DNA of 46,533 bases. It comes from a virus. The position numbers and the translations under genes are program-made. Shown piece after piece: positions 1 to 46,533 of the stretch (its first letter is position 1; the number at the start of each line of letters is the position of its first letter). The notes beneath the pieces are model-generated. The model did no database searches. It was not told the DNA's origin and saw nothing but the letters and a program-made list of their open reading frames with translations. The stretch lies in IMG/VR virus record IMGVR_UViG_3300009159_000003, positions 1-46,533 of that record, one strand, 5' to 3'.

Positions 1-123
1 ACTTTTTGCTCTAATCCATTAAGTTCTGCTAGTACTGAGTCGGGATAGAAATTAGACATGTCCGCGTTCGGATCTATGTCTCGTTCATTCTCTGCTACAA
101 AGTCTTTATCGATCTTTTTAGAA
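1..123. repeat. Terminal direct repeat, left copy
   Basis: Bases 1-123 are identical to 46411-46533. The repeat lies inside the giant virion gene, and the reading frame is preserved across the junction because 46410 is divisible by three. This is most simply the overlap left by assembling a circular or circularly permuted molecule. A functional T7-style terminal repeat would normally lie between genes. Confidence 0.95.
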
Positions 124-3100
124 GCCTTGTCCATCCTGTCCTCAAAGCCTTTGTATTTTTCCTGTGCCGCCTCAAGTTCTGCGTTTGCTTGGCTACGCAT
201 TTTCTGATGCTCCCTGTAGTTTTCACGCAGGCTCTTGACGCGATCGCTTTCATGTTCTCCCCCAAATAAACTCCCAACCTCCCCCTTGATTAGATCAATG
301 GCTTCACGAATTGATTTAAAATACTTAACGCGAGGATCACCAAGAGCTTTTCCAAAAGGGTCACCAACTGGAACGCCATTTTTATCGTAAGCAGAGTAAC
401 CCTTTCCAGGCTCATACTTAATGGTGAACCCGGACGGATGCTTATAAGTTACTTTAAACTGAGAGTCGGTTCCGTTTGGCGCATCTAAGGCACCAGTAGG
501 CGCAATTGAAAGCCAGGCATGGTTATCGGTTTCGAGGTTAAGACTGGATTTATAGTATTCTATTTCTTCCTTTGCGTACTTAATTCGTTCTTTCGCCCTT
601 TTGGCTTCTACTTTTGAAGGGCTGCCATTGATAATGGCTTCATTCTTTTTAACAATACCCTCAAGGTATTTAAGTGCCTCTGGGTATTGTTTTGAGGGTA
701 ATCCAGCCCCAAACCCGGCAGCATTCTGATCAAACATTACTTCTTCCCAGGGCGCCCTGTCGCGGCCATTAAGAGATTCCTTTTTGACGACCTTAGTCTC
801 ACCAGTCTCAAGATTACGGATAGTAATGTCTGGTTCGCGGCCTTTGCCAATTCCATCAATCCGCCAGGTTTCTCCTTCAAATTGGTAGGTATCAAGTGCA
901 GTCTTCCCCTTAACCCTTTTTACGGTTCCGTCCTTATCAAGTACACCTCGCTCAATTAGTTCAGCCTCAAGTGCTTTAGCTTCTGGACTTTCTGCCTTGC
1001 GGTCAGATTCTTTCATTTTCCAAAGTGCGTCCTTGGCAGACTCGACGTCTCCATTGTGCTTCGTGTCGATAATTGACTCATTAGCCTTTGCACCAGGCTT
1101 GCGGATTAGAATCGCGTCGCTACCTTCGACCTTCTGTTCAAAGCCGTTTTTCTTGTACCAATCGATTAGCTGCTGCTTATTGAGAGACTCGCCCTTACCG
1201 ATGATGGAGCGGAACGGGGTCGGCTCCAATTGCAGGGTAAGCCCTGCCTTGTCGGCGGCGGCGGTTAGCTCGGCCAGGGCCTTGCTTGCGGAACCCTTAC
1301 CACGGCCTTCCGGTGCGGTTACAATGCGCTCGACGGTGTAGATTACATTGCCGGCTGCGTCATTATCCGGCATTTCCATGATCATTACTTTGCCTTTGAT
1401 TAACTCCATACCTTGTCCTGATAGGGTAATCTTTGTGTCTCCTACAACCAGGGTAGGACGCTGGCGTCCGTTGTCTTCGACGCCGCCTTCGGCTACGAAG
1501 TCATCGGTGTTATTGCGACGCAGGATCCTTAGGCCCTTCTCGGCAAGGGCGTCCTCAAGCTTCTCGATTGGATACTTCTTCTCTGCCGGCTCCTGGGCGG
1601 CTTCCTGTACGGGAGGCTTTGCAGGCTTAGATGCTGGCTCGACGTCGCGAGCCGGTTCAGTTGCGTCCTTTTGTCCGGCAAGCCACTTATCGTAGTCTGC
1701 CTTTTTGACTGTAGTACCGCCAAGCTTGTATCCGGACTTCTCGTTAGCAGCCTGTACGGCTGCTTCTTGAGAGTGTGAAAAACTAGTAGGATCTGAAGCA
1801 ACAAAGGCTCCCCAGATTTCGTTGTAGTCGTACTTTTCAAGAAGACCTTTAGTAAGATGATAAATCTCAGTCTCAAGTTCTTTCGCCTTCGGGTCTTCGT
1901 ACTTCCTGGACCTTCCGTACGTTTTCTTGTCAATGATGACCAGCTTTTCAAGCTCAACCATTTTGGCTACAAGTTCCCTTACCTTGGCATCATTTTTCCA
2001 GATACCAAACCCCTTCTTTACACCATCAAGCTGTTCCCGAATTCGCTCGCTTGGTGTTCGCTTCTCATCGCTGGCCTTTTTTTCTCCCCACTTTTTCTTG
2101 CTCGCCAAGGCCTGCTCAAGGCTTTCTTCTTGTTCTTTAATGGCCTCTTTCGAATGAGCCTCGCGCTCCGCATCGGTGTAATCGGTTCTGATCTTAAGAC
2201 GCGCTTCCCTAGAAGAGTCTAACTCAATTTGCTTAACTTTTGGGTCCTCTACGAAATCCTGCGTGGATGCTTCCGCCGGCTTATCCTTTGCGGGCTTCTT
2301 AACAGGGTTCTTCTGCTCGTAAGCGAAGTCGCGGTAGGGGCGGAACTTGTTAGACAGGTATCTTGCAAGGAGCTTTGCCATCTTATCCGGTTCTGCCATC
2401 GCCTCTTCCCTGGTAGCATCGTTAGGCGAAAACCCTTCCTTAAGGACCGCGTCCTTGATGCCAGGGAAAATCTTCTCAAGCTGCTTAACCATATTCTCAA
2501 TTCGTCCAGCAGCTTTCTGCTTAGTGCCTCCCATAGGCTTATAGTCGCTAATTTCCTGGAGCGTACCGAAAGCCTTAATTACCTGTTCGTAATTAAACGG
2601 AGCGGTCTTTGGATCAAGCGATGGGCTTCCTGGCTTCCAGCCATTAGGGCCTGCCGCATTACCTGCGTCCGGAGGCGTGACCTTTGGCTTTGGCTTCGCG
2701 CCCTGGCCGGCTTCGCCTTCGCCGCTAAACTCATCCAGGAACTTCTTAATAGTCTTGGCGTCCTTGGCTGGCTTCTTTGGATTGTTCCAATTAGGACCTG
2801 GCTCTGTCAATGTGCCTTTCTTAAGCGCATCGACAAATTGTTCGATTGTTTTTATGCTATCCGGGATGTGTAAATCGGCAGTATCAATCAACTCTACAGC
2901 AGTTCCATCTTCGTGCCTCCTCCCGGTATCGATAAGAACCCTAGCCTCAAATTCTCCGTCTAGGTGGCTATTGCCTACCTCAACTCCGACAATATCACCC
3001 TTTTTAGAAGTACCAGTCTTCTTCAACTGATACATATTTACAGTCTTACCTTTGTCTCTCTTTTCAAACATTTCGTCCTCACTAACATGTTTGAATTCAA

Positions 3101-6100
3101 TTCCAGAAATGGTAATCGGATCTCCATCTTCTTCAGAAATATTTGCTTCTTCAGCGTTTTTCTTAGGTTTTACGGAATCGTTGGTATTAGTTGCATGTTG
3201 TTCATCCTTGTCGGAACCCATCGCGTCTAGCTTCTCCTGGAGGTCAGACGCTTTGGCACGGAGTTCCTCTGCCGTGTCCGGATCGTTCTCTTCCATCTCG
3301 TCGGCCCGCTCATGTAGGTCATCGATTTTGCGCTGAAGGTCTTCGCTGGACCCCTTATTTGGCTTTATTGGCTTTGCATTAGGCTTTGGTTTATTAACCA
3401 GGCCTTCTGTAGCAGGACCGGAGTCGGGGAACGGGACGCCATTAACAGGTTCTCCGGTTTTACTATGTTTTTCCTCTGCCTTAATAGATTTACCGATTTT
3501 AATTCCGGTTTCTTCTTCAAAAGAATCGATGAGCTTTTTGGCTCGGCGACGAGCGTACCCCTCAAGCGTTTCAGCAAGACCCTTGCCCTGCTGTGCCATT
3601 TCAAGTGCGTCAGCAGCCATGCCTTCTTTAAAAGCAGTTTTAGCCTCACCCATATGAGTAGCGATTCCCATAATGGTACTCATTCCCTGGGGTCCTACCT
3701 CAATGTTAAGGCGGAGCTTAGAGGCCTCACCGGTACCTTCCTGCCATCCGTTCGCAGGATCGTCTACTGGGAAGTTTCTTTCTCCGGCCTCTCTAGTGTC
3801 AATTGGCCTTGGGCTGTTCTCGACCTTTGAAAGAAGTTTATCATCAATTCCAACAAAAACTGCGTTTGCTTCTGTTGCGTTACCAAAATCAGCTTTAGTA
3901 ACTCGGTCATCAAGCTCACCAAGCGCATCTTGTTTTTGCTCATCAGTCATGTCGGAATCGGCAATCTTTTTGGCTTCAGCTGCAAAACGTCTGATGTCTG
4001 CATCAATGCGTTTAAATTCAGCCGCGTCTTTAACCTCGGCTTCATTGTCCATCTTAATGGCCTTATCGTAAAGATGAGGCATGCTTTCCTTGATCTGATT
4101 AAGACTTAGGTTCTTACTTCCTCCATTTTTGACGTCGATAGTAAACCAACGTCCATTAATGCGACGCAACGACGCGTCGTCGTAAACCACTTTTCGCGGT
4201 ACGCGTTCTTTCTTTGGCTTCGGGCCGGCTGAGTCGGGCCACATCACTTCCAGGGCGGCACGTTCCTTATCCAGAGTGGCCTTGATCTTCTCGCGCTGCT
4301 TGTCCGTGTACTTGTTCGGTTTCTGCTTGTCTAGTTTAGCCAGCTGCTTCTCAAGTCCGGCTACAAGATCCCTCTGGGCGTTGTAGGATTTTGAGTCAGT
4401 CTGCGTAAATTCAACAGAAGATTCAACGGTGGGTGCTTTATCTTTAGGCTCTACCGTTACGTCCTGCGTTTCTCGCTCGGATACAGGTTGTTCATTTGCA
4501 CCAGACAACCGCCTTTCTCTAGCGGCAATGACATCGCGCAATTTCTTTGCATCCATGCTGTCTCCTCTGCCAGCGGCTTCCATGTCGGCAAGCCGCTTCT
4601 TCATGGACTGTAATCCAAGGTCTTTTAGCTGGGCTACTTCGGATTCGTTAAATCCTTCATTGCGTACAAGGCCAACCTGTGAGTTTGGCTCCTTTAGCTT
4701 TCCCTCCAGGTTATCGACGGCTTCCTCCAGCTTCTTAAGCTGGGCTTCCTGGGTGGTACCAGGCTCTGGCTGCGTTGCCGCTAGGCGATCGCGCTGCTCG
4801 CGAAGGTGGGCTAATTGAACCTCTGGAGAAGACTCTTGTGCTTCCGGGATGATGGGTTCTTCGGTCTGCTGTTTTAATTTATCAATGTGCCGCTTTAGTT
4901 TACGAACATTGGCTAGGTAAGTAGCATAACCTGGGCTTCCTTCCTGGGTTGTACCAATAAATGCCATAAGTTTTCCCGATTCGCGATCGAGAAGCATCTG
5001 TGCATCTTCTAAGCTAAGTTCACTTACATTTGGATTTTTACCGTCAATCTTAAGGCTATCTAACTTATCAGTAGCCATCTGTTCTCCGTACACCCTCTGA
5101 GCCTCTTTGCCTTTTGGCTCAGGAAGTTGCTTTTTAGGCTTTGCTTCAGAACTAGCAGCAGCCTCTGCATCAAGCATCTCTACGGACTTTGGCGTACCCG
5201 AAGTAGCCGGCGGGCGATCAGCCTGTTCGCGGGCCTGCTGCTGGAGCTTAGTAATGTGGTCAAACGCGGCATCAGCGATCGGACCAAGAAGTTCTGGGTC
5301 GTCATTTGCTGCTTCTTGAAGGTTCTTTAGACGTTGCTTTGCGGCTTCAATAAGCTCTGCTTGGTGTATTAATTCTAAAGACTTTCGGCTGTCCTCTTCT
5401 TCTTTAGCCTGCTCACGAAGTTTCTGTGCTTTATCGCTTATCCACGCATCAGAATCCTCTTCTGCATACTTAATTGCGTCTTCCTTGGTAACAGGAATAG
5501 GCCTATCTTTTACTTCCTTGAGTTTGCGATTATGATCAGCCGTTCGCGCAGAACGCTCATCTGGGGTAAGAACGCGAGTTCCATCATCCTGGACGGCCTC
5601 TTTCGGGGTTCCGTCAATGTTGTACTTGTCGCCATACTTCTGCTGCCACTCCGTAAACTTGCGCTCATGCTCGATGCCGGCAGGAGAGTTTTTCCATTTC
5701 CACTTAGTTGCATTATCAGCATCCTTTGGAAGACCAGCCGCATTGGCGTCGGGGGCTGCAAATTCATTAGTTGATACAGGAGCATCAGCATTTCCGTTAG
5801 TAGGTTTTGGCAACGGAGCCTTGGGCATACCGCTACTCCAATGGGTTGCCGAATACTTATCATCCCATTCTTTTTCTCGCTTTTTGTAAGCTTCAATAGT
5901 TTCAGTTGAAACGCCATCAACATCCTGAACAAAACGTGGACGCGGAGGGATGCTATTGTCAGGAGTTGCCGGCATCGGAGGTGGGATAGGAATTTTCTCC
6001 CTTTCAGCTGCATTCCGTTCGGACGCAGCCCGACCAGCCGGACCCTTGGGGGTTCCGTCGTCCCAATGAGTCTTCTCGTATTGGGCTTCCCATGCATCAT

Positions 6101-7841
6101 CAGCATCGATCCATTTCTTTGACGCCTCTGGGTCCATGCCCTTCGTCCACTTGGGTCGAGGAGGAGCATATCCTTCTGGAACGACGCCATCGGGGGCAAC
6201 CGGCTTCTTTGGACTACCATCTACGTTGTGGGTTTTGCCATACTTGCCAGACCACATTGCCCGCTTTTCTTCGTATGCCTTCATGGCATCCATCCGTTCT
6301 TTCTCGGTGCCAGCAATTCTTTTTTCTACCGGCATTGGCTCAACGTGACCAGGTGGAATACTGGGCGCAGGCGTAGCAGGTGCGTTAGGTTTATCCTTAA
6401 TTTCTACATTAACTGTTGCGGTGTTTTTATCACGATTTAGCGGATTCCCGGTATTATCGTGCGTGTTTCCGTATTGAGCATCCCAATCAGCAATAGCCTT
6501 AAACTCTTCAGCAGTAAGTTCGCTAAACTTTGTTTTACCTTCAGGGAATGGGCGAGGCGGTACGTTGCCTGGTGCAACTGGCTCAAGTCCAGACGTGTCA
6601 AGCGGCTCGTTCGCGGCGCGAACTTCCTTAGTACTTTGAGTGGCGTCCTCTGGACGCGGAGTTGGGGAAAGCTTGGCTCCAAGCACCTTACCTGGGTATT
6701 CAAATGCCTTACCCATCAAGGTAGGCTTATGCATCAAGAAAGCGCCGGCAGCAGCATCCTTTTTCATTTCAGCAGGATCAAAGACATGCGCCAAATTAAA
6801 CGGCTTATCACTCGCAATTTCAGAAACTAATCGGTGCTGTCCAGATAGTGCAGTATTGATCGCAGCTCCCTGCCCTGCAGCAGCCAATGCAGCAGCGTCT
6901 CCAGTTGCCATGCCATACAGCGTTCTGGCACTCGGGCGTAAAGCTGCCAGCGCAACCGCGTGTTGCGTAATGGCGTTCTGCGTTGGGTATAAAAGTTGAT
7001 TTAGTTCGTCAGTTTCATCCAGGGGGAAGGCGGCATTGACTCCCATTTCGGTTACAGCACCGGCCCCCATTGCAGCAAGACCGCCGCCAACTACAAGACC
7101 AACTGGAGCCAAATATGGGTGAACCCTTCCGGCCCAAGCGGCAGAAGGGATGCCTGCTGCATTAAAGGCTGCAAAAGTAGCGGCAGTAGACGGCAAGGTA
7201 CGCAAAGCCGTGTTTCGAATTGATCGCAATGCACCTTTACCTTCAGTATAAGCCTGGATCTGAGACGGGTCTAATTCCATCTTTGCAAAGACGTCTTCTG
7301 TAACAATACGGTGTGCCGGCGGAGGAATCACTCCATCGTTCCATAAGGACGGAGTTGCCATTTCATCAAAAATGCCAGGTTTCTCTACAACCTTTTTTCC
7401 AATTGGCTTAGATTTATCTTCAATCTCAGTAACAAATTTATTGGTAGCCGGATTATAAGTAGCCATCATCTTCTTACCGTTGAAGACAATGCCAACAGCT
7501 TCACCTGGCTTTAGTTTTTGGTGGAAGGTCCCGTCGTTCTGATTCCAGATAGTCTTCGGAACAGCTGGCTGCGCAGGAGCAACGCCAGCCGGGGCTGGGT
7601 ATGCCTGGGAGGAAGATCCAGCCGCCGGAGCGAAGACGTTAGAAACAGGCCCTGCCTGCGGCTGTGCCTGTGGCTGCGTTACAGCCACCGGCTGAAGGGG
7701 CGGAGCGTCAACAGGCTCAAGCCCGGAAACATCCAAAGGCTTAAGCGCGCTTACATCAAGCGGTTTACTCTTGTCGTCGATCGGCTCTAGGCCGGTGACG
7801 TCGAGAGGAATTAGTTTCGAGGTATCAAGCTTGTCGGTCAT
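1..7841 (-). CDS. Giant internal virion (polyvalent) protein, N-terminal 2,613 residues
   Basis: This is the N-terminal part of a protein of about 3,803 residues whose remainder is at 42840-46410. The frame is open from the ATG at 7841 to position 1. The first 50 residues carry short repeats of the type LDVSGLEPVD, with another copy near residue 411. Residues 240-271 are hydrophobic. Residues 410-760 hold about five copies of a module ending in W..(K/Q)Y..TH..DG.PK.P. Residues 800-2000 are charged and coiled-coil-like. A GNAT-like segment follows, with acetyl-CoA loop APEGRGKGSA around residues 2177-2185. The gene comes last in the internal-protein series, where T7 has gp16, so it probably enters the cell with the DNA. 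T7 gp16 has about 1,318 residues, so this protein is nearly three times longer. The virion role is inferred from position; no transglycosylase or RNA polymerase motif was recognised. Confidence 0.85.
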   Translation of the reverse strand, partial: MTDKLDTSKLIPLDVTGLEPIDDKSKPLDVSALKPLDVSGLEPVDAPPLQPVAVTQPQAQPQAGPVSNVFAPAAGSSSQAYPAPAGVAPAQPAVPKTIWNQNDGTFHQKLKPGEAVGIVFNGKKMMATYNPATNKFVTEIEDKSKPIGKKVVEKPGIFDEMATPSLWNDGVIPPPAHRIVTEDVFAKMELDPSQIQAYTEGKGALRSIRNTALRTLPSTAATFAAFNAAGIPSAAWAGRVHPYLAPVGLVVGGGLAAMGAGAVTEMGVNAAFPLDETDELNQLLYPTQNAITQHAVALAALRPSARTLYGMATGDAAALAAAGQGAAINTALSGQHRLVSEIASDKPFNLAHVFDPAEMKKDAAAGAFLMHKPTLMGKAFEYPGKVLGAKLSPTPRPEDATQSTKEVRAANEPLDTSGLEPVAPGNVPPRPFPEGKTKFSELTAEEFKAIADWDAQYGNTHDNTGNPLNRDKNTATVNVEIKDKPNAPATPAPSIPPGHVEPMPVEKRIAGTEKERMDAMKAYEEKRAMWSGKYGKTHNVDGSPKKPVAPDGVVPEGYAPPRPKWTKGMDPEASKKWIDADDAWEAQYEKTHWDDGTPKGPAGRAASERNAAEREKIPIPPPMPATPDNSIPPRPRFVQDVDGVSTETIEAYKKREKEWDDKYSATHWSSGMPKAPLPKPTNGNADAPVSTNEFAAPDANAAGLPKDADNATKWKWKNSPAGIEHERKFTEWQQKYGDKYNIDGTPKEAVQDDGTRVLTPDERSARTADHNRKLKEVKDRPIPVTKEDAIKYAEEDSDAWISDKAQKLREQAKEEEDSRKSLELIHQAELIEAAKQRLKNLQEAANDDPELLGPIADAAFDHITKLQQQAREQADRPPATSGTPKSVEMLDAEAAASSEAKPKKQLPEPKGKEAQRVYGEQMATDKLDSLKIDGKNPNVSELSLEDAQMLLDRESGKLMAFIGTTQEGSPGYATYLANVRKLKRHIDKLKQQTEEPIIPEAQESSPEVQLAHLREQRDRLAATQPEPGTTQEAQLKKLEEAVDNLEGKLKEPNSQVGLVRNEGFNESEVAQLKDLGLQSMKKRLADMEAAGRGDSMDAKKLRDVIAARERRLSGANEQPVSERETQDVTVEPKDKAPTVESSVEFTQTDSKSYNAQRDLVAGLEKQLAKLDKQKPNKYTDKQREKIKATLDKERAALEVMWPDSAGPKPKKERVPRKVVYDDASLRRINGRWFTIDVKNGGSKNLSLNQIKESMPHLYDKAIKMDNEAEVKDAAEFKRIDADIRRFAAEAKKIADSDMTDEQKQDALGELDDRVTKADFGNATEANAVFVGIDDKLLSKVENSPRPIDTREAGERNFPVDDPANGWQEGTGEASKLRLNIEVGPQGMSTIMGIATHMGEAKTAFKEGMAADALEMAQQGKGLAETLEGYARRRAKKLIDSFEEETGIKIGKSIKAEEKHSKTGEPVNGVPFPDSGPATEGLVNKPKPNAKPIKPNKGSSEDLQRKIDDLHERADEMEENDPDTAEELRAKASDLQEKLDAMGSDKDEQHATNTNDSVKPKKNAEEANISEEDGDPITISGIEFKHVSEDEMFEKRDKGKTVNMYQLKKTGTSKKGDIVGVEVGNSHLDGEFEARVLIDTGRRHEDGTAVELIDTADLHIPDSIKTIEQFVDALKKGTLTEPGPNWNNPKKPAKDAKTIKKFLDEFSGEGEAGQGAKPKPKVTPPDAGNAAGPNGWKPGSPSLDPKTAPFNYEQVIKAFGTLQEISDYKPMGGTKQKAAGRIENMVKQLEKIFPGIKDAVLKEGFSPNDATREEAMAEPDKMAKLLARYLSNKFRPYRDFAYEQKNPVKKPAKDKPAEASTQDFVEDPKVKQIELDSSREARLKIRTDYTDAEREAHSKEAIKEQEESLEQALASKKKWGEKKASDEKRTPSERIREQLDGVKKGFGIWKNDAKVRELVAKMVELEKLVIIDKKTYGRSRKYEDPKAKELETEIYHLTKGLLEKYDYNEIWGAFVASDPTSFSHSQEAAVQAANEKSGYKLGGTTVKKADYDKWLAGQKDATEPARDVEPASKPAKPPVQEAAQEPAEKKYPIEKLEDALAEKGLRILRRNNTDDFVAEGGVEDNGRQRPTLVVGDTKITLSGQGMELIKGKVMIMEMPDNDAAGNVIYTVERIVTAPEGRGKGSASKALAELTAAADKAGLTLQLEPTPFRSIIGKGESLNKQQLIDWYKKNGFEQKVEGSDAILIRKPGAKANESIIDTKHNGDVESAKDALWKMKESDRKAESPEAKALEAELIERGVLDKDGTVKRVKGKTALDTYQFEGETWRIDGIGKGREPDITIRNLETGETKVVKKESLNGRDRAPWEEVMFDQNAAGFGAGLPSKQYPEALKYLEGIVKKNEAIINGSPSKVEAKRAKERIKYAKEEIEYYKSSLNLETDNHAWLSIAPTGALDAPNGTDSQFKVTYKHPSGFTIKYEPGKGYSAYDKNGVPVGDPFGKALGDPRVKYFKSIREAIDLIKGEVGSLFGGEHESDRVKSLRENYREHQKMRSQANAELEAAQEKYKGFEDRMDKASKKIDKDFVAENERDIDPNADMSNFYPDSVLAELNGLEQK

Positions 7842-7852
7842 TGGTCATCGGA

Positions 7853-9199
7853 CTATCGCTTTTTCATGCGTTGTCCGTTGACGTAAATGATTGCACCAGA
7901 AGGCGCTTTGTCAATGTCTGCCTGCGTAGTGGCAATGATATCTCCAGGTTCTGGCTTAACTTCTTTTGCGGGAGCCTTTTTAGCGGCAGGGGCCGGGGCA
8001 ACTACCTTAGGTTCTTCTTTCTTATCTGCCCCCTTTATAGCCGGTACTGGTACTGGTGCCGCTCCGGTAGATCCAGCCGCTACAACGTCTGCTGTGCTTT
8101 CGGGTGGTACCCTGAAACCATTGATATTAATTTTGCCGTTATTTTCCTTAAAGATGATTCCCTTCTTCCCCTGCGTAGTATCAGACGGATTTCCGGTAAT
8201 TCCGTAATAGGCATTAGCCTTAGCCATTGCCTCAGTAAGACCAAGGCCTTCTTTCTTGATGTAATAAATAGTTCGATTTCGGAGATGTGCTTTTTCGGTC
8301 GGATCAAGCAACGCCCATGCTTTCTTGTCTCCTAATTGAGCAAAATCGTTTGAATAGAGTTCATCTACCTTTCCAAGCAAGACGGCTTCTGCGTTAGCCC
8401 CCTTAACCACATCTACAGGCTTAGTGGCCGCAGCCTTTGTGGCAACAGCCGCAGCCTTTGTGGCAATAGCCTGCCGGCGGGCTTCATTCAGCGAACGGCG
8501 ATCGGCTCCATTAGCCACCATCTCTTCAATTTTTGCGTCAGTAAGCGATACCAATGAATCAATTTGAGCAGCCGTTTTGTCCTTAAGCATATCTCCCTGG
8601 ACGCCCTTATACTCTTCGTTAACATTTCCAGTCTGCTTAACCGTAGCAGCCTTCTGTGCATTTAGATCAATAATAGACTGACCTACACCAGTAACTGGAC
8701 CAAGTTTAGGAAGCCCATCTGGACCCCACGTAAGAAGATTTCCATCAATATTTTTACCTCCACCACCCAGGAAAGCTCCGGCAAGGCTCTTGTCCGTCTT
8801 TCCATCTGCACCCGTGACGTAGTCCTTAATGGTAATGGCTTTCTGGATTTCTGGGAGTGCCGATGCCTGCCCAGTAAGAACTGAACTGGCTACCAAATCT
8901 CCACGGCTAAGGGATTCACGGCCACGATTAAGGTTAATGCCCTTGAAAATGGATGCTACAGAGTTGTCGCGCGCCGCGCGCATAGCTGCAACCTCCATAG
9001 GGGAATAGCCGGCCCTTTCCAGAGCTGCTGCCGTAAGGGCGTCGTTTTGATCTTCTGCACCAGCTGCCTTTGCGTTATTTAGCCGCGTTTGAGCCAGTAG
9101 GTTAGCCCCCTGGGCAGCAGCCTTAGGATTAAACATACCAGCAATATTGCTAGTTGCTTGCGCCCAATATGGATCGCCTTGTACAGATTCTTTTCCCAT
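7853..9199 (-). CDS. Internal virion protein, gp15-like by position (448 aa)
   Basis: This 448-residue protein sits between a gp14-like gene and the giant gp16-like gene, the slot of T7 gp15. Sequence similarity to gp15 is not obvious to me, so the call rests on order. The N-terminal half is alanine-rich and helical, with glycine patches near residue 150. The middle has an alanine/lysine run around 245-260. Residues 385-430 form a proline/alanine/lysine-rich linker, and the C-terminus is basic and ends KKR. The start ATG overlaps the stop of the upstream gene in a TAATG arrangement, which implies translational coupling. The stop lies 11 bases before the giant gene's ATG. It probably contributes to the DNA-ejection apparatus. 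Confidence 0.7.
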   Translation of the reverse strand: MGKESVQGDPYWAQATSNIAGMFNPKAAAQGANLLAQTRLNNAKAAGAEDQNDALTAAALERAGYSPMEVAAMRAARDNSVASIFKGINLNRGRESLSRGDLVASSVLTGQASALPEIQKAITIKDYVTGADGKTDKSLAGAFLGGGGKNIDGNLLTWGPDGLPKLGPVTGVGQSIIDLNAQKAATVKQTGNVNEEYKGVQGDMLKDKTAAQIDSLVSLTDAKIEEMVANGADRRSLNEARRQAIATKAAAVATKAAATKPVDVVKGANAEAVLLGKVDELYSNDFAQLGDKKAWALLDPTEKAHLRNRTIYYIKKEGLGLTEAMAKANAYYGITGNPSDTTQGKKGIIFKENNGKININGFRVPPESTADVVAAGSTGAAPVPVPAIKGADKKEEPKVVAPAPAAKKAPAKEVKPEPGDIIATTQADIDKAPSGAIIYVNGQRMKKR

Positions 9200-10017
9200 T
9201 AGAGTCTAAATTTGTACATCGCAGGATGCACACCTCCTCCGAGGAATGGAACAGGTGCTAATCCAGGAGTCTTAAATGGATCCATTGGCAATAAACTTTG
9301 GTTATAGTTATAAATGTTATTCAAAGACCTATTTACCGTAGATGGAGCCGAAAAATCAGCCAATGCGTTAGTCTTATTTAAGATATCAGCCTGGCTGGGA
9401 GTATCCCACCAACCAGCACCAGCTCCCATTCCCACTACAGAACCGGCAGTACTTAGCATGTTTCCAAGGGTTTTCAGACCCTGTCCCTTATTAGAAGCTG
9501 CTTCCATTTCAATCGGAAGAACATTAGAAGATCCTCGCATGAAATTGCTGGTAGTATTTAGCTGCTGACCGGCACGGATATTATTGATAGCGTTCTGGAA
9601 TGTTACATCATTAAACGAAAGCATGTTGGCCTTTGCTCGACCCTGCTGGGTTGCATAGCCAAGATTCTTGTTGGCGGCAACATCACCCTCTGAAGCCATA
9701 ACTGCATTTACCGTCTGATCGCCGGCTATGTTCTTGCCGGTGGCCTCAATAGGCGCTCTGACGTCAGCCACAGCAGCATCAGAAGCAGCAGCACGTTGAG
9801 CAGCCGCATCTGCCATGCCCTTGTCCGTGGCGTCCTTTCCAGACTTGTTAAGGGAGTCATCGACAATAGCATTAGCCTGGTCCTGGAATCCCTTTTGGCG
9901 GATGCTTTCGGCGGTGCGCGCGCCGGCCATAGCCTTGGCCGCGCGACGCGCGCCTGCGGCTTGAGCGGCAGATCCTGCCGCAGTAAGAGCAAGGGCAACT
10001 ATGGCGGGAGGACACAT
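9199..10017 (-). CDS. Internal virion protein, gp14-like (272 aa)
   Basis: The protein opens with MCPPAIVALALTAAGSAAQ, a short hydrophobic, alanine-rich start that resembles the beginning of T7 gp14 and related ejection proteins. An alanine- and glutamine-rich helical region follows, then a glycine-rich hydrophobic stretch near residues 190-205. The C-terminal quarter is asparagine- and proline-rich. Two neighbouring upstream proteins also begin with Met-Cys, which suggests a shared N-terminal feature in this group. It overlaps the next gene by one base (TAATG). A role in forming the channel for DNA delivery is inferred from position and composition. Confidence 0.7.
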   Translation of the reverse strand: MCPPAIVALALTAAGSAAQAAGARRAAKAMAGARTAESIRQKGFQDQANAIVDDSLNKSGKDATDKGMADAAAQRAAASDAAVADVRAPIEATGKNIAGDQTVNAVMASEGDVAANKNLGYATQQGRAKANMLSFNDVTFQNAINNIRAGQQLNTTSNFMRGSSNVLPIEMEAASNKGQGLKTLGNMLSTAGSVVGMGAGAGWWDTPSQADILNKTNALADFSAPSTVNRSLNNIYNYNQSLLPMDPFKTPGLAPVPFLGGGVHPAMYKFRL

Positions 10018-10020
10018 AGA

Positions 10021-10428
10021 TTAGAAACGGCCAGGGCCTCCGACTTCTTCGTATTGACCAGGCTTGATACCAAGCAGTTCGCCAACGGTAGGAGAGCGCA
10101 TTGGCTGCATTGGTTGCTGCGTTGGCATAGGAATAGTAGGAATTACTTGTCGAGGCGGCATCTGTTGATAATTGCTATGTATCATGTGCTGAACCTTAGG
10201 TCCATTAGGAGGAAAAAGACCGGCAACACCTTGAATTGCATTGTTCCATCCAGGAGGCAATGGATCGCTTATTGGTTGAATATCCATCTGATAGGCATCA
10301 GCAGGTGGACCCATGTTTTGACCTGGAACAGAAGCCGGTCCGCCGGATGACATGAGGCCTGCGGTATTGCCAGCTAAACCAGCAGCTTTTGCGGCAGCAG
10401 CCGCTTCAATAAGTTGAGGAGTACACAT
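10021..10428 (-). CDS. Small proline- and methionine-rich virion-module protein (135 aa)
   Basis: I do not recognise a family. The protein begins MCTPQLIEAAAAAKAAG, so like both neighbours it starts Met-Cys and continues with an alanine-rich helix. The rest is unusually rich in proline, methionine and glutamine (for example PMPTQQPMQPM), indicating an extended, disordered chain. It lies between two internal-virion-type genes with gaps of 4 and 3 bases, so a structural or ejection role is likely but unproven. The leader reads TAATTTTATG, where the TAA is the stop of the previous gene; no Shine-Dalgarno sequence is visible. Confidence 0.65.
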   Translation of the reverse strand: MCTPQLIEAAAAAKAAGLAGNTAGLMSSGGPASVPGQNMGPPADAYQMDIQPISDPLPPGWNNAIQGVAGLFPPNGPKVQHMIHSNYQQMPPRQVIPTIPMPTQQPMQPMRSPTVGELLGIKPGQYEEVGGPGRF

Positions 10429-10432
10429 AAAA

Positions 10433-11047
10433 TTAGGTTACGACGCGGTTCTTTGTAGATGACCCAAGGCCAACCAATTCCTTGAACGGCTTTAGGCCAG
10501 GACCGCCAGAATAGTAACCAGATTGCTGGGCGGCACCGAGCATTCCGGTGGTGTTGGCAAACAGGTTAGCCACAGGGTTGAAAGCCTGCTGCTGTTCCAT
10601 GATGCCGGCGGACCGGAGTGCGTTCTGAGCAGCCATCTCTGGGTCGGCAGTCATATTGACCTGTGAGATGAGGGAGTTGCGCTGGTCTTCAACGGCTTGG
10701 CGAGCCTTGGTGGCTTCCGTGGTAGCACCTTCAGCTAGGGTCTGTCGGGCAAGGGCGTTGTCGCGCATCAGTACGCCGCCCTGGCGAGCCTTCTCGCTCG
10801 ACTGGTCAAGGCCGGTGCGGGCAAGGCTAAAGGCCAACTGATCGCTTACCTGCTTATACTGGTCATTGACCTGGGGGGTAGCAAAATTCGTGTAAGCCTG
10901 TCCGCGACCTTTGAAGAATCCGTCATCGAACTTATTGAACTTTTGGTTGATATTACCAACGCCTTCCTTGATACGAGCTTGACGCGCGTTCTCGTCTGCT
11001 CGCGCTTGAGCAGCTCCGCCGTCGCCTCCTCCTCCTCCGAAACACAT
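10433..11047 (-). CDS. Internal virion protein with Met-Cys-Phe-Gly start (204 aa)
   Basis: The protein starts MCFGGGGGDGG, a glycine-rich opening I associate with podovirus internal or ejection proteins, followed by a charged, glutamine-rich helical body and a C-terminal glycine-rich patch (YYSGGPG). It comes directly after the gp13-like gene, where the ejection proteins begin in T7-type genomes. The upstream leader contains GGGAGG, but 13 bases before the ATG, too far for a normal ribosome binding site. A GGAGGA-like run also occurs in the coding strand near the glycine codons and should not be mistaken for one. Confidence 0.7.
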   Translation of the reverse strand: MCFGGGGGDGGAAQARADENARQARIKEGVGNINQKFNKFDDGFFKGRGQAYTNFATPQVNDQYKQVSDQLAFSLARTGLDQSSEKARQGGVLMRDNALARQTLAEGATTEATKARQAVEDQRNSLISQVNMTADPEMAAQNALRSAGIMEQQQAFNPVANLFANTTGMLGAAQQSGYYSGGPGLKPFKELVGLGSSTKNRVVT

Positions 11048-11083
11048 GTTATCGGACAGATCCTCCCATGTTCAGCTCTTGCT

Positions 11084-11575
11084 TCATACTTGAGTAGATT
11101 GTGTACTGGAGGGCGGCTTTGTCCAGCAATACAGATAGAACGCCTCTCCGGCCTTTCCGTAGTTGGATACTTCGCACTCCTTGGTAGCTCCGAGCAGCTC
11201 AAGCCACCTATGGGCGACGTCGTGTGTAGCCAGGCTCCGACACTCCAGGCGATGCCATCCAGTTTCATCTAAATGGGGGAAGAATACCTTCTTGGCGAAC
11301 CTGTGTACGGATAGAGATATCTCGTCGAACCTGTCGGTTGCGAACATCCAAATCGACCAAACGCCATTCCACATGGGCATGGCGCCACAGCACACGACTG
11401 GTTCTCCATCGTCCGTGTGAAGGACAAAACCTCCCCCTCCGACTCGTAGGATGCTGTTGCCGAATTCCCACGGATCATCCGTCCATTGGGTAGAGTACAC
11501 CTCCGCCCGGTCCTTCGACCTCATATTATGGACGACGTGCTGCACCCCCTCCGGATACAGTTCAGTCACTTTCAT
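11084..11575 (-). CDS. gp13-like protein with GNAT-type fold (163 aa)
   Basis: Similarity to the T7 gp13/DUF2833 group is suggested by the N-terminal HVVHNMRSKDRAEV segment and the layout PVVCCGAMPMWNGVWSIWMFATD, residues about 58-80. This is followed by a helix and a C-terminal LECRSLATHDVAHRWLELLG stretch typical of GNAT folds. The canonical acetyl-CoA loop (R/Q-x-x-G-x-G/A) is not evident, so catalysis is doubtful. In T7, gp13 is a virion-assembly protein encoded after the nozzle gene, and the same order is seen here. The first 14 bases overlap the end of the nozzle gene in another frame. Confidence 0.75.
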   Translation of the reverse strand: MKVTELYPEGVQHVVHNMRSKDRAEVYSTQWTDDPWEFGNSILRVGGGGFVLHTDDGEPVVCCGAMPMWNGVWSIWMFATDRFDEISLSVHRFAKKVFFPHLDETGWHRLECRSLATHDVAHRWLELLGATKECEVSNYGKAGEAFYLYCWTKPPSSTQSTQV

Positions 11576-14249
11576 TGAAGTCGATATGTGCGATTAGGTT
11601 AGCCAACCGGGCGTAGCCGGCGGAATTACAGGTCAGACGTACTCCGACGTGCGTCCCCATCCCGGTAGCCTGGATGCGGCCAAGAGTAAAGGTGGGCTGG
11701 CTGACCGTGGCGATTAGGTCGCGGGCATTGGGAGACACAGGATCCATACCAATCTCGATAGCCCACTCGCCCTCGCAGGTCATATCAATGCCGGACATGG
11801 TCTTCATATGCGCCGGTTTGCCGCCGTCTAGGTATGGCAGGATGACTTCCACAGGTGAGCTGTCATATAGGCTTCCGCTTACTCCTCCGTAGACGTAGAC
11901 GTACTGGCCTTCCTTGGCATATACCTTACCGTCCTTGGTCGTGAATTCCGTGAAGGAATGACCAGGGGAGTAGGTTGACCAGGCTGCGACCTGGCTGCTA
12001 GGGAAGTAGGAGTAGACGTAGATCTTGTTACCGATAGCCAGCCAGTATCGGCCATCGTTAGGTTCGATGACCGCAGCACAGTTGACCTTCTGGGTTTCAG
12101 TCAATCCGGCTACGTCGGCCAGGACTAGGTTATCAATGGGCGTACCGACGTCATTAACGACGGCGGAATTGGAGCTGTCGCGCGCGCGGATGGATCGTAC
12201 GCCGGAGTCGGATAGGTAGAAGACGTCGATATCTCCAACGGAGATGACGCTCTTCTGGCCTAGCGCGCCGGTGTTAGAGAGAACCTGGCCTTGTCGGTTA
12301 TTGGCAGGATCGGTGTCAATGCTCCAGATTTGAACCGTGCGTCGGGAGAATGAAGCAACATTGCCTTGGTAGAGGGCGACAGCCGTAAGAACCTCGTTGC
12401 CTCCGGAGTTGTTGGACATGTTGATGAAGCCAGCACCTACGCCGGACTGTCCCCACAGGGTAGGCTGGTTTACTCCGGAGAAGAACAAGCTAGACGATGC
12501 ACCGACATGTGCCTTGGTCTTGTAGGTCAAGGCGGCGACAGGCTTCAGATTGGTTACGCGGGTCGCCCCCCAGTAGATTGGGTTGGCTGCGTCCAGGGTC
12601 TTGGTCGCAATGAGCGTTAGACTTTGATCTGCGTAGAACGGACTAGTAACGGTGTAGCGGACAACTTTCTGCATTCCGTCTTCAGCAGCTACTCCACCAC
12701 CAAGGCCAATGACGCTCCCGATAATGACATTACCGGATGTCTGAACATTAATTGGCCTTCCGTTTGGAGTTGCACCAGTACCGGCCAATGCCGTGATAAT
12801 GACTCGTCCACCGGAAAGTGTAGCCGTGTATTCTGGCGTAGAAGAGTATGCGTTAATCTGGTCAACTACGGCCTGCATCAAGTTGCTGTGAGATACGCTC
12901 CAGTTCTTTTTGACGCCCATGATTTCAACCCCATCAACGGTAACAGACGTGATTCCGTTGGTAGTTCCGCCTGCAAGCGTACCCATCGTGGCGATGAACC
13001 TGGATGGGTTGTAAGGGCTTACTGCAATGGTAGCAGGATCAATAAGCTGATAAAGGTCATAAACTCCGGATGGATTAGCATCAAACTCGATTTGCACTAG
13101 CGTACCATTAGCCTCTGCCCCCTTCTCTGCCGGAGCATAAAGGTACATAGAGTTAGTGTCATTTCCGCCGTTATAATCACGAAGATATGAATACGCAGAA
13201 TACTTATGGTTTAGCCCAGCCGTTGTGTTCTCGTTGATTACCTTTGCAATATTGAACAGCAGACTGCCCCAGTTTGAACCAGTCGTGTAGGTCGGAGTGT
13301 AGGTATCAAACCGCAGTCCAGTAGTACCGCCCCAGCCTAGTAGATCAAGACCGTCAGCAGCTGTTAAAGAAGACGCTCCGGCTCGGATGCTTCGGATTCC
13401 AGGGCATGATGCTGCATCAAAATTACGTCCATCTTTCCAAAAGGAAGCCGGCTGTGCATAGCCACCAGTAACCGCAAACGATCCTGCCGACTTAACCTCA
13501 ACCTTTGGTTCGACGTACTCTTGCAGGGTTGTAATGGCTACTACAATGCCGCCTTCAGTAGCACTAGGACTGGACGTGTAAGACGGAGTAAAGTTAACTC
13601 CCACAGGTGCAGTCACGTCAATCCAGGGGTTAGTGACATATGTTACATTTGACGTAACGGCTGACCATCCAGTAGTACTTGCTCCGTAGGTATTTCCGTT
13701 GATTTGCCAAGTAATAGTAGAAAGAAACCCCTGCATCGGGTGACTGGTTGCCCCGACCATCCAGCTTCTAGTCGTGCCAACATAGAAGTCCGGGATAAAT
13801 ATTCCGTCGAGATATGGGATTACGTCTCCATTGCTCCACTTCGCCAATATAAATGTCTTACCTCCGTATAGGGTGCTGTAGACAATATCTACAAGTGAAG
13901 GTGCAAATCCACCATTATCAAATTCTCCTGAAGGGTGTTCTAGGTATTTAGCATATAACCCGCCGGCTACAGGAAGTTCACCATTAGTAATGTATTCGCT
14001 ATTAATGCCGTCTGTAAACGTGTAGATCTTATCGGCGGTAGCCTGTAGTCCGTAAAATGGACGATTGAATATGACAGCGTTGAGGGCCTGGTTAGGATTA
14101 ATAGCCTCAAAAGCTTTACGCTTTTCAATCTCACCTCCGCGAGAAACGTGGGCATTGTTTAGCGTCTGTAACGTACCAGGCTTGGCTGTGAGCGGATGGC
14201 GCCGCGTGTCGAGGCCGGCTGAAAAGTTCTCGACGACGATATATGACAT
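11562..14249 (-). CDS. Tail nozzle protein, gp12/tail tubular B-like (895 aa)
   Basis: The N-terminus ENFSAGLDTRRHPLTA (residues 7-22), followed by LQTLNNAHVSRGGEIEKRKAF, is characteristic of podovirus tail-tube B or stabilisation proteins, which open with a segment announcing a list of per-subunit values. The body is beta-rich, with many Thr, Ser, Gly and Val residues. The C-terminal 150 residues contain a YVYGGVSGSLYDSSPVEVILPY segment. T7 gp12 has 794 residues, so 895 is in range. It follows the adaptor gene with a 3-base gap (leader TAATTTATG). It would form the tail nozzle through which DNA leaves and to which fibres attach. Confidence 0.85.
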   Translation of the reverse strand: MSYIVVENFSAGLDTRRHPLTAKPGTLQTLNNAHVSRGGEIEKRKAFEAINPNQALNAVIFNRPFYGLQATADKIYTFTDGINSEYITNGELPVAGGLYAKYLEHPSGEFDNGGFAPSLVDIVYSTLYGGKTFILAKWSNGDVIPYLDGIFIPDFYVGTTRSWMVGATSHPMQGFLSTITWQINGNTYGASTTGWSAVTSNVTYVTNPWIDVTAPVGVNFTPSYTSSPSATEGGIVVAITTLQEYVEPKVEVKSAGSFAVTGGYAQPASFWKDGRNFDAASCPGIRSIRAGASSLTAADGLDLLGWGGTTGLRFDTYTPTYTTGSNWGSLLFNIAKVINENTTAGLNHKYSAYSYLRDYNGGNDTNSMYLYAPAEKGAEANGTLVQIEFDANPSGVYDLYQLIDPATIAVSPYNPSRFIATMGTLAGGTTNGITSVTVDGVEIMGVKKNWSVSHSNLMQAVVDQINAYSSTPEYTATLSGGRVIITALAGTGATPNGRPINVQTSGNVIIGSVIGLGGGVAAEDGMQKVVRYTVTSPFYADQSLTLIATKTLDAANPIYWGATRVTNLKPVAALTYKTKAHVGASSSLFFSGVNQPTLWGQSGVGAGFINMSNNSGGNEVLTAVALYQGNVASFSRRTVQIWSIDTDPANNRQGQVLSNTGALGQKSVISVGDIDVFYLSDSGVRSIRARDSSNSAVVNDVGTPIDNLVLADVAGLTETQKVNCAAVIEPNDGRYWLAIGNKIYVYSYFPSSQVAAWSTYSPGHSFTEFTTKDGKVYAKEGQYVYVYGGVSGSLYDSSPVEVILPYLDGGKPAHMKTMSGIDMTCEGEWAIEIGMDPVSPNARDLIATVSQPTFTLGRIQATGMGTHVGVRLTCNSAGYARLANLIAHIDFNESD

Positions 14250-14252
14250 AAA

Positions 14253-14951
14253 TTAAACCCTGGTGCTAGGGGTGATTCGCGCGCCGTTTAGAAAGCTTCC
14301 ACCTTCATTGGGCATTCCTCCGCCAAGCGTGAAGACATCGTTCTTAATTCCGGAACCCTTAAGCTTGGTGAACAGTTCGTTGGCCGCACTCATCTTTCCT
14401 TGAGCGTCTTGGGACTTTGCGCGAGCAAGCAGTTCAGCTGCTGCGAACAGCACGATGAGGTTATCATCAAGCAATGCTACGTCCGAATCATTGACCATCT
14501 TCGGAAGCTTCTTGATCGCCTTGAACCGGACAACGCACTCGTTGCTAGAGGGTGTCGGCCAGACTTCAAACTGGTTACCCTCATAGTGGCGCCAATGAGT
14601 TGCTGGATCTTGCTTGTCGCCTGACGTGTGATCGCTGGAGTTATATTGGTCAATGCCGATGCCATACACTAGCGGACGCCAGGACGAGGAGTACTTGATA
14701 CTAGCCTCGTTGATTCGACCGAAGTCGATTTCTTGGTCGAATCCGTAGTAACGCGATCCGTTTACCATTTGCTCGTCCCGCTCGATAAACGCGAACGGCC
14801 AGTCGAACTTTTCCCACAGCCAGGATTGGGTTCGATTAAGGATGTGATGCAACGCCGGCAGGGAGTTAACCCCCATCGACACGTTGGTGGATGCACCGAT
14901 CTCTGCCCGCAGGGCATCGACCAGCGCGGAGAGCTGGGTGCCGCGAGCCAT
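14253..14951 (-). CDS. Head-tail adaptor, gp11/gp4-like (232 aa)
   Basis: This 232-residue protein has the pattern of podovirus adaptors: an N-terminal helical region with NRTQSWLWEKFDWPF (residues 39-53), a beta region introduced by GSRYYGFDQEIDFGRI, and a C-terminal DDNLIVLFAAAELLARAKS helix. T7 gp11 has 196 residues. It lies upstream of the nozzle gene and downstream of coat, as expected. Adaptors form the ring between portal and nozzle and close the filled head. The ATG follows the previous stop by three bases. Confidence 0.8.
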   Translation of the reverse strand: MARGTQLSALVDALRAEIGASTNVSMGVNSLPALHHILNRTQSWLWEKFDWPFAFIERDEQMVNGSRYYGFDQEIDFGRINEASIKYSSSWRPLVYGIGIDQYNSSDHTSGDKQDPATHWRHYEGNQFEVWPTPSSNECVVRFKAIKKLPKMVNDSDVALLDDNLIVLFAAAELLARAKSQDAQGKMSAANELFTKLKGSGIKNDVFTLGGGMPNEGGSFLNGARITPSTRV

Positions 14952-14954
14952 CGG

Positions 14955-15251
14955 TTACTTCTTCTTGGAGGTTTCTTCCGGCACTTCAACACCAACCTCT
15001 GCGAGGGTGGTAGGGAGCTTGGAGGTGACACCGGGGAAGAACTTGGCGATCACGGCTTCCGTGTAACGCTTGTCCAGCGCGGCGCGTTCCGCAGCCTGGT
15101 CAGTAGACGAGACGCGGGACTTCTTGATGTTGACGACAGCATCGTGGCCGTGGATGGCTTTGAGGATGGCGATTTCGGGAGCCGAGACTTCCTTGCGAAC
15201 GGTGTTCTCAAGGGAGCCGGCGAGTCGGATTTCTACGTTGGCGTGTTCCAT
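14955..15251 (-). CDS. Small conserved head-module protein (98 aa)
   Basis: This small protein has a beta-type N-terminus (MEHANVEIRLAGS) and the segment APEIAILKAIHGHDAVVNIK. Proteins of this size with an 'alkaline loop then LRALHG-DAV' pattern recur between coat and adaptor genes of phages, but no function is established to my knowledge. It is the first gene after the coat terminator. The bases GGAGGG directly abut the ATG, too close to act as a ribosome binding site. Decoration, head completion or chaperone roles are all possible. Confidence 0.65.
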   Translation of the reverse strand: MEHANVEIRLAGSLENTVRKEVSAPEIAILKAIHGHDAVVNIKKSRVSSTDQAAERAALDKRYTEAVIAKFFPGVTSKLPTTLAEVGVEVPEETSKKK

Positions 15252-15286
15252 CCCTCCATCGTGCCACGGCTTGCCATTGTTGCAAG

Positions 15287-15320
15287 CAAAAGGGGGTGGC
15301 TACTTGCGTAACCACCCCCT
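15287..15320 (-). terminator. Rho-independent terminator after the coat gene
   Basis: On the minus strand a 13-bp stem (one T-G wobble) is closed by a GCAA tetraloop and followed by TTTT. The arms are plus-strand 15308-15320 and 15291-15303, with the loop at 15304-15307. It starts 23 bases after the coat stop codon. A partial terminator here would raise coat and scaffold relative to the tail genes behind them. Confidence 0.85.
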
Positions 15321-15342
15321 GGGTGAGTCTATCGACTACCGA

Positions 15343-16389
15343 TTAGTCGGTGATTTCGTAGACGGCACAGCCGGTGAACTGCTTGCCGGTGAGGCCACCG
15401 GTCCAGGTCATGGCGCGGTACAGAACGTACTGGTCGTGCGGGCGGGCAGGATTGTGCTGCTTCTTGTCTTCGCCGTCCATCACCATGAGGTTGATGTTCG
15501 ACTGGTCGATGAAGTAAGCACGATTCTGGAAGCCCAGGTCGTCGAGGGTCGGGTCGTACACGAAGGTACCGATACCGCGCATGGTGATGCCAGCGAGGCC
15601 GATGTCCGTGTCGGACTTGGAGAAACCTTCCTGGGTGTAGACACCCTTGGAAGTGATTTCCTTGTCGAGGTATTCCAGGAAGCCGGAACCACAGAGGACC
15701 AGGGACGGCTTGCCGCCGAAGCGGGTAAGCTGGCGAACTTCCTTGCGGAGGAATTCGCTGACCTTCTGCTGGCCGGAAACCCAGACGACGGCGTTAGCGC
15801 CGACAGCCGAGCGGTTGCGCCACTTGGCGTTGGTAGCACGGTCGATACCGCCGACGGTGCCGGTGGTGGGGTCGTCCGTGATCAACGACGTGATGCCAGG
15901 GACGACTTTAGCGTCCTGGGTACCGTCGAGCCAGAGCATCTCGTTGAACGAGCGCGCCCAGCCTTCGGTCATGTCCTTGAGCTTTTCGTCGAGCAGGCCG
16001 GTGAGGACCGTGAGGTCGCGCTCCGAGTGCTTGGACGTGGAGGCGCCATTGGAGGAATCGACGACGGAAAGACCGTCGTGCTTCAGCTCGGTGAGCGTCA
16101 GCGAGATACCAGCATGGATTTCCTTCCAGGGGAAGGACGCGCGCTTCGTGTTGGCCGGGTTGGCGTACGAGACGGTGTCGTTGTGGGTGAAGCCAGCAAT
16201 CGAGGTCGTGTAGTCAAACGTGACCGGGATGCTGATGTTACCCTTACCGCCGGGGAAAGTCTTCTGCTTGCCGGTGAGGGCTTTGAGCAGGGGCTTTTCC
16301 TGGATGTTCTGGGCGAAGGCCGGACCCTTGACGTAATAGTCGAGGGCCGACGCGGTGATGTTAGCGAGTTCAGCGTTAGTGAATGCCAT
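15343..16389 (-). CDS. Major capsid protein, HK97-type fold probable (348 aa)
   Basis: Length (348 residues), position directly after a scaffold-like gene and sequence character all fit a major capsid protein: GGKGNISIPVTFDYTT near the N-terminus, a long helix with HSERDLTVLTGLLDEKL, NEMLWLDGTQDAK, GGIDRATNAKWRN, and a C-terminal YFIDQSNINLMVMDG followed by DQYVLYRAMTWTGGL. Codon use is biased to C/G-ending codons compared with the tail genes, as expected for the most highly expressed protein. It is transcribed from the promoter upstream of scaffold and is followed by a strong terminator. Confidence 0.88.
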   Translation of the reverse strand: MAFTNAELANITASALDYYVKGPAFAQNIQEKPLLKALTGKQKTFPGGKGNISIPVTFDYTTSIAGFTHNDTVSYANPANTKRASFPWKEIHAGISLTLTELKHDGLSVVDSSNGASTSKHSERDLTVLTGLLDEKLKDMTEGWARSFNEMLWLDGTQDAKVVPGITSLITDDPTTGTVGGIDRATNAKWRNRSAVGANAVVWVSGQQKVSEFLRKEVRQLTRFGGKPSLVLCGSGFLEYLDKEITSKGVYTQEGFSKSDTDIGLAGITMRGIGTFVYDPTLDDLGFQNRAYFIDQSNINLMVMDGEDKKQHNPARPHDQYVLYRAMTWTGGLTGKQFTGCAVYEITD

Positions 16390-16401
16390 AGGTTTTGTGC
16401 G

Positions 16402-17424
16402 TTAGCGGGTTTGCATTGCACCCATACGAACCGCCTCTAGGAGGCTGCGCGGCTGGGCCGTTGCGTGGGAGGACGACGTAGAGCTGGACACGTGAGTGAC
16501 AGGTCGTCGCTGGGGTGCGAATCGGGAAAGCCGCTCCTTGATTGTGGAGTGGGCGCGCTCAACGAGCGCAAGAGCCTCCTCCGGAGTACTCGGCTTTTCC
16601 GCCTGCAACATCAGTTTGACCTGGTCCGTGACCATCTCTTGTTTGGCAGACCAATCGGGATCCTTGACTTTCATCTGCTGTTCCCAGTTAACCACCGCCG
16701 AATGGATGTTGCCGCGAGACTGTTGGTCTCGCTGCTGCAAAGCATTGGCTTGCTGCTGCTCATAAAGGCTGTGCTGGGCTTTAAACCTAGCTAGTTCCCT
16801 TGCGCTTTCTTCATCGACGTAACCCTCTTCAACCTTTTTCTGGATATCTGGGGGCAACGTATCTCCGACTAAAGCGTCGAGCCGCGACTTGTATTCGCTG
16901 ATCCTCTTATGGGCTTCGACTGGATTGGTCTTCATAAGGGCCATGATATGGAACCCTTCTGCAACCTCTTCAGTAGACAACCCGTTCGATGACATGAAGG
17001 TAGTGACCTTTCGGAATTCATCCGATTCAGAGCGGTATGCATCGCGCTCCGTGATCATTTCCTTCCAACGAGGGTGGTTATGGAACGGCAGCTTCTTGTC
17101 TGCTTCAGAAGTAGAACTTACCTTCGCTGTGTCGTCCAGACTAGGCGAAGGCTTTCCGTCTTCATTTGCGGATTGGCCGTTGGTTTCCACGGTGGACGAT
17201 TCCGTGTCAGCCTTATTCCCAGCCGCGCGCCTTACGGCGTCTAGCAGGGAAGTAGGCTTCTTGTTAGCGTCCTTGTCGCCCGACTCCGACGAATCAGTCT
17301 GGCTTGTTTCTTTAGCGTCGCTCGACTCCGGTGCAGTTTCCTGGACTGGAGTAGAAATGGGTTGTTCCGCAGGTGTATTTTCCTGCGGTTCAATGATGTC
17401 GGTTGGCTCGTTTGGATCGGGCAT
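16402..17424 (-). CDS. Scaffold protein (340 aa)
   Basis: This is a low-complexity, highly charged protein between portal and coat, the standard place for an assembly scaffold. Residues 1-110 are acidic and rich in Ser, Thr, Glu and Pro. A helical segment follows (KLPFHNHPRWKEMITERDAY, residues 109-128), then long coiled-coil-like stretches with LYEQQQANALQQRDQQS. The C-terminus is basic (RFAPQRRP, later LLEAVRMGAMQTR), as expected for binding the inner coat surface. The ATG lies about seven bases after a TATAGT -10 element, so its own transcript may have almost no leader. Confidence 0.8.
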   Translation of the reverse strand: MPDPNEPTDIIEPQENTPAEQPISTPVQETAPESSDAKETSQTDSSESGDKDANKKPTSLLDAVRRAAGNKADTESSTVETNGQSANEDGKPSPSLDDTAKVSSTSEADKKLPFHNHPRWKEMITERDAYRSESDEFRKVTTFMSSNGLSTEEVAEGFHIMALMKTNPVEAHKRISEYKSRLDALVGDTLPPDIQKKVEEGYVDEESARELARFKAQHSLYEQQQANALQQRDQQSRGNIHSAVVNWEQQMKVKDPDWSAKQEMVTDQVKLMLQAEKPSTPEEALALVERAHSTIKERLSRFAPQRRPVTHVSSSTSSSHATAQPRSLLEAVRMGAMQTR

Positions 17425-17430
17425 AAAATT

Positions 17431-17459
17431 ACTATACGGTATGATTTATTTAAAATCAA
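17431..17459 (-). promoter_or_regulatory. Sigma70-like promoter for scaffold and coat
   Basis: On the minus strand TTGATT (plus 17454-17459) and TATAGT (plus 17431-17436) are separated by exactly 17 bases. Transcription would start about seven bases after the -10 box, which is the A of the scaffold ATG at 17424. It overlaps the last bases of the portal gene. The surrounding leader is AT-rich against a GC-richer genome. This is the best promoter match I found. Confidence 0.7.
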
Positions 17460-19546
17460 CCATTCGGATACTGGACACCTTGCGATCGTATTTCGCTAGG
17501 GCTTGCCGGCAACTGAGGACCGTCTGCTCCTGGGGCCATTGGGCCTGGGCCTACGTTGGCTGCTCCGGCTGGACCTTGGGCGTTTGGATCGGCAGCAGGG
17601 TCCCCCTGGGCAAGCTGCTTCTGGGCGTTCATGGCAACAATAGAAGGCAGGGCCGCACGAATAGCGTCCGTGATGTCCATGCCATCGTCCATACGCTTGA
17701 GTGCTTCCTTTGCCATGAATTCGGGGTTCATGCCGGGAATCTGAAGAAGGATGGGGGCAATGCGTTCAAAGTTCTGCATTTCGATAGCCTTGTTTGGGCG
17801 ACCGTTAGAGCCGGCTTCAACTTCTAGCATAAGTTCGGACGCAATCTCATTGATGGCAAGCTGCGGCCAAACGCCGCCTGGGCCGACAATCTTCATTACC
17901 GTTTGCTGGTCCATCTGCTCCAGCAAGACTTGGCCGGTAGAACGAGCAAGCTCACCAAGGAAATCCTCAAGGTCGTCTACGTTAGACGATAGGCTAGACA
18001 TACGGCTACCTTCGGCTACCGATACTTCGGTCGCGGTAGAGTTGCTGGTTCCGCCAAGGTTAGCCTCTTGCGATCCAACTACGCGCATCATGTCATCCAG
18101 TAGCATGGACGTGTCGTATAGGCTAGGATCGATGGGGTTGTGTTGGACCGGCTGGAGGATGGAGTTGACGGCCTGTCCAGGAGACAGGTTCTGAAGTTTG
18201 ATGACAGCGTTGGCAGGGTGTGACTGAAGGTTAGTGATGTCTTTCTCGGACAATGCACCTTCGTAAGTCGCATACAGGGGACGGTTGGCAAATCGATGCT
18301 CGCGCAAAGCCTGTCGCGCGCGGTTGTATTCACGCTGGACCGGCATCAACAGGCGGACGTCGGATGGAGGGATGACATCCTTTTCGGATTCAACCTCATT
18401 AAAGATTAGCGGGAAGAAGGGCCAGAAGCGTTCTAGTTCAAGGTGAGGAGGTTCTGGTTCCTTGAGGAAGTCGTGGTAACCATCGCATACAACGTACAGC
18501 ATACCGTCCTTCTTAGAGTAGATCTCCCATACCACGGCTCGCTTGCAGTCTTCGTCTACCTCATTCTTGTCTTCATAGGCCGAATACTCCTTACCAATAT
18601 CAACTTTGTAGATTTCCTTTACATCTTCGATATCAAGGATGAATTCCTGGGCAATCCAGTCGGCGCCGACGAATCCGGACATCTGCCGGCACTTTGGATC
18701 GACGATGACCGTATGTGACATCGGGAAATCAAAGACTACGCCCTCTTTAATGATGACGTCCTGCTTTTCTTTGATGCTATCAAGGAGTAGTCGAAGCTGC
18801 TCCATTTTAGCATGATCTTCAGAAAACTTGTCATCAGCGCGATCTGCGGCAAGACGTTCAAGCGTAGTAAGCTGTTCCGTAATATCGGTAATGCGGTCTA
18901 CGTCTTCAGGACGCTTTTCCATTACTCGGTGATAGCCAATCTTGACGTAGCCGACTCCGTTTACGCAGACGCGACGGACAAGCTGTTTCATTTGCCCCTT
19001 AAAAGACGGCTGCTGTTCTTGGAGCTGGTGATGAGCTACAATCTCCATTGTCTTTGCAACTCGATCAAGCATACGGCGACGCTCAAACCCTTGCTGGGCG
19101 TCTTGGATGGTCTGCATCATTACTGGATCAATGGGCTGGCCGGTAGCCATTGAGTTCTGCATAGACGTCTGCACGGCTTGGAAAGAAGACATATCGCCCT
19201 CCCAACTGGCAAAGTCCAGGGTCTCGCGTCGCTTGGCAATAAATTTAGGATTCTTGGCGTACAGAGCAGATACTCGCTGGCCGACGTGACGCTGGACAAT
19301 GTTGGCAACGTATCGGTCATCGTTCTCATTAGAAGACCATTGCTTACCCATATAAAAGTCCGTGTCTTCCTTCATGCGGTCAAAGGACTTCTTCCAATGC
19401 TTCTTGGCGTTTTCAACCTTCTTGATCAGAGTCTTAACCAAGGATGCACGGGACGGACCTGGCTTCTCGGCGTCACGCAAGATACCGTTATGCTGCGGTT
19501 CTTCGGGGGCTAGGCCCTCGGGGGCCATTTCGAATTCGTTTTCCAT
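17456..19546 (-). CDS. Portal protein (696 aa)
   Basis: This 696-residue protein lies between the large terminase and the scaffold, in the size range of P22-type portals (about 725). Features include the N-terminal WKKSFDRMKEDTDFYMGKQW segment, the NDDRYVANIVQRHVGQRVSALYAKNPKF core motif typical of portal clip/wing domains, and KEYSAYEDKNEVDEDCKRAVVWEIYSK. A long C-terminal helical tail follows, with a proline/glycine-rich end (PAGAANVGPGPMAPGADGPQ). A dodecameric ring at one capsid vertex, docking terminase and adaptor, is expected. An AT-rich leader (ACATAAATACTTGAA) precedes the ATG; a weak TTGCAG/TAAATA pair there would also start transcription near the ATG. Confidence 0.88.
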   Translation of the reverse strand: MENEFEMAPEGLAPEEPQHNGILRDAEKPGPSRASLVKTLIKKVENAKKHWKKSFDRMKEDTDFYMGKQWSSNENDDRYVANIVQRHVGQRVSALYAKNPKFIAKRRETLDFASWEGDMSSFQAVQTSMQNSMATGQPIDPVMMQTIQDAQQGFERRRMLDRVAKTMEIVAHHQLQEQQPSFKGQMKQLVRRVCVNGVGYVKIGYHRVMEKRPEDVDRITDITEQLTTLERLAADRADDKFSEDHAKMEQLRLLLDSIKEKQDVIIKEGVVFDFPMSHTVIVDPKCRQMSGFVGADWIAQEFILDIEDVKEIYKVDIGKEYSAYEDKNEVDEDCKRAVVWEIYSKKDGMLYVVCDGYHDFLKEPEPPHLELERFWPFFPLIFNEVESEKDVIPPSDVRLLMPVQREYNRARQALREHRFANRPLYATYEGALSEKDITNLQSHPANAVIKLQNLSPGQAVNSILQPVQHNPIDPSLYDTSMLLDDMMRVVGSQEANLGGTSNSTATEVSVAEGSRMSSLSSNVDDLEDFLGELARSTGQVLLEQMDQQTVMKIVGPGGVWPQLAINEIASELMLEVEAGSNGRPNKAIEMQNFERIAPILLQIPGMNPEFMAKEALKRMDDGMDITDAIRAALPSIVAMNAQKQLAQGDPAADPNAQGPAGAANVGPGPMAPGADGPQLPASPSEIRSQGVQYPNG

Positions 19547-19561
19547 TTCAAGTATTTATGT

Positions 19562-21163
19562 TCAGAAACCACCCATCTGCAAGAAATTGCGTCGCGCCTC
19601 GTCCCACTTGCCGGATAGCTTGACCCAGGCCAGCGTTCCGCTCTTGGGGAAGTCGGAAGGCTTTTCGTAGGTTTTAGACGCTCCAACCATTGATCCAAGC
19701 AGCAAGCCTACAAGGCCCATTGCGTCTACAAAGTCATCGTGGCGGGCAGACGGGAATTTGAGAAGCTCGGTTTCCGCCTCAATCCACCAGGGGGCAAACT
19801 TTGGGAAGAATACCTTGCCCATAGCCATACGCCCACGAATAGCCTGTGCGCGGGTCTGCTTGTCCTTTACGGGCGTTATCTCGTCTACAACGGTCCAGAT
19901 GCCTCGCTCCTGCTGAACCTTGCGTAGGAACGGCCCCAGGGATTGAGAAATGTGGCCTCGCTCGGCTCCCCACTTAGCCGGCTTGTGGCGAGACATAAGG
20001 TCAATCATGCCGTCAATTACTTGGTCGGTAGACGCTCGGCGCCACCACACGTCGGGAAAGATCCAGACGTTGTCTTCTTCGTCCAACCCAAAGGGAAGCA
20101 ACACAGTCTTGTCAGCCGTCTGGGCCGTAGACACAGCGTGGTCAGAGACGCAGTACATTCGCAAGTTCTTAGGTATTTCGTGCGGATAGGGCTTTAGCCA
20201 GTCACGTTTAAAGAAGTCGCCGTCATCTGGCGTAGGCTGGCCTTGGTACAAGGCAGAGAACCCTTTAGGGTTTAGCCGGCGGATTTCGTTAAGGAAGTCT
20301 AGACCGTACCGTTCCGGCCACAAGGCCTGCCCTGGGGGGCGACCCATTGGGTCTTTCTCTACGGCAATTGCCGGCAAAGACAGAACTCTCCATTGCTGGG
20401 CATTCTCATCGTTGTAACAGGGGTTCTTTGGATCCGTAAGGCGACCTACTAGATCGTCTTCGTGCCAACGGGTCATAATGATTACCACGCGCGCCCCAGC
20501 CATCAGTCGCGTCATGGCTACCTGGGTAAACCAATCCCACAACTTGTCTCGTTCTCGTTTTGAGTCTGCCTCCTCTCGGTCCTTGATGGGGTCATCAATG
20601 ACCAGTAGATCCGCACCGCGACCAGTAAGGCCTCCGCCAATGCCTACAAAGTTAGCAAGACCTCCCTCTTCCGTCTGCAACTTGTCGGACGATTGGCTTC
20701 CAGTACGCAACTTACACCCAGGGAACACCTGGTTAAACGCAGGCATACGCATGATCTCTCGCACCGAACGTCCAAAGTCTTGGGCAATGTCTGCGTTGTA
20801 GGTGGCGAAGATGACCTGTCGGTACGGGTCTTTTCCCAAGAACCACGCCGGGAATCGACGGGACGCCAGTTCTGATTTTCCATGTCGAGGTGGCATGGAT
20901 ATGATGAGACGCTGATACACCCCTTTCTCAACCTGCTCCAGGGCAGCACAGATAGTTTCGTGATGCCGTACCGGCTCGTAACGCGACTTGTCCGGATTCT
21001 CCGGATCCTCTGGGTCCGGCATTGTCATCTGCGTAAAGTGAATCAGAGACTCTTTTGCCTTTTTTACGCGAAGCAGCCGCGTAGCGGCTAAGAGCTGACG
21101 CTCCATTTCCGCTACTTCTGAAAGCCTGTGTTTCTCTTCGGCGTTGGGTGCCTTGCGAGCCAT
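19562..21163 (-). CDS. terL: Terminase large subunit (533 aa)
   Basis: The ATPase half shows a terminase-type Walker A, MPPRHGKSE (residues 90-98), and a Walker B, ADLLVIDDP (residues 184-192), followed by RVVIIMTRWHEDDL, the coupling segment common in this family. The nuclease half begins at YCVSDHAVSTAQTADKT and ends with a conserved acidic HDDFVDAMGLVG segment (about residues 478-489), matching an RNase H-like nuclease. It packages DNA into proheads through the portal. Its ATG overlaps the fibre stop by one base (TAATG). The small subunit lies about 10 kb away in the early operon, which is unusual. Confidence 0.95.
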   Translation of the reverse strand: MARKAPNAEEKHRLSEVAEMERQLLAATRLLRVKKAKESLIHFTQMTMPDPEDPENPDKSRYEPVRHHETICAALEQVEKGVYQRLIISMPPRHGKSELASRRFPAWFLGKDPYRQVIFATYNADIAQDFGRSVREIMRMPAFNQVFPGCKLRTGSQSSDKLQTEEGGLANFVGIGGGLTGRGADLLVIDDPIKDREEADSKRERDKLWDWFTQVAMTRLMAGARVVIIMTRWHEDDLVGRLTDPKNPCYNDENAQQWRVLSLPAIAVEKDPMGRPPGQALWPERYGLDFLNEIRRLNPKGFSALYQGQPTPDDGDFFKRDWLKPYPHEIPKNLRMYCVSDHAVSTAQTADKTVLLPFGLDEEDNVWIFPDVWWRRASTDQVIDGMIDLMSRHKPAKWGAERGHISQSLGPFLRKVQQERGIWTVVDEITPVKDKQTRAQAIRGRMAMGKVFFPKFAPWWIEAETELLKFPSARHDDFVDAMGLVGLLLGSMVGASKTYEKPSDFPKSGTLAWVKLSGKWDEARRNFLQMGGF

Positions 21164-23472
21164 TATGCCTGGCGGACAGGCATCCAGTAGTCCGTGCCGT
21201 TGACGGTGATCTTAACCTCGTAGGGATAGAATGGGTCGCCGCTGGCGTTGTAAGGGGTGAAGTCCCTAAAGGTCTGATACCAACTACCATTCATGCGGAC
21301 ATAGGATGTGCCGTCGTTAGGAGCATCGGAAAAATTTCCGCCCATTGGTCCGTCATTGCCTTGCGGACCTTGTGGGCCTTGTTCGCCCTGCGGTCCTTGG
21401 CCGCCGCCACCACCTTCATTGTCACTTGCCCAAATAATCTGCGACCCATCAAACTTTAAAACCTGTCCGCTGGTTGGCTGGTATCCGTTGATAGAAGATG
21501 TCGCACCATTGGTCAGACTTGAAACGATTGCAGAGAAGTCATAACTCCAACCGCCACCGCCACCTGTTTGGTCAAAATTGGAGAACGGTTGCCAGTCGTT
21601 GTTGTAACGAACATACGCAGTTCCATTAGCAGGTGCATCGCCGATGCCACCGCCACCTTGCTGGTCGTAGTACGACAGGGGTTGCCAAGACTGATTGATG
21701 CGGACGTATGGAGTGCCGTCGTACATTGCATCTGGGAATGAACCGCCATCGTTTCCGTTGCTTCCGGTGTTTCCTGGCGGACCTTGTTCGCCTTGCGGAC
21801 CTTGCGGACCTGTGAGAGTTGCTGTACTCTGGATTGAACCGTCCGGGAAGGTGATGCCTACAGAAGGGTCAATTACAATTTCGGAAGCTTCTCCAGCCGT
21901 GAACGCGCGAATGTATCCCCCTTGGATGCGCGTACCAGATCCGTCGGCAAAGTAACAGGCAAGGGCTTCACCTGGGGCGGAGTAATTGTAATTTCCAGTT
22001 CCATCTTCGTTCTGCCAATTAATGCTTCCGTAAACCGACGCAGGGACATCGTCCATCAATCGAAACTCAAGACCGTTAACCTTCAAGTGAGCAACGGCAG
22101 GATCGTGCAATGGGTCAACCGGTCCAGCAATATCGACGGCGGTGTTTGAATAGGATACCTGTCCTTCTGGGCCAGTTGCGATGACACCACTCGCCCGCAT
22201 CTGGGTGTTCCTTGTCTCATCCTGGACCGTGATGACGTCATGCTCGATCCAAGCCGAGTGAGGCGTGCCGGACATATCCTCGAAACCGATATACTCGTTG
22301 GTGAAGTAGGCCGTCTGGTCGGGCGTGTCGATGTGCTGGATGGCAATCGAGTCGTGGGCGATGGAGACGCCCAGTTCGTTGATGTTCTCGAAGACCTTAA
22401 TCAGAGGAGGCGTGATATTAACGTACTCTGGTGCGATGTTGGCTACATTGATTCCAGTATGTGCAACCTCCACACCCCTGTCGTTGGCGCTGTCCCAGCT
22501 GCGGAGTGTAGTTCCGGCCAGGGAGTCAAGGTAGAGCGGACGAGGTGTGGAGCTGCCTTGATTGGTCGTCGTCAGCCAGCCGGCCTGCCAGTTGAATTCG
22601 TAGCCGATGGAGCAAACAAGGCTGATGCCGTAGTTTCCGCCGCGAGACGTATCGAAGTTGCCCTTGCTGATATACTGACCGGATGTGCCGTCGAATGTAA
22701 TAGCACCAGTCATCGTACCACCTGCCAGCGGCAGGTAAGAACCACTACCAATAACTTCCCACGATCCGTCCTTGCGGCCATAGGATGATCCGTCGCTGGG
22801 AGCGTCGGTGAGGTAGCCTGTCAGCGCAGAACTGGTGATGTATCCGGCAGGATTGTTGACAGAATACTTGCCGTCCAACGCGGACTGTAGGCCAGTCACG
22901 TTGCTGATTGCGTGGGTGTGGTGATAACTGGCGTAATTAGCGGCGGCAATCGTAGCAACGGCAGCTTCTGCCGTGTTGGCGTGGACCAGGGCTGAATTCT
23001 TCGCCTGTAGGGCGGTAGTTGCGTAGCCTTCGGCTAGGCCGGCGTATGAATTTGCGTCGCTGCTGGCGATAGCAGCAGAAGCTGCGGCAGTTTCAGCGTC
23101 ATCTCGCGCTGCAATCGCATCAATGGCGTTCTGGGAGGTAAGAACAGCCTCCAGTTCGGCTACCTTGGTGTCACCAGCGTCGTTAACTAGGGCAATCTGG
23201 GCAGCGCCGGCATTCTCAATGGCTTGTACAGGAGCGTCCGTGAGCAACGGTTCAACCTCCTCGGCAATGACAGCCAGATTTAGAGCGGTAGTACGGATCT
23301 TGCCGTCGTCTGCCTGGACTTCACCAAGCCGGGAGATGGTGGCGTTGATTGCCGTGCGGGCATTGTTCAGCTCCTGGTCGATTTTCTGACCTTGGTGGGG
23401 CGTGGTAGGGTTGCTTTGGCTAAAATCCGTGAAGGACCAAGAGCGGTCGAAAGGAGTAGGAGGCTGACTCAT
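21163..23472 (-). CDS. Tail fibre with collagen-like repeats (769 aa)
   Basis: The N-terminus (residues 1-60, with NPTTPHQGQKIDQELNNA) looks like a virion-anchoring domain, and residues 110-200 form an alanine-rich coiled coil. Two collagen-like Gly-X-Y blocks, near residues 550-565 (GPQGPQGEQGPPG) and 690-708 (GPQGEQGPQGPQG), make trimeric stalks. Four copies of a D-A-x-x-(D/N)-G-(x)2-Y-(V/G)-R-(x)4-W motif occur near residues 223-238, 580-595, 611-627 and 716-731, a repeat common in phage fibres and hyaluronidase-like tail proteins. The C-terminal domain is small (WMPVRQA end). It is the first gene of the late operon, which begins with a dyad 20 bases upstream. Confidence 0.88.
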   Translation of the reverse strand: MSQPPTPFDRSWSFTDFSQSNPTTPHQGQKIDQELNNARTAINATISRLGEVQADDGKIRTTALNLAVIAEEVEPLLTDAPVQAIENAGAAQIALVNDAGDTKVAELEAVLTSQNAIDAIAARDDAETAAASAAIASSDANSYAGLAEGYATTALQAKNSALVHANTAEAAVATIAAANYASYHHTHAISNVTGLQSALDGKYSVNNPAGYITSSALTGYLTDAPSDGSSYGRKDGSWEVIGSGSYLPLAGGTMTGAITFDGTSGQYISKGNFDTSRGGNYGISLVCSIGYEFNWQAGWLTTTNQGSSTPRPLYLDSLAGTTLRSWDSANDRGVEVAHTGINVANIAPEYVNITPPLIKVFENINELGVSIAHDSIAIQHIDTPDQTAYFTNEYIGFEDMSGTPHSAWIEHDVITVQDETRNTQMRASGVIATGPEGQVSYSNTAVDIAGPVDPLHDPAVAHLKVNGLEFRLMDDVPASVYGSINWQNEDGTGNYNYSAPGEALACYFADGSGTRIQGGYIRAFTAGEASEIVIDPSVGITFPDGSIQSTATLTGPQGPQGEQGPPGNTGSNGNDGGSFPDAMYDGTPYVRINQSWQPLSYYDQQGGGGIGDAPANGTAYVRYNNDWQPFSNFDQTGGGGGWSYDFSAIVSSLTNGATSSINGYQPTSGQVLKFDGSQIIWASDNEGGGGGQGPQGEQGPQGPQGNDGPMGGNFSDAPNDGTSYVRMNGSWYQTFRDFTPYNASGDPFYPYEVKITVNGTDYWMPVRQA

Positions 23473-23491
23473 GTGCGGATAGTGTATCAGT

Positions 23492-23518
23492 CATTCCATA
23501 GAAGCAAGAAATGGAATG
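23492..23518. promoter_or_regulatory. Dyad upstream of the tail-fibre gene
   Basis: CATTCCAT (23492-23499) and ATGGAATG (23511-23518) are perfect 8-bp inverted arms around an 11-base spacer, starting 20 bases before the fibre start codon. The even spacing suits a dimeric regulator or a leader hairpin. On the minus strand it is preceded by CCTACATT, half of the dyad seen at 40455-40467. Confidence 0.5.
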
Positions 23519-23587
23519 TAGGAGAAAGTTTTTTTGATACCCGAATTTTTCCGAGAGGGGGATGGGATAAAAACGGTCGGGAAAAGT

Positions 23588-23626
23588 GGGGGGTGGGCGG
23601 GGGGTGAGGTGGTAGGGTGGTAGGGG
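23588..23626 (+). other. Guanine-rich tract, possible G-quadruplex
   Basis: The plus strand has runs of six, three, six, three and four guanines with short loops. That meets the usual G3+ quadruplex pattern on the plus strand and is a C-rich tract on the minus strand. It lies between the divergent transcription units. Folding in vivo is inference. Confidence 0.5.
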
Positions 23627-23943
23627 TGAGAGACGCGGGGAAGCTTCCCCTGTACCTGGCAACGTGCCATTGCCTTGCCTTGCGTTGTACCTGGCACGGT
23701 GGGAAGGGGGGCAAGGTCCGGGCTTCCCTACCCCCTTCCCTCAATCCCTGGGCGGATCGTTAGGACGGGGAAGGGTTGCCTGCTGCTTTACCTATCGAGC
23801 TTGCGCAAGGTGGGGTTGCCCTATGCCCTACCATCGCCCGCCCGCGATGGTTTACTAACGAGACGAGACAGGCCCAGGGATAACTTGCCCTTGTGAAATA
23901 TGCCCTTGCCTTGCGACCGTGCCGGCCATTGTGTCGCGGTCCT

Positions 23944-24078
23944 ATGTTCACCCCTAAAAGAAAAGAGTACCTTGCCCGCGTCCTAATCGCCGGCGTCATT
24001 CTGTCCTGGCCCTTGGCCCTTTGCCTAGGCTACGGGCCGGCAATCCGTCGTTTCATCCTTTCCCTTTGCCTCTCCTAA
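23944..24078 (+). CDS. Small membrane protein (44 aa)
   Basis: This short reading frame (MFTPKRKEYLARVLIAG...) has a basic N-terminus and one or two hydrophobic segments (residues 12-29 and 33-43), as in small phage membrane proteins. The stop and the next start form TAATATG, the same junction seen between several genes of this cassette (for example 27886-27892), which supports translation. An in-frame ATG at 23893 would give 61 residues, but the extra residues look less protein-like. I recognise no family. It could insert in the host membrane and alter host physiology or superinfection. Confidence 0.45.
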   Translation: MFTPKRKEYLARVLIAGVILSWPLALCLGYGPAIRRFILSLCLS

Positions 24079-24079
24079 T

Positions 24080-24817
24080 ATGAAACCCCCGAAACTGATC
24101 AGCGTAAACGCGGACGCGAAAACAATTAAAGGTACGGGCCAGGGATACCTGACTGGCATTTGCTACCTGTCGCCCGCATCAATTGCAGGCCTGGGCAACC
24201 TATGCCCCCACGCGTCCCCAGGATGTCGGGCCGCTTGCCTTTATACGGCGGGCCGTGCCGGAATATTCAAAAGCATTAACAAGGCCCGCCTTGCCCGTAC
24301 GCGTCTATTGTTCGCGGACCGCAAGGCCTTTTGCGATCAGCTGGAAAAGGAAATTGCCGCATTGGTACGCAAGGCGGACCGCGAAGGCCTGGCCCCCGTT
24401 GTTCGTCTCAATGGAACGTCGGACCTGACCATTGAAAGCATATTCCCCCACCTGTTTGATATGTTCCCCCGCGTCCAATTCTATGATTATACCAAGTCGG
24501 CGCGTCGGGCTTTAGCCTGGGCCAAGGGCGGGCTTCCCATTAACTACCATTTAACCTTTTCCTATTCGGAAACAAATGGGCCGAAGGCCTGGGCCTTGCT
24601 ACGCGAAGGGGTCAACGTCGCGATGGTAGCGAAGGGCATCAACGCCGGCGAATTGCTTACGTCCGCCCTATTTGAGACGTTCGACGCGGACGCGTCGGAC
24701 CTGCGTTTTCTAGATAAGCCCGCGTCGGACGGACGCGGACGCGTCGGGCTTCTCAAGGCAAAGGGCAAGGCCCGTAAGGATAAAAGCGGATTCGTCGTTA
24801 ACCTTGAAACCCTTTAA
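24080..24817 (+). CDS. GP88-like cysteine protein (245 aa)
   Basis: This resembles the phage 'gene product 88' family, first named from mycobacteriophages, whose biochemical role I do not know to be established. The N-terminus has NADAKTIKGTGQGYLTGICYL, then clustered cysteines at 28, 42, 49 and 53 (CPHASPGCRAAC), followed by YTAGRAG. Later motifs are RLNGTSDL (109-116) and YDYTKS (135-140), with a lysine-rich C-terminus. Four closely spaced cysteines suggest a metal or Fe-S site. A radical-SAM-like or barrel fold is imaginable, but no CxxxCxxC is present. It forms a compact unit with its neighbours and uses many GCG/GAC codons. Family membership is from memory; function is open. Confidence 0.7.
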   Translation: MKPPKLISVNADAKTIKGTGQGYLTGICYLSPASIAGLGNLCPHASPGCRAACLYTAGRAGIFKSINKARLARTRLLFADRKAFCDQLEKEIAALVRKADREGLAPVVRLNGTSDLTIESIFPHLFDMFPRVQFYDYTKSARRALAWAKGGLPINYHLTFSYSETNGPKAWALLREGVNVAMVAKGINAGELLTSALFETFDADASDLRFLDKPASDGRGRVGLLKAKGKARKDKSGFVVNLETL

Positions 24818-24821
24818 CCCT

Positions 24822-25253
24822 ATGCACCCCACCGTTAAAAGTCAGCTGATGGTCCTTCATTCCGCTTGTCAGTCCCTAGGGATTGACCCCGAAAACAACG
24901 CGGAACAAAGCGGGCAAGCCTTTCTCGCGTTTAGCAAACGCGACGCGGGCAAGGTTGTTTCCCATTGCTTTGCCCGCTGGGGTTGGTCTCCGGTGATCGT
25001 CTTATTCGACGCGACGTTGCCCGCTATCCCGAAAAGCCAGCAATGGTTAGGGACGGAAGCAATTGAACCTCTTACCCCTATGAAGGCCCTTAATATGCTT
25101 TACGGAATGACCCCCGTCGAAACCGCGCGAGACGCGGAAACCTTGATAGCCTGGGCGGAAGACAATCCCGAACAATTGACAAGCGGGCAGGCCTTACGCG
25201 GGCTTGATATGGTCCGCCGGCATTTGGCGGATGAGCGTTATCCCGAGGCCTAA
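24822..25253 (+). CDS. Hypothetical protein (143 aa)
   Basis: I do not recognise this protein. It is a mixed alpha/beta protein with WGWSPVIVLFDATLPAI in the middle and a C-terminal helical half (DAETLIAWAEDNPEQL). The ATG at 24822 was chosen over the in-frame TTG at 24804, which would overlap the previous gene; the ATG lies four bases after the GP88-like stop. It is the last gene before a strong terminator, so it is co-transcribed with the GP88-like gene and may act with it. Confidence 0.7.
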   Translation: MHPTVKSQLMVLHSACQSLGIDPENNAEQSGQAFLAFSKRDAGKVVSHCFARWGWSPVIVLFDATLPAIPKSQQWLGTEAIEPLTPMKALNMLYGMTPVETARDAETLIAWAEDNPEQLTSGQALRGLDMVRRHLADERYPEA

Positions 25254-25274
25254 CCTGGGCCAAGCTCGATCGCC

Positions 25275-25297
25275 AGGCCCCGCAAGGGGCCTTTTTT
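25275..25297 (+). terminator. Rho-independent terminator of the first plus-strand unit
   Basis: AGGCCCC and GGGGCCT pair around a GCAA tetraloop (25282-25285) and are followed by six T residues. It begins 22 bases after the stop codon at 25253. This is a textbook intrinsic terminator and shows that the genes behind it need their own promoter or read-through. Confidence 0.93.
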
Positions 25298-25344
25298 ATG
25301 CCCCGACGAAATGAAGAGACTGCCCTTGACGAGACCCCCCGAGT

Positions 25345-25359
25345 CCTACAGGTTGTAGG
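25345..25359 (+). promoter_or_regulatory. Operator-like dyad before the second plus-strand unit
   Basis: CCTACA (25345-25350) and TGTAGG (25354-25359) are perfect inverted arms around GGT, in the 75-base gap between a terminator and the next gene. TTGACG, a -35-like hexamer, lies at 25326-25331. Over 17 bases the site matches the dyad at 40453-40469 read on the minus strand at 13 positions. A shared repressor is a plausible explanation. Confidence 0.6.
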
Positions 25360-25372
25360 TCCTCCCTAATAT

Positions 25373-25762
25373 ATGAATCCCGACAATACCCTGTCAGATA
25401 AAGCCCGCGAAGCCCTGTCCCACGTCATCGTCACCGCGACCGAAGGCGGACATTACACCCGCGAAGACTATACCGAATGGACCACCTACGTGCATAAGGA
25501 CACCCCGAAAGGTTTCTATGCCGAGGTCACCGTTCACCCGTGCGAAGAGGGCAACGTCGATACGAATCCCGTCCGCCTTGACCCCGACGAGCTTGGCTCC
25601 CGCCTCCGCGAGCATATGAATGACGCCGACCTTGCACCGCATCACCGTCGAATGATTGTCCTCCTCCTGGAGGGCGACGAGGACATCGCGGGAGAGATGG
25701 ACGTCATCGATGCCGGTGCCATCTTCCAAATCGCCATTTACGGCGAAGTCATTTTCGGCTGA
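25373..25762 (+). CDS. Hypothetical acidic protein (129 aa)
   Basis: No family is recognised. This is a small soluble protein with an N-terminal helix, a beta-rich middle (FYAEVTVHPCEEG) and an acidic C-terminal half (LLEGDEDIAGEMDVIDAGA). It is the first gene of the second plus-strand unit, directly behind an operator-like dyad, which marks it as probably tightly regulated and early. The leader before the ATG reads CCTAATAT, with no Shine-Dalgarno sequence. Confidence 0.72.
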   Translation: MNPDNTLSDKAREALSHVIVTATEGGHYTREDYTEWTTYVHKDTPKGFYAEVTVHPCEEGNVDTNPVRLDPDELGSRLREHMNDADLAPHHRRMIVLLLEGDEDIAGEMDVIDAGAIFQIAIYGEVIFG

Positions 25763-25780
25763 TCATAATTTCCCAAACCT

Positions 25781-26206
25781 ATGCGTACCCCCAAACAAAT
25801 CGAGTGCCTTGAATCGGCCTGTCGGACCCTCAACGGATACCGCAAGCGGAAGGCCCAGGAATGGACCGTGACGCCCTCTGACCTGCTAACCCTGTCAGAG
25901 GCCCGTGCGGTCTCCGCGAAGCCCGCCCTGGCTGAATGGGACGACCTGGCGGTTTTCATTCCCGTGAAGGTTGCCGGCCTTTTGTACCGAGCGCTGACTC
26001 CGAAGGGCCGCGAGTCCCTTATCTCCGACGAGGTCTTTGGTGGCTGGTTCGGTGGCGGTCCTGCCGACCCTGACTGCGACATCGACGGTGACTTTTGCTC
26101 TACCCCGAGCCACTCCGATGACGTCGTGGGCCTTGTGGAGTACGTCGAAGACCTTGAACATTGCTCCGAAAGTGGGCTTCTCTTTATCTACCCCGACAAA
26201 TACTAA
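25781..26206 (+). CDS. Hypothetical protein (141 aa)
   Basis: This is an unrecognised protein. Its first 30 residues are basic (RTPKQIECLESACRTLNGYRKRK), whereas the C-terminal third is very acidic (ADPDCDIDGDFCSTPSHSDD and EYVEDLEHCSES) with four cysteines. A glycine/tryptophan patch (GGWFGGG) separates the two. The contrast could reflect a two-part protein or a DNA mimic tail. The leader reads TCCCAAACCT directly before the ATG, one of the C/A-rich leaders of this cassette. Confidence 0.7.
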   Translation: MRTPKQIECLESACRTLNGYRKRKAQEWTVTPSDLLTLSEARAVSAKPALAEWDDLAVFIPVKVAGLLYRALTPKGRESLISDEVFGGWFGGGPADPDCDIDGDFCSTPSHSDDVVGLVEYVEDLEHCSESGLLFIYPDKY

Positions 26207-26220
26207 TCCAGCTAAACCCT

Positions 26221-26487
26221 ATGCTCGCATACATCAGCACGACCCGTTGCTTTAAAATGGGCCACACCTCTCACCTCAACGCGAAGGCCATTACCGCCTC
26301 GGGCGATCCGTGCGTCTTCAAGGCTCGCGTCCGCTGGAATCACGACCTGTCCATCGACGAGAACCATAAGCAGGCTACCTTTGCCGTCCTGGCAAAGGCC
26401 GGCCTTATTCGCGGTGACTACGTCCTGCACGGCTTCCGCCAGGACTATTGGGTTGCCCATTGGTCCGCCCTTCCCTCCACTCTCTGA
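26221..26487 (+). CDS. Hypothetical small protein (88 aa)
   Basis: Unrecognised. The protein is basic and aromatic, with histidines (GHTSHLNAKA, RWNHDLSIDENHK) and a compact C-terminus (GDYVLHGFRQDYWVAHW). An in-frame upstream ATG does not exist within the gap; the ATG at 26221 follows the previous stop by 14 bases and the leader GCTAAACCCT. Being small, positively charged and surrounded by acidic proteins, it may partner one of them. Confidence 0.65.
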   Translation: MLAYISTTRCFKMGHTSHLNAKAITASGDPCVFKARVRWNHDLSIDENHKQATFAVLAKAGLIRGDYVLHGFRQDYWVAHWSALPSTL

Positions 26488-26497
26488 ACCCAACAAA

Positions 26498-26974
26498 ATG
26501 ACCATCAACCTCAAGAAATACGACGAACACGTTTTCGTCGTCGATATCGATGTCACCCGATACGAACACTTCACCTACGGTAATTCCGTCGTGGGCGTGA
26601 AGGCGAACGCACTCCGGTACGTCGAAGAAATCATCAAGGCGAAGCCGACCGACCTCGTCGAAGGCCTCGTCCAGCCCAGCCTTACCGCGTGGGCCGACTA
26701 CTGCGACATCGTCTATTGCGACGTCAGTTGCATTGACGAATGCGAGGGCGTTGACCCCGACCGCGACATCGATGACGACGAAGATTATTGGACCATCTCC
26801 TTCCGCCTCATCGCCCGCTTCAGGCATCAAGTGATCGCCGGCACGTCTCTGGAGAAGGCCAAGGATTCCTTTATCGAGGAGCTGAACCTGATCGTCGAAG
26901 ACCCCATTGGCGATTCCCTGGAGGAGTACGCCTGCGACTTCTCCCTCAACGTCATCGACAGCGACTGTTTCTGA
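26498..26974 (+). CDS. Hypothetical acidic protein (158 aa)
   Basis: No family is recognised. It is strongly acidic, including a run GVDPDRDIDDDEDYW near residues 85-100, with five cysteines and alternating beta strands and helices. The segment WTISFRLIARFRHQVIAG followed by a helix resembles the strand-helix units in other proteins of this cassette. The start at 26498 is preceded by CCCAACAAA and was preferred over longer in-frame frames that would run back across the previous gene. A DNA-mimic or protein-binding role is possible. Confidence 0.7.
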   Translation: MTINLKKYDEHVFVVDIDVTRYEHFTYGNSVVGVKANALRYVEEIIKAKPTDLVEGLVQPSLTAWADYCDIVYCDVSCIDECEGVDPDRDIDDDEDYWTISFRLIARFRHQVIAGTSLEKAKDSFIEELNLIVEDPIGDSLEEYACDFSLNVIDSDCF

Positions 26975-26975
26975 T

Positions 26976-27335
26976 ATGAGCGACGAAACTAAAACCGCGC
27001 GAGTTGCCTTGGGCGTCAAGGTGACGTTCACGTTCCCCCCGTCCCAGACCCCGAAGGCAATCGAGGGTTGGTGGCTGGACGAATGCCCTGATTTCGAAGA
27101 ATGGATTGAGTGCGAACACGACGACATCATTCTCGACGACATCGTGGTAGACGACTACCACGTCGCCAGCCCTGGCACGGTCCACGTCTACTACCGCATC
27201 GAGGCCACCTACCCCACCCGCTGGCGTAAGGATGACGTCGCGGACGCCATTATGGACGCCACGGTCATCGCCAATGAACCCGACGACTGGTTGGTCGGGG
27301 AGGTCAAAAGCACGGGCATCAAATTTCACCTCTAA
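26976..27335 (+). CDS. Hypothetical acidic protein (119 aa)
   Basis: An unrecognised acidic protein, with CPDFEEWIECEHDD and LDDIVVDDYHV in the centre and a beta-type frame (VKVTFTFPPS ... VHVYYRIEATYP). Its organisation (strand, acidic segment, strand, helix, strand) loosely recalls the preceding gene and the one at 28218, so the three may be distant relatives. The start is one base after the previous stop (TGATATG), and its stop overlaps the next start by one base. Confidence 0.7.
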   Translation: MSDETKTARVALGVKVTFTFPPSQTPKAIEGWWLDECPDFEEWIECEHDDIILDDIVVDDYHVASPGTVHVYYRIEATYPTRWRKDDVADAIMDATVIANEPDDWLVGEVKSTGIKFHL

Positions 27336-27439
27336 TGCAAATTCTATCCACCCTATCCGCCGGCGATAAACTCGTCGTGTCGGCCCTTTTCTTCTCATTC
27401 GGCATCGGCCTCGCCCTGTGGCTGATGATCAAGCGATAA
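27335..27439 (+). CDS. Very small membrane protein (34 aa)
   Basis: A 34-residue reading frame begins MQILSTLSAGDKLVV, continues with a hydrophobic segment of about 17 residues and ends LWLMIKR, so it looks like a single-span membrane peptide with a basic cytoplasmic tail. Its ATG shares the last A of the previous stop (TAATG), and the next gene starts 15 bases later, which supports real translation. Function unknown; an antiholin-like or host-membrane role is possible. Confidence 0.5.
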   Translation: MQILSTLSAGDKLVVSALFFSFGIGLALWLMIKR

Positions 27440-27453
27440 CCATTCCCAACCCA

Positions 27454-27888
27454 ATGAAACACCCAGACGAAAACCAGACGGAGGGCTTCAAGGCCCTCTG
27501 GAGTATCATCCACGCGTGGCCCACGCAAGACGACCTCGAAATGGTCTGCCAGGAACTGGCGGGCCACGACGAACGCATCGGTGCGGTGCATAACATCGCG
27601 ACAATGCTGTCGTGGATGGCCTCCACGGTCTCCGCTGACTGCGACCAGATGTCGTACGAACACGGCAAAGAGGGCGACCGCTACGGGGACAACCCCGCCG
27701 CGAAGGACCACTATATGAGCCAGGTCCATTACGCGTACGAAAGTGCGCGGATGGATGTTTACTCAAATGCCGTCATAGATGCCCACGAAGCCGACGAGGA
27801 GCTGAAGAACCGTAACGACAAAATCGATGAAGATAACAATAGTGAGTTGACAGCCGAGCAGGCTATCGAGGAAATCGAGAAAATCTAA
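27454..27888 (+). CDS. Hypothetical acidic helical protein (144 aa)
   Basis: Unrecognised. It is predicted mostly helical and strongly acidic, with a coiled-coil-like C-terminus (EADEELKNRNDKIDEDNNS). Residues 40-70 contain HDERIGAVHNIATMLSWMAS, a possible helical packing core. The leader TTCCCAACCCA directly precedes the ATG, giving the cleanest example of the CCCAAC motif. The stop joins the next start as TAATATG. Confidence 0.72.
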   Translation: MKHPDENQTEGFKALWSIIHAWPTQDDLEMVCQELAGHDERIGAVHNIATMLSWMASTVSADCDQMSYEHGKEGDRYGDNPAAKDHYMSQVHYAYESARMDVYSNAVIDAHEADEELKNRNDKIDEDNNSELTAEQAIEEIEKI

Positions 27889-27889
27889 T

Positions 27890-28213
27890 ATGGCCTCCAT
27901 CTTCTCTCTCACCGAAAAAAAGGTAGCCAAGATGAGCCGTAAGGCTCTCAAGGTCTGGATCGAAACCGTCGTGACCCGCCTTGGCATCCCGATCAGCGAG
28001 TCCACGGAAGGGTCGGACCAGTACGATGCCGAGGTCATCCTCGCCGGCGATTACGAACACGTCTCCATCTCCTACGACCGTGGCTCTTACGCGGTTTGGT
28101 CGTACTCCCCATACATCGACTACGCGAACATCGAGGACGGCAAGGGCAACCTTGAAGAAGAAATCCAACGCGCTCGCGACCTCGCGGACCCCTCCAACCC
28201 CCGAAACAAATAA
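27890..28213 (+). CDS. Hypothetical protein (107 aa)
   Basis: Unrecognised. A basic N-terminal helical segment (TEKKVAKMSRKALKVWIETVV) is followed by an acidic beta region (GDYEHVSISYDRGSYAVWSY) and a C-terminal acidic helix ending in a basic tail. The mix suggests a nucleic-acid or protein-binding adaptor. It begins one base after the previous stop, so it is translationally linked to its neighbour. Confidence 0.68.
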   Translation: MASIFSLTEKKVAKMSRKALKVWIETVVTRLGIPISESTEGSDQYDAEVILAGDYEHVSISYDRGSYAVWSYSPYIDYANIEDGKGNLEEEIQRARDLADPSNPRNK

Positions 28214-28217
28214 TACA

Positions 28218-28703
28218 ATGCCCAAGTATCAAGTCATCCGCAACGTGGACATCGTCTGCGAAGTCACCGCCACCAGCAAGGAGGACGCCAAGATGGTCGC
28301 CCTGGAGGTCGAGTCGCAAGGCAAGGCCGAGTTCTGCTGGAACAAGACCACGGCTGTTATGATCAGCAAAGAGCCGAAGGTCACCAAGCGGAAGTTCGAA
28401 ATCGTCGTGACTGCCCGAACGACGAGCAAACGCGACGCGACCAAGGAAGAGGTAGCCGACGCCTTGTGCGTCGAGAACCTCGACTACGGCAATATCGGAC
28501 TGGACTTCACGTCCGTCAAAATCACATCGAGTGCGGTCTGCGACTCCCGCATCATCATCACCTACTGCGTCACGGTCTCCGGATTCTCGGACCGAGCTGA
28601 CCTGGGTAACGATATGCGGGCGCAGATAGACGAGATGATTATGTGGTGGTGTACCGCGTGGGACAACTACGCGACGATCACCGTCAAAGCACTCGACGTA
28701 TGA
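28218..28703 (+). CDS. Hypothetical protein with a possible internal duplication (161 aa)
   Basis: Unrecognised. Two halves look alike: KYQVIRNVDIVCEVTATSKE followed by a helix and strand, then KFEIVVTARTTSKRDATKEE with the same order. This suggests a duplicated beta-alpha-beta unit. The last third contains a tryptophan-rich helix (MIMWWCTAWDNYATI). The stop overlaps the following start in an ATGA arrangement. The duplication is a by-eye judgement. Confidence 0.68.
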   Translation: MPKYQVIRNVDIVCEVTATSKEDAKMVALEVESQGKAEFCWNKTTAVMISKEPKVTKRKFEIVVTARTTSKRDATKEEVADALCVENLDYGNIGLDFTSVKITSSAVCDSRIIITYCVTVSGFSDRADLGNDMRAQIDEMIMWWCTAWDNYATITVKALDV

Positions 28704-28912
28704 GCAAGCCAAAGACATACAAGATGACCATCGTGGTCACGCACGAAGAGATTCTCGCGTTCGACTACGTCGTGATGCGGGCAAACGACGTGGACCACGA
28801 CTGGCACAAGAGCGACCCTCACAACCCGCAGACGAAGGAGGCCCTTGTCCAGGTGGACAAGGCCGACGAACTCTACCGCAGGCTCCGGGCCTTGGCCGAC
28901 GGGCTTAACTAA
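28700..28912 (+). CDS. Hypothetical small protein (70 aa)
   Basis: Unrecognised; 70 residues with a beta-type start (KMTIVVTHEEILAFDYVVM), a histidine/aspartate-rich middle (DVDHDWHKSDPHN) and a C-terminal helix. The histidine cluster could bind a metal, but spacing gives no known motif. The ATG overlaps the stop of the preceding gene by four bases, implying coupled translation. Confidence 0.65.
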   Translation: MSKPKTYKMTIVVTHEEILAFDYVVMRANDVDHDWHKSDPHNPQTKEALVQVDKADELYRRLRALADGLN

Positions 28913-28927
28913 TTTCCCAACACAAAA

Positions 28928-29101
28928 ATGAGCCAACCCAACCACTACGCCGTCAAGGCGATCGCCGAACTCGGTATCGAGACGTTCGGAACCGAGAAGC
29001 AATGCGAACGAGAGTTCAACAAGAAGGTGAAGGCCCTCAAGGCCGTCGCCAAGGAACTCGGCATCACCCTCTGGGTCGATGAAGTCCTCGTCGAAGAATA
29101 A
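28928..29101 (+). CDS. Small hypothetical protein (57 aa)
   Basis: A 57-residue frame (MSQPNHYAVKAIAELGIETF...) with two amphipathic helices and a beta end (LWVDEVLVEE). It is rich in lysine in the middle and acidic at the end. Good spacing (15 bases after the previous stop, 10 before the next start), a CCCAACACAAAA leader and cassette-like codon use support it. No family recognised. Confidence 0.6.
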   Translation: MSQPNHYAVKAIAELGIETFGTEKQCEREFNKKVKALKAVAKELGITLWVDEVLVEE

Positions 29102-29111
29102 TTCCCACCCA

Positions 29112-29498
29112 ATGAAAAACAAAAAAGAACAAGAAGAACACGTGTCCCTGGAAATCGGGGACTACACCGTCATCGTCCGCGTCACCTTCACCAAGAAGGA
29201 AGACGAGAAGATGTGGCACTCGTACGAGCTGATCGGTGTCGAATGCCCCGAGAGCATCGACATCCGCGAGACCGATATCACGAAGGCGATGATCCAGACG
29301 GAGATTGCGTCGCACTACCAGTACCTGGCGGAGAACCCCGTGGAGCCTCCGCTGGAGGCCCTTGCGTTCATCATCCAATGTGCGGAGGACCGGCCTGCTG
29401 GGGTCACCTACAGCACGTCTGGGCTTGAGACGATTGAGCGGGCCAAGGCTTGGCTCGTCGAAGCGGGCGGAGTGCTTCTCCCCAAGATTAGGCGCTAA
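29112..29498 (+). CDS. Hypothetical protein, last gene of the plus-strand cassette (128 aa)
   Basis: Unrecognised. After a charged start (KNKKEQEEH) comes a beta-rich part (SLEIGDYTVIVRVTFTKKED), then a helical domain with ITKAMIQTEIASHYQYLAEN and LETIERAKAWLVEAGGVLL. The N-terminal strand pattern resembles those at 26976 and 28218. The leader ATTCCCACCCA directly precedes the ATG. A strong terminator follows 17 bases after the stop, ending the cassette where it meets the minus-strand early operon. Confidence 0.7.
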   Translation: MKNKKEQEEHVSLEIGDYTVIVRVTFTKKEDEKMWHSYELIGVECPESIDIRETDITKAMIQTEIASHYQYLAENPVEPPLEALAFIIQCAEDRPAGVTYSTSGLETIERAKAWLVEAGGVLLPKIRR

Positions 29499-29514
29499 TC
29501 GAGAAAAGCGGCCA

Positions 29515-29548
29515 AAAGGGGCGATTCTTGCGAGTCGTCCCTTTTTTT
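29515..29548 (+). terminator. Rho-independent terminator between convergent operons
   Basis: A 10-bp stem with two wobble pairs joins GGGGCGATTC (29518-29527) to GAGTCGTCCC (29532-29541) across a TTGC loop and is followed by seven T residues. On the other strand the stem is followed by four T residues, so weak bidirectional function is possible. It separates the plus-strand cassette from the RusA-like gene. Confidence 0.9.
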
Positions 29549-29602
29549 GTGCCTCCGCATTTGCCCCGTAAGGCCTTTGGACGACCTAACCCTAGGTAGG
29601 CA

Positions 29603-30052
29603 TCAACCGAAACCGCCAACCCAGCCTGGAGGCTCAATGAAGGGGGCCGTTGGGGCTATCGTGGAATCGATCGACAGCATAAAGTGGGCGCCCCCGTCGT
29701 TAGCCCAAACCTTCTTGATGACCAGGCTAGAGACCGACGAGTCGTCCTTGATCAGACCGGCCCTCATCATCGCGTCGAGTGCCAGCTTTGCCAGGTTGTC
29801 GGCATCGGGACGGAAGGTGTGGGGTTTGCCCCAGCGATCATCCTTGGGGGTGGGCATACGGAAGAGCATTAACACGTCGAGCGGTTCGCCGGCTACGCCG
29901 TGAGCGTCGAAGGCTTTACGAGCTGACCGCTCGACGGTGACGATCCACCGCTTGGCGTTAGCGTCGGCTACGGAGACGACGCGCCCCTTGCAGAGTCTGG
30001 GCCTGGGTTGAGGCCTTGGGGTACCCGAGGCGGAGAATTGGATTGGGTTCAT
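29603..30052 (-). CDS. rusA-like: RusA-like Holliday junction resolvase (149 aa)
   Basis: The protein has the RusA pattern: an N-terminal SGTPRPQPRPRL basic segment, RPDADNLAKLALDAM (residues 81-95) with the expected D83, D85, N86 and K89, and IKDDSSVSSL (101-110) with the last acidic pair. RusA proteins are about 120 residues, so 149 is slightly long, with a proline-rich C-terminal extension. It would cut four-way junctions made by phage recombination or replication and debranch concatemers before packaging. It is the last gene of the minus-strand early operon. The start is preceded by TTACCCAAA. Confidence 0.88.
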   Translation of the reverse strand: MNPIQFSASGTPRPQPRPRLCKGRVVSVADANAKRWIVTVERSARKAFDAHGVAGEPLDVLMLFRMPTPKDDRWGKPHTFRPDADNLAKLALDAMMRAGLIKDDSSVSSLVIKKVWANDGGAHFMLSIDSTIAPTAPFIEPPGWVGGFG

Positions 30053-30384
30053 TTTGGGTAAGGGGTTGGGTTCATACTATGATGCAGTCGGGATGCCTCG
30101 CCCTTCTGGGCGATGGGCAAAGCCCGAGGATGCCATTAATAGTATTAATAGGGTGCTTCCTCGCTTCCTCGTCGTTCTGTAAGTGACGTAACTGCAACGA
30201 GATCCGATGAGGAAGGGGGGGGTGTCGTTTTTGCCAAAAAGGAAAGGAAGGGGGGTAAATCGCACTTAAGTCGTTGATAATCAACGTAAGTGGTACCTTC
30301 CTCGCGCGGTTTGAGGCACGAGGATGAGGGGGGTAAAACACCCCTTCCTCGACCCACGACTATCAACGACTTACGAAGCACGTT
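30053..30384. other. Repeat-rich non-coding region, candidate replication origin
   Basis: No convincing gene lies in these 332 bases. They contain four copies of CTTCCTCG (30156-30163, 30164-30171, 30297-30304, 30344-30351), one near-copy in reverse at 30209-30216, a dyad ATTAATAGTATTAAT at 30135-30149, an interrupted hairpin at 30263-30292, and an inverted 13-base pair TAAGTCGTTGATA (30267-30279) / TATCAACGACTTA (30361-30373). Two GC hairpins lie at 30098-30113 and 30115-30125. Iterons plus an AT dyad beside replication genes fit an origin, but no unwinding element was tested. Confidence 0.5.
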
Positions 30385-30654
30385 TCAGTCTCCGTAGTCG
30401 ATGCTTTCAGCCTCTTCCTGGATGGCCTTCATCAGTCCAGGCACGGTCTCGGGGTCGATCTCATCCCCGTCCTCGTCGGTGCAGTCGATGACCTCGGTAT
30501 CATCCCAGTCCAGCTCCCAATGCCCGCACTCCTCGGTCTGGGTACGGCCACCCCAATCGTGGTCGAACGAGTCGTCCTCCCAGGTGAGACCGGCATTGAG
30601 GTTGACGATGTAGGTGTGGTCGTCGAGTTCGACGGTCAGTTCGACTTCTTTCAT
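30385..30654 (-). CDS. Hypothetical acidic protein (89 aa)
   Basis: Unrecognised. A very acidic small protein, with WEDDSFDHDWGG, WELDWDDTEVIDCTDEDGDE and a helical acidic end. The ATG at 30654 was chosen because the leader CCCCCAACCAA precedes it and it overlaps the upstream stop by four bases; a longer frame to 30705 runs into the upstream gene. It resembles the acidic proteins of the plus-strand cassette in composition, so a DNA-mimic role is possible. Confidence 0.7.
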   Translation of the reverse strand: MKEVELTVELDDHTYIVNLNAGLTWEDDSFDHDWGGRTQTEECGHWELDWDDTEVIDCTDEDGDEIDPETVPGLMKAIQEEAESIDYGD

Positions 30655-30815
30655 TTGGTTGGGGGTTGAGGGGTCCACTTGTTGCGCGCGTACAGGGAGG
30701 CCCACCGCTCGCGGTGTCCCTTGATTTGGTGGTCGATCAGCTCCTTCTCCCAGGGGGTGACGAGCTTAAGGCCGGGTTTAGCCCTGGCCTCCTGCGAAGT
30801 CTTGGCGGTCTTCAT
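30651..30815 (-). CDS. Small basic hypothetical protein (54 aa)
   Basis: A 54-residue basic frame (MKTAKTSQEARAKPGLK...), with ELIDHQIKGHRERWASLYAR in the second half. It is joined to both neighbours by ATGA overlaps, the arrangement of the whole early operon, which makes translation likely. No family recognised. The amphipathic helix with many Arg and His residues may bind nucleic acid. Confidence 0.62.
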   Translation of the reverse strand: MKTAKTSQEARAKPGLKLVTPWEKELIDHQIKGHRERWASLYARNKWTPQPPTK

Positions 30816-31009
30816 TGGTCGCGGATGCCGAAGGTGTCGTTGCGGAGGAGCTTGAACTGATCGGTGGTCATATGGCGGATGATGCCGTCCTCGTCCAGGA
30901 CGATGGCGAAGACGTCGTTGGCGAAGGTGCCACCGTCGCGGACGTAGATGAGAAGGCCATAGCCGAGAGGGGTCTCGACGGGCATCGGGTTGCGGAATTC
31001 GTGGATCAC
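30812..31009 (-). CDS. Small hypothetical protein (65 aa)
   Basis: Unrecognised beta-rich protein of 65 residues: an aliphatic core (PLGYGLLIYVRDGG), FANDVFAIVLDEDG and a short C-terminal helix. The compact alternating pattern fits a small five-strand barrel or similar. It overlaps both neighbours through ATGA junctions. Function unknown. Confidence 0.68.
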   Translation of the reverse strand: MIHEFRNPMPVETPLGYGLLIYVRDGGTFANDVFAIVLDEDGIIRHMTTDQFKLLRNDTFGIRDQ

Positions 31010-31251
31010 TTGCCGAGTTCCTCGTCGAGTTTCTTGTCCAGGTAGGCGCAGTTATTCTTCAGACGCTCGACCTCGGACTTGAGGTAAGCAATCTCTGCGT
31101 TGGTTTCACGGCTTGCCGTGAGGACAGCCACTCGGACGACCTTCAGCACTTCCGTGCTGAAAGCCTTCTCGAAAGCGTCGCGTTGGTCGGTGACCCTGCC
31201 GAGTTCAAGCCGGAGGGTGATCGTCGGGTCGTATGGTAGTTCTGGGTTCAT
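31006..31251 (-). CDS. Coiled-coil hypothetical protein (81 aa)
   Basis: Predominantly helical: TNAEIAYLKSEVERLKNNCA and YLDKKLDEELGK form a heptad-like C-terminal half. The N-terminal half contains TITLRLELGRVTDQRDAFEK. It overlaps the end of the small terminase gene by 47 bases in another frame and the next gene by an ATGA junction. A dimeric or oligomeric accessory protein is likely; no family recognised. Confidence 0.65.
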   Translation of the reverse strand: MNPELPYDPTITLRLELGRVTDQRDAFEKAFSTEVLKVVRVAVLTASRETNAEIAYLKSEVERLKNNCAYLDKKLDEELGK

Positions 31252-31774
31252 TGGGAAGATCGATAGTATTGGTGAGAGAGGTCGTTACGTTGACGACCGT
31301 CTTCATAGAGTCGAGCCAGGTTCGCGCGCGGTCAGCGATATCCTGGAGTTCGGACACGGACATATCCTGGAGGTCCTTCTTGCCTCGGTTGCCGACGGCC
31401 AGGGCAGCAGCTACCGCAGACAGACCGTGGCCCGAGGCCTCCAGGGTCCAACGAGCAGCCTGGAACTGGACCTGGGCGGGAGTGGCGGGATCATCGAGCA
31501 GTCGGTTCATCACGGCCCAGGCCTTGGTGGCGCCCTTGGTCTTGATGTCGGTGTCACGGTAAATCTCGATGGCCTCGCGAACCTTATGGTTCTTAAGCAA
31601 GGCGGAGCCGTTGGAGGGGTCGTAGCCGGCGGATTTAGCCGCGATCATAGCGTTACCACCATTGGCTACGTAGGCCTCGATGAAGGCCATCTGCTGTTCG
31701 CTCACCGAGCCTTCGGCTTCTTGGCGGACGATGAGTCCACCCTTCCATTGGTCCTTATCCGTTTGTTTTCGCAT
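31205..31774 (-). CDS. terS: Terminase small subunit (189 aa)
   Basis: Residues 22-60 show the helix-turn-helix signature of the small terminase family: EQQMAFIEAYVANGGNAMIAAKSAGYD followed by NGSALLKNHKVREAI. A central helical oligomerisation part (AVMNRLLDDPATPAQVQFQAARWTLEASG) and a C-terminal disordered tail (PNEPRTTIRPDDHPP) are as expected for the ring that recognises the pac site. It lies in the early operon, about 10 kb from the large subunit. It overlaps both neighbours in other frames. Confidence 0.82.
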   Translation of the reverse strand: MRKQTDKDQWKGGLIVRQEAEGSVSEQQMAFIEAYVANGGNAMIAAKSAGYDPSNGSALLKNHKVREAIEIYRDTDIKTKGATKAWAVMNRLLDDPATPAQVQFQAARWTLEASGHGLSAVAAALAVGNRGKKDLQDMSVSELQDIADRARTWLDSMKTVVNVTTSLTNTIDLPNEPRTTIRPDDHPPA

Positions 31775-32216
31775 CGTATTGTTTCTTCAAGTCCTTCCAG
31801 TCGATGTCGTTCATCTTGCAGAAGCGGTGGACGTTCTGGAGGTGGACGCCCCCGAGGGAGTCGGCTACCTGTTCCAGCGTCTTGCCGGCCAAGGCACCAG
31901 CAATGATGGCGTCGCGCCATCCCGTCTTATTGATCTTCTTCCCCTGGCCCTTCTCGGAGGTCCGCCAGCGGATGCCGAGTATCTTGAGCCAGCCGTAGAT
32001 GCAGGGCTTGGAGTAGCCAAGCTTCTTGCAAGCCGCCCGCAGAGTCATCCGCTGTGCGTTCATCTCCTCAAGGTGGGGACGCATCTCGACGAGTCGGACT
32101 GCGGTGGAGTGGAACATCTTATGCCCCCGGAAGGACACGGCACCCCTCATCGCACCCCGTTCGCCCTTGAAGGCGATGAGGGGTGACTGGATGATGGTCT
32201 CATAGAGGTCGCTCAT
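31755..32216 (-). CDS. Protein with two helix-turn-helix segments (153 aa)
   Basis: Two helix-turn-helix-like parts are visible: LRAACKKLGYSKPCIYGWLKILGI (residues 59-82) and KTLEQVADSLGGVHLQNVHRFC (residues 112-133). The N-terminus is basic. It is directly upstream of the small terminase gene and overlaps it by 20 bases, so it may help pac recognition, act as a transcription factor, or control late genes. It begins by an ATGA overlap behind the endolysin gene in transcription order. No specific family recognised. Confidence 0.7.
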   Translation of the reverse strand: MSDLYETIIQSPLIAFKGERGAMRGAVSFRGHKMFHSTAVRLVEMRPHLEEMNAQRMTLRAACKKLGYSKPCIYGWLKILGIRWRTSEKGQGKKINKTGWRDAIIAGALAGKTLEQVADSLGGVHLQNVHRFCKMNDIDWKDLKKQYDAKTNG

Positions 32217-32686
32217 TTGATGTAGATGGATCGGTAGATTTTCATAGCCTTCTCAAACTTGCGGTCGTCGAGCATCGGGTTCGACGGGCGGAAGCTGTAG
32301 CGTTTAAAGCCGTGGTAGCCCAGGTTATACGCGAGCCACGTTTCGTGGGCAAAGGCCTTGCGCCCGATCGCCAGGGAGACGCGGTCACGCAGGGTGGTCA
32401 GCCAAGTCCGTGCGTATTCGGTCGCGATGGCCTTATCGTGGGCCTTCGAATACGGGTACGTCTTCTGGCCCAGGTTCTTCCTAATCTCGGTGGTGTCGGC
32501 CCAGGCTTCCTTGTGGAACTGGAATCTGCCACGGGCCTTTTGACCGTCGCCCAACGCGGAGTCGGGGTCCTTCTCTCCACCCGTTTCGATCAGCTGGACT
32601 GCGTCCAGCCAGGAGTCTGGCACGGGAGCCGCGAGTACGCTGGCACTAAATATCAGATTTGTTACGAGGCTTTTTACGGGGTTCAT
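32213..32686 (-). CDS. Secreted lysozyme-like endolysin (157 aa)
   Basis: A hydrophobic N-terminus (KSLVTNLIFSASVLAA, residues 5-20) with AAPVPDSW after it looks like a signal or signal-arrest-release segment. The catalytic part begins DAVQLIETGGEKDP with likely catalytic Glu34, then GDGQKARGRFQFHKEAW (residues 47-63), as in lysozyme or transglycosylase-like endolysins. It would cut peptidoglycan at lysis. The ATG at 32686 was chosen because of the signal sequence and the leader CCCAACTAAACGCG; a longer frame to 32812 adds a basic, low-complexity part unlike an export protein. It overlaps the next upstream gene by 41 bases. The holin lies 8 kb away. Confidence 0.8.
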   Translation of the reverse strand: MNPVKSLVTNLIFSASVLAAPVPDSWLDAVQLIETGGEKDPDSALGDGQKARGRFQFHKEAWADTTEIRKNLGQKTYPYSKAHDKAIATEYARTWLTTLRDRVSLAIGRKAFAHETWLAYNLGYHGFKRYSFRPSNPMLDDRKFEKAMKIYRSIYIK

Positions 32687-32897
32687 CGCGTTTAGTTGGG
32701 ATGGGTACACTTGCTTTCTTCTCCTTACCTTCAACCTTTTTCTTTTGTTTTCTCGCGCGCCCCGTCCCCGAGATGGGGAGTCCGCCGGCGTCCCCGTACT
32801 TCTTAATGCCATTCTCCACTATCATTCGGCACCGATCCCAAAGCGAGACGTTGTCTCGCCCGTCGTCTGCCTGTCTGATAATGAAGTTCTTGCTCAT
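32646..32897 (-). CDS. Small protein with lysine-rich tail (83 aa)
   Basis: The N-terminal half (NFIIRQADDGRDNVSLWDRCR and VENGIKKYGDAGG) looks folded. The C-terminal half is lysine/arginine-rich and disordered (ARKQKKKVEGKEKKASVPIP). It overlaps the primase-helicase stop by ATGA and the endolysin start by 41 bases. A nucleic-acid-binding accessory to replication is possible; no family recognised. Confidence 0.6.
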   Translation of the reverse strand: MSKNFIIRQADDGRDNVSLWDRCRMIVENGIKKYGDAGGLPISGTGRARKQKKKVEGKEKKASVPIPTKRDEPRKKPRNKSDI

Positions 32898-35167
32898 ATT
32901 GTTTTAATGATAATTCGTGCCTCCGTGTCGTAGGCGTACATCTCCCAGTTCGGAGGGTCGTAGGCACCGGAGTTGATTTCAGCCCCGATTTCGTCGGTGG
33001 CGATAGGCCCGCTGGCGATATCAAGCCACTTCTTCTCCTTACCGCCCTTGGCTGCTGCCGCGACGATGGCCTTGGACATCAGCATCTCGTCCACCAGATG
33101 GGCAAACTCGCCAGGGCCGATGGACCGCAGGTTTGCCGGCAGTTCGCCTCGACGGCGGTAGAGACCGCTCTTGGCGTTCTTGCCCTCGATGGAGTAGGGG
33201 TGGCCGTTGCGCGCGCCCAGGGTGATGGCGGCGAGCATCCAAGCTTGGCGTTCCATATAGTTGATGTCGTTGAACTTATCTTGATCGGTGACATCAACGA
33301 GCAGGCCGGATTGCGTACGCAGGAGCGTACGTTCGCCATCAAACATCTCGGGGTTATTGGCCTTGATGACGGCCAGCTTCCACAAGGCACCCTTCTTGGG
33401 GGTCATCTTGAGTGCCTTCATACGCCGGTCATAGTCGGAGCAATGCCACACCCCGATGTTACAGCGGAAGGCGGACGGCAGGGCGGAGGAGCCACGGATC
33501 GCGGCTTTCATCTGCTCCGCGTTGCGGATAGGTTCGTCGCCCTGCTTGCGGATGTGGTGGACGACGATGAGGGTAGCGTTGAGTTCACCGCAAATCTGGC
33601 TGGCGACACGGATAAATTCATTGATGACGGTGGCGGAGTTCTCCTCACCGTGAAGCACGGAATTTAGCGTATCGATGACCACTAGTTGTAGATTCTTGAT
33701 ATTCTTCAACAGGTTAAAGAACTCAAGCCATTTGCGGGAAGCCCTGGCCTCCTGGGTGCGCGGGTCTTTCTCGACGAGGGGGAAGGCCCCGCCCGAGTTG
33801 ATAGTAGGCAGGATGACGAGGTCGTCGCCGGCGTCCCGACGACGTTCACCGTTCGGGTCCATATCGTGGAGGCGGATGTGGAGTTCGTCCTTGTCGTCCT
33901 CGGTCGTGAGGATGACGACGGCCCCCTTACGCATCACGGGCATACCGCCCCACGTGTCGCCCTCCTTGTTGCCGGCCACCTTCAAAGCCAGGTCCAGCAT
34001 TAGGAAAGTCTTGCCGGCTCCGCCTTCAGCGACGAGGAGGTGGTGCTTGCCTGCCAGGATCAGCTTGCTGACGAGGAACTGACGGGTGGGTGGGGTATCG
34101 AGGGACCAGCGGTGGGCGCCCCATACCGCGAGGCCCTGGCCCTCCTGGAGGATGGGCTTCTCTGGCTCCTGCATTGGGCCGTGGCTGGAGATGTCCTTGC
34201 GGAGCAGGCCCTGCCACTCGGAGTTGAACCTGGCGTCGGGCCAAGGCGGATCCATATGGGCCAGCATCCACCCGTGGGTAGCCTGCTTGGCCTCATCGAC
34301 GTTCATATCCCCCTTGCGGGCGACGTGCAGGTAGTGACCCGCTACGCGGGTAAAGGCGGACCACCTGGTCTCTCCGCCCTCGGCACCAGCGGACACGTCC
34401 GTGGTCAAGGCGGCGGTCGTATCGGTCTCGGGCTTGAACATTGCACCGACCTTGGCGGCTTCTTCCTTGATGGCCCACGGGCTGGCCGGGAGCAGGGCCA
34501 CCTTGGTGGGAAAGGCCGAGTCGGGAGAGGGTTCAGACAGACGCTCGATAGTGACGAGTCGGACGACGCCCGACTTGCCGTGGATTGAGCCGGCGACGCG
34601 AATGGGTTGGTGCGCGCGACCGTAAGGGTTGCCGTCTACGCCCAGGCCGAACTGGATGTCGGCACCGCACTTGCGAGCGATGGAGTCTCGATAGGTGACG
34701 ATCTCCTGGACCGAGAGGTTCGGGCTGACAGACCAGTAGACGTGACGCTTGGGCTTGCCCTCCTCCGTGATGCCACCCGACAGCACGACCATCGCGGCAG
34801 GGCCGAGGTGTTCTTCAGCAAAGGCCAGCTTTGCGTCCGTGTCGCCGGTGTCGAAGTCGGCGCAAACCGACCGGAAAACGTCGCAGTTCTCGGACGTGCC
34901 ACGGCACTCCCGCAGGGTACACGGCACGATAAAAGTAGCCACTCCGTGCTGTCCCCAGCGCGTCGCGTGGAAGGCGACGGACATCGAGAATCGACGCCAT
35001 CCAAGGGAACTGGGCTGGAGAAAGATGTCCTCGCGGAACACGCCCTCGCGATCCGTACCCTTCTCACCGATGCCCCGCAGGCACACGTATCCCGTAGGGT
35101 TCTCTCCAAAAAGAAGACGAAGGTGCGAATCGACGGCGGAGCCATCGACGATTGGAGCCTCGCTCAT
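32894..35167 (-). CDS. Primase-helicase, AEP plus RepA-type ATPase (757 aa)
   Basis: The N-terminal 230 residues look like an archaeo-eukaryotic primase: acidic pair DFD (104-106), the phosphate-binding PKRHVYW region (139-145) and QPIRVAGSIHGK (187-198). The C-terminal part is a RecA-like hexameric helicase: Walker A AEGGAGKTF (380-388), Walker B LQLVVIDT (493-500) and a sensor VVHHIRK. Fusions of this type prime and unwind at phage and plasmid origins. No phage DNA polymerase was found, so the host polymerase probably extends its primers. It overlaps the downstream gene by ATGA and lies two bases from the upstream one. Confidence 0.85.
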   Translation of the reverse strand: MSEAPIVDGSAVDSHLRLLFGENPTGYVCLRGIGEKGTDREGVFREDIFLQPSSLGWRRFSMSVAFHATRWGQHGVATFIVPCTLRECRGTSENCDVFRSVCADFDTGDTDAKLAFAEEHLGPAAMVVLSGGITEEGKPKRHVYWSVSPNLSVQEIVTYRDSIARKCGADIQFGLGVDGNPYGRAHQPIRVAGSIHGKSGVVRLVTIERLSEPSPDSAFPTKVALLPASPWAIKEEAAKVGAMFKPETDTTAALTTDVSAGAEGGETRWSAFTRVAGHYLHVARKGDMNVDEAKQATHGWMLAHMDPPWPDARFNSEWQGLLRKDISSHGPMQEPEKPILQEGQGLAVWGAHRWSLDTPPTRQFLVSKLILAGKHHLLVAEGGAGKTFLMLDLALKVAGNKEGDTWGGMPVMRKGAVVILTTEDDKDELHIRLHDMDPNGERRRDAGDDLVILPTINSGGAFPLVEKDPRTQEARASRKWLEFFNLLKNIKNLQLVVIDTLNSVLHGEENSATVINEFIRVASQICGELNATLIVVHHIRKQGDEPIRNAEQMKAAIRGSSALPSAFRCNIGVWHCSDYDRRMKALKMTPKKGALWKLAVIKANNPEMFDGERTLLRTQSGLLVDVTDQDKFNDINYMERQAWMLAAITLGARNGHPYSIEGKNAKSGLYRRRGELPANLRSIGPGEFAHLVDEMLMSKAIVAAAAKGGKEKKWLDIASGPIATDEIGAEINSGAYDPPNWEMYAYDTEARIIIKTI

Positions 35168-35169
35168 CG

Positions 35170-35487
35170 TCAGATAAAGCGGATGAAGATGGGAGTCTTC
35201 GAACCGACGTAAGAGCCTGTGACGTTGTACGACATATGGTCCATCGCGTCCTCTTCAGACATCCCTTCGACGACAAAGAAAATTTCGATGCACTTGTCGT
35301 GGTCATAGACGACGACAGGCTCCATACAGCCAGCCGTCACCCCGATGATCGCCGCCTCTAGCCCATCGGCCAGGAGCAACTCATCGCCCATCTCTTCGGC
35401 GATTTCATTAATCTTCTTGAGGTTATCTTTGCCCTCTTGGACAAGCATATCCTTAAGGACGTTTTTCTTCACTTTTTTGGAAGCCAT
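35170..35487 (-). CDS. Conserved phage protein of unknown function (105 aa)
   Basis: The second half (DGLEAAIIGVTAGCMEPVVV, then KCIEIFFVVEGMSEEDAMDH and GSKTPIFI) matches a pattern very common in phage early operons, usually annotated only as conserved hypothetical: a 'DG...AI.G......P.VVYD.D' core with a 'GMS.EEA' helix and a 'TPIFI' end. The N-terminus is lysine-rich. It lies between the exonuclease and primase-helicase and overlaps the former by 19 bases, so a role in DNA metabolism is likely. Function not established. Confidence 0.8.
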   Translation of the reverse strand: MASKKVKKNVLKDMLVQEGKDNLKKINEIAEEMGDELLLADGLEAAIIGVTAGCMEPVVVYDHDKCIEIFFVVEGMSEEDAMDHMSYNVTGSYVGSKTPIFIRFI

Positions 35488-36299
35488 GAAGGTGCGATTT
35501 CGGTGTTGGTTTTTGGTTTAAGTAAGCTGAAGTCGAACGACTGTACGGGTTCCTGCTTGGTGGCCTTGCGATCCCAGCATCGTTCGCGGAAATCGCACAT
35601 CACCTTGCATCGGTAGTCGGACGGGTCGTTATAGGGGCGGGGGATTTCCTCGGGGTCAATGGTAGATACGATAACAGCGACTTTATCGATGTAATCCTGG
35701 CAGTCCCTGGAGTCGAAAGGGATGACCTCTACGTTGAGTTCGGCGGAGTCGCGGTTTAAGCACGTAAACAGGCACGATTCAAGCTTGTGGTAGCCCATAT
35801 AAATCTGGACCTGCGCGTAGTAGATGGGCTTACTTTCCTTGATTCCCTTGTTGACGACGTCCTTAAAAGATGAAACGCCCAGGGCCTTGTTTTCCCACAG
35901 CATCGGGTAGACGAGGCCGGGGATGTCTGGACCGGCTTGGACAACACCGTCAAGGTGGCCCTTAAACTTACCATCGACATCGGAGATGCCGATCTGGCGA
36001 CCGTCGGGGGTGTGAGTCTGGAGTTCGAAGCCGGCGAGACGGAGATACTCCGCTACGCGAGACTCGCCATCGTGGCCCATATCAAACATACGCAGGGTGT
36101 TGCCCTTGAAGTCAGCACCTGGGTCCTTCTCCGTCATATGGTATTCGTAAGCAAGCTTACGCGAACAACCCTCCCCAATGCGGGATGCGCCAAGGTACTT
36201 TCGTTTCGGCTGCTCCTTATTCTTCGCCTGCATAGCCTTGTCGATAAGTTCGACGACGGCATCGTGCGTTGGGTTTTTGATCTCGGGTTTGAATTTCAT
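35469..36299 (-). CDS. Cas4/RecB-like PD-(D/E)XK exonuclease with Fe-S cysteines (276 aa)
   Basis: Motifs appear in order: MGHDGE (74-79), FKGHLDG (112-118; D117), WENKAL (135-140; E136 and K138), and YYAQVQIYM (160-168), the core of PD-(D/E)XK nucleases. Cysteines 45, 231, 235 and 241 have the one-then-three layout of Fe-S Cas4/AddB nucleases. It would resect DNA ends for single-strand annealing with the Sak4/SSB pair in the same operon. The start was set at the ATG at 36299, joined to the helicase stop as TGATG; a longer frame to 36347 runs into the helicase. Confidence 0.85.
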   Translation of the reverse strand: MKFKPEIKNPTHDAVVELIDKAMQAKNKEQPKRKYLGASRIGEGCSRKLAYEYHMTEKDPGADFKGNTLRMFDMGHDGESRVAEYLRLAGFELQTHTPDGRQIGISDVDGKFKGHLDGVVQAGPDIPGLVYPMLWENKALGVSSFKDVVNKGIKESKPIYYAQVQIYMGYHKLESCLFTCLNRDSAELNVEVIPFDSRDCQDYIDKVAVIVSTIDPEEIPRPYNDPSDYRCKVMCDFRERCWDRKATKQEPVQSFDFSLLKPKTNTEIAPSWLPKK

Positions 36300-37972
36300 C
36301 AGATGGAAAGTACCTTGGCTTTTATGGACCGTTCGCGGAACTTCCAAGTAAGAAGGCAGGATGCCTTGTACTTTGTCAGACTCATCGCGGACAGGGGGGT
36401 GAGGCCCAGGATATCAAGTTGCTTGGTAGAGGGGGGTTCGTGGAGCCATCGCTTGGACTTGCGGGCGGCGTCCCTGTCTCCGTGTTCACGGAGGTAGTCG
36501 TCTGCGGAGGCGATAGCCTGGAGGCGATCCGTGGTAACCCCGATTAGCTTGACGGAGGCGGAGTTATCTAGCCCGCCCACAACCCACTCTTTGTCGTCGT
36601 GGCGCACGACTACAGCCCAGGCGGTCATCGCGTTAGCCATCGTGACCATGCCGTCCCAGAAGGACTCCCATCGGAAGGGGGACATCTCAAAAATCTCGAC
36701 CTCCGTAAGGGTGAAGTTGACCAGGTCCTCGCGGTCCTCGGAGGCCTCCTTGATGCGACGCTCGACGCCGTCAAAGATGTGTTCACAGGCTGGGCATATC
36801 GCCAGTTGAGCCGGCACGTCCATCCCGCAGGACGGGCAGATTTTAATAGGCGGTTCGCCAGGTTCAACGGGCTGGAGCTTAACCTCGGTCTCAATGCCAC
36901 CGTGAACAAGTAGTGAATAACCAAAATCTATTACAATGCAGTCGGTCTTAATGACGCCGGGGTACCGCTCGGGGTCAACTTTGCGGAGTCCGCGACCAAT
37001 CATCTGGATCATCGTGGACTTGAAAGAACAGGGGCGTAGGAGGACGACGCACGAAACTGTCTGGCAGTCCCATCCTTCGGTGAGGACGGCGACGTTTACC
37101 AGTACCTGGAAATGGCCGTGTTCGAAGCCGTGTAAAACCTTTCTGCGAGAGTGTTCAGACAGGTTGCCGTGTACGATGTCGGCCTTGACGCCGGCGTCCT
37201 TGAGGGCCTCGGTTACGTGTTCGGCGTGGGCCACGGTAGAGCAGAACAGCACGGTCTTTCTGTCGCCGGCCTTAGCCTTCCATTCTTCGACTACCCGCTC
37301 GGTGACGGCGGACTTGTCCATGATCGCGGCAACCGCATCCATATCAAAGTCGGCAATGGTTCTGCGGACGGAGGCAAGTTCCTGGCGTAGGCCACAATCG
37401 ATGACGAACGCGCGAGGACGCACCAAGTTGCCGGCCTCAATAAGCTCTTTAACGGTGATGACGTCGGAGACATTGGAGAAGACCTCCTTAAGGGCCTTCT
37501 TATCCCCTCGTTGGGGGGTAGCCGTGACGCCCAGTACTTTAAGGTTAGGGTTTAGCTCCCTGGCGCGATCCAAGATAGAGCGGTACGATACGGCGGCGAC
37601 GTGGTGGGCCTCATCGATGACGATAAGGTCCATCCTGGGCATCGTCTCCAGGTTGTCTGGGCGCGAGAGGGTCTGGACCATCGCAAAAGTGGCACCCTCG
37701 GACCAACGCTTGCGATCGGCTGCGTAGATGTCGGAGGGGGTCTCGGGGGCTACCCGTTTAAAGGTGGCCCTGTTCTGGGCTACCAGTTCATCGCGGTGCT
37801 GGATGACAAGTACCCGCATTCCTGGGGTCTTGCTCATCAGTTGGTGAATGGCGGCTGACAGCATGACAGTCTTGCCAGCACCGGTAGGCGCAACGCCTAG
37901 GGTCTCTCCGCATTCGGCGATGGCCCACAGGGCCTTTCGCACGAACTCCTGCTGTCGAGGGCGGAGCTTCAT
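36299..37972 (-). CDS. DEAH superfamily 2 helicase (557 aa)
   Basis: All main motifs are present: Walker A APTGAGKT (28-35), DEAH (120-123), VTATP (about 151-155), a helicase C-domain with VLFCSTVAHAEHVTEAL, LVNVAVLTEGWD and the arginine motif QMIGRGLRK. A four-cysteine zinc finger (CPSCGMDVPAQLAICPAC) follows, then a 120-residue extension. Phage members of this group (UvsW-like) reverse forks, branch-migrate recombination intermediates or unwind R-loops. The leader CCCACTTTTTCT has no Shine-Dalgarno sequence. A structured RNA region lies directly upstream. Confidence 0.9.
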   Translation of the reverse strand: MKLRPRQQEFVRKALWAIAECGETLGVAPTGAGKTVMLSAAIHQLMSKTPGMRVLVIQHRDELVAQNRATFKRVAPETPSDIYAADRKRWSEGATFAMVQTLSRPDNLETMPRMDLIVIDEAHHVAAVSYRSILDRARELNPNLKVLGVTATPQRGDKKALKEVFSNVSDVITVKELIEAGNLVRPRAFVIDCGLRQELASVRRTIADFDMDAVAAIMDKSAVTERVVEEWKAKAGDRKTVLFCSTVAHAEHVTEALKDAGVKADIVHGNLSEHSRRKVLHGFEHGHFQVLVNVAVLTEGWDCQTVSCVVLLRPCSFKSTMIQMIGRGLRKVDPERYPGVIKTDCIVIDFGYSLLVHGGIETEVKLQPVEPGEPPIKICPSCGMDVPAQLAICPACEHIFDGVERRIKEASEDREDLVNFTLTEVEIFEMSPFRWESFWDGMVTMANAMTAWAVVVRHDDKEWVVGGLDNSASVKLIGVTTDRLQAIASADDYLREHGDRDAARKSKRWLHEPPSTKQLDILGLTPLSAMSLTKYKASCLLTWKFRERSIKAKVLSI

Positions 37973-37984
37973 AGAAAAAGTGGG

Positions 37985-38188
37985 GGTGCGGGAGGAGAGG
38001 CGACCCCAACAGCCGCTTCACTCCTGCGTGAATTTAAAGCGGAAGTGTCCAGACCGACGGCTGGTTTAACGCTTTTCACTCGCACCTTGGGTGTTTTAAA
38101 GAGAACAGGCTTACCGGACCTATCAGATATTACAGCGTAGAATGAATAATACGCCAGCAATATCTGGGCTGGGGGTCCGGTAAGCCTG
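37985..38188 (-). ncRNA. Strongly structured non-coding region, candidate RNA element
   Basis: Several nested inverted repeats fill this 204-base gap between the SSB-like stop and the helicase start. The outer stem 38106-38120/38174-38188 is a perfect 15 bp. Inside it 38124-38131/38159-38166 pair over 8 bp and 38135-38139/38150-38154 over 5 bp, giving an 83-base extended hairpin. The second part has a closing helix 37985-37990/38081-38086, a bulged hairpin 38013-38021/38028-38042 and a possible alternative pair CAGCCG (38010-38015)/CGGCTG (38058-38063). In the coding direction it would be the helicase leader. Alternatives are a processing site, attenuator or single-strand origin. Confidence 0.6.
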
Positions 38189-38195
38189 CGAGGGT

Positions 38196-38804
38196 TTAGA
38201 ACGGTCCGTTTCCGGAGGGAGCCTTCGGCCACGCCGGCTTCTGGATCGAAGCGGGAGCGGTGGTCGTGGGCTTAACGCTGAAGGCGTTACCGCGAGCGGT
38301 ATCAATTGCGGCCTGACCGCCGATAAGCTTCTGGTAATCCTTGTAGCCACCGGACGCGGGGTTCGGGGAGAGCCATTCGCCGACCTTGTTCTTGTCAGAA
38401 TAGGCAGGGTCCTTGGACTCCTCGATCTTGACCTTGATGGCGACACGCTGGCCGTCCATACCGTTCATAATTTCGAGCGTGGGCTTGCCTTCGAAGGCGT
38501 TGTACGACTCGGGCTTTGCGGGCGTGAACCAACCGCTCGATTCGAAGATGCGGGCGACGGACGTGATGCCCATCTTGCGCCACTTCTCGCTGTTGCGGTC
38601 GTCCTGGATGTCCGGGACCATGTCGAAGACCTTGCGGCCTTCGTGGTCACCGCCGACGAGAGTCAGCGTCACGGGGTAGTACGTACCGCCGGTGGTGCCG
38701 GACTGGCGCGCGGCCTGGACCGTGAGGATGGCCCAGGAGATGGTGCCGTTGGGGATGAGTTCCGGTGCCGAACTGGCTCCGGAGGTGGGGGAGAACATGC
38801 TCAT
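38196..38804 (-). CDS. DUF669-like single-stranded DNA-binding protein (202 aa)
   Basis: The core YYPVTLTLVGGDHEGRKVFDM (residues 42-62) followed by SEKWRKMGITSVARIFESSG matches the DUF669 pattern, seen in phage proteins that act as ssDNA-binding replication accessories and often lie beside Sak4-type ATPases, as here. Residues 105-130 form a second beta part (TLEIMNGMDGQRVAIKVKIEE). The C-terminus is proline-rich and ends in a short GPF tail, like the disordered tails of SSBs. It lies downstream of the Sak4-like gene with a 30-base gap. Confidence 0.8.
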   Translation of the reverse strand: MSMFSPTSGASSAPELIPNGTISWAILTVQAARQSGTTGGTYYPVTLTLVGGDHEGRKVFDMVPDIQDDRNSEKWRKMGITSVARIFESSGWFTPAKPESYNAFEGKPTLEIMNGMDGQRVAIKVKIEESKDPAYSDKNKVGEWLSPNPASGGYKDYQKLIGGQAAIDTARGNAFSVKPTTTAPASIQKPAWPKAPSGNGPF

Positions 38805-38834
38805 GTTTTCTTGGTGTTTTTGGGTGGGTGGAAA

Positions 38835-39686
38835 TTACTTCTTCTCGGGCATCACGGTGATGACGTTGGAGTCGGTGCGTTTGCCTTCACGGATCTTCTT
38901 AACCAGAGCCTTGAGGTCTGGAGCTTCCAGCACGTCGAGGCGTCCAGAGCGATCCTTGGCGGGGTAGCCCCACGGATTCTGCTGCTGACAGCAGAGGCCA
39001 CGGTACATTACGCCATCCTCTGCCTTGAAGTTCTGAAGGGTGATGACTTGGTCGAAGATACCTGGGAGTTCACGGCCAGTAGCGGCGCCTTCAACCTGGG
39101 GAGACCAAGTGACCCGCTTGAGATCGTCTTCCTCGCGGTTAAGGATGCCGACCATAATGACAGATTTGCTGCAATGCTGGAGGTGGGTGGTCCAGCGCAT
39201 CATCTCCTTCTTAAGGATGCCGTAGGCACCACGCGTGTCGGGCTTGCCAGTCTTCTCGGAGACGGCTTCGGGCTGCTTCTCGGCCCACTTAAAGCACTCG
39301 CGCGAGGCGACGGTGATAGAGTCCACAAAGACCGTATCGTACTTCTTGAGGTCGATGTCCTTGAACGCCTCCTGTACGGCGTCGTAGTTGGGCTTGGAGT
39401 AGGAGCCGACGGAATCGCTCGGGTCGTGACCGCCGATGTAGAGGGCGAGCGCGCGGGCGATCTCCCACGGGTAGCGACCGTACTCCTGGGCGGCGGCACG
39501 GACGTCGATGACGTCACCGGGCCAGTCCTGGATGGCGAGGGTTCCGGCCTCCAGGTCCACGAACAGGGTCGTGGCGGGGTCGAGGGTGCGGGCGAGAGTC
39601 GTCTTGCCCACTCCGGACGGGCCGAAGATGAGCATGTTGACTTTTGGTGCGGCCTTGAGGCGGTCGCTTGCCTTGATGATTTTCAT
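38835..39686 (-). CDS. Sak4-like RecA-fold ATPase (283 aa)
   Basis: Walker A FGPSGVGKT (21-29) and Walker B KYDTVFVD (115-122) followed by SITVASRE identify the AAA_24/Sak4 group of short RecA-like recombinases. VIMVGILNREEDD and the later RELPGIFDQVITLQN are further typical strands. Sak4 proteins work with a cognate SSB to anneal or pair strands in phage recombination, and the SSB-like gene is next door. The C-terminus is basic and ends MPEKK. The leader CAACCCAACAACCGC precedes the ATG, one of the clearest CCCAAC leaders on this strand. Confidence 0.87.
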   Translation of the reverse strand: MKIIKASDRLKAAPKVNMLIFGPSGVGKTTLARTLDPATTLFVDLEAGTLAIQDWPGDVIDVRAAAQEYGRYPWEIARALALYIGGHDPSDSVGSYSKPNYDAVQEAFKDIDLKKYDTVFVDSITVASRECFKWAEKQPEAVSEKTGKPDTRGAYGILKKEMMRWTTHLQHCSKSVIMVGILNREEDDLKRVTWSPQVEGAATGRELPGIFDQVITLQNFKAEDGVMYRGLCCQQQNPWGYPAKDRSGRLDVLEAPDLKALVKKIREGKRTDSNVITVMPEKK

Positions 39687-39706
39687 GCGGTTGTTGGGTT
39701 GTGAGA

Positions 39707-40165
39707 TTAGGCGGAGAAGATGATCTTGGCTTCGGAGTACTTAACCGTGCGGGCCTCGATGAGTTCATCGATAAGCTTCTGGTCGGTAATGGTCTTGAAC
39801 GTCTTCTCGGGTACCGAGAAATCGATCTTGAAGATGCGACGCATCATCTCGGGGGGCATCGTGGTCGCGATGCGCTCCAGGGTAGGCGAGTCCCACTTGA
39901 CGGTGGACTTGATTTCGCCGGTGAACTTGAAGCCATCGTGTTCGAACGTGTGCTGGCCGGACTGCTTGTCCTGCTTGGACAATGCGTCGATCAAGACGGG
40001 TTCGAAACGACGACGGATTTCATCGTTGAGTTCACCAAGCCTGGACTTGGATCCCTCGATGTTGGTTTCGTGCATCGAGATGTAACCCTGGATTTCTCCG
40101 AGGGACATTTCGACGACGGGGCGGGGTCCCTCAACGAGGGACGACTTTGCTTTTTTGTTTTTCAT
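39707..40165 (-). CDS. Conserved phage protein, DUF7173-like (152 aa)
   Basis: The second half (KSTVKWDSPTLERIATTMPP, FKIDFSVPEKTF, LIDELIEARTVKYSEAKI) is a pattern I know from many siphovirus and podovirus early operons, where it lies near SSB or recombination genes and is annotated as unknown, recently as DUF7173. The N-terminal half contains a coiled-coil-like helix (EIQGYISMHETNIEGSKSRL). It overlaps the helix-turn-helix gene by 35 bases. A role in recombination is inferred from position. Confidence 0.75.
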   Translation of the reverse strand: MKNKKAKSSLVEGPRPVVEMSLGEIQGYISMHETNIEGSKSRLGELNDEIRRRFEPVLIDALSKQDKQSGQHTFEHDGFKFTGEIKSTVKWDSPTLERIATTMPPEMMRRIFKIDFSVPEKTFKTITDQKLIDELIEARTVKYSEAKIIFSA

Positions 40166-40424
40166 GTCGGTGGGTGGAAAGGGATTCGCCGGCGTTGGGA
40201 GCCGAGCGGACCATGTAGTCGTTCAAATTGATAGGGTGCTTCTCGTATGTAGCAAGTTCAAGAAGCTCCATAATGCGAGCGGACGGGACGCTGTTACGCT
40301 CGCCCCATTTCTCGATCGTCTTAACCGAGAGTTCGTAACCCCTGGCATTCATTCGACGCCAAAGATCCATGCGACCGCCGAAGCGGGCGACGAGTTTTTT
40401 GATGTCGAGTGTTTGATTCTTCAC
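40131..40424 (-). CDS. Small helix-turn-helix regulator (97 aa)
   Basis: Residues 10-55 form a Cro/CI-like helix-turn-helix: a first helix (KLVARFGGRMDLWRRMNARG), then LSVKTIEKWGERNSVPSARI and a third helix (MELLELATYE). The C-terminal 40 residues are basic and probably disordered. It is the first gene of the early minus-strand operon, starts with GTG behind GGACCCAACGCC, and faces a dyad 30 bases upstream which also occurs before the plus-strand cassette. It probably represses its own operon and that cassette. No integrase was seen, so it need not indicate lysogeny. Confidence 0.75.
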   Translation of the reverse strand: MKNQTLDIKKLVARFGGRMDLWRRMNARGYELSVKTIEKWGERNSVPSARIMELLELATYEKHPINLNDYMVRSAPNAGESLSTHRHEKQKSKVVPR

Positions 40425-40454
40425 GGCGTTGGGTCCGATGGAAGAGACGTTGAT

Positions 40455-40467
40455 CTACATAATGTAG
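40455..40467. promoter_or_regulatory. Operator-like dyad before the helix-turn-helix gene
   Basis: The 13-base sequence CTACATAATGTAG is a perfect palindrome around one base. On the minus strand it is preceded by TTGACG (plus 40470-40475), a -35-like hexamer; no good -10 follows at 16-18 bases. A repressor bound here would block a promoter using that hexamer. The related dyad at 25345-25359 has the same TTGACG upstream. Confidence 0.6.
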
Positions 40468-40476
40468 GGCGTCAAG

Positions 40477-40498
40477 TTACAAAAGCCAGATTTTGTAA
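40477..40498. promoter_or_regulatory. Second dyad in the early control region
   Basis: TTACAAAA (40477-40484) and TTTTGTAA (40491-40498) are perfect inverted arms around a 6-base spacer, immediately upstream of the TTGACG hexamer on the minus strand. Such AT-rich spaced arms suit an activator or repressor dimer. It is AT-rich against its surroundings. Confidence 0.55.
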
Positions 40499-40528
40499 AC
40501 TAATTGTAAGCCCGTGTTAATCAATAGT

Positions 40529-40843
40529 TTAACCCTTAATTTTAGCGCCTTTTGCTTTTACCCACAGGATTGAGAAGTCAACGATCTGTGAAGCAGAGGC
40601 GCCGGCAATGCCGACGCATGCATCTCGTAGACCCTGCGTCATAGAGACATCCTTCAGCCCCTGGCCGACGAACCATGCGACAATGCCGGCGGCTAGTACA
40701 TACCGCGCGGCCTTGCCCCACGTCATCCCAGGAGCGGTAGACAGTAGCAACCTGGCGATCATGCCGGCCATACCGATAATGGCAGCCCACAAGCCTCCGT
40801 TCTGGAGCTGCTCTAAAAGGCCGTATTCTTCTGTTGGTTTCAT
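40529..40843 (-). CDS. Holin (104 aa)
   Basis: About three hydrophobic segments are visible, at residues 17-36, 47-62 and 71-90, separated by short charged loops, and the C-terminus is basic (VKAKGAKIKG), as in class I holins of the LydA-like type. It overlaps a second small membrane protein by ATGA and lies in a row with the spanin-like gene, so it belongs to the lysis group. Its job would be timed opening of the inner membrane. The ATG at 40843 was chosen over an upstream TTG, which would run across three genes. Confidence 0.75.
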   Translation of the reverse strand: MKPTEEYGLLEQLQNGGLWAAIIGMAGMIARLLLSTAPGMTWGKAARYVLAAGIVAWFVGQGLKDVSMTQGLRDACVGIAGASASQIVDFSILWVKAKGAKIKG

Positions 40844-41004
40844 CTTTTTACAGTCATCAGCAACATTATATTTGCGCATGAGTAGCATCCCCACATAACG
40901 GCTAGGGCAGGTCGTCCGGCGCAGAAGCAGGCAATACTGGCTGACAAGTACGCGGCTGATGCGATACCTGGGACGATGATCGTCGTAAAGAATTCCACAC
41001 TCAT
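40840..41004 (-). CDS. Small membrane protein in the lysis group (54 aa)
   Basis: Two hydrophobic segments, about residues 8-30 and 33-50, fill nearly the whole protein (FFTTIIVPGIASAAYLSAS, then GRPALAVMWGCYSCANIMLL). It has a short basic C-terminus. ATGA overlaps link it to the holin and to the HExxH protein. It could be a second holin, a pinholin or an antiholin; sequence alone does not decide. Confidence 0.6.
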   Translation of the reverse strand: MSVEFFTTIIVPGIASAAYLSASIACFCAGRPALAVMWGCYSCANIMLLMTVKR

Positions 41005-41261
41005 CGTCGGTAACCCATCCTCCATAGGGCTTCAGCAATGATAGTAGCCGTTGCTGCTACGCTCTTTTCTGAGGCGTATGGATTCGCAACGTGCAGGAAT
41101 TCGTGGACGGCAGAATCTAACATCTCAAAAGGCGGTTGCCTGGGATCTAAAGTCACCTCCCCGGTAACCTTGTCGGCTTGGCCGAAGTCGGTGCTGTTCT
41201 TGTTGGTGGGCGGAAGGTCGCCCAGTTCCTCGAAATTAATTTTGATCTTTGGTCTTTTCAT
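41001..41261 (-). CDS. Small HExxH metalloprotease-like protein (86 aa)
   Basis: Residues 53-57 read HEFLH, a zinc-binding metalloprotease motif, and Glu65 is a possible third ligand in HEFLHVANPYASE. The first 20 residues are basic, and the last 25 a helix. At 86 residues it is far smaller than most proteases, though tiny zincins of this type occur as phage proteins of unknown role. It lies between the spanin-like lipoprotein and the holin pair, overlaps the former by 26 bases, and might act in lysis or cleave a host protein. Activity is inference. Confidence 0.65.
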   Translation of the reverse strand: MKRPKIKINFEELGDLPPTNKNSTDFGQADKVTGEVTLDPRQPPFEMLDSAVHEFLHVANPYASEKSVAATATIIAEALWRMGYRR

Positions 41262-41937
41262 TGGCTTTGTCTCGGACGTAATCCCACAGCAAGTATAGAC
41301 CTAGTAGGCATGCGACGCCGAGCGTCCCCCCGGCGATGTAGTTCCAGTACGGACTATCCACCACGAATGGGAATGCCCCGATTGCGCCGCCGCACAGCAG
41401 TAATGGAATGCCGGTGCGTGGACCTACCAGGGCAGTTACCACCCCTCCGATAACTGCCAGCGCGACGCCCGCCATAGTCCAGGTGTCCTTCTCGCCTTGC
41501 TTGATCTTCTCGGTCAGTTCGGCAATTTTCTTGTCTTTTAAATCAGACACACGCTTTGCCTCGGCTTGGTCGGCCTCAAGACGCTCCCACGCTTTATTTA
41601 CCGCCGTCGCCAACTGACGCCCGAAGGCCATTTGCTTGGCGTAGTCGAGCGGGTCTTGCTTGGTTGCGCGAGCGATCGCGAATTCTACGTCCGCAGGTGG
41701 GGCCGGCGGAAGATATGATTGGGCTAGGCGAGATTCAGCTACTACCACTTTCGGCTTATCGGCGTTACGCTCAATGGCGACCAGGGCAGCACCTACGCGG
41801 TAGTCGGTCTTGTCCAGGTCTTTACCAAGATCGGTGACAGCGTCAGCCTTAGCGGGCGCCGGCGGCTGGACAGGTAGTTCGGGCGTGGACGAGCATCCCG
41901 CCAGCGCGCAAAATACGACTGACAGGGCGAACCGCAC
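41236..41937 (-). CDS. Lipoprotein with C-terminal membrane segments, u-spanin-like (233 aa)
   Basis: The N-terminus ends in a clear lipobox LAGC (residues 12-15), so Cys15 would be lipidated and the protein tethered to the outer membrane. A periplasmic helical part (residues 85-150, coiled-coil-like: EADQAEAKRVSDLKDKK) is followed by three hydrophobic segments near 153-172, 175-193 and 198-220, then a charged tail. An N-terminal lipobox with a C-terminal inner-membrane anchor is the plan of a unimolecular spanin, although T1 gp11 has only one anchor and 131 residues. It starts with GTG in TAAGTG. It lies in the lysis group. Confidence 0.7.
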   Translation of the reverse strand: MRFALSVVFCALAGCSSTPELPVQPPAPAKADAVTDLGKDLDKTDYRVGAALVAIERNADKPKVVVAESRLAQSYLPPAPPADVEFAIARATKQDPLDYAKQMAFGRQLATAVNKAWERLEADQAEAKRVSDLKDKKIAELTEKIKQGEKDTWTMAGVALAVIGGVVTALVGPRTGIPLLLCGGAIGAFPFVVDSPYWNYIAGGTLGVACLLGLYLLWDYVRDKANEKTKDQN

Positions 41938-42069
41938 TTACTCTTTATCGATCTTAAATTCTTCTGCCAGGTCCTTGATCTTAGCGACCTTGGAGGACTT
42001 GGCGTTCTTGACGCCGGCGGCAAAGCCACAGGCAAATCCGATAACTAGGGTAATGAATGCGAATAACAT
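41938..42069 (-). CDS. Small single-span membrane protein (43 aa)
   Basis: The first 20 residues (LFAFITLVIGFACGFAAGV) form a membrane span; the rest is a lysine-rich cytoplasmic helix (AKSSKVAKIKDLAEEFKIDK). It lies directly before the spanin-like gene, their stop and start touching as TAAGTG. It could be a further lysis regulator or simply a small membrane anchor. No family recognised. Confidence 0.6.
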   Translation of the reverse strand: MLFAFITLVIGFACGFAAGVKNAKSSKVAKIKDLAEEFKIDKE

Positions 42070-42085
42070 AGTCCTACCATTGTCC

Positions 42086-42352
42086 CTAGGACTTGGCTTT
42101 GGTCAACCGTTTCAGCCATCTGTAGACCTTACCTATTTGTTCGAAAGTAGCGTCGTGCTTTATGGTATTAGCCATACGGCTTATAACTACTACGTTTCCA
42201 GGCACATAGCCCTTCTTTGGGTCTATCCTGTCAAGGCTCGGGGCCTTGGCGTCTGGTATGTGATTCTTACCCGTCTTGTAGGGTACCCCCATTACCGGAC
42301 ACTTAACGCCAATGACTATGTCGTCTTCGGTAATGCTGAAAGGAAGCCTCAT
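42086..42352 (-). CDS. HNH-type endonuclease-like protein (88 aa from first ATG)
   Basis: Residues 38-70 read KAPSLDRIDPKKGYVPGNVVV, then SRMANTIKHDATFEQI, the core of a phage HNH/endonuclease VII-like group (S-x-D-R-I-D..KGY..GNV). The frame is protein-like for 35 more codons upstream, up to an in-frame TAG at 42458-42460, including RYRKANPARVLLSLARQRAK, which family members normally have. But no ATG, GTG or TTG occurs there; only ACG at 42454 and CTG at 42430. Either a rare start is used or the real start was lost. It could nick host or phage DNA, or act at branches. Confidence 0.68.
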   Translation of the reverse strand: MRLPFSITEDDIVIGVKCPVMGVPYKTGKNHIPDAKAPSLDRIDPKKGYVPGNVVVISRMANTIKHDATFEQIGKVYRWLKRLTKAKS

Positions 42353-42460
42353 CTTCTTCGCCCGTTGGCGAGCAAGAGAGAGAAGTACCCTGGCGGGGTT
42401 CGCCTTGCGGTAACGCTGGAGCCACTCCAGGCGTTGCTTACCGGTCTTAGCCGTACGCTA

Positions 42461-42796
42461 TCAACGCCACTTTCCGCTCCGTAGGAGCAGGCCAATGACG
42501 CCGTAGTTTGCGAGATCGGACCAAGAATCGATGATCGGTTCATTGGTAGCAGCCGGCTCGCCCTTCATCTCCTTGGTGAGGAGATTCCGGATTCGGCTTA
42601 CTTTATCCTGAGTGCGGACCATGACACCCAACTCGCCGTTCAAACTGATATTGCTACTCCCGTAGTCCATCTGCTTACGGTCCATAAGCTGGGCTAGGGG
42701 AATGATGGCGCGGAGGTATTCGCGTCCCATCTCAGTCTGGAGGCCGAGATCAGCGTGGAGCTTCTCGGCCAGGGCGTCGGTATCAATGTTGGGCAT
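42461..42796 (-). CDS. DUF1599-like protein (111 aa)
   Basis: The C-terminal part (GVMVRTQDKVSRIRNLLTKE, then DSWSDLANYGVIGLLL) matches DUF1599, also known as nucleotide-modification-associated domain 1. The N-terminal part has the YLRAIIPLAQLMDRKQMDYG helix and 'DYG' signature. The family is often encoded next to DNA-base-modification or nucleotide genes in phages, but none was recognised here. The ATG at 42796 was chosen; a GTG at 42820 would add eight residues. It follows the giant gene by 43 bases. Confidence 0.72.
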   Translation of the reverse strand: MPNIDTDALAEKLHADLGLQTEMGREYLRAIIPLAQLMDRKQMDYGSSNISLNGELGVMVRTQDKVSRIRNLLTKEMKGEPAATNEPIIDSWSDLANYGVIGLLLRSGKWR

Positions 42797-42839
42797 TGTG
42801 GAAGAATACTCCCCCAACACCTAACATCAGTCAACTACC

Positions 42840-45800
42840 TTATCGCGACGGTGGCCTTGGCTTTGGGGGCGTACGGGGTTCTGGTACCTGGCTGCTGCCC
42901 CGTTCTTCCTTTTCTCCGGCAAAGAGGTCAGCTACCCCCTTCTCGGTACGGTTATTAGCTATAACTTGGGCGGCAACACCAGCCGCAACTTTAACAGGCA
43001 TCGGGGCCATTTCGGTAGCCAGGGCAAGTCCAGCGTTAGCGGCAGGAACAAGGGCAGATCGATAGCCGATAGAAGCAACTGCCCGCTGGGCGGCATTAGA
43101 GTCTGGGTTATCAATCATCTGGGCGCCAGCAGTCCATGATTTTTTAAGCCAATCCCCTACGACGCCGGCGGGGAGCTGTCCTCTGGAGATGGCTTTCCAT
43201 AGGATTTCAGCAGGTCCAAGCATACCGGTGTATACGAACGCATCAGACAAAGATTGGACCCATGCAGGAACCTTTCCGTCTTTGAACTCAAATCCAGTAA
43301 GTTGGTTAATAATGGTACGAATTCCCCACGTAGCAGCAGTAGCAACGGCGAAGGCTGGACCTACGCCGGCAGCGAGCATGCGCTCGGTAGCGTTATACTT
43401 TCCGCTTCCAACAATCTTACGACTTTGTTCCTGCATGCGTCGTCCATGTTGAGCTGACCACTCATTTGTAAACGTAGAGAACTGGAAGAACATGCGTCCC
43501 AACGGAGTATCATTTGCTGACTCCGTGCGCGAAGATCGTGAAGCCTGGACGGACGACTGTTTGTTGAAGATGATAAGTGCCTGCCGGTATTTAGCGGCCA
43601 TAGGATCACCGCCCATGATGGCTTGGAGTTGCTCGGTTTCATTACCCTTACGCATTTCCTTAACCCATGCGGTAAACTCGTCCATGTTTGCATCCGTTAA
43701 TCCAAGCTCCTTAAGCCTGTCCCTTGCCAGGTTGTCAGCCTTGGCTTCCTTACCAATGGCTCGCGCGATTTTCTGCAGGTTGTGGGTACCTTCAAGCCAC
43801 TTGATATTAGTGTCAATAAAGTCAGCCCCAATACGGAGAGAGATCTCTCTCTTCGCCGCTTCGGTGGCGTGAATGCCGTACATCCTGTAGACACCATCAG
43901 AAGCTTTGTTGAGTTTGCCCTGGTAATCAGAACCGCCATCCAGGTGGTACCCGGACGCAATAGTACCGAACCCGCGATCAATCGTATTGATGCCGAACTC
44001 GATAGCCAAGGCAGACGCAAGATCGTGTCCCTTGCCGTAGATGCGTTCGATTTCATTCCTTGCGTTAGTGGTCTGTTCTGGCGTGAGTCGTCCGACGATG
44101 TTGCCAGTTCGCGCAAACATCTGCCACACGGCCTTTGCGCTATCCGATGCCGATTCAGTACGAAGCCCAATAGAAGCAGCTTCGGTAATATTAAGAAGAC
44201 CTGTCAGCTTAAGGTAGGCTGCGTTTGAAATCAGTTTGGTAAGGTCTAATGCTTTCTGGGTCTCTTCACCCATGCGCTTGCCACCAATACCTAGGTTCGA
44301 TTTGATAAGCTGCTCGATTTCTGCGATGTCTTTTGGGTCTACACCCTGCTTGTCCATCTCGCTCTTGATCTTGCCCCATGCTCCGTTGTCCACTCCGATT
44401 CGTCGGGATACCTCTGCCTTACGCACAAGACCGCCAACATAGTTAATAACGGTGCGTTCGACGTCCTTGTCTCGGTAAGCGTCAAAAAGCAGGGCCTCGT
44501 CCTTGGTGAACTCGCGCTTTTTCTGGAAGCTTTCCTTGGTTCCCTGGCGTGGCTCTTCAAAGATTCCATGCTCAAAGTCCAGGCCTTCACGCCCAAGCAG
44601 GATAGCATCGCGCCAATTGCGGGCCATCAGATCAAAGTCAGGGGTCTCCGCCTCAACGTATTCGGTTCCATTCTTAGCCGCCTCATCTTTTGCCTCCTGC
44701 TTGAGACGTTCGAACTGAACCTCATATGCCTTGGTGGCCGCACGAACAAAGCCGGCCTTGTCTGCGTCTACCGCGTTGGCGTCTACGGATCGAGGGAAGA
44801 ATCCTTCAACCTTTCCAAGTTTCAGACCAGCATCGATACCGTACTTGTGCATTTCTGCCAAAACAATACCGACTTCCTTCATGGCTTCGCCGACACGTCC
44901 TCCTACCTGGCGCGGAGCGCGTCCTTCGACGACTTTGATGAATAGCGAGTTGAACTCCTTTAGTTCAGCCGGCCCCATCTTACGCATGTCTTCCAGAACA
45001 GGGCCAAAAGCCTTGGTAAGTTTGTTGAAGAACACGTTTCGCATGTTTGCTGAATCCGTGTTGTAATCAGGTGCTTCAGTTTCCCTGCCCGGTATAAGCG
45101 AGAAATCGTTGACCACCTTTTGGAGTGCTTCGGACTGCGGATTTAGGTCAGCAATCGTACGCATACGCATAGAAAGCGGCTTGAACCAGGAGACCACCGG
45201 ATGGTCAACCACGCTGCGCCAAACCTTTCCGCCGGCGCTAAGTTCTGGCTTCTCGCCGCGAGCCATAGTGCGGTCATCTTCGCGGGCCTGGTCAATGGCG
45301 TCGCGTTCTTCTGGGGTTAGGCGGGTCTCTGCCTCAACGTCCTTCTTACTGGACATCTTGGGTTCAGAATAGACAGACGGATCTGCGTCTTCTGGCTTAT
45401 ATCGTCCCTTGGCAAAGTTAGCCAGGATACGCTTGGCCTGCTCCTTACCAAATACCTGGGCAAAAGCCGTCTTGATGCTATTCCAAACGCCGGCGATCTT
45501 CTGCTTCCAACCTGGCTGCTCGCCGGTGTAGGCAGGGTCATTGTTGAGCTTTTCACGACACGCTTCCTTAAATGTCTCGGCAAACCATTCGCGCGGGGAG
45601 AATAGACGGTACATCTCGTCCGTAGGACGAACCTCATAATGGGTAATTTCGCCCTTCTTGTTACGTACCGGAGACACGAAGCGATCAAGCGTAGGGAAGT
45701 CAGAAGCCGCCTCGGCATAGGCTTCCTTGGAAATCTTAACCTTTGCCCAGTTGTCAGAGCCTTCGACAAGGCGACCAAATACGCTCCATTTATCCGTGAA

Positions 45801-46533
45801 CTTCTTTCGGGCTGCAAGCCACTCGGCACGTAGTGCTGCGCGGTCTCCCTCTGGCAGGAACTGCTCCAGGTGGTGGCCGACTTCGTGTCCGGCGGTGTCT
45901 TCAAAGCGGCCACTTTGGATGGCTTCCTTAAAGATAGTAACAATACGATTAGCTACGTCGTACTGTCCCTGGTGGCCCGGGCGCCCCTGGCGGATGGACA
46001 TCTTAACGCCGTCAAAGAAATGACTTCCGACGTAGTTAATGATACGGCTAAGGCCTTCGACTTCTTTGTCCGTGATCTCACCGCGAAGGCGGGCTTCAGA
46101 TACGGCACGGTCCATGATCCCGATAAATCCACGGCGACCGCCTTCTTCTTCTTTGCCGGCTTCGCGGTTCTCAGCGTTCTGCTTTACGCGACGGTCAAGC
46201 TCCCTAGCCTTCCGCTCCTCCATGTCGAAAGCGTCGTTAGCGTCGTTGTTCGGATCGCGACGCATGTCCAAGGTGGTCCCTTCGGCCCCCTCTACTTCAG
46301 CTTCCCACAGACTATTATCTTTAAACTGCGACTTTCGTTCATTGGCCTCCTGGGACTTGACGTCCCTGTATTCGCGTTCTGCACGTGCGAGCCTATCGCC
46401 GGCCTGGAAGACTTTTTGCTCTAATCCATTAAGTTCTGCTAGTACTGAGTCGGGATAGAAATTAGACATGTCCGCGTTCGGATCTATGTCTCGTTCATTC
46501 TCTGCTACAAAGTCTTTATCGATCTTTTTAGAA
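42840..46533 (-). CDS. Giant internal virion (polyvalent) protein, C-terminal part
   Basis: Continuation of the frame from 7841 through position 1; residues about 2,573-3,803 are here, the first 41 codons duplicating bases 1-123. A zincin-like motif GHEVGHHLEQF has H2789, E2790 and H2793, followed some 100 residues later by PREWFAETFKEACREKL, a likely part of the same protease-like domain. A hydrophobic helical part follows, then a long helical region of polyvalent-protein type (LTGLLNITEAASIGLRTESA, then EISLRIGADFIDTNIKW). The C-terminus is basic and proline-rich (PPKPRPPSR). Together with the N-terminal GNAT part it looks like a multi-effector protein delivered with DNA. Domain names beyond zincin-like are not claimed. 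Confidence 0.85.
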   Translation of the reverse strand, partial: SKKIDKDFVAENERDIDPNADMSNFYPDSVLAELNGLEQKVFQAGDRLARAEREYRDVKSQEANERKSQFKDNSLWEAEVEGAEGTTLDMRRDPNNDANDAFDMEERKARELDRRVKQNAENREAGKEEEGGRRGFIGIMDRAVSEARLRGEITDKEVEGLSRIINYVGSHFFDGVKMSIRQGRPGHQGQYDVANRIVTIFKEAIQSGRFEDTAGHEVGHHLEQFLPEGDRAALRAEWLAARKKFTDKWSVFGRLVEGSDNWAKVKISKEAYAEAASDFPTLDRFVSPVRNKKGEITHYEVRPTDEMYRLFSPREWFAETFKEACREKLNNDPAYTGEQPGWKQKIAGVWNSIKTAFAQVFGKEQAKRILANFAKGRYKPEDADPSVYSEPKMSSKKDVEAETRLTPEERDAIDQAREDDRTMARGEKPELSAGGKVWRSVVDHPVVSWFKPLSMRMRTIADLNPQSEALQKVVNDFSLIPGRETEAPDYNTDSANMRNVFFNKLTKAFGPVLEDMRKMGPAELKEFNSLFIKVVEGRAPRQVGGRVGEAMKEVGIVLAEMHKYGIDAGLKLGKVEGFFPRSVDANAVDADKAGFVRAATKAYEVQFERLKQEAKDEAAKNGTEYVEAETPDFDLMARNWRDAILLGREGLDFEHGIFEEPRQGTKESFQKKREFTKDEALLFDAYRDKDVERTVINYVGGLVRKAEVSRRIGVDNGAWGKIKSEMDKQGVDPKDIAEIEQLIKSNLGIGGKRMGEETQKALDLTKLISNAAYLKLTGLLNITEAASIGLRTESASDSAKAVWQMFARTGNIVGRLTPEQTTNARNEIERIYGKGHDLASALAIEFGINTIDRGFGTIASGYHLDGGSDYQGKLNKASDGVYRMYGIHATEAAKREISLRIGADFIDTNIKWLEGTHNLQKIARAIGKEAKADNLARDRLKELGLTDANMDEFTAWVKEMRKGNETEQLQAIMGGDPMAAKYRQALIIFNKQSSVQASRSSRTESANDTPLGRMFFQFSTFTNEWSAQHGRRMQEQSRKIVGSGKYNATERMLAAGVGPAFAVATAATWGIRTIINQLTGFEFKDGKVPAWVQSLSDAFVYTGMLGPAEILWKAISRGQLPAGVVGDWLKKSWTAGAQMIDNPDSNAAQRAVASIGYRSALVPAANAGLALATEMAPMPVKVAAGVAAQVIANNRTEKGVADLFAGEKEERGSSQVPEPRTPPKPRPPSR
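46411..46533. repeat. Terminal direct repeat, right copy
   Basis: Identical to bases 1-123. The unique genome length is therefore 46,410 bp. See the left copy for interpretation. Confidence 0.95.

Follow-up and report, generated by a model that had tools for sequence, protein, structure and literature searches.

A conserved three-way-junction RNA in a phage replication operon: a candidate base-pairing regulator of translation initiation

What is the strongly folded stretch of DNA that separates a helicase gene from the gene before it in IMG/VR record IMGVR_UViG_3300009159_000003, and what might it do for the virus that carries it? The window, by which we mean the whole 46,533 nucleotides analyzed, belongs to an uncultured phage, a tailed one as judged by its terminase, portal and major head protein. 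On its minus strand, a 152-aa gene that we call g152 (39707-40165, phrog_2480) and a gene for a Sak4-like recombinase (38835-39686, phrog_124) lie upstream of, and in the same direction as, an SSB-like gene (38196-38804, phrog_2300), so labeled because of its position; the folded stretch follows, and 3' of it lies the gene for an SF2 DNA helicase (36299-37972, minus strand; phrog_16, ResIII and Helicase_C). Named homologues of the helicase exist, all below 40% identity, and our searches found no named phage with the SSB-like protein or with the DNA of this region. Most genes of the window are without Shine-Dalgarno-like sites and have leaders that are either C/A-rich or T-rich. A tRNA search of the window found none, and a 1209-aa protein encoded at 42840-46469 (minus strand) has no match in PHROGs or Pfam.

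A preliminary description of this DNA had reported a single, highly structured non-coding element serving as a leader of the helicase gene, and had offered a new regulatory RNA, a processing site or a single-strand origin as its possible identity. The structure itself is real: its folding energy lies far beyond that of shuffled sequences (z = -4.3 for the plus and -5.3 for the minus strand), none of 200 dinucleotide shuffles being as stable. Both of the domains described are also real, but they constitute two separate modules, and they run, like the genes around them, on the minus strand; the description needs correcting on these two points. The first module, E1, is an RNA of about 104 nt (37983-38086, minus strand) which alignment and pair counts resolve into a three-way junction; its closing helix P1, formed by 38081-38086 (5' strand) and 37985-37990 (3' strand), is exactly as had been stated, with an arm of bulged hairpins inside it, and the remaining helices are P2, with an apical hairpin P2b, and P3/P3b. 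The second, H1 (38104-38189, minus strand), is a long nested hairpin right behind the SSB-like gene with an outer stem of 16 bp, in which the perfect 15-bp stem previously noted was found at 38106-38120/38174-38188, with two inner stems nested inside it.

If these stems matter as base pairs, homologues should keep them by compensatory changes, and this they do. Protein searches collected 80 relatives of the helicase and 52 of the SSB-like protein, and the pair count for E1 was based on 31 distinct homologous sequences and 24 pairs in five helices. Standard pairs occupied 98.1% of the cells, 21 of the 24 pairs were changed on both sides, and double changes filled 164 cells; shuffled controls were 75% paired and controls in which the partner was slid by 1-3 columns 45-49% paired, and the true value was approached neither by any of 500 shuffles nor by a slid control. 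P1 was paired in 100% of its cells, with double changes at four of its five pairs. H1 likewise passed this check. The window's own copy matches the resulting covariance model with 98.3 bits (E 8e-21). The E1 structure is well supported by sequence comparison. The alternative pairing proposed earlier does appear as the minimum-free-energy fold of a few homologues, but covariation favors the three-way junction. A short pseudoknot joining loops 1 and 2, checked by eye, was unsupported. Departures in the paired columns of E1 were G-U or U-G in about 31 cells vs A-C or C-A in 2, and therefore the RNA corresponds to the minus strand, as do the mRNAs. This tolerance of G-U pairs, together with loops complementary to mRNA leaders (see below), points to an RNA and speaks against the single-strand origin.

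Does E1 belong to a class that has already been described? Neither the window nor any of 18 relatives matched an Rfam 15 family at its gathering score; under permissive settings the best match was Magnesium-II, with 20.7 vs a threshold of 40, and we rejected it. A protein-coding gene was rejected too: E1 has no conserved reading frame and its conservation follows base pairs, and the lengths of the gap between the two genes differ among homologues by non-multiples of three, which indicates that no conserved protein is encoded there. A consensus scan of the element found neither a sigma-70 promoter nor an intrinsic terminator. With compensatory changes, no Rfam family and no conserved protein, the proposal of a new regulatory RNA is supported, and the earlier interpretation as a whole stands in part.

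In H1, compensatory changes were seen at 4 pairs among 5 sequences, with one more in a second group of relatives; apart from these, its sequence is unalignable between groups. No intrinsic terminator, that is, a G/C-rich hairpin with a direct T-run, was found for H1 on either strand, its tail reading UUCUCUUU. Since some relatives (L006) read TTCTTTTTTT at this place, weak termination at H1 would be possible in them, and a role in processing is possible as well. In four relatives (L007, L023, L034 and L109) the SSB-like gene is followed by about 200 nt resembling a small conserved ORF (..LLNTR..DAIVADIF..LVSIS..), which replaces H1, retains the apical hairpin and stops just short of E1.

The place of E1 is fixed. 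The gap between the SSB-like and helicase genes of all close relatives contains H1 (or the small ORF instead) and then E1, and a DNA pattern for the E1 core matched 47 viral contigs, in all of which E1 adjoins the helicase gene; nine bacterial contigs also matched, in unrelated contexts and in a number close to chance expectation, and were discarded. A second DNA pattern led to deeper relatives, some of which have lost the P3 arm; these keep the core hairpin UGGCGUCGGUUCCANUCC, for which the pattern itself selects. The covariance model finds a single E1 per phage record, always in the order SSB-E1-helicase, the one second, partial match lying at the far end of a record that itself ends within the element, and no convincing copy was found elsewhere in the same phage genomes or in bacterial genomes.

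Behind E1 the gap is modular. Many relatives carry extra folded modules of 60-330 nt between E1 and the helicase gene, among them two recurrent ones, A and B, variable in order and presence and each with a U-rich tail; the gap hosts modules A, B and C and a tRNA-Met. Module A contains ACUACAACGGCUCCCC and then CCGAAAGG, module B GGCCCUCU and then AUGGUUUCUCUCGG, and they were seen in L004, L010, L012, L025, L035, L110, L111 and L115; the pattern used for module A is too loose, its matches being mostly chance. The tRNA-Met(CAT) gene occupies the E1-helicase interval of one phage record (found as both L109:3924-3996 and L150:2448-2520). A and B also stand in tandem beside unrelated genes in other phages (L192-L213, B module), with a tRNA-Arg between them in L202; together they are a mobile phage RNA cassette. 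Downstream of E1, L110, L111 and L023 have another long structured segment of about 150 nt (..GCGGGCCUGCU..CCGUAGGCCGCCGCCGUUCCC..) that has no match in Rfam, and three more distant relatives (L125, L128 and L130) hold in the SSB-helicase gap a folded RNA of another, unrelated kind. This variety identifies the gap as a site for RNA genes, in which E1 need not adjoin the start of the helicase gene.

The last point bears on one reading of the locus, in which E1 serves the helicase mRNA as a leader in cis, a riboswitch or autoregulatory RNA, and any complementarity to other genes is secondary. The position is indeed right, as E1 without exception lies ahead of the helicase gene and points the same way, short forms place its end 10-25 nt ahead of the helicase ATG, and in two clades the helicase start reads ACCGACATG, which can pair with loop 1. 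A leader of this kind would be expected at a fixed, close spacing, however, and the distance varies between about 11 nt and over 300 nt, with RNA modules and once a tRNA gene intervening in many relatives. Moreover, none of 32 helicase leaders in the main clades, to which the window belongs, contains a loop complement, and complementarity to the helicase start shows no excess there over other genes, while control genes did show an excess. We therefore regard this reading as unlikely.

Where, then, do the loops of E1 find partners? Loop 1 (CGUCGGU, 38053-38059, minus strand) is invariant in 31 of 31 aligned homologues and is complementary to ACCGAC motifs before start codons; loop 2 (38005-38011, minus strand), the apical loop of P3b, reads UGUUGGG in the main clades and is the complement of CCCAACA. 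In the window, ACCGAC stands directly before the ATG of g152 (40166-40171, minus strand), where it would form a 6-bp duplex of -10.0 kcal/mol with the GUCGGU of loop 1, and CCCAACA, the exact complement of loop 2, lies in the Sak4-like gene's leader (39692-39698, minus strand; 7 bp, -11.9 kcal/mol). The two genes are accordingly our proposed targets of loop 1 and loop 2, respectively. In most E1 phages ACCGAC stays directly against the start of g152 even as its flanks and the reading frame upstream of it shift (ACCGACATG, ACCGACAATG, ACCGACCATG), and relatives richer in A/T (43-49% GC) keep both ACCGAC before g152 and CCCAACA or CCCAACC in the Sak4 leader amid A/T-rich flanks.

Loops and leaders also change together. 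Among distinct Sak4 leaders, CCCAAC occurs in 28 of 31 from phages with the loop UGUUGGG vs 3 of 16 from phages with other loops, and ACCGAC in 0 of 31 vs 12 of 16, i.e. CCCAAC gives way to ACCGAC where loop 2 is altered or lost; one motif or the other is found in 41 of 47 leaders from phages with E1 vs 0 of 30 from E1-less relatives. Phages of the clade with CCGUUGGU as loop 2 have ACCAAC before g152. The corresponding Fisher values (down to 9e-16) overstate the significance and are descriptive only, because the sequences are related and independent switches are few. Mapped on a tree of the helicase, loop 2 changes five times and the Sak4 motif likewise five times, in matching places; with shuffled motif labels about 36 are needed.

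The same motifs stand out across whole genomes. Weighted by protein family, CCCAAC, the exact complement of GUUGGG in loop 2, is the most over-represented 6-mer at positions -20 to -1 (18.3 protein clusters vs 0.9 expected). Of the four UGUUGGG clades, three have it at the top of their list and one has it in second place. In the P3-less clade CCCAAC is absent and the top 6-mers are AACCGA and ACCGAC, complementary to loop 1 (GUCGGUU); this motif occurs at -20 to -1 in 6.3 of 49 clusters and in none at +30 to +50 or -40 to -21. The clade with the loop CUUGGUUGG is enriched for CCAACC and AACCAA, and the E1-less comparison phage G020 has none of these enrichments. The motifs lie on the sense strand, mostly 0-12 nt from the ATG, and are scarcer upstream and inside genes. 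C/A-rich 6-mers are generally enriched before starts, and part of the main-clade signal therefore comes from composition: among 35 arrangements of its letters the true loop comes second there, with one of the 34 others equaling UGUUGGG and several coming near, and in the P3-less clade 1 of 139 other arrangements equals the true loop. Complements of loop 1 show no significant genome-wide enrichment in the main clades. Only some 5-20% of genes carry a motif, and the pairing is only 6-7 bp long; furthermore, the hypothesis arose from part of the same data, and some leaders of deep clades had been glimpsed before the test.

Two further readings have to be weighed against these patterns. It could be argued that E1 is a stable structural or counter-defense RNA of a cassette of non-coding RNA and tRNA genes, that its loops bind a protein, and that the complementarity is a by-product of leaders rich in C and A. 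The general enrichment of C/A-rich 6-mers, the gap's being a hot spot for modules A, B and C and tRNA-Met, and the pairing of A and B with tRNA-Arg in other phages would all agree with this; yet it predicts neither the clade-matched switching of loops and leaders nor the absence of the motifs from E1-less relatives, and we consider it very improbable. Alternatively, E1 could be an activator which acts as a surrogate for Shine-Dalgarno recognition and recruits ribosomes to mRNAs devoid of such sites. The fraction of gene starts with Shine-Dalgarno-like sites is only 0.04-0.24 across all E1 clades, in line with what we saw in the window, and no 6-mer is commoner upstream than the motif, which lies close to the ATG. 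However, the gap between motif and AUG is often just 0-4, and a duplex at that distance would collide with the ribosome; a motif is missing from most genes; and the fraction is also low (0.07) in G020, which has no E1, and thus loss of these sites does not require E1. Activation of this kind therefore strikes us as distinctly unlikely.

Judging from sequence, pairing between the loops and the leaders is likely, and on balance we think it probable, though by no means assured, that E1 is a base-pairing riboregulator that blocks initiation of phage translation, similar to RegA but made of RNA. It presents conserved, apparently accessible stretches complementary to initiation regions of candidate target mRNAs, as a base-pairing sRNA would, and its predicted sites overlap or abut the AUG of several phage genes, as those of a RegA-like regulator would. 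E1 would be transcribed from the minus strand within, or processed from, an operon running from g152 through sak4, ssb and H1-E1 to the helicase gene, and its rigid three-way junction would expose two short G/U-rich loops, each forming 6-7 bp with a C/A-rich motif that lies at the start codon of one of the phage's own mRNAs or shortly before it. Loop 1 would target ACCGAC in g152 and, in some clades, also in sak4 and the helicase gene, and loop 2 would target CCCAAC in sak4 and many other genes. Since a duplex so near the AUG should block 30S binding, repression or timing of the translation of early and replication genes would be the most likely outcome; pairing in the cell, action in trans and repression are what we infer here. 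A bolder version, in which E1 is a trans-acting "anti-leader" guide whose two loops set a private initiation code for genes without Shine-Dalgarno sites, loops and leaders co-evolving by clade, is conceivable but rather doubtful.

Taken together, these observations suggest that viral protein synthesis may be regulated here by an RNA, E1, of a kind not described before. If so, one small structured RNA, and not a protein of the RegA type, would control the translation of many phage genes, and it would do so in genomes largely without Shine-Dalgarno sites. Because loops and leaders match clade by clade, compensatory mutations can test the idea directly, and a search for loops that could pair with over-represented motifs in leaders offers a route to other RNA regulons in uncultured phages.

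How does such an RNA compare with systems already known? RNAs C and D of T4 are small stable phage RNAs inside a tRNA cluster; E1 resembles them as a small phage RNA that may keep company with tRNA genes and differs in sitting in a replication operon, and we know of no sequence or structural relation between them. RNAIII of Staphylococcus aureus and other sRNAs use conserved UCCC or C-rich hairpin loops to pair with the ribosome-binding regions of several mRNAs, and E1, too, is a structured RNA that presents conserved hairpin loops towards start regions, as far as its pairing can be predicted; however, while a C-rich loop of the RNAIII type pairs with G-rich Shine-Dalgarno sequences, the G/U-rich loops of E1 would target the phage's own C/A-rich leaders, which lack them.

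Several phage RNAs regulate mRNAs through base pairing, among them P22 sar, which blocks initiation of ant translation, lambda OOP, VpdS of VP882 and lambda PreS (PMC12197685). They differ from E1 in that sar and OOP are long RNAs acting as antisense in cis, whereas VpdS and PreS depend on Hfq (PMC12197685); in none of the four does a covarying three-way junction carry loops that match a genome-wide leader motif, as it does in E1. The functional parallel that we propose is a protein. RegA of T4, a translational repressor of 122 aa, recognizes A/U-rich sites that overlap or lie immediately 5' of the AUG in about 30 T4 mRNAs and competes there with the ribosome (PMC3014915). Like RegA, E1 is encoded by the phage in a cluster of replication genes and is predicted to act on the start regions of the phage's own mRNAs; unlike RegA, it is an RNA, and it would pair with C/A-rich sites.
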